In this document: piece after piece, positions 1-29,038 of the stretch | Position numbering within the stretch: the stretch's first letter is position 1 | How the letters are laid out: every line of letters begins with the position of its first letter | Origin: a virus | IMG/VR virus record: IMGVR_UViG_3300020465_000068 | Span: 1 to 29,038 of that record | Direction: 5' to 3' (one strand) | DNA length: 29,038 nt | Notes under the pieces: generated by a model | What the model was told of the DNA's origin: nothing | The model's input: only the letters and a program-made list of their open reading frames with translations | The model's database searches: none | Program-made: the position numbers and the translations under genes

Positions 1-1
1 T

Positions 2-3000
2 TCTACCTTTACATTACCTTCTACATTATATGTGTCTGATAAATCTGCAAATAGGATTGGAATAAAAACTGGTATTGGAACAATGTTCTCGGATGTTTAT
101 TTCCGTAGCGGTGGTGATAATTTTGATAATTATACTTTTGAGAGTAATTATCTTCAAGTAACAGGAAAGGTAGAAAGAATTAAAACAACTGTATCATTAT
201 CCACTTCCCACAATTTAAAAAGAGATGATATCATTGATTTAAATATCAAACCAAATTTATCTGTTGGTATTGGAACTTCTACAGCAGTTGTTTTACAAAG
301 ACAGGATAGTACAGGTTATATTTTAGTCAATCCTATAGGATTTAATTCTACAGGTATTAATACTATCACTAATGAATTGACTTTAAGTTCTCATGCATTA
401 ACAACTGGGGATAAAATAGCCTATTCTGCGGATCTTTTCCCAAGTGGAATATCCTCTACAAGTTACTATGTTTATAAAGTTGATGAAAATACAATACAAT
501 TATCAGCAACTTCTGTTGATGTAAATAGCAATCCTCCAGTTACCGTAGGGTTTGGATCTACTGGTGGAGTTGATCAAATTATTTCACAAGTAAACCCACA
601 ACTTTCAACTCTAAAAAATAATAATTTAGTTTTTGATTTATCTCATTCCTCATTGAAAGATTATGAATTTAAATTATATTATGATAATGAGTTTAAGAAT
701 GAATTTGTTTCTACTGCTTCTACAATATTTGATGTTGTAGGATTTGGAACTGTAGGAATTTCTACTAATGCTACTTCTACCATTAATTACGATAATACAT
801 TACCACAAAAATTATTTTATAATATAGAAAAATCAGGATTTATTAGTACCACAGACACTGATTCTCCCAATTATTCAGAAATAATCTTTACTGACAGTTC
901 TTATATTTCTTCTTATAGTATTATTGGAGTGGGTGACACAACCTTTGATGTATCATTAAAAGAAATACCTGAAAAACTATCTTACAATCCTTCTGAGTGT
1001 GACTCTTTAGAGTATACTACTTCGTCTTTAACAGCAAAAGGTGGTATTAATAATGTCAGTATTTTATCTGGTGGAATTAATTATCAAAAATTGCCAAATT
1101 TTGTTGGATCTTCCTCTACAGAAGGAACAGGTGGATCTATTGTTGCTAAATCAACCAATGTTGGTAATTCTAATAAAGTAAGAATTATTAATGAGGGATT
1201 TGAATATTCTTCTGATAAGACATTACAACCCTCTGCTTATATCTCTCCACTTATTGTTATTGAAAATTCCAATACAGTGGGTATTATTACAGTAACTTCT
1301 GGTGGAAATAATTATATAATTCCTCCTCTTATTAAAATAATTAATCCTACTACCAGAGAGATAATTAAAAATGGTCTTCTTGAAGCAGTATTAACTAATA
1401 CTACAATATCTAGCGTTGATCCTATAGTCCTTCCAAGTGGCCTTCCTAGTGGTGGAATAGAATTATTTGCTATACAAAATACTAATGGAGTTTCTATTAG
1501 TACCATTTCTTCTAATTCAACTGGAATATTTACATGTTTTATAAACACTCCTTCAGCAGGATTTGGAACAGCACCTTTCAAGGTTGGTGATGAAGTATTT
1601 GTTGAAAATATTGTACAGTATGATCCTGTTAGTGTTGGTGGTTCAGGATTCAACTCTCCAGATTTTGGATATAGATTTGCTAAGGTTAGTGCATATACGG
1701 TAGCTGCAACTGGAAGTAATGATTCAGTCACTATAGATTTAGCAGGAATAAGTACCAATACTGGTATAGCAGTTACAGATCAATCTAACATACCTTCTCT
1801 TATTAACAAAATTAATTATCCTACATTTGTATCTAATTTAGTTCCATCTTTCTTCAATACAGGTGAAAAAATTATATCTAACGATATTGAAAGAGATTTA
1901 ATTATTACAAGTACTGAAAGTGACTATATTAAAGTTTCTGGTACTTATAGATTGAGTGTTGGAGAAATAATAACAGGAAAGGATTCAGGTACTACAGCTA
2001 CTATTAATAATATCACTGAGAATTTTGGTAGATTTTCAGTAAATTATATGGTTAAAAAAGATATTGGATGGTCTGATGATATTGGATCATTGAATTTAGA
2101 TACTCAAGTTACTCCTAATAATGATTATTATCAAAATATGTCATATACTGTTCAGAGTACCCGTACTTTTGATCAATTAAGGAGTCCTGTTTCTTCTTTA
2201 CTCCATACTAGTGGTCTTAAGAATTTTGCTAATACAGGAATTACATCAACATCATTAGTTGGAATAGGTAGTACAGATTTTTCAATTTCTGTTCAAGATA
2301 TTATTGGAGATAATAGAGTAGATACAGTTTATAATTATGCATATGCTTTAGATTTAGGATCTGGAAATTCGTCTAACGCTATAAAAACACCAAATAAAGT
2401 TTTTACTGCATATACTTTAGCTAAAAGTAATGAAGTTTTAAAAATTGATAATATTAAAGATCAATTTTCCAATTTATCAAGTGATTTAACGGATTATCTT
2501 AATATTTTACAAATAGATTCTAATATCTCATTTAAGAATATCTTATTTAGAATTAGTAATTTAGATAATACTGATGTTCAACTTACAGAATTGGTATTGT
2601 TGAATAATGGATCCAATTCTATTCTTTTACAAAAAGGTGATTTAGAGGATGAAGGCCCTATTGGATCATTTGACATTGAAAGCACTGGATTGGGTGAGAA
2701 CTATTTAAGATTTACTCCTTTACCTAATAGTCTTGATTTTGATTATGATATCAAATCACTTGAATTAGATTTTTTAAGTAATACAGGTATTGGAACTCAA
2801 TCATTAGGATTTATTAATCTTACAGGAGCTGTTGGAATAGCTACAGTTGATAGTGTTCTGGGAGTGACTACATCTTCTATTATAAGTGTAGATTCTACCA
2901 AATATAATTCACTACATGTAAAAACACATCTAGTTAATCAAACAACATCTCAGATGAATTATGTTGAATTATATGTTACTCATGATGGAACTGATACTTA

Positions 3001-6000
3001 TATTGCAGATTATTATGTAGATACTCATAGTGAGGTAACGAGTTATTCTGAAACTTTAATGGGGTCATTTAAAGGTGATTTGACTGGATCAATATTCTCT
3101 TTACAATATGTAAATAATTTAACTGATGAAATTAAATATAGTTCCAGTGTAGTTGGTTTTGGATCAACTTCAAGTGGAACTGATACGTATAGATTCTCAT
3201 CTCCTAGTGAACCAGTAGGTTCTGAAAGAAGTTTGATTTATCAATCAAATTATGTTGTTGGTGTAGGAACTACTACTGCTGTTATTTTAGATAAGTCTTT
3301 ATTTAATGCAAGCAAATCTATAGTTGAAGTAAGTGTTGGTTCTACTAGAGCTGTGCATCAACTTATGATGAATCATGATGGTACAGATGTTTATATTCAA
3401 CCCGGACCAATTCTTTCTAATGCAGGGGATATTGAAGTTGATACACGGTTAGGAATTGGAACTTTTGGTGCTGAATATGTTTCTAATGACTTTGTATTAA
3501 AATTCTATCCTGAGACTGAATTTATAACTGATAATATCCAAGTTTCTTCTTTAAATGAAGTTTTATATACAGAAAATGATTTTAGCAATTCTTCTAATGT
3601 ACCAGATTTAACATATGGTTCAGCAGTACAATCATTTAATTTATATTCGTTTAATGCACCTAATGGTTCCCGAATTAATAAAAGTAATTTTGTTTTAAAA
3701 TCAAATAATACTCCTATTTTTGCTAAAATATTCAATCCTGCTGATTCTACTGTTATCGCACTTAGTGATACTAAATTTAATATTGATAATCATTTCTTTA
3801 GAACTGATGAAGAATTAATTTACACTCCTAGATCTACATTTGTTGGTGTAGGATCCACTCCAATGTTATATCAGAGTTCTACAGGAGCTATTGATCAATT
3901 ACCGTCTTCAGTTTTTGCTATTAGGGATAGTGCTGATACTTTTCAAATATCTACAACTAGAGGTGGAAGTGCCGTTACTTTTGTGGGAATTGGAACAGGA
4001 AATGCCCATCAATTTGAAATGGCAAAGAGTAATACAAAATCTATTATTACCATTGATAATGTAATTCAGTCTCCAATAGCTTTTGTACCGTTGTCATATA
4101 CTTTAGAGAATAATACTGATGATGCTAGTACTGGAATTAGTACCACAAGAACTATATTCTCTCTAAGTGGAATTTCATCATTAACTTCTTCTGATATAAT
4201 AAAAATTGATAATGAATATATGAAAGTTATTAATGTTGGTGTTGGAGAAACTACTGTTGGTCCAATAGTCGGTATTGGTACTACAAATCTTGTAGAAGTT
4301 GAAAGAGGATTTATTGGATCGGCTTCAACTAATCATACAAATTCATCGACTATTAATCTTTACAGAGGATCTTATAATATTGATGGTGAGGAGATATGGT
4401 TTACTGATCCTCCTAAAGGAAATCCTCAATTAATCAAGAATTCTAGTAATTTAAATTATGCAACTTCAGATTTTGGGGGAAGAGTTTATTTAAGAGATAA
4501 TTATGATACTAATCAGGTCTATGATGATATTTCAGATCAATTTACTGGAATTGGTGAAACATATACCTTAACGAATACAGGAGTTAATACTGTAGGACTG
4601 GGAACTACTGGGGGTAATGGGTTATTATTAATTAGTAATATTTTCCAATCACCTACTGCTGATAATAATCCTTCCAATAATTTCCAAGTTCAAGAAGATA
4701 TAAGTAGTGGAATAAGTAGTGTAAGATTTACAGGTATTAGGACATCTAGTGATGATCCAGTTATTATTAGTGATATTGATGTAAATCAAAATGAATTGCC
4801 GAGAGGGGGTTTAATTATTTCTCTCGGATCTACACCAGGATTGGGATATGCACCAGCAGTAGGAGCACGAGCATACTTAGAAAAAGATTCTAATGGAATT
4901 ATCACTAATGTTGTAGGTATTGCTACTACAGGGCCTGCTATTTCTATTACTACCTCCACGTATAATAATGAAACTGGTGTATTACAAATTACTACACAAG
5001 AAGCACATAATTTTGAAGCAGGTATCATTGCTCAAGTCAAGTTAGCTGGTTTAGCATTTACATGTCCAGATGGGTCTGGTATTACTACAACTATATTCCC
5101 AGAGTCACCTGTAGGATTTGGAAGTACAAGCATTGATTACAGCATATTAAGTATTGGATCTACAAATACCTTTACGACTAATGTTGGTGTTAGTACTATT
5201 CCTCATACTTATAATAGTGGTGGATCAGTAATGCCTTGGTACGGAAATGCAACTATTGGTTCGGGATATACAGGATCTACTATTTCTATAGGAGTAACAG
5301 ATGTTTCATATATTCACACATTTGTAAGTGGAGTTTCTACAACATTATATGTTACTAGTTGGTCAGGTACACCTTTAACAGCAACAAGTGCATCTTATCT
5401 TCCTACAAGTGGAGATTTAACTTTAACTATTCCTTCTCATGGATTAACAACATCTGATAATGTTGGAATTAGAACTAATTCTTTAGTATTTAAATGTTCT
5501 AAAGATGATTATGCTACTGACCATTATTATCCTAGACCAACAGATCCAGTAGCAGGTCTCATCACATCTATCAATTCTTATGATACGGATACACTTACAG
5601 TAAATGTTGGGGCAAGTGTGGGATCAGGTGCGGAGGTTACGGCCACAGTAGGTGCTGGTGGTACCCTATCCTTTGCTATTGGTGCAGGAGGTACGAATTA
5701 TACCAATCCATATTTAGATATCCCTGAAGCATCTTATACCAACCTTTCAGTTACAGGTGTTTCTAGATTGGGTATAGGTGCAACTACTGATACTGGAGTT
5801 GGTTTATTATTAAATGTTGAAGTTAGTGCAAGTTCTACTGTGAGTGGTGCTTCTACTTATTTTGAGGTTCCTAAATGGGAAATTGCTAGAGATGGATATG
5901 CATTTAAAAAAGGAGATGTCTTTACTCCTGTAGGATTAGTAACTGATGCTAGTTTATCTTCTCCGATAGTTCCTTTTGAATTAACAGTTTTAGATACTTA

Positions 6001-7519
6001 TAACGATTCTTTCTCTGCTTGGCAATTTGGTCAATTTGATTATATTGATTCTATTAAGAGTTTACAAGATGGATCTAGAAAAAGATTTGAATTAAGATAT
6101 GATAATGAACTCTTAAGTTTCCAAGTTCAGGAAGGAACTAGTTTTGCTGGTGTAAATCTTGCAAATGCTTTATTAATTGTTGCAAATGGTGTAATACAAG
6201 AACCAGGTGTTTCTTATCTCTTTGATGGAGGTACATCCTTTGCATTTATAGAACCACCAAAACCAGAAGACGAAATTTCCATATTCTTCTATCGTGGAAC
6301 TTCTGGATCCGATACTGAATTAGTAACAAATGTATATCCATCTTTAAAAGTAGGAGATACTGTTCAATTAGATAAAATTTTAAATAGTGTTCAAAATCAA
6401 CAGTCTCGTGTAGCTACTGCTATTACTGCTACTGATATTATAGAAACTAATTTATATAAAGGAGTAGGTATTACAACTGAAGAAAAATCATTAAATTGGA
6501 CAAAACAAAAAGTAGATAGAATAATAAATGGTGAAGTCGTTTACAAATCTCGACCTTCTTTAGAACCTTTAATATTCCCTACTGCAAAAATTATTGGTAG
6601 TCTTAAATCTACAGATACTGAAATATTTGTTGATGATGCTGTATTCTTTGATGAAGAAGGGGAAATTTCAGGATCGTCACCAATTAGTGGAAGAATAGTA
6701 GATAACAGTGTTACACGGGTTTCTGCTGCCATTACGGCTATTGTATCTACTGCAGGTACTATTTCTTCACTTGACATTGTAAATGCTGGTAGTGGATATA
6801 TAGGGGCAACCACTTCTGTATCAATAGGAATTCCTACTACAGGTATTGGAACTACTGCAAATCCAACAGCAACAGCAACAGCAACTATAACTGGTGGTTC
6901 TATTAGTACAACTACCATTACTGCTTCAGGATTTGGATATACAGCAACTGCTGTTCCTAATGTTTTAGTAACTCTTCCTACATTTACTTCTGAATTGATT
7001 GGAAATATTACTTCTGTTAAAGGTTTCTCTGGAATTATTACTGGAATTGGTACAACCACAGGTGATGGCGTTCCATTAGCACTCAAATTTAGTTTGTTTG
7101 CTTCAAGTTATTCCGACTTAAATATCAATTATCCCATTTATATTACTAATACTACTGTAGGAACAGGAGTTACTTCAATATTTGATTCTGATAGTGAAGT
7201 GGTTGGTATTGGAACAACTTTCTTAGATAATATTTACAATATTAATCATATATGGAATTCTGGTACTGCTGGAATTATTACATGTAATATAAAATCAGAT
7301 ACTACGGTAACGGGATTATCAAGTACTGGTAGTTCTATGGATGCAATTGGTAGATTTTCGTGGGGTAGACTGGGTGGTTCATTCACAAGAGGCACTGAAC
7401 CAGTATCACTCGGAGTAACTGGATTAACTATCAATTCTGGACTGACCACTTTCCCAACAATTCAACGTAGATCAAGTGGATTGAGAGATACTGGAGCTTT
7501 GGATCCATTCTATTCATAA
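2..7519 (+). CDS. Giant virion structural protein in gp7 position (5'-truncated by window edge)
   Basis: This is the C-terminal 2505 residues of a very long protein. The frame is open back to base 2, so the GTG at 32 is not a supported start and the true start lies upstream. The sequence is rich in Ser, Thr, Gly, Ile and Asn and poor in Cys, with dozens of short VGIGTT/VGFGST-like motifs and several G-x-G-Y...P repeats (near visible residues 357, 435, 1897, 2264 and 2311). An EYMKV...VERGFIGS stretch (about 1403-1450) and an NGVIQEPGVSYLF stretch (about 2055-2092) resemble modules that I recall from large cyanophage tail proteins. It lies directly before gp8, where T4 carries gene 7 (baseplate wedge, 1032 residues). 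A baseplate or peripheral tail role is therefore inferred from position; I see no specific gp7 signature. A fibre-like decoration of the baseplate is the main alternative. Confidence 0.8.
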   Translation, partial: STFTLPSTLYVSDKSANRIGIKTGIGTMFSDVYFRSGGDNFDNYTFESNYLQVTGKVERIKTTVSLSTSHNLKRDDIIDLNIKPNLSVGIGTSTAVVLQRQDSTGYILVNPIGFNSTGINTITNELTLSSHALTTGDKIAYSADLFPSGISSTSYYVYKVDENTIQLSATSVDVNSNPPVTVGFGSTGGVDQIISQVNPQLSTLKNNNLVFDLSHSSLKDYEFKLYYDNEFKNEFVSTASTIFDVVGFGTVGISTNATSTINYDNTLPQKLFYNIEKSGFISTTDTDSPNYSEIIFTDSSYISSYSIIGVGDTTFDVSLKEIPEKLSYNPSECDSLEYTTSSLTAKGGINNVSILSGGINYQKLPNFVGSSSTEGTGGSIVAKSTNVGNSNKVRIINEGFEYSSDKTLQPSAYISPLIVIENSNTVGIITVTSGGNNYIIPPLIKIINPTTREIIKNGLLEAVLTNTTISSVDPIVLPSGLPSGGIELFAIQNTNGVSISTISSNSTGIFTCFINTPSAGFGTAPFKVGDEVFVENIVQYDPVSVGGSGFNSPDFGYRFAKVSAYTVAATGSNDSVTIDLAGISTNTGIAVTDQSNIPSLINKINYPTFVSNLVPSFFNTGEKIISNDIERDLIITSTESDYIKVSGTYRLSVGEIITGKDSGTTATINNITENFGRFSVNYMVKKDIGWSDDIGSLNLDTQVTPNNDYYQNMSYTVQSTRTFDQLRSPVSSLLHTSGLKNFANTGITSTSLVGIGSTDFSISVQDIIGDNRVDTVYNYAYALDLGSGNSSNAIKTPNKVFTAYTLAKSNEVLKIDNIKDQFSNLSSDLTDYLNILQIDSNISFKNILFRISNLDNTDVQLTELVLLNNGSNSILLQKGDLEDEGPIGSFDIESTGLGENYLRFTPLPNSLDFDYDIKSLELDFLSNTGIGTQSLGFINLTGAVGIATVDSVLGVTTSSIISVDSTKYNSLHVKTHLVNQTTSQMNYVELYVTHDGTDTYIADYYVDTHSEVTSYSETLMGSFKGDLTGSIFSLQYVNNLTDEIKYSSSVVGFGSTSSGTDTYRFSSPSEPVGSERSLIYQSNYVVGVGTTTAVILDKSLFNASKSIVEVSVGSTRAVHQLMMNHDGTDVYIQPGPILSNAGDIEVDTRLGIGTFGAEYVSNDFVLKFYPETEFITDNIQVSSLNEVLYTENDFSNSSNVPDLTYGSAVQSFNLYSFNAPNGSRINKSNFVLKSNNTPIFAKIFNPADSTVIALSDTKFNIDNHFFRTDEELIYTPRSTFVGVGSTPMLYQSSTGAIDQLPSSVFAIRDSADTFQISTTRGGSAVTFVGIGTGNAHQFEMAKSNTKSIITIDNVIQSPIAFVPLSYTLENNTDDASTGISTTRTIFSLSGISSLTSSDIIKIDNEYMKVINVGVGETTVGPIVGIGTTNLVEVERGFIGSASTNHTNSSTINLYRGSYNIDGEEIWFTDPPKGNPQLIKNSSNLNYATSDFGGRVYLRDNYDTNQVYDDISDQFTGIGETYTLTNTGVNTVGLGTTGGNGLLLISNIFQSPTADNNPSNNFQVQEDISSGISSVRFTGIRTSSDDPVIISDIDVNQNELPRGGLIISLGSTPGLGYAPAVGARAYLEKDSNGIITNVVGIATTGPAISITTSTYNNETGVLQITTQEAHNFEAGIIAQVKLAGLAFTCPDGSGITTTIFPESPVGFGSTSIDYSILSIGSTNTFTTNVGVSTIPHTYNSGGSVMPWYGNATIGSGYTGSTISIGVTDVSYIHTFVSGVSTTLYVTSWSGTPLTATSASYLPTSGDLTLTIPSHGLTTSDNVGIRTNSLVFKCSKDDYATDHYYPRPTDPVAGLITSINSYDTDTLTVNVGASVGSGAEVTATVGAGGTLSFAIGAGGTNYTNPYLDIPEASYTNLSVTGVSRLGIGATTDTGVGLLLNVEVSASSTVSGASTYFEVPKWEIARDGYAFKKGDVFTPVGLVTDASLSSPIVPFELTVLDTYNDSFSAWQFGQFDYIDSIKSLQDGSRKRFELRYDNELLSFQVQEGTSFAGVNLANALLIVANGVIQEPGVSYLFDGGTSFAFIEPPKPEDEISIFFYRGTSGSDTELVTNVYPSLKVGDTVQLDKILNSVQNQQSRVATAITATDIIETNLYKGVGITTEEKSLNWTKQKVDRIINGEVVYKSRPSLEPLIFPTAKIIGSLKSTDTEIFVDDAVFFDEEGEISGSSPISGRIVDNSVTRVSAAITAIVSTAGTISSLDIVNAGSGYIGATTSVSIGIPTTGIGTTANPTATATATITGGSISTTTITASGFGYTATAVPNVLVTLPTFTSELIGNITSVKGFSGIITGIGTTTGDGVPLALKFSLFASSYSDLNINYPIYITNTTVGTGVTSIFDSDSEVVGIGTTFLDNIYNINHIWNSGTAGIITCNIKSDTTVTGLSSTGSSMDAIGRFSWGRLGGSFTRGTEPVSLGVTGLTINSGLTTFPTIQRRSSGLRDTGALDPFYS
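4799..4827 (+). other. Inverted repeat / possible mRNA hairpin inside giant gene
   Basis: CCGAGAG at 4799-4805 is the exact reverse complement of CTCTCGG at 4821-4827. It could form a 7-bp G/C-rich stem, extendable by G-U pairs, with a loop of 9 to 15 bases. It lies wholly inside the giant structural gene and has no U-tract after it, so it is not a typical terminator. It may be chance, or it may be a local mRNA structure. Confidence 0.35.
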
Positions 7520-7531
7520 TCATAATACTCT

Positions 7532-7539
7532 TATAAATA
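7532..7539 (+). promoter_or_regulatory. T4-type late promoter for gp8
   Basis: This is an exact TATAAATA octamer, the T4 late-promoter -10 element read by the gp55 sigma factor with the gp33/gp45 system. It lies in the 37-base gap between the giant gene and gp8. By analogy to T4 the transcript would begin about six bases after the element, leaving a leader of only about a dozen bases with no Shine-Dalgarno match. Exact copies were found by eye only here, at 16709 and at 28791. Confidence 0.8.
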
Positions 7540-7556
7540 CCTAAAAACTAATTAAT

Positions 7557-9146
7557 ATGTCTGCTGTAGTCACAGATCAATTTAGAATAACTAACGCTGG
7601 TAATTTTGTAGATTCTGTACTAGATACTAATAATTCTTATTATGTATTTCTAGGCTTAAGTAATCCTACAACACCAAACCCTGGTTTTGGTAGAACCTCA
7701 GATTGGAATACTGCTGCTTCTGGTCCTCCTAATCCCATTGATAATTTCAGTTATGAATGGCAATATGGAAGTACATCTCTTTTTGGAAAAAAGATTAATA
7801 GTACTAATATTAGAAGAGTTGTAAGGAAAGTAGAATGGAAAGTTAATACTGCTTATGACATGTATAGGCAAGATTATAGTATTAACAATAAAGCTCCAGT
7901 TTCAGATACTGCAAGATTATATGATGCAAATTATTATGTAATTAATAGTGATTTTAATGTTTATATTTGTATAAGCAATGGATCTTCTGGTGAAGATTTG
8001 GATGGGGTCAATTCTAAGTTTGAACCAACGTCTACAGATTTAGAACCATTTTCTGCAGGTGCTGATGGTTATGTTTGGAAGTATCTTTTTTCAGTATCTC
8101 CCAGTGATATTATTAAATTTGATTCTACTGAATATATTGTGGTTCCTAATAATTGGGAAACAACAACCAATTCACAAATACAAAGTGTTAGAGAAGCAGG
8201 TGATTCCACAGTTAATTTTAATCAAATAAAAACAATATACATTAAAAATGCGGGAGATGGATATAAAAATGGAGGACCTTATAATGTAGATATATTGGGT
8301 GATGGTACAGGTGCTAAAGCTTCCATAACTGTTGCTGGTGGTAAAATTACATCTGCAGTCATAACGGCAGGTGGAAGTGGATATACTTATGGTGTAGTAG
8401 ATTTAGGTGAGGCTCAACCAGCTGGTGTTCCTACCACATTTGCAGATTTAATTGTTATCATTCCACCTTCAAGAGGTCATGGATATGACATTTATAAAGA
8501 ATTAGGTGCTGATAGGGTTTTGGTATATGCAAGATTTGATGATTCAACTAAAGATTTTCCAATAAGTACAAAATTTGCACAAGTTGGAATTGTAAAGAAT
8601 CCATCAACTTACACTTCTCTGGGATCTACCTACACATCTAGTGAATATTCTTCTTTAGGAGCTATAAAATTAGATGATGGTGATACTGAAGGAGGAACGG
8701 GATATTGGTCTTCTACTCCCGCTATTGGTTCTAAAATACAACAAGTTGTAACTGGTGGAACAGCTAAAGGATATATTGCCTCTTATGATAAAGAGACTAG
8801 TGTTCTTAAGTATTATCAAGATCGTTCATTATATTTTAATCCAACAACAGGAGATCAAACAGATTATAAAGAGGTTTCTTCAGATTCTAAAGTTTTATCT
8901 TTTGAATCTTCCAGTTCTGTTATTACATTTGTGGGGGTAGATGATGTTAATGTTGCCACTGCTTTTACAGGTCGTACAATGACTTCAGGATTAAAAGAAA
9001 TTGATTTGGGAGTTTATTTTACAGCTGGTCTTGCGGATTCAGAGATAAATAAAACATCTGGGAACATTCTTTATATTGACAATAGAGAAGAGGTTACCCG
9101 TAATATACGACAAAAAGAAGACATTAAAATTATTCTGGAATTCTAA
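7557..9146 (+). CDS. 8: Baseplate wedge subunit gp8
   Basis: This encodes a 529-residue protein that I recognise as the marine T4-like form of gp8, a wedge component that forms much of the inner baseplate next to gp7, gp6, gp53 and gp25. The N-terminus (DQFRITNAGNFVDSV, then YYVFLGLSNPTTPNPGFGRT) and the WKYLFSVSPSDIIKF stretch near residue 177 are the segments I rely on. T4 gp8 is 334 residues. Part of the extra length is a Gly-rich repeat at about residues 231-283, with DGY and SGYTYG turns matching modules in the giant upstream protein and in gp14. The start is the first ATG after a perfect late promoter; no good Shine-Dalgarno precedes it. The next gene starts 7 bases after the stop. Identity is from family knowledge; the repeat and length are visible directly. 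Confidence 0.82.
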   Translation: MSAVVTDQFRITNAGNFVDSVLDTNNSYYVFLGLSNPTTPNPGFGRTSDWNTAASGPPNPIDNFSYEWQYGSTSLFGKKINSTNIRRVVRKVEWKVNTAYDMYRQDYSINNKAPVSDTARLYDANYYVINSDFNVYICISNGSSGEDLDGVNSKFEPTSTDLEPFSAGADGYVWKYLFSVSPSDIIKFDSTEYIVVPNNWETTTNSQIQSVREAGDSTVNFNQIKTIYIKNAGDGYKNGGPYNVDILGDGTGAKASITVAGGKITSAVITAGGSGYTYGVVDLGEAQPAGVPTTFADLIVIIPPSRGHGYDIYKELGADRVLVYARFDDSTKDFPISTKFAQVGIVKNPSTYTSLGSTYTSSEYSSLGAIKLDDGDTEGGTGYWSSTPAIGSKIQQVVTGGTAKGYIASYDKETSVLKYYQDRSLYFNPTTGDQTDYKEVSSDSKVLSFESSSSVITFVGVDDVNVATAFTGRTMTSGLKEIDLGVYFTAGLADSEINKTSGNILYIDNREEVTRNIRQKEDIKIILEF

Positions 9147-9152
9147 AGAAAC

Positions 9153-12100
9153 ATGGCACAAGCAAAAGATTTAAATATAAGTCCTTACTATGATGACTTT
9201 GATCCCAGTAATAATTTTTACAAGGTTTTATTTAAACCAGGATTTCCAGTTCAAGCAAGAGAACTAACCAATCTTCAATCTATTGCTCAAAATCAAATAG
9301 AGACGTTTGGTAGTCATATCTTTAAGGAAGGGTCTATTGTAATTCCGGGTGCTCCTACTTTTGATAGTGCTTATTATGCCGTCAAACTTAACCCAACTCA
9401 ATTTGGAATTGATATTTCCTTATATACTGATCAATTGGTAGGTAAAATTTTAGAAGGTCAAAGTTCTGGTGTTACTGCCGAAGTAGATTTTGTTGTATTA
9501 CCAAACGGAAATGAGGTAGAAGATTTAACGATATATGTAAAATATTTAAATAGTGGTTCTACAGATTCTACAATAGTTGAGTTTATTGATGGGGAAGTAT
9601 TATTTAGCCAAGAAAATATTGTTTATGGTAATACAACTATTAGTGCTGGTACTGGAGTTGTAACTTTAATATCTACTAATGCAACTGCTATAGGTTCAGC
9701 GGCCTTTGTATCTGAAGGTGTTTATTTTATTAGAGGAACTTTTGTAAACGTTAGTAGTCAGACACTTATTTTAGACTATTATACTAATACCCCTTCTTAT
9801 AGAGTAGGATTAAAAATTGATGAGCAAATAATTAGTGCAAAAGATGATCCATCCCTTTATGATAATGCGTCTGGATTTACCAATTTTGCCGCACCTGGTG
9901 CAGATAGATTAAAAATTACTTTAACTCTTACTAAAAAATTATTAGACGATAAAAATGATCAAGATTTCTTTGAAATTTTAAGAATAAATAAAGGTCAAAT
10001 TAGAAAAGTTAAAAATAAAACAGATTATAATTTAATTAGAGATTATTTAGCAGAAAGAACTTATGAAGAATCGGGAAATTATGCTATAGATCCTTTTAGT
10101 ATATCTCTAGTAGATTCTTTAAATGATAGATTAGGAAATGGTGGAATATATTTTAGTGGAGAAAAAACAGAACAAGGAAATACACCTTCTGATGATTTAA
10201 TGTGTTTGAAAATTTCTGGTGGGGAAGCTTATGTTAATGGTTATTCAGTAACCACAGATTCTTTAACTATTTTAGATGCTGATAAACCTAGAGATACTAG
10301 AACAGTGGGTGCATCTAATGTTAATTTTGAAATGGGGAATCGTATAGTAGTTAATAATGTTTTTGGTCAACCTCAATATAGAAAAGTGATTAATTTATAT
10401 GATGACCTATTGGATAATAGTGGAACAACTGGTAGTGCTACATTAATTGGTGAGGCAAGATTATATTCTTTTAACTCAAAAGATTCTTCATATAAAGGTC
10501 CTTCTAGTGAATGGAATCTTTATCTTTATGATGTTAATACATATACTAAAATTACTTTAACCACTACTGTTAGTGCTACAGAATTACCAGCAACTGCAAT
10601 TATTAGAGGATTGAGTAGCAATGCTACAGGATATGTTACTGCTGCTGGTAGTGGTTCTACTGTGATTTATTTGACTCAAACTTCAGGTGAATTTATTGTA
10701 GGAGAACAACTTAGTATTAATGGAGTTACTAATACTACAAGAACCGTTCAAGAAACAATTAATTATAATCCCAATGATATTAGATCTGTAAAACAAACTG
10801 CAGTTGCACCATATCTTCAAGATTTTACTGCAGATTCATCACTTAATCCAGTATCACTTCCTGGTGGTCTTAGGGATATATCAATTTCTGGTACTACAGT
10901 AACATGCGGTACTTCAATACCTTTTAGTGGTATTAAGGTTGGAGATGTTATTTCATATAATGCATCTAATGCAGAGGTTCCTACTTACAATAAAATTACA
11001 TCTATTGCTCCTGATGCAAGATCATTCCAAGTGGGTAATATGCAAGATTCTGGTGGTGTTGCTGGAGTTTATAATGGAACTGTACAAAATGCTACATTTG
11101 CAGATGCTAGATTGCGAATAGCACAACTATGGACTAAAGATGATACAGCCCCTTTATATGAATTATTACCTGAGCCTAATATATCTTCTGTAGATCTTTT
11201 ATCTTCATCTCTTAATATTTCTGCTCAAATAACAAGTCAGAGTGTGGTTGGATCAGCTGCCACGGTAAGTATTGATGATGTAAAGGATGGAAGTGGAGCT
11301 GGAATTTCAACGGCGTTTTTTGATTCTTATGGAGTAAGTAGATTTTCTATACATTATGGAACTGCTTCAAATGGAGTGGGTACAGTAAGTTCTGATAGTT
11401 ATAATGATTTGAATAGTGGAGGATTTAAGGCATCATTTACTGGATTAACTGATGATTCTGCAGGAACTCTTGTTAATGTTACAGCAAAGAAACAAGGTAT
11501 TCAAAGTAAAGTAAAAAATTATGAAAAAAGTAAATTACTTGATGTAACTTTATCTAGATTAGAACAATCGGGAACCGATCCAAATACATCTATTAATGAT
11601 GGATTAACTCCTAATAGTGTGGCTTACGGTTTAAGAGTACAGGATGAAGAATTATCTTTAAATGTACCTGATGTTATAAGGGTATTAGCAGTTTATGAGT
11701 CTATTAATGGGGGTCAACCTACATTTGATACAGTTTCATTTAATGCAACTGCTAATGTTGCAACTAATGCAATTATTGGAGAAAATATTGTAGGTCAATC
11801 TTCTAAGGCTATTGCAAGAGTAGTAACAAATAATACCTCCAGTCCATCTTCTGGTGGAGCTAATAAATTAGGAATTGTATATTTAAATGATAAAGTATTT
11901 ACTAATTTAGAGAATGTAGAATTTAAAGAATCTAATATTATAACAAATATTGATGGTATTAATACATCTGATACAGATGCACAATATCAAAACATTTCAA
12001 AATCGTTTACGTTAGATAAGGGTCAAAGAGATCAGTATTACGATTATTCTAGAATAATTAGAAAGAGTAGTTCATCTATTCCATCTAAAAGATTATTAAT

Positions 12101-15100
12101 TGTTTATGATTGTTATACAGTACCATCTAATGATACTGGTGATGTATTTACAGTCCTTAGCTATGGGAAAGATAGATATAAAAAAGATATTCCATTAATT
12201 GGACCTTCTAGAGTAAGAGCAACTGATACTCTTGATTTTAGACCAAGAGTTCCTGTTTTTAGTGGTACATCATCTTCACCCTTTGCGTTTTCATCTAGAA
12301 CTACTCCTTTCAATACCACTCCTAAATTCTTATTATCACCTAATGGAAGTACTATATTAGGTTATGATTATTATCTTGGGAGAATTGATAAAATTTATTT
12401 GAATGAATTTGGGGTATTAACATTACAAAAGGGACAATCAGATCCTATACCTCAACCTCCTGTAAATATTAACAACTCAATGGAGTTGGCAACACTTATT
12501 TTGCCCCCATATTTGTATAATCCAAGAGATGCACAAATTACATTAACTGATAATAGAAGATATACGATGAGAGATATTGGTCTTCTAGAAGATCGTATTG
12601 AAAATTTAGAGGAAGTTACTACCCTTTCACTTCTTGAAGTAAGTACTGAAGCTTTAAGAATTGAAGATGTGAATGGAAGAAATAGATTTAAAAGTGGATT
12701 CTTTGTAGATAGTTTTATTAATGATGATTTTGTTAATTATAATTTTTCTTCTATAGATGTTGATACGGAAAGAGGAGAAATAAGACCTATTATTGCCAGA
12801 AATAGTCTTCAAAGTCAACTTTTACCAGCATCTAACATAATTGATGAAGAATTTGATTCTGGTACAAATTATGAGTTGTTAGATCCTAATGTTAGAAAAA
12901 CTGGAAATGCAGTAACTTTAAATTATGAAGAAGTTGAGTGGCTTGAGCAATCATATGCAACAAGAGTGGAAAATGTCAATCCTTTCCATGTAGTCTCTTA
13001 TAGAGGTAGTATTACTTTATCTCCTTCAAGTGATAGTTGGGTAAGAACTATACGATTAGATGAAAGTGTTAGTGAAGCAAGTGAAACAAGAGAGGTTGAT
13101 AACGTTCCTCCTTTAAACAGAAGAAGATGGTTCTTCCGTGTTCTTTTTGGCCGTCGAAGAGATAATCGTCCAACTAGAACGATTACTACTACTGAAATAC
13201 AAACTAGAAGTAGTGATGTAATAGTTAATAGTGGTGATGATGAATTTATGAGGTCTAGAAATACTCAATTTAGTGCTGCTGATTTAAAACCCCAAACAAG
13301 ATATTATCAATTCTTTGATGGTAATTCTGATGTTTCCTTTATTCCTAAATTATTAGAAATTGCTAGTGACAATACATTAGTAAACTCTGGATCTGTAGGT
13401 ACTTTTAAAGTTGGAGAAACGGTAATAGGTTATATTGATGATCAAGAAGCTATTTCATTCAGAGTTGCTGCATCTAATCATAAAGAAGGTCCATTTAATG
13501 CACCAACTAGGGTATTTGATAATGATCCATATACCCAAGAAGTTTTGCAAAGTGAATACACTTCTTCATCTCCCATATTAAATGTAGATACATTAGCACT
13601 TTCTAATGAAGCACAAGGATTATATAGTGGATATGTCACTCAGGGAATGAGATTGGTTGGTCAAGAGGATGGAGCAGTTGCATATGTTAAAGATTTAAGA
13701 TTAAAATCAGATCGTTATGGAGATGTAATTGGTTCATTCTTCTTACAAGATCCATATGCCGATCCTGCACCTATGGTTAGGATTGAAACTGGAAGAAAGG
13801 TTTATAGACTTAGTAGTGATGCTAATAATACTACACCTTTACGAGGTAGTAAAATAATTTCAAGTGCTCAATCTAACTATGAATCAAGAGGAACATTTAT
13901 TGTCAACCAAATACAGACTGTTAATACTACAATAACAACTAATACTCGTGAGTTAGTTCCTGTTATTGCGGATGATGAAGATCCTTTAGCTCAATCATTT
14001 ACTGTTGGTGGTAATATTGAAGCACCAGGTACAGCAGGAGTTGAAGGTGATGATAATGGAGTTACTATAACTTCTGTTGATTTATTCTTTGGAAATAGAG
14101 ATCAAGATTCAAATGGAGTCGCTGGAAATAGTAGTGTAACGGTACAAATTAGAACAGTTCAATTAGGTATTCCTACAAGAAGATTATTAGGAACCCCTGT
14201 GGTTGTACCGTCTGAAGACATTACTACTTCAACTGATGGATCTGTTGCTACTAATGTTAAGTTTCCAGAACCTATCTATCTAGCACCAGGAAGAGAATAT
14301 GCTATTGTTCTTCTTGCACCCACAAGTAATGCTTACGATGTATGGATTGCTAGGATGGGTGAAGATGCTGTTAATATACAAAGTCTTCCTAACGTATCTG
14401 CTATACAGTACAATCAACAATGGGCTCTAGGTAGTTTATTCAAGTCTCAGAATGGATCTATTTGGACACCTTCTCAAACAGAAGATTTAAAATTTAAGTT
14501 ATATAAAGCAAACTTTACTTCTACTACTGGAACTGCATATTTTGCAAATCCTACTTTAAATCAAAGTAATGGATATGTTCCTACATTGGAAGATAATGCA
14601 ATAATTACTCTTCCTAAAACAGGACAAATAGGTATCACAACTCTCATAACAGGTAATAGTGGTATTACAACTTTCACTCCAGGTAGAAAAATTGTTGGAC
14701 ATAGTAATGATGGGGTTATTGCTTATGTGGTGGGTACTGGATGTTCAGTTGCAGGTGCAAGTGGAATTGTTACAGGTGGCTTTGGTTATGAGGCAACCGT
14801 CGGAACTGTTAATACATTTAATATAGTAGGTAAAGGTGCAGGATATCAATTGAATAATCTTACAGTTGATGCTAATGGTTCAATTACTGGATTTGGAACT
14901 GAAAATGTGGGAACAGGATATACTGGAGGTGATATTGTAGGCCTTACTACATCTGATATGACTGGAAATATTGGTGAGGGTGCATTAATAAGAATTAGTG
15001 ATAATGGTGGTATTGATACATTGTATCTTTCAGGAATACAAGGAACAAATGCAACTGGTGGATTTAAATTTAATGAAGATTTGAGGTATTATGATAATGC

Positions 15101-16517
15101 AGGTGTTATTAAAAATACTAATCAAAAACTTCTTACCAATTTAGTTGCAGATGCTGTTCCTAATGATGGAACACATATTAAAGTAAATGAATTTGATCAT
15201 GGTATGCATTCTAATCAAAATGTTCTTATATTGAATGATATTAAAAGTAATTTGGATACAACTGTACTTAATACCGATTTTACAACTTCGGATCTTACAA
15301 TTAGTGTGGGATCTACACAAAGTCCTGATTTTAACACCTTTGAAGGTATTCCTGTAGGAGCTGCTAATACTGGATATGCAAGAATTGGTGATGAAATTAT
15401 TGGATATGAATCAGTTGGTGCAGGAATTTTAGAATCTCTTACAAGAGGAGTAGATTCCACATTATCCATTCCTTATAATTCAAATTCAACAGTGGAAAAA
15501 TATGAACTTAATGGTGTTTCTCTCAGAAGAATAAATACCCAACATGATATTTCTTCTTTTGGTATTGATTTAGATAATTATTATGTTGGTTTTGCTGCAA
15601 CTATGGGAAGAAATAGATCTGTTGATGAATTAGCAGATAATATACCAGCTTTATCATTTGAGAGTGAAGGATTCTTTGGTGGATCTAATGCAACTGGTAC
15701 TCGAAATATTCAATATGATTCTATAATTCCTAGTTATAATGTATTCACTCCATCAGCAATAACGGCTGCTACTGCAACTGTTAGAACTGTAAGTGGAACT
15801 AGTGTTGATGGAACAGAAACCTCATTTGTAGATCAAGGTTTTTCTCCTGTTCAACTCAACACATTAAATACTTTTACAACACCTAGAGTTGTGTGTTCTA
15901 AGATAAATGAAACTACGTATTTGACAAATATTGAAAGGAATAAATCATTTACAACAGCGATTACATTAGCAAGTGGTCATGAAAATGTATCTCCAATAAT
16001 TTTTACAGATATTGCATTTACTGAATTTAGATCTAATAGGATAAATAATCCAGTTTCTAATTATGCTAAGACTGATTCTGTAAATTCTCCACTTTTTGAT
16101 CCTAATAGTGCAATTTATGTTTCTAGTCCTATTTCTTTAGATAATCCAGCAGATTCCTTAAAAGTAATTTTCTCAGCATATAGAGGTGCTTCATCGGATA
16201 TTAGAGTTCTTTATTCATTAAGAAGAACTACCGATGTGTCTGAAGCTTTAGAAGAATTTGAATTGTTCCCTGGATATGACAATTTGACTGATTCTACGGG
16301 TAATGGATTTGGTGATTTAGTAATTGATCCATCTAATAATGATGGTAAACCTGATGCTTTTGTTCCCGCAAGTTTAGAGGATCAATATTTAGAATATCAG
16401 TTTACTGCAAATAATTTAGGTGAATTTGTAGGATATTCTATTAAAATAATAATGGCAGGAACTAATCAAGCAGATGTTCCTAAAATTAGAGAACTTCGTT
16501 CAATCGCAGTCAGATGA
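9153..16517 (+). CDS. Giant DUF4815-like baseplate/tail structural protein
   Basis: This encodes a 2454-residue virion protein. The N-terminus (FYKVLFKPGFPVQARELTNL, then QNQIETFGSHIFKEG) and later stretches (LDKGQRDQYYDYSRI near residue 950; a helical LEDRIENLEEVTTLSLLE segment near 1145 followed by NRFKSGFFVDSF) match the DUF4815-type proteins of marine T4-like phages as I remember them. At about residues 1608-1740 a DPLAQSF...SVDLFFGNRDQDSNG...YAIVLLAPTS region looks like a beta-sandwich domain. An arginine-rich patch, RRRWFFRVLFGRRR, starts at residue 1323 and stands out from the rest. The C-terminus ends PKIRELRSIAVR. The gene follows gp8 after 6 bases and occupies the place of T4 genes 9-11, so a role as a peripheral baseplate protein or fibre anchor is inferred. 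Its biochemical role is unknown. The stop overlaps the next start as ATGA. Confidence 0.85.
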   Translation: MAQAKDLNISPYYDDFDPSNNFYKVLFKPGFPVQARELTNLQSIAQNQIETFGSHIFKEGSIVIPGAPTFDSAYYAVKLNPTQFGIDISLYTDQLVGKILEGQSSGVTAEVDFVVLPNGNEVEDLTIYVKYLNSGSTDSTIVEFIDGEVLFSQENIVYGNTTISAGTGVVTLISTNATAIGSAAFVSEGVYFIRGTFVNVSSQTLILDYYTNTPSYRVGLKIDEQIISAKDDPSLYDNASGFTNFAAPGADRLKITLTLTKKLLDDKNDQDFFEILRINKGQIRKVKNKTDYNLIRDYLAERTYEESGNYAIDPFSISLVDSLNDRLGNGGIYFSGEKTEQGNTPSDDLMCLKISGGEAYVNGYSVTTDSLTILDADKPRDTRTVGASNVNFEMGNRIVVNNVFGQPQYRKVINLYDDLLDNSGTTGSATLIGEARLYSFNSKDSSYKGPSSEWNLYLYDVNTYTKITLTTTVSATELPATAIIRGLSSNATGYVTAAGSGSTVIYLTQTSGEFIVGEQLSINGVTNTTRTVQETINYNPNDIRSVKQTAVAPYLQDFTADSSLNPVSLPGGLRDISISGTTVTCGTSIPFSGIKVGDVISYNASNAEVPTYNKITSIAPDARSFQVGNMQDSGGVAGVYNGTVQNATFADARLRIAQLWTKDDTAPLYELLPEPNISSVDLLSSSLNISAQITSQSVVGSAATVSIDDVKDGSGAGISTAFFDSYGVSRFSIHYGTASNGVGTVSSDSYNDLNSGGFKASFTGLTDDSAGTLVNVTAKKQGIQSKVKNYEKSKLLDVTLSRLEQSGTDPNTSINDGLTPNSVAYGLRVQDEELSLNVPDVIRVLAVYESINGGQPTFDTVSFNATANVATNAIIGENIVGQSSKAIARVVTNNTSSPSSGGANKLGIVYLNDKVFTNLENVEFKESNIITNIDGINTSDTDAQYQNISKSFTLDKGQRDQYYDYSRIIRKSSSSIPSKRLLIVYDCYTVPSNDTGDVFTVLSYGKDRYKKDIPLIGPSRVRATDTLDFRPRVPVFSGTSSSPFAFSSRTTPFNTTPKFLLSPNGSTILGYDYYLGRIDKIYLNEFGVLTLQKGQSDPIPQPPVNINNSMELATLILPPYLYNPRDAQITLTDNRRYTMRDIGLLEDRIENLEEVTTLSLLEVSTEALRIEDVNGRNRFKSGFFVDSFINDDFVNYNFSSIDVDTERGEIRPIIARNSLQSQLLPASNIIDEEFDSGTNYELLDPNVRKTGNAVTLNYEEVEWLEQSYATRVENVNPFHVVSYRGSITLSPSSDSWVRTIRLDESVSEASETREVDNVPPLNRRRWFFRVLFGRRRDNRPTRTITTTEIQTRSSDVIVNSGDDEFMRSRNTQFSAADLKPQTRYYQFFDGNSDVSFIPKLLEIASDNTLVNSGSVGTFKVGETVIGYIDDQEAISFRVAASNHKEGPFNAPTRVFDNDPYTQEVLQSEYTSSSPILNVDTLALSNEAQGLYSGYVTQGMRLVGQEDGAVAYVKDLRLKSDRYGDVIGSFFLQDPYADPAPMVRIETGRKVYRLSSDANNTTPLRGSKIISSAQSNYESRGTFIVNQIQTVNTTITTNTRELVPVIADDEDPLAQSFTVGGNIEAPGTAGVEGDDNGVTITSVDLFFGNRDQDSNGVAGNSSVTVQIRTVQLGIPTRRLLGTPVVVPSEDITTSTDGSVATNVKFPEPIYLAPGREYAIVLLAPTSNAYDVWIARMGEDAVNIQSLPNVSAIQYNQQWALGSLFKSQNGSIWTPSQTEDLKFKLYKANFTSTTGTAYFANPTLNQSNGYVPTLEDNAIITLPKTGQIGITTLITGNSGITTFTPGRKIVGHSNDGVIAYVVGTGCSVAGASGIVTGGFGYEATVGTVNTFNIVGKGAGYQLNNLTVDANGSITGFGTENVGTGYTGGDIVGLTTSDMTGNIGEGALIRISDNGGIDTLYLSGIQGTNATGGFKFNEDLRYYDNAGVIKNTNQKLLTNLVADAVPNDGTHIKVNEFDHGMHSNQNVLILNDIKSNLDTTVLNTDFTTSDLTISVGSTQSPDFNTFEGIPVGAANTGYARIGDEIIGYESVGAGILESLTRGVDSTLSIPYNSNSTVEKYELNGVSLRRINTQHDISSFGIDLDNYYVGFAATMGRNRSVDELADNIPALSFESEGFFGGSNATGTRNIQYDSIIPSYNVFTPSAITAATATVRTVSGTSVDGTETSFVDQGFSPVQLNTLNTFTTPRVVCSKINETTYLTNIERNKSFTTAITLASGHENVSPIIFTDIAFTEFRSNRINNPVSNYAKTDSVNSPLFDPNSAIYVSSPISLDNPADSLKVIFSAYRGASSDIRVLYSLRRTTDVSEALEEFELFPGYDNLTDSTGNGFGDLVIDPSNNDGKPDAFVPASLEDQYLEYQFTANNLGEFVGYSIKIIMAGTNQADVPKIRELRSIAVR

Positions 16518-16717
16518 TTAAAGTTAAAGGATATTCTCATTTATATCGGGATGAAAAAACAGGAGCTATCATTAATACAGATACTTCTGCATATCATTCC
16601 AGATTAAATACAATTGCCTCAATAGAGAATGAAAAGAATGAGATTAACAAAATGAAAGAAGATATTAATGAAATAAAAGGTCTTTTAAAAGAGCTTGTTG
16701 AAGCGAAATATAAATAA
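16514..16717 (+). CDS. Small coiled-coil protein of unknown function
   Basis: This encodes a 67-residue protein whose ATG overlaps the stop of the giant DUF4815-like gene (ATGA), which suggests translational coupling. The N-terminal half begins MIKVKGYSHLYRDEKTGAI. The second half, from about residue 35, is a charged amphipathic helix (ENEKNEINKMKEDINEIK, then LLKELVEAKYK) with hydrophobic residues in near-heptad spacing, so oligomerisation or binding to a larger tail protein is plausible. I recall similar short proteins at this place in cyanophages but cannot name a function. The last codons (tat aaa taa) also form a late promoter for the next gene. Confidence 0.8.
   Translation: MIKVKGYSHLYRDEKTGAIINTDTSAYHSRLNTIASIENEKNEINKMKEDINEIKGLLKELVEAKYK
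16709..16716 (+). promoter_or_regulatory. T4-type late promoter overlapping a stop codon
   Basis: This is an exact TATAAATA at the end of the small coiled-coil gene. With the next base it spells the final Tyr-Lys-stop codons (tat aaa taa). It lies 26 bases before the ATG at 16742 and would drive the 113-residue, fibre-like and neck genes. Confidence 0.75.
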
Positions 16718-16741
16718 CTAATAAGGTTCTTGTGAGACTAT

Positions 16742-17083
16742 ATGGCGGCCGTATATGTTAGTAATCTTGTAATCAATACGGGAAGTACTTTTACACAAAC
16801 ATTTAATTTAGAAGCTACGAATACCAATGCTCCATTGGATTTGACGGGTTACACTGCTAGTTCTCAAATGAGAAAATGGGCGGGTAGTTCTACAGCAACT
16901 ACTTTTACTGCGACTATTACTAGTCCTCCTACAGCAGGAGTAATAGAAATAGGGTTGACGGCGGCTCAAACTGCTGAATTACCAGCAGGAAGGCAGGTTT
17001 ATAATATCTTAATTACCAAAGGTTCCATAACGGAAACAGTTGTTGAAGGAATGGTTCTTGTAAGGGAAGGGGTAACAAGATAA
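16742..17083 (+). CDS. Small beta-rich virion-associated protein (function unknown)
   Basis: This encodes a 113-residue protein with alternating polar and hydrophobic residues typical of a compact beta-sandwich. Features are NLVINTGSTFTQTFNLE at the start, LDLTGYTASSQMRK in the middle, and LPAGRQVYNILIT before the VLVREGVTR end. This pattern resembles small immunoglobulin-like or baseplate-upper-protein-like domains seen next to phage fibres, but I cannot assign a family with certainty. It is the first gene after a perfect late promoter and its stop overlaps the start of the fibre-like gene (TAATG). The two proteins are probably made together and may interact. It has no signal peptide or membrane segment. 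Confidence 0.75.
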   Translation: MAAVYVSNLVINTGSTFTQTFNLEATNTNAPLDLTGYTASSQMRKWAGSSTATTFTATITSPPTAGVIEIGLTAAQTAELPAGRQVYNILITKGSITETVVEGMVLVREGVTR

Positions 17084-18714
17084 TGCCAGATATAAAGGTT
17101 AGAGTAGGTGCTCAGAATGCAATTAAAGTACTCTCCAGTGCATCTGGTGGTAATGCTCTGTTTGCCGATACTGCGACCAATGTTATTGGTGGAATAGCAT
17201 CAGTAACACAATTAGATTCGTCTGGTATTTCTACTATACAATCCCTTCGGGTTTCGGATACTCTTCGTATCACAGGTTTATCAACTTTTATTGGTATAGC
17301 TACTTTTAATAGTAATTTATATGCGGCCGGTAATGTTACTATTGGTGGTACTCTTCAAGTTGGAGATACTATTTTTGGTACGGATATTGATACTAGAAAT
17401 TTAAGATCTAGTGGAATTACAACTCTAGCTGCTAATGGAGGAATTACTACCACTGGTGGAGATTTATATGTTGGTGGTGATTTATATGTTAAGGATGATA
17501 TTACATATGATGAAGTTAATGGTAGAAATCTTAATATAACTGGTATTTCAACTCTTGGTATTTCATCTGCAGCGACCTTAAATGTAGTTGGTATTTCTAC
17601 TCTGGGTACAGTAAATGTAACTGGAGTATCTACATTTTCTAGTCCTGTAAGTTTTGGTTCTTCTGCAATATTTGGAGATAATGATAAAATATTATTGGGA
17701 GATGGAGCAGATCTACAAATATTTCACGACTCAGTTAACAGTTTCATTACTGATGCAGGTACAGGTGATCTTAAATTAATAGGTGCTGGTAATATAGTTC
17801 TTGAAAATTCAACTCTTGGTACAAATAGTGCTGTATTTGATACTACCGGGGGTATAGATCTTTATTGGGGAGGTGCTGGTACTGGTAAGAGATTAGAGAT
17901 TGCTGGTTATGGTGCTACGATCACTGGAGATTTATATCTAAGTGGTGATTTATTTACAGGCGGTGAAGGTAAGATTGGTGAAGATGTTACCACTAGAAAT
18001 TTAGATGTAACTGGTATTTCTACCTTACGTGGAACTTTAAGTGTTGCTGGTGTCACTACATTCACTTCTTTAGTTGATGCTGATTCTGGAATAGATGTTA
18101 CTGGACACAGTGAACTTGATACGGTGTATGTATCAGGTCTTTCTACATTTGTAGGAGATGCTAAATTTGACGGTAATGTTTCTATTGCAGGAACATTAAC
18201 AAAAGAAGATGTAACAAATATTGATTCTGTTGGAATTGTTACTGCTGGAAAGGGACTTAGAGTTACCACTGGTGGAATAGTTGTAACTGCTGGTATTACT
18301 ACATTCAATGATGATGTACAATTCCCTGGTGCTGCATATAATATTCTATGGGATCAAGCAACAAGTAAGTTTAAGTTTGATGACAGTGCCCAATTAGTAT
18401 TTGGTAGTGCATCAGGCGGTGATATGAAACTATTCCACCAGAGTGGAAATAGTACTATAAGAAATGAAACAGGGCAATTTAGAATTGCTGGTAATGATAT
18501 AAGATTACAAACCCAAAATCATAGTGAGGATTACCTTTTAGCTGTTGATGGTGGGTCTGTATCTATATTTTATAATGATATAAAACGTCTGGAAACTAGT
18601 TCTTCTGGAGTTGATATTACCGATACTTTAAATGTTGCTGGTATTTTAACTGCAGCAACTGCTAATGTTACTGGAACATTAACTGCTGGATTAATCGATG
18701 GAGGATCTTACTAA
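17083..18714 (+). CDS. Fibre-like structural protein with repeats, in fibritin (wac) position
   Basis: This encodes a 543-residue protein built of short repeats. TGISTL/VGISTL/TGVSTF-type units recur along it. Two copies of a cyanophage fibre-type module are present: one with LLGDGADLQIFHDSVNSFI (about residues 205-225) and one with SGGDMKLFHQSGNSTIRN (about 444-462). These modules are known from tail-fibre-like proteins of marine T4-like phages. It lies just before gp13, the place of T4 wac (fibritin whiskers, 487 residues). It lacks the clear long coiled coil of T4 fibritin, so a whisker role is only a positional inference; short tail fibre or baseplate fibre are alternatives. Its start overlaps the previous stop (TAATG). 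Its last codons (GLIDGGSY) contain a GGAGG that serves as the ribosome binding site of gp13. Confidence 0.8.
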   Translation: MPDIKVRVGAQNAIKVLSSASGGNALFADTATNVIGGIASVTQLDSSGISTIQSLRVSDTLRITGLSTFIGIATFNSNLYAAGNVTIGGTLQVGDTIFGTDIDTRNLRSSGITTLAANGGITTTGGDLYVGGDLYVKDDITYDEVNGRNLNITGISTLGISSAATLNVVGISTLGTVNVTGVSTFSSPVSFGSSAIFGDNDKILLGDGADLQIFHDSVNSFITDAGTGDLKLIGAGNIVLENSTLGTNSAVFDTTGGIDLYWGGAGTGKRLEIAGYGATITGDLYLSGDLFTGGEGKIGEDVTTRNLDVTGISTLRGTLSVAGVTTFTSLVDADSGIDVTGHSELDTVYVSGLSTFVGDAKFDGNVSIAGTLTKEDVTNIDSVGIVTAGKGLRVTTGGIVVTAGITTFNDDVQFPGAAYNILWDQATSKFKFDDSAQLVFGSASGGDMKLFHQSGNSTIRNETGQFRIAGNDIRLQTQNHSEDYLLAVDGGSVSIFYNDIKRLETSSSGVDITDTLNVAGILTAATANVTGTLTAGLIDGGSY

Positions 18715-19559
18715 TGGCAAAACCAACAACTAGACTAGAATTTAAAAATTACTGCCTCAGACAATTAGGTGCTCCTGTATTGGAGATTAACGTTGATGAT
18801 GATCAGGTAGATGATTTAATAGATGATGCGTTACAACTTTTCAATGAACGTCATTTTGACGGTGTTGAAAGGATGTATTTGAAATATAAAGTAACACAAG
18901 ATGATATTGATAGAGGAAAGGCAGATCCTACTACGGGTGTAGGTATTGTTACAACAACTGCAAATTCTACTGATGTAAGTGGTGTAGGAACTATGTCATT
19001 CAATTGGTATGAAAATTCTAATTTTATTCAAGTTCCAGAATCAGTTATAGGTGTAGAAAAAATATTTAAATTTGATACTAGTTCTATTTCAGGTGGAATG
19101 TTTAGTATTAAATATCAGTTATTTTTAAATGATTTGTATTTTTTCAATTCTATTGAATTACTACAATATTCTATGGTAAAAACTTATCTAGAAGATATAG
19201 ATTTTCTACTCACTACTGATAAGCAGATAAGATTCAATCAAAGACAAGATAGATTATATCTGGATATTGATTGGGGTTCAGAAGAGGCTGGAACTTATTT
19301 TGTTCTTGATTGCTATAGACTTTTAAATCCTACAGAATTTACTGGTGTATGGAATGATTCATTCTTAAAGAGATATGCAACTGCTCTTATAAAAAGACAG
19401 TGGGGTCAAAATTTAATTAAGTTTAGAGGAGTTAAATTGCCTGGTGGAATTGAGTTTAATGGAAGAGAAATATATGATGATGGGCAAAGAGAAATAGATT
19501 ATATTAGAGAAAAAATGAGTAGTGAATATGAACTACCACCTCTTGATTTGATAGGATAA
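18714..19559 (+). CDS. 13: Neck (head completion) protein gp13
   Basis: This encodes a 281-residue neck protein. In T4, gp13 (309 residues) acts with gp14 after DNA packaging to stabilise the filled head and form the site for tail attachment. The N-terminus (LEFKNYCLRQLGAPVLEINV, then DDLIDDALQLFNERHFDG) is the typical helical start of the family. The VLDCYRLLNPTEFTGVWND stretch near residue 199, the LIKRQWGQNLIKF helix after it, and the C-terminal MSSEYELPPLDLIG also fit. A small Gly/Thr/Val-rich loop at about residues 73-97 (TGVGIVTTT...SGVGTMSF) resembles the VGIGTT motifs of the tail proteins. A strong GGAGG precedes the start, and the gene overlaps both neighbours by TAATG, in the conserved order 13-14-15. 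Confidence 0.9.
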   Translation: MAKPTTRLEFKNYCLRQLGAPVLEINVDDDQVDDLIDDALQLFNERHFDGVERMYLKYKVTQDDIDRGKADPTTGVGIVTTTANSTDVSGVGTMSFNWYENSNFIQVPESVIGVEKIFKFDTSSISGGMFSIKYQLFLNDLYFFNSIELLQYSMVKTYLEDIDFLLTTDKQIRFNQRQDRLYLDIDWGSEEAGTYFVLDCYRLLNPTEFTGVWNDSFLKRYATALIKRQWGQNLIKFRGVKLPGGIEFNGREIYDDGQREIDYIREKMSSEYELPPLDLIG

Positions 19560-20989
19560 TGGCATTAAACCCCTTCTTTTTACAAGGTTCTCAAGGAGAA
19601 CAAAGACTTGTTCAGGATTTAATTAATGAGCAGTTAAAGACCTATGGCATTGATGTAGTTTATTTGCCTAGAAAAATTATAAAAACAGATAATATTTTTA
19701 GGGAAGTAGAGGACTCTGCATTCAATGATAATTTTTCTATTGAGGCATATGTAAACACATATGAAGGGTATACTGGTGCTGGAGATATAATGACTAAATT
19801 TGGTATGAGTCTAAAAGATGATTTGGTTGTTACAATATCCAAAGAAAGGTTTGAGGATTTCATTTCTCCCTTTTTATTAACAATGCCAGCGAGTGAAATT
19901 AATGTAGCTACTAGGCCAAGAGAAGGTGATTTAATATATTTCCCATTGGGACAAAGAATGTTTGAGGTGAAATTTGTAGAGCATGAAAAACCATTTTACC
20001 AATTACAAAAAAATTACGTTTATGAATTGCAGTGTGAATTATTTGAACTTGAAGATGAGTTTGCTGGATGGAATCAAGAATCAACATCTAATCAGGAACT
20101 TGATGATTCTGTAATGGAGTACGGTTATATGACTGAATTGAAATTAATTTCTATAGGATCTACGGCATCTTTAGGTGTATCTACATCTACAGGATATGTT
20201 AGAAATATTCTTCTTAATAATGATGGTTATGATTATACACAAGTTCCTGCAGTGGCAATCAGTACGGCTCCTTCTGGTGGAGTAGATGCTACTGCAGTTG
20301 CTATAACTACATCTGTTAATAACATATACTCTGTTAAGGAAATATTATTAACCCAACCAGGTATGGGATATACTATGCCACCTACAGTTAGTATTGTAAG
20401 TGCAGCAACCACTACTACTAATGGAATTACTACTACACATGGAGTAGGAGCAGCCGCAACTGCAGTAATAGTTGAAAGTGGTATAGGAATCGGAACTGTT
20501 ACTGTTGATATTCCTGGTAGTGGTTACCCTATTGCACCAGATTTATATTTCACAACTCCAACTTCTGGAGTTGGTACAGCAACTGGACGAGTACTTGTAA
20601 GTATTGCTAATACTATTACACAGGTTCTAATTTCCGATGCTGGTATTGGATATACTGCTGGAACAGGAATAGCAACAGTTTCTCCACCTCCATTAATTAC
20701 AGGTATTGGAACTTATCAATTTAATGAGCAGGTTACGGGATCTATTTCTGGAGCTATTGGTAGAGTTAAGAGTTGGGATAAGGATGCAGGTACTCTTAAA
20801 TTGGGAACTACCGATGGTACGTTCATACCTGGTGATATTGCTATTGGATCCACCTCTGGTGCAGAGTATACTGTTGATTATATTGAGGCGGCTGAATTTG
20901 AGGATAAATATGATCAGAACACTGAAATAGAGACAGAAGCAGACGCTATTGTGGACTTTAGTGAATCAAATCCCTTTGGACAAGTATAA
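19559..20989 (+). CDS. 14: Neck protein gp14 with inserted repeat module
   Basis: This encodes a 476-residue neck protein, much longer than T4 gp14 (256 residues). Residues 1 to about 200 match the family (MALNPFFLQGSQGEQRLVQD, GIDVVYLPRKI, FREVEDSAFNDNFSIEAYV, LQKNYVYELQCELFELEDE). The short C-terminal tail from about 444 (NTEIETEADAIVDFSESNPFG) also looks like the usual gp14 end. Between them lie about 240 residues of Gly-rich repeats with YTQVP, GMGYTMPP, GSGYPIAP and GIGYTAGTG turns. Removing this block leaves about the T4 length, so an insertion is the simplest reading. gp14 works with gp13 at the head-tail joint. The gene overlaps gp13 and gp15 by TAATG. Confidence 0.9.
   Translation: MALNPFFLQGSQGEQRLVQDLINEQLKTYGIDVVYLPRKIIKTDNIFREVEDSAFNDNFSIEAYVNTYEGYTGAGDIMTKFGMSLKDDLVVTISKERFEDFISPFLLTMPASEINVATRPREGDLIYFPLGQRMFEVKFVEHEKPFYQLQKNYVYELQCELFELEDEFAGWNQESTSNQELDDSVMEYGYMTELKLISIGSTASLGVSTSTGYVRNILLNNDGYDYTQVPAVAISTAPSGGVDATAVAITTSVNNIYSVKEILLTQPGMGYTMPPTVSIVSAATTTTNGITTTHGVGAAATAVIVESGIGIGTVTVDIPGSGYPIAPDLYFTTPTSGVGTATGRVLVSIANTITQVLISDAGIGYTAGTGIATVSPPPLITGIGTYQFNEQVTGSISGAIGRVKSWDKDAGTLKLGTTDGTFIPGDIAIGSTSGAEYTVDYIEAAEFEDKYDQNTEIETEADAIVDFSESNPFGQV
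20190..20890 (+). repeat. Gly-rich repeat module inserted in gp14
   Basis: Approximate limits of the repeat block within gp14. It has four or so units of the form G-x-G-Y, then x2-4, Pro, then beta-type Val/Ile residues, followed by an Ala/Thr-rich strand and a VxxIxIxxxG strand. Similar units occur in gp8 (about 8247-8405) and in the giant upstream protein (for example 6791-6982). The 11-mer GGTATTGGAAC at 20702 also occurs at 71, 266, 2786, 6842 and 7205. Confidence 0.65.
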
Positions 20990-21771
20990 TGTTAGGCACT
21001 TATTATTATCACGAAATTATTAGAAAGACTATTATCTCTTTCGGTACTGTTTTTAATCAAATAGGTATTAGGCATAGTGATACAGGTGAAATGCAAGTTC
21101 CCTTATCATATGGCCCTGCTCAAAAATTTCTTGCTAGATTAGAGCAGCAAGCAGATTTAAATAAATCAGTTCAGATTACATTACCTAGAATGTCATTTGA
21201 AATGAATACTATTGCATATGATCCTACTAGGAAAGCAGGTGTTACTCAGACATTTAAGACTTCTGATGGTACAAACTTAAAAAAAGTCTATATGCCTGTT
21301 CCATATAACATCGGATTTGAGTTAAGTATTTTCACAAAATTAAATGATGATGCATTGCAGATTGTAGAACAAATATTACCATACTTCCAACCTTCATTTA
21401 ATCTTACGGTAGATTTAGTAAGTTCAATTGGAGAAAAAAGAGATATTCCTGTTATATTAGATAATATATCTTTTCAAGATGATTATGAAGGAGATTTTTC
21501 CACTAGAAGAGCACTTATCTACACTTTAAATTTTACTGCTAAGACTTATCTATTCGGTCCTATTGCTGCTACTACGGATGGCCTGATTAAGAAAGTTCAA
21601 GCAGACATTTATGGTAGTACTGATACTAAGACTGCTAAACGGGAAATGAGATATACTGCTACTCCTGTTCCTGCTGATGCTGGACCTGGTGATGATTTTG
21701 GATTTAGTGAAAGTTGGCAAGATTTGGGGGATGCTAGATCTTATAGTCCAACAAGACAAGAGGATATTTAA
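20989..21771 (+). CDS. 15: Tail completion and sheath stabiliser protein gp15
   Basis: This encodes a 260-residue protein close to T4 gp15 (272 residues), which forms a hexameric ring on top of the tail tube and sheath, ends tail polymerisation and binds the neck. Shared features are the N-terminal YYYHEIIRKTIISFGTVFNQ, the VPLSYGPAQKFLARLEQQ segment, an ITLPRMSFEM strand (T4 has ILPRINLHL here) and the AYDPTRK turn. The C-terminal tail (DDFGFSESWQDL) is acidic. The start overlaps the stop of gp14 (TAATG). The gp16 start follows 5 bases after its stop, and the gp16 ribosome binding site (GAGGA) sits inside the last gp15 codons. Confidence 0.9.
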   Translation: MLGTYYYHEIIRKTIISFGTVFNQIGIRHSDTGEMQVPLSYGPAQKFLARLEQQADLNKSVQITLPRMSFEMNTIAYDPTRKAGVTQTFKTSDGTNLKKVYMPVPYNIGFELSIFTKLNDDALQIVEQILPYFQPSFNLTVDLVSSIGEKRDIPVILDNISFQDDYEGDFSTRRALIYTLNFTAKTYLFGPIAATTDGLIKKVQADIYGSTDTKTAKREMRYTATPVPADAGPGDDFGFSESWQDLGDARSYSPTRQEDI

Positions 21772-21776
21772 TAGTC

Positions 21777-22196
21777 ATGTCTAGTTATGATCCTATTGAT
21801 GAAGCACTTAATACTAAAAGTGATATCATAAAGGCAGATGCTCCTGCTAAGGTTGAAGTATCCCAAAAACCTGATGAGGTTAAAAAGGATTATGAATATA
21901 GTCGTGCTAATTTATATTCCTTGATTGAAAAGGGTCAAGAATCTCTTAATGGTATAATGGAAGTAGCAGGTGAAACTGCAAGTCCTAGAGCTTATGAGGT
22001 TGCTGGTCAAATTCTTAAGTCAGTTGCTGATACTACTGATAAGTTGATGGAACTTCAGAAAAAAGTTAGAGAAGTTGATGAAGAGATGAATAAAACTACT
22101 AATAATGTTACTAATAATGCTGTGTTTGTAGGATCTACAACTGAGTTATCAAAGATGCTGAAAGATGGATTTCTAAATAATAATAAGAAATCTTAA
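21777..22196 (+). CDS. 16: Small terminase subunit gp16
   Basis: This encodes a 139-residue, mostly helical protein; T4 gp16 is 164 residues. The small terminase forms a ring that recognises DNA ends or concatemers and stimulates the ATPase of gp17. The central YSRANLYSLIEKGQESLNGI stretch, then SPRAYEVAGQILKSVADTTD and LMELQKKVREVDEEM, give the helix-turn-helix pair and coiled coil typical of T4-like small terminases. The C-terminus (VFVGSTTELSKMLKDGF) fits the usual gp17-contacting tail. Its place between gp15 and gp17 is decisive. The N-terminal ~30 residues are charged and probably flexible. Confidence 0.88.
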   Translation: MSSYDPIDEALNTKSDIIKADAPAKVEVSQKPDEVKKDYEYSRANLYSLIEKGQESLNGIMEVAGETASPRAYEVAGQILKSVADTTDKLMELQKKVREVDEEMNKTTNNVTNNAVFVGSTTELSKMLKDGFLNNNKKS

Positions 22197-22205
22197 GTAA
22201 ATCTT

Positions 22206-22277
22206 ATGACAACTCCATGCGACTGTAAGGGATGTGGATGCGATCCCTGTATAAAATGTGGTAAATCACACCATTAA
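22206..22277 (+). CDS. Cysteine-rich micro-protein, metallothionein-like candidate
   Basis: This is a 23-codon reading frame in the 96-base gap between gp16 and gp17, starting 9 bases after the gp16 stop. Its product has six cysteines in 14 residues, in the spacing CxCxxCxCxxCxxC (residues 5, 7, 10, 12, 15 and 18), and ends with a His pair (residues 22-23). Such density suggests binding of zinc or another soft metal, like a minimal metallothionein or zinc knuckle. The ribosome binding site is weak (no GGAG), so translation would probably depend on coupling to gp16. The stop falls just before the GAGGA that serves gp17. Support comes from the striking composition, neat fit in the gap and correct strand. 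Conservation in other phages would be decisive, and I could not test it. Confidence 0.55.
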   Translation: MTTPCDCKGCGCDPCIKCGKSHH

Positions 22278-22292
22278 TTGAGGACTTAGATT

Positions 22293-23942
22293 ATGGCTTC
22301 CAATGAGATATATTTGGGTAATCCCAATTTAAAGAGGGCTAATACTCAACATGAGTATACTGAAGAGCAGATAATAGAGTTTATGAAATGTAAACAGGAT
22401 CCTGTTTATTTTGCAAGAAATTATATTCAAATTGTTTCTCTGGATTATGGATTAGTAAAATTTGACATGTACGATTTCCAAGAGAAATTGATTGAGAGAT
22501 TTCATGAACATAGATTTAATATATGTAAGATGCCACGACAGACTGGTAAGTCTACGACGTGTGTGTCTTATTTACTGCATTATGCAGTTTTTAATGATAA
22601 TGTAAATATTGCTATTCTTGCAAACAAGGCATCTACTGCTAGAGATTTGTTAGGTAGGTTACAACTGGCATATGAAAATTTACCTTCATGGATGCAACAA
22701 GGTATAATCTCTTGGAATAAAGGTAGTTTAGAATTGGAGAATGGTTCTAAAATATCCTCAAACTCTACCTCATCATCTGCTGTTCGTGGTGGATCTTATA
22801 ACGTTATATTCCTTGATGAGTTTGCATTCATTCCAAATCACATTGCCGATGATTTCTTTGCATCAGTTTATCCTACAATTACATCTGGTCAATCTACTAA
22901 GGTTATTATAGTTTCTACCCCACGGGGTATGAATCATTTCTATCGTATGTGGCACGACAGTGAGAAGGGAAAGAATGAATATGTTCCTACTGACGTTCAT
23001 TGGAGTGAAGTTCCTGGTAGGGATGCTGTGTGGAGAGAACAGACTATTGCAAATACTTCTGAGGAGCAATTCAAGATTGAGTTTGAGTGTGAGTTCTTAG
23101 GATCTGTTAATACTTTAATTGCTGCAACTAAACTTAAAAATCTTGTATATGAGGAACCTAAAAAGAGAAATGCAGGTCTTGATATTTACGTAGATCCAAT
23201 AAAAGATCACAATTATATAATTACCGTTGATGTTGCCAGAGGATTGGGTAATGATTATTCAGCTTTCCTCGTTTTTGATATAACAGAATTTCCATATCAA
23301 GTCGTTGCCAAATATAAGAATAATGAAATTAAACCAATGCTATTTCCTAATGTTATTTTGGATGTGGCAAAAGGGTATAATGAAGCATATTTATTGATAG
23401 AGGTAAATGACATAGGAGATCAAGTAGCAAGTATTCTTCAATATGATTTGGAGTATGAGAATCTCTTAATGGCGACAATGAGAGGTAGAGCAGGTCAAAT
23501 AGTTGGGCAAGGTTTTTCAGGTAAGAAAACTCAATTGGGAGTTAGAACAACTTCTGCTGTTAAAAAATTGGGTTGCTCCAATTTAAAGACTATGCTTGAG
23601 GATGATAAAATACTTTTATGGGATTATGATATTATTTCAGAATTAACTACATTTGCTCAGAAACATAATTCTTTTGAAGCAGAAGAAGGTTCTAATGATG
23701 ACTTAGCTATGTGTCTGGTTATATTTGCATGGTTATGTGCACAGGACTATTTTAAGGAGATGACTGATAATGATGTTCGTAAAAGAATATATGAAGATCA
23801 AAAAAATCAGATAGAACAAGACATGGCTCCCTTTGGATTTATTGCAACTGGATTGGAAGATGAGAGTTTTGTAGATAAGGACGGAGATACATGGCATGTA
23901 GACGAATATGGGGATAGATCTTACATGTGGGATTATCAATGA
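22293..23942 (+). CDS. 17: Large terminase subunit gp17 (packaging ATPase-nuclease)
   Basis: This encodes the 549-residue DNA-packaging motor; T4 gp17 is 610 residues. It docks on the gp20 portal, pumps DNA into the prohead with ATP, and cuts the concatemer. The N-terminal ATPase has a Walker A-type RQTGKST (residues 82-88, Lys86), Walker B VIFLDE (171-176, Asp175 and Glu176), and a coupling-type VSTPRG segment shortly after. The C-terminal RNase H-like nuclease shows the acidic residues expected for metal binding: Asp313 in TVDVARG, Glu370 in LLIEVND, and the Asp pair in NDDLAM (469-470). The frame is intact, with no intron or intein. A GAGGA lies about 8 bases before the start. It ends in WDYQ, followed by a 73-base gap holding the gp18 late promoter. 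Confidence 0.96.
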   Translation: MASNEIYLGNPNLKRANTQHEYTEEQIIEFMKCKQDPVYFARNYIQIVSLDYGLVKFDMYDFQEKLIERFHEHRFNICKMPRQTGKSTTCVSYLLHYAVFNDNVNIAILANKASTARDLLGRLQLAYENLPSWMQQGIISWNKGSLELENGSKISSNSTSSSAVRGGSYNVIFLDEFAFIPNHIADDFFASVYPTITSGQSTKVIIVSTPRGMNHFYRMWHDSEKGKNEYVPTDVHWSEVPGRDAVWREQTIANTSEEQFKIEFECEFLGSVNTLIAATKLKNLVYEEPKKRNAGLDIYVDPIKDHNYIITVDVARGLGNDYSAFLVFDITEFPYQVVAKYKNNEIKPMLFPNVILDVAKGYNEAYLLIEVNDIGDQVASILQYDLEYENLLMATMRGRAGQIVGQGFSGKKTQLGVRTTSAVKKLGCSNLKTMLEDDKILLWDYDIISELTTFAQKHNSFEAEEGSNDDLAMCLVIFAWLCAQDYFKEMTDNDVRKRIYEDQKNQIEQDMAPFGFIATGLEDESFVDKDGDTWHVDEYGDRSYMWDYQ

Positions 23943-23971
23943 TGAAAAAATGCATGTAAAAAAGATAATTT

Positions 23972-23979
23972 AATAAATA
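23972..23979 (+). promoter_or_regulatory. Late-promoter-like site before gp18
   Basis: This is AATAAATA in the 73-base gap between gp17 and gp18, one base off the TATAAATA consensus. It lies 36 bases before the gp18 ATG. A GAGGG ribosome binding site follows about 10 bases before the start. A dedicated promoter here suits the high copy number of the sheath protein. No terminator hairpin is visible in the gap. Confidence 0.6.
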
Positions 23980-24015
23980 TTTCTAGAATAAATTTGGACT
24001 GCGAGGGTAATTAAG

Positions 24016-26493
24016 ATGCCGCTAAATCTAGCATCTCCTGGAATTCTGGTTAAGGAGATTGATTTAACTCTTGGGAGAATTGATCCGACATCAGATAAAT
24101 TAGGTGGAATTGTAGGCCCTTTTGCAAAAGGACCAGTAGGAACTCCTACACTTATCACTACTGAAAACGACTTATTAAATACATTTGGACAACCATATGA
24201 TACTGATAAGCAATATGAAACATGGTTAACAGCATCATCATATCTGGCATATGGTGGAATTTTAAATGTTGTAAGAGCTGACGATTATAACACAACTACA
24301 GGAGTGGGTCTAAAGAATGCTTTTGTAGGAACTGCTTCAAGTATAAGAGTGAAGAGTGCAGAGAATTATGAAGAATTAGGATATGATCAGAGTCCTATTG
24401 CAGGTGCAACTGTTCTTGCGAGAAATCCTGGAACATGGGCAAATGATATTAGAATTGGAATTATTGATGGCAGAGCAGATCAGACTATTGGTATTGATAC
24501 TACAGGTGCAACTTCATTTAGTGATACAGTATCTAACTTAAGTGGTACTTTGGTAGGTTCTGCTTCTACTATTTCATTTGATAGTACGACTAGTATTACT
24601 GTTGGATTAGAAGTTAAATGTGATGTTGCAGGTGTTGTTGCAGCAGGAACCACTGTTCTTGCCGTACCTGGTGGAGGATCGGCTGGTATTGTTACCATCT
24701 CTACTTCATCAGCATCAAGTGTAGATTTAACAACAACATTTGATTTTGGAACCACTACCACTGTTACTGCAGATTTAGCAGTTGGATATGGAATTACTCA
24801 AGCAGTTCCTGCAGGAACTATTGTTTCTAAAACAGGAGTTGGTGCTGGTACTACTGAAGAACTTGATGGATACTTTAAGGGTATTATTACTGAAATTGGT
24901 ACTGGAGAAGTAGGAGTTAAATTCCTAAGTCATGTTAATGCATTTTCCACAGAAACTGCTCAATCTTATAATAGCATTTATCAGTTTAGTACAGATTCTA
25001 CAGTTGCTATTCATTCTACAGGTCAGACAACTTCATACGGATCTACCGCAGTTACAAGTTCAGTAGATTGGTTTGATCAGCAAACACTTGACCTCACAAC
25101 TGCAACAGTAGGTGGAGCAACTACAACCACCACAGTAAAATGGAATACTCTTTCAGAGCGTCCTACTACATCAGAGTATGCAGCTGCTAGAGGTGCAAGA
25201 TTTGATGAATTACATGTTGTGGTAATAGATGGTAAAGGAACTATCAGTGGAAATGCTGGAACGATTCTTGAAAAACACTTAAATCTTTCTAAGGCAAAAG
25301 ACGCTGAGTTTTCTGTAGGATCACCTCAATGGTGGAGAAAATATATTGAAACTAATTCAACAAATATCTTTGCTGGTGGAGAACCTGCAGGAGTGGTAAC
25401 TACTGGATATAGTTCAGGATTTACTCTTGCTGGTGATACTGGTTGGGATCAAGATGCTGAAGGTATTATCTTTGGTTCAATTGGTAATTTGAATACAGTA
25501 TTAAAAGATGGTAAGGATTATGGTGGTATTTCTACCATTACTTCAACTGGAGCACTTAATTCTGGATTAGATGACTTAGTTACTGGTTATGGATTATTTG
25601 AGAATGATACTAATGTTGATGTAGATTTCTTATTGATGGGATCTGCCAAAGAAGGGCAAAATGAAGCAAGGGCTCTTGCAACTAAATTGATTTCGGTTGC
25701 AGAGTTGAGAAAGGATGCAGTTGCATTTATTTCTCCTTATAGAGCATCTATGATAACTGACAATCCTAGTCAAGAAACCGTGGATGTTGTTTTAGGTGAT
25801 TCTAAAATTACTGATAATGTAATTAATTTCTTTGAACCTATAACTTCTTCATCATATGCTGTATTTGATAGTGGATACAAGTATATGTTTGATAGATTTG
25901 CAAATACATTCAGATATATTCCATTAAATGGTGATATTGCTGGATTATGTGCTAGAACGGATATTAATGCGTTCCCTTGGTTCTCACCTGCAGGTACTGC
26001 TAGAGGTGCTATTCTTAATGCTGTTAAGTTAGCATACAATCCAAGTAAGGATCAAAGAGATCGTCTTTATTCTGCAAGAGTTAATCCTGTAATTTTCTCA
26101 CCTGGTGCTGGAATTGTATTATTTGGTGATAAGACTGCATTTGCTAAAGCATCTGCATTTGATAGAATTAACGTTCGTAGATTATTCCTCTTCCTTGAAG
26201 ATGCAATTTCTGCTGCTGCAAAAGATCAACTCTTTGAATTCAATGATGAAATTACAAGGACTAACTTTGTAAACATTGTTGAACCTTTCCTACGTGATGT
26301 TCAGGCAAAACGAGGAATTACTGATTATGTTGTTATTTGTGATGAAACAAATAACACTGCCGCAATTATTGATGCAAATGAGTTTGTGGCTGATATATAC
26401 ATTAAGCCTGCAAGATCAATCAACTTCATTGGTCTTAATTTCATCGCCACTAGAACTGGCGTTGCATTTGAAGAAGTAATCGGTAACGTTTAA
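24016..26493 (+). CDS. 18: Contractile tail sheath protein gp18
   Basis: This encodes an 825-residue sheath subunit; T4 gp18 is 659 residues. Sheath subunits stack as rings around the tube and contract to drive the tube through the host envelope. The N-terminus (LASPGILVKEIDLTLGRI, then GGIVGPFAKGPVGTPTLI) and C-terminus (NVRRLFLFLEDAISAAAKDQ, FVNIVEPFLRDVQAKRGI, then ADIYIKPARSINFIGLNFIA) form the conserved core that links neighbouring subunits. Residues about 155-305 are Gly/Ser/Thr/Val-rich, with motifs such as GVGAGTT, and probably form an added surface domain that explains much of the extra length. It has its own late-type promoter and a good ribosome binding site. The tube gene follows 15 bases after the stop. 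Confidence 0.96.
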   Translation: MPLNLASPGILVKEIDLTLGRIDPTSDKLGGIVGPFAKGPVGTPTLITTENDLLNTFGQPYDTDKQYETWLTASSYLAYGGILNVVRADDYNTTTGVGLKNAFVGTASSIRVKSAENYEELGYDQSPIAGATVLARNPGTWANDIRIGIIDGRADQTIGIDTTGATSFSDTVSNLSGTLVGSASTISFDSTTSITVGLEVKCDVAGVVAAGTTVLAVPGGGSAGIVTISTSSASSVDLTTTFDFGTTTTVTADLAVGYGITQAVPAGTIVSKTGVGAGTTEELDGYFKGIITEIGTGEVGVKFLSHVNAFSTETAQSYNSIYQFSTDSTVAIHSTGQTTSYGSTAVTSSVDWFDQQTLDLTTATVGGATTTTTVKWNTLSERPTTSEYAAARGARFDELHVVVIDGKGTISGNAGTILEKHLNLSKAKDAEFSVGSPQWWRKYIETNSTNIFAGGEPAGVVTTGYSSGFTLAGDTGWDQDAEGIIFGSIGNLNTVLKDGKDYGGISTITSTGALNSGLDDLVTGYGLFENDTNVDVDFLLMGSAKEGQNEARALATKLISVAELRKDAVAFISPYRASMITDNPSQETVDVVLGDSKITDNVINFFEPITSSSYAVFDSGYKYMFDRFANTFRYIPLNGDIAGLCARTDINAFPWFSPAGTARGAILNAVKLAYNPSKDQRDRLYSARVNPVIFSPGAGIVLFGDKTAFAKASAFDRINVRRLFLFLEDAISAAAKDQLFEFNDEITRTNFVNIVEPFLRDVQAKRGITDYVVICDETNNTAAIIDANEFVADIYIKPARSINFIGLNFIATRTGVAFEEVIGNV

Positions 26494-26508
26494 TAGAGGT
26501 TTAAAAAA

Positions 26509-27102
26509 ATGCCAAGCCGTGTTCAACAAAATAGCATTCCTTTAAGGAAGATTAGCGATTTTAAAAGTAAGTTAACTGGTGGTGGTGCTAGGCCGAATCT
26601 TTTTGAGGTTGAGTTAGCGTTTCCACAAGCAGTTGCAATAGAAAATGATGTCTTACAAAAATCAAGATTTTTAGTTAAGGCAGCAGCACTTCCTGCATCT
26701 ACCATTTCACCAATTGAAGTTCCATTCCGAGGAAGGATACTTAAAATTGCAGGAGATAGAACATTTGAGACATGGACAATTACTGTTCTCAATGATGTTG
26801 ATTTTGTTATTCGTTCTGCTTTTGAGAAGTGGATGAATATCATTAATAGTATGGAAGATGCCACAGGGGTTCAGAACCCTGATGAGTATCAAAAAGATGC
26901 AATGGTTCATCAGTTAGATCGTGATGGTGGTATTCTTAGATCTTACAAGTTCTGGGATATTTTTCCAACTAATATTTCCACAATTGACCTAAGTTATGAG
27001 ACTACCGATACTCTAGAAGAGTTTACTGTAGAGATGCAAGTTCAGTGGTGGGAAGCATATAAAGGTACTTCACCTGCGGCTGGCGGTGAAAATATCAGAT
27101 AA
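26509..27102 (+). CDS. 19: Tail tube protein gp19
   Basis: This encodes a 197-residue tube subunit; T4 gp19 is 163 residues. Hexamers stack to form the tube through which DNA passes. The sequence shows the expected start of a tube protein (RKISDFKSKLTGGGARPNLF, where the mature beta-barrel begins), then FLVKAAALPASTISPIEVPF, a strand TWTITVLNDVDFVIRSAFEK and the end TDTLEEFTVEMQVQWWEAY. An AGAGG lies about 9 bases before the ATG, just after the gp18 stop, so it is probably co-transcribed with gp18. Its stop codon lies inside a late-promoter-like sequence for gp20. Confidence 0.95.
   Translation: MPSRVQQNSIPLRKISDFKSKLTGGGARPNLFEVELAFPQAVAIENDVLQKSRFLVKAAALPASTISPIEVPFRGRILKIAGDRTFETWTITVLNDVDFVIRSAFEKWMNIINSMEDATGVQNPDEYQKDAMVHQLDRDGGILRSYKFWDIFPTNISTIDLSYETTDTLEEFTVEMQVQWWEAYKGTSPAAGGENIR
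26864..26881 (+). other. Short inverted repeat inside gp19
   Basis: CAGGG at 26864-26868 pairs with CCCTG at 26877-26881. Two further A-T pairs can extend it across a one-base bulge, leaving a CAG loop. It is G/C-rich for this sequence but short, and lies inside coding sequence without a U-tract, so a regulatory role is uncertain. Confidence 0.3.
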
Positions 27103-27105
27103 ATA
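27098..27105 (+). promoter_or_regulatory. Late-promoter-like site overlapping the gp19 stop
   Basis: This is GATAAATA, one base off TATAAATA, containing the gp19 stop codon (taa at 27100-27102). It lies 28 bases before the gp20 ATG. The same octamer also occurs by chance inside genes in this A+T-rich sequence, so its place in the gap is the main support. Confidence 0.5.
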
Positions 27106-27133
27106 GTGCTATAATAGGTAAAAAGATTATACA

Positions 27134-28795
27134 ATGGCAAGACTTTTTGGCTTTTCTATTGAAAAAGAAAAGAAATCCCCTGGAGTAATATCCCCCGTTC
27201 CTCAGAATAATGAGGACGGGGTTGATAATTATATTTCCAGTGGTTTTTATGGTTCTTATGTAGATATTGAAGGTGTCTATAGAACCGAATATGATTTGAT
27301 AAGAAGATATCGTGAGATGGCATTGCATCCAGAATGTGATGGTGCTGTTGAAGATATTATAAATGAAGCAATTGTCAGTGACTTATATGACACTCCAATT
27401 GAGATTGAATTATCTAATTTAAATGCAAGTGACAAACTTAAAAAAGCAATTAGAGATGAGTTTAGAAATATAAAAGATATATTAGATTTTGATAAAAAAT
27501 CGCACGAAATACTTAGAAATTGGTATGTAGATGGAAGATTATATTATCTGAAGGTTATTGATGTCAAAAATCCAGAAGAAGGAATACAGGAATTAAGATA
27601 TATTGACCCCATGAAAATGAGGTTTGTTCGTCAAGAAAAGAAGATGAGCAAAGAAGATGCAATGAAGATTAAGATGAATGGAGAAAAAGATGATGCAAAG
27701 ATTGTAGCTCCTGAAATTGAAGAATATTTTGTATATACACCAAAGTCTAATTATCCATCAGGAATGGTCAGTGGTAGTGGAGCATCTAAAGGTGTAAAAA
27801 TATCAAAAGATTCTATCACTTATGTAACATCTGGTTTAGTTGATAGAAATAAAGGAATTGTTCTTTCTTATTTACAAAAAGCAATTAAGGCCCTTAATCA
27901 ACTTAGAATGATTGAGGATAGTCTTGTTATCTACAGATTATCAAGAGCACCAGAAAGAAGAATATTCTACATTGATGTTGGTAATCTTCCAAAGGTAAAA
28001 GCAGAGCAATACCTCAGAGAGGTAATGAGTCGTTATCGTAACAAGTTAGTATATGATGCTAACACTGGTGAAGTTAGAGATGATCGTAAGTTTATGTCTA
28101 TGATGGAAGATTTCTGGTTACCTAGAAGAGAAGGTGGTAGAGGAACTGAAATCACAACACTTCCTGGTGGCCAAAACTTAGGAGAACTTGCTGACATTGA
28201 GTATTTCCAGAAGAAACTTTATAGAGCATTAGCTGTTCCTGAATCTAGAATTGCATCAGATGGTGGATTCAATTTGGGTAGGTCATCAGAAATCTTAAGA
28301 GATGAACTTAAGTTTTCTAAATTTGTAGGACGTTTAAGAAAGCGTTTTGCACATATGTTCACAGATATGCTTAAGACTCAATTGATTCTTAAGAATATTG
28401 TAACTCCTGAAGATTGGGAAGATTTGAGTGAGCATATTCAATATGATTTCATTTACGACAATCAGTTTGCTGAATTAAAAGAAACTGAGATGATGAATGA
28501 GAGATTAGGAACTCTTGCTACTATTGAACCTTATATTGGAAGATTTTATTCACAAGAATGGGTTCGTAAGAATGTTTTACGTCAAACTGATGGGGAAATT
28601 ATAGAACAAGATGAACAGATAGAAAAAGAAATAAAAGATGGAATTATTCCTGATCCTGCCGCTATGGATCCTATAACTGGTGAACCATTACCAGCAGAAG
28701 GTGAAATGGATATGATGGGTGATATGCCATTAGAAGCTGATGGTGCAATCACTAATGGTCAGATGGGAAAAGACATCAAGAAAGCAGAGATATAA
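27134..28795 (+). CDS. 20: Portal vertex protein gp20
   Basis: This encodes a 553-residue portal subunit; T4 gp20 is 524 residues. Twelve copies form the ring at one head vertex that starts prohead assembly, carries the terminase and later binds the neck. Close matches to T4 gp20 from memory are RNWYVDGRLYYLKVIDVKNP (T4 has [20 protein letters not shown]), ELRYIDPMKMRFVR, YVTSGLVDRNKGIVLSYLQK, LVIYRLSRAPERRIFYIDVG, DFWLPRREGG, FAELKETEM and a Glu-rich tail. The C-terminal ~60 residues are Met-, Asp- and Pro-rich (PLPAEGEMDMMGDMPLE) and look disordered. It follows gp19 after 31 bases. A strong inverted repeat lies within its first 30 codons, and its stop lies inside a perfect late promoter. 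Confidence 0.96.
   Translation: MARLFGFSIEKEKKSPGVISPVPQNNEDGVDNYISSGFYGSYVDIEGVYRTEYDLIRRYREMALHPECDGAVEDIINEAIVSDLYDTPIEIELSNLNASDKLKKAIRDEFRNIKDILDFDKKSHEILRNWYVDGRLYYLKVIDVKNPEEGIQELRYIDPMKMRFVRQEKKMSKEDAMKIKMNGEKDDAKIVAPEIEEYFVYTPKSNYPSGMVSGSGASKGVKISKDSITYVTSGLVDRNKGIVLSYLQKAIKALNQLRMIEDSLVIYRLSRAPERRIFYIDVGNLPKVKAEQYLREVMSRYRNKLVYDANTGEVRDDRKFMSMMEDFWLPRREGGRGTEITTLPGGQNLGELADIEYFQKKLYRALAVPESRIASDGGFNLGRSSEILRDELKFSKFVGRLRKRFAHMFTDMLKTQLILKNIVTPEDWEDLSEHIQYDFIYDNQFAELKETEMMNERLGTLATIEPYIGRFYSQEWVRKNVLRQTDGEIIEQDEQIEKEIKDGIIPDPAAMDPITGEPLPAEGEMDMMGDMPLEADGAITNGQMGKDIKKAEI
27193..27221 (+). promoter_or_regulatory. Strong mRNA hairpin in the 5' end of gp20
   Basis: The sequence can form an 11-bp stem with one bulged T and a six-base GAATAA loop: left arm 27193-27204, right arm 27211-27221. 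The stem is rich in C and G (four consecutive C-G pairs at its base) within a very A+T-rich gene. It covers about codons 20-30 and uses ccc, gac and ggg codons that are uncommon nearby. No U-tract follows, so it is not a classic terminator. A role in slowing translation or in RNA processing is inferred. Confidence 0.5.
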
Positions 28796-28798
28796 ATA
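28791..28798 (+). promoter_or_regulatory. T4-type late promoter overlapping the gp20 stop
   Basis: This is an exact TATAAATA whose third to fifth bases are the gp20 stop codon (taa at 28793-28795). It lies 25 bases before the ATG at 28823 and would transcribe the prohead core genes. Confidence 0.78.
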
Positions 28799-28822
28799 AA
28801 GAATAGGATTATATTAATTTTC

Positions 28823-29005
28823 ATGGAAGAAATTGTCAATTTGATTGCTACTGACTCTTCAGCAGCAGATATTAGTGATAGAATGAAAGATGTTCTGTTT
28901 ACGAAAGCAGCAGGAAAGATTGATGCTCGTAAACCAGAAGTAGCACTTTCTATGTTTGATACTAGTACACCTGAAACTGTAGAAAACACCGAGGATCAAG
29001 AATAA
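28823..29005 (+). CDS. Probable prohead core protein, gp67-like
   Basis: This encodes a 60-residue acidic protein directly after the portal gene. In T4 the gene after 20 is 67, whose 80-residue product is an abundant component of the prohead scaffold core. The helical pattern here (ISDRMKDVLFTKAAGKIDAR, then PEVALSMFD) resembles the T4 gp67 helix with its conserved lysine and I-A-R spacing, and both proteins end in an acidic tail (here TVENTEDQE, much shorter than in T4). The assignment rests on position plus this weak resemblance. A perfect late promoter precedes it; an AGGA lies rather far (about 14 bases) from the start. Its stop overlaps the next start as TAATG. Confidence 0.65.
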   Translation: MEEIVNLIATDSSAADISDRMKDVLFTKAAGKIDARKPEVALSMFDTSTPETVENTEDQE

Positions 29006-29038
29006 TGTCTCAACTTATAAAAATACTTGACTCAGCTA
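29005..29038 (+). CDS. Start of next gene (prohead core or protease), cut by window edge
   Basis: An ATG overlapping the gp67-like stop (TAATG) opens a frame that runs to the end of the window, giving 11 residues (MSQLIKILDSA). By T4 order the next genes are 68 (prohead core) and 21 (prohead protease). The visible residues are too few to choose. Confidence 0.5.
   Translation, partial: MSQLIKILDSA

Follow-up and report, generated by a model that had tools for sequence, protein, structure and literature searches.

A 23-codon frame between gp16 and gp17

The interval between the terminase genes gp16 and gp17, hereafter the slot, varies in length among relatives of the virus studied here, from 3 nt to more than 4 kb, and in this virus it contains a very short, cysteine-rich open reading frame. 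The question raised by this locus is whether such a frame is a gene at all and, if so, what kind of peptide it encodes and to what use the phage could put it. The window, i.e. the whole 29,038-nt IMG/VR virus fragment that was analyzed, has a terminase region nearest to those of Synechococcus and Prochlorococcus myoviruses. On its plus strand, gp16 (21777..22196; terminase small subunit, 139 aa; phrog_445, E 4.5e-51) and gp17 (22293..23942; terminase large subunit of 549 aa, with PF03237 and PF17289 scoring above their cut-offs) border a slot of 96 nt (22197..22292, plus strand), as delimited in a census of distinct loci. The initial annotation had described there a frame with six cysteines spaced CxCxxCxCxxCxxC and a terminal His pair, and this was confirmed: the Cys-His minigene (22206..22277, plus strand, ATG to TAA with both codons included) encodes MTTPCDCKGCGCDPCIKCGKSHH, with Cys at positions 5, 7, 10, 12, 15 and 18 and a C-terminal His-His. 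It starts 9 nt after the end of gp16 and its stop codon lies 15 nt before gp17. A GAGGA sequence (22280..22284, plus strand) that begins 3 nt past the stop is, as read from the sequence, the likely ribosome-binding site of gp17, and TGAG(A/G) is kept in the minigene relatives. Neither a promoter nor a terminator was found in the gp16-gp17 gap of the window, and the RNA of the gap showed no unusual fold (z +0.62).

It had also been argued that six cysteines are unlikely to occur by chance in a neighborhood poor in this residue. The poverty of the neighborhood is real, as gp16 has no Cys in 139 residues, gp15 none in 260 and gp17 seven in 549, compared with 26% Cys in the window peptide. The argument from chance stood only in part. 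A third-order Markov model of the window, preferred because a dinucleotide shuffle that yielded zero Cys-rich ORFs looked too strict, produced 0.05 ORFs per window with at least six Cys in 14 residues, but four other, non-genic frames of the real window reach the same density. These lie at 6142 and 24624 on the plus strand and at 6910 and 25137 on the minus strand, and none of them is a recognized gene. Composition alone is thus no proof of a gene, and Cys density alone is a poor gene test in this window.

The evidence that does bear on gene status comes from relatives. Thirteen distinct nucleotide alleles were found in other contigs, every one of 23 codons and with an identical stop. The minigene contigs had been fetched by gp17 or gp16 similarity or by the Cys pattern. 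As retrieval by that pattern in itself ensures that it appears conserved, we also assembled a motif-blind sample of contigs, fetched by a DNA pattern for the gp17 N-terminus alone. In this sample, all nine loci with a gap of 91-97 nt carried an intact frame with all core residues, and neither these loci nor the 13 alleles included a decayed or frameshifted copy. A first selection test had used motif-fetched loci, which are biased at the ligand codons, and was repeated on loci retrievable without the motif. Among the nine distinct motif-blind alleles, 25 of 45 inferred changes were synonymous, against an expected 24% (P 6e-6), and none of the 45 altered the residue at any of the seven ligand codons (P 1.6e-6), both P values being approximate since changes were counted on a minimum-spanning tree; the ligand codons of the minigene alleles do show synonymous drift. 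The initial annotation had proposed to look across relatives for a kept frame and Cys spacing with synonymous excess. Of the observations that it held would count against the gene, one Cys is lost in some alleles and the gene is absent from two close relatives (L151 and L167), whereas no frameshifted copy was found. Because the frame is conserved, and not because of its composition, we consider gene status settled: judged by its pattern of substitution, the minigene is a real protein-coding gene under purifying selection.

The conserved Cys-His core

Alignments and the codon table delimit a conserved module, CDCKGCGCDPCIKCGKSHH (22218..22274, plus strand), whose probable ligands are C5, C7, C10, C15, C18, H22 and H23; C12 is not conserved. 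The shared core follows the order CxCxxCx4CxxCx3HH, with five Cys and two His, and the conserved unit can be written CxCxxCGx[DN]PC[IV]KCGK[SN]HH. Constant positions are Cys5, 7, 10, 15 and 18, His22-His23, Gly11, Pro14 and Gly19, part of this invariance being by construction, as many alignment rows were fetched by a pattern requiring those residues. Cys12 is replaced by Lys in L003 and by Gln in four other alleles, which bear an extra Cys3 instead. With its core Cys, Pro14, Gly11, Gly19 and His pair in register, the window peptide belongs to a slot module of T4-like cyanophage contigs with the general form CxCxxCGx[DN]PCxxCGx[SN]HH. The location between gp16 and gp17 is shared by the window and all minigene contigs, and by most of the cases described below in which the module is embedded in a longer protein. 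In the embedded modules of L143, L145 and L147, the place of His22 is taken by Cys, the kind of exchange that metal ligands are expected to show.

We compared the module with known families. The bare 23-mer had no match in PHROGs, Pfam or named phages (tblastn), a search in which the BLAST low-complexity filter may hide it, and the module fell into no family of Pfam, PHROGs or solved structures. Rabphilin-3A, the sole match in the profile search of solved structures, was not meaningful (E 0.43). The bacterial metallothionein profile (Pfam Metallothio_Pro) matched neither the window peptide nor any of 42 module members at E values up to 10, and in place of the conserved many-Cys array of those proteins only five Cys are constant here. 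The metallothionein-like spacing proposed in the initial annotation is therefore not upheld, since Cys12 is Lys or Gln in relatives and no metallothionein family matches, and the label should be given up unless it is borne out by metal-binding data. The IBR half-RING domain (PF01485) matched weakly in 26 of the 42 members (best E 0.0031); in the one from L008 the score was 14.9 bits against a cut-off of 24.3 and the match covered residues 39-61 of a 65-position profile, and the members checked neither exceeded the Pfam cut-off nor spanned the full domain; this likeness is most likely a convergent spacing of ligands. For an embedded module of 39 residues AlphaFold gave no confident fold, with a mean pLDDT of 66.5 and no secondary structure assigned. 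Metal binding is the natural reading, because of the invariant Cys pairs and His pair, the exchange of His22 for Cys and the weak IBR likeness, and the module probably binds zinc.

Long slot proteins, slot history and the phage head

In other cyanophage-like contigs the Cys-His module lies inside modular proteins of about 170-900 residues. We found it embedded in 34 distinct contexts, the majority in the gp16-gp17 slot (L005, L008, L073, L086, L090, L105, L107, L109, L128, L134 and others), and one named isolate, Synechococcus phage S-SCSM2R, carries it there in protein SSCSM2R_117. Other examples come from contigs with neither terminase gene (L091, L092, L097, L098, L108 and L114). Because it sits in long slot proteins, the module is a domain rather than a metal-storage peptide that arose by itself. 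The motif was absent by exact pattern, which would miss divergent copies, from 84,980 prokaryote genomes, and a host origin of the module is consequently not supported.

The embedded module is flanked by [ILVFM]xE. Of 26 contexts, 24 have this motif at most 10 residues upstream, where 3.1 would be expected, and 23 have it at most 6 residues downstream, against an expected 1.6; the P values of these counts are overstated, as the motif was picked with the sequences already in view and many contexts are related to one another. These flanks look like T4 prohead-protease sites; the [IVL]xE on the downstream side could instead simply belong to the module. Outside the slot, the module proteins of L092, L098, L108, L114, L121 and L127 adjoin ORFs with targeting-type N-termini. 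In L092, L108, L114 and L127 the module protein has MPQGISPNPLNKLSQIYLSQIVES or MSQGISANPLNPLSQIYLSQIVEA as its N-terminus, followed at once by the module, and is encoded immediately downstream of an ORF whose start, MKGFSRFLVEAE or MKLFTRFLTEAG, is capsid-targeting-like.

Across the distinct loci of the census the slot was found in several states: empty, with a gap of 3-13 nt and no gene; occupied by the Cys-His minigene (91-97 nt); occupied by another small ORF with SDWR (about 131-185 nt); or filled by long modular proteins (250 to more than 4,000 nt). The SDWR mini-ORFs have about 40-55 codons of the form EDSVKIEDANGNLAFEVIDVIKP...SDWRxEL (L155, L161, L173, L153, L174, L185, L183, L029, L158, L198, L200, L203, L211 and L227), and the SDWR segment recurs as a repeated linker in long slot proteins. 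The slot of S-SCSM2R also contains a gene annotated as NblA (phycobilisome degradation; L137 6908-7075), which indicates that host-directed genes enter the slot as well. The slot protein of L139 (3440-5473) ends in DUF6321 (PF19846; E 8e-20), as does SSZBM1_192 in L232, and the two share other small Cys-containing modules (KCxxGYYYC... and CYHKVKSRYSVWPSAYASGALVKCRK).

In a gp17 tree, the eight rows with the Cys minigene form one group with a single empty-slot row (L167) nested inside, and the nearest neighbors of the group include contigs with the embedded module. On this tree the minigene reads as having one origin and one loss. In L151 and L167, from which it is missing, only ATT is left of the gap ahead of gp17, as a clean deletion could have produced, and the minigene is thus dispensable in at least one lineage. 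Given that the tree is quick and has moderate support at the key node, we only infer the direction from long protein to minigene.

Several observations in relatives connect slot proteins with the phage head. SSCSM1_29, a modular slot protein of S-SCSM1, is labeled a virion protein in its record, and the virion proteins of that phage were identified by mass spectrometry on CsCl-purified particles (PMC9602691). The virion proteome of S-SZBM1 includes SSZBM1_190 and SSZBM1_195, both of them slot products (PMC9146016). These three virion-detected proteins lack this exact Cys-His module. In T4, residues 4 and 7 of the targeting sequence direct capsid targeting and residues 8 and 10 direct cleavage (PMC9026906); the N-terminus of T4 IPIII is MKTYQEFIAEA (read from AF158101). 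Slot ORFs of relatives often begin in a similar manner, with MKTFKQFMSES (S-SCSM1_30), MKSFKSFLSES (S-SZBM1_191) or MKTFKQYITEA (S-SZBM1_192), and keep positions 4, 7, 8 and 10 in kind, and many ORFs of the MKSFQQFLSES type lie upstream of gp17 in relatives. The 707-aa slot protein SSZBM1_194 (L232 13253-15376, minus strand) contains, in mid-protein, the sequence FITYREFIAEG, which reproduces the targeting and cleavage site of T4 internal proteins almost exactly. Unlike those slot ORFs of relatives, the window peptide has no N-terminal capsid-targeting sequence, as it starts MTTPCDCKGC, and it has no protease site.

Possible role and comparison with known systems

The minigene is an overlooked microprotein gene of an undescribed module family. 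As to its role, the reading that we tentatively favor, at somewhat less than an even chance, is that it encodes a free metal-binding microprotein that is the single-module form, or relic, of a locus for head-internal cargo. In T4-like cyanophages the slot would house a variable cargo locus that supplies head-internal, probably ejected, proteins, and the 23-residue product, most likely a zinc binder, would represent this locus with a single module. The prohead protease would cut the long slot proteins beside the module, and the minigene clade would have lost all but the module. The peptide would be a late product, its translation coupled to that of gp16 and gp17, and would fold round one or two Zn ions via its five Cys and two His. 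The long versions suggest that the embedded module performs its job as part of head-internal, possibly ejected, proteins; the free peptide might do the same job either in the head, which it would reach by passive inclusion, or, while packaging is under way, in the cytoplasm. Head entry of the free 23-mer is the weakest step of this proposal, because the peptide has no targeting sequence. It is tempting to go further and to regard the interval as a cargo dock for head-packaged, protease-trimmed polyproteins built of exchangeable mini-modules, with the window encoding a naked zinc peptide that would be delivered with the DNA and act on the host cell, a bolder version that we consider doubtful.

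Two other functions could be assigned to the product itself. A zinc-dependent accessory of the packaging motor, which would bind gp16 or gp17 and tune terminase assembly or activity in the cytoplasm, would be co-made with its partners from a gene lying exactly between theirs with short spacers on both sides. We regard it as unlikely: the close relatives L151 and L167 do without the minigene, unrelated modules fill the slot elsewhere (NblA in S-SCSM2R, a structural protein in S-SZBM1), and the module also occurs in proteins of contigs with no gp16 or gp17 nearby. A true metallothionein-type buffer, taking up Zn, Cu or Cd during infection, would agree with the Cys content, the CxC and CxxC motifs, the His pair and the short free form of the peptide, and a sixth Cys is retained in some alleles, placed at C3 or at C12. 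That sixth Cys is, however, not conserved, no metallothionein family was matched even at E 10, and embedding in long virion-type proteins suits a structural zinc site better than storage, which makes a buffer decidedly unlikely. The initial annotation had further speculated that the peptide might shield the packaging motor from metals, adjust gp16-gp17 ratios or provide a virion enzyme with metal.

Alternatively, the product might not matter. As a leader or coupling ORF, the frame would set gp17 expression through its translation, and a Cys-rich leader could sense Cys-tRNA; its very small size, its start 9 nt past gp16 and its end 3 nt before the likely gp17 ribosome site fit such a device. 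Selection at the amino-acid level combined with synonymous changes in the ligand codons, homology of the product to a protein module, the ordinary RNA fold of the gap (z +0.62) and the expression of gp17 without the minigene in relatives all speak against it, and we deem it improbable. Finally, the existence of the long form in related phages and of a clean loss nearby would be expected if the minigene were merely what remains of a long slot protein, decaying and without function, but the constant length and stop in 13 of 13 alleles, with no frameshift, a synonymous excess and unchanged ligand residues, render this highly improbable. The selection test and the module homology disfavor both the leader and the remnant.

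In a search of the accessible literature on phage metallothioneins and cyanophage capsid-targeting sequences nothing relevant was found. With the present analysis, the core and the location of an undescribed and widespread module of marine phages become defined, and a testable role can be proposed for it. A gene of 23 residues is below the size that most annotation pipelines call, so the minigene form has probably been missed in other genomes. The gp16-gp17 interval of cyanophages, in turn, offers a lead to a counterpart of the T4 internal-protein genes, which include those of ejected anti-restriction proteins.

Among known systems, the cyanobacterial metallothioneins SmtA/BmtA bear an outward resemblance to the window peptide. 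SmtA is small and Cys-rich, with CxC and CxxC motifs and His, all traits of the window peptide, which differs in being shorter, in its variable sixth Cys and in occurring also as an embedded domain. The IBR half-RING zinc domain has similar closely spaced Cys pairs followed by His, but the likeness is below cut-off in the members checked and extends over a 23-residue stretch only. With the T4 internal head proteins (IPI, IPII, IPIII and Alt) the resemblance lies in the nature of the locus, as variable small cargo, and in the form of the targeting N-terminus shared by slot ORFs of relatives; the window peptide differs by having no targeting sequence, and the T4 internal-protein genes lie elsewhere in the T4 genome. 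The modular slot proteins of cyanophages occupy the same place, and SSCSM2R_117 and many metagenomic ones hold a homologous Cys-His module, whereas SSCSM1_29 is a slot protein like SSCSM2R_117 without this exact module. These proteins combine several modules, often behind a leader, in about 170-900 residues, whereas the window encodes the bare module.
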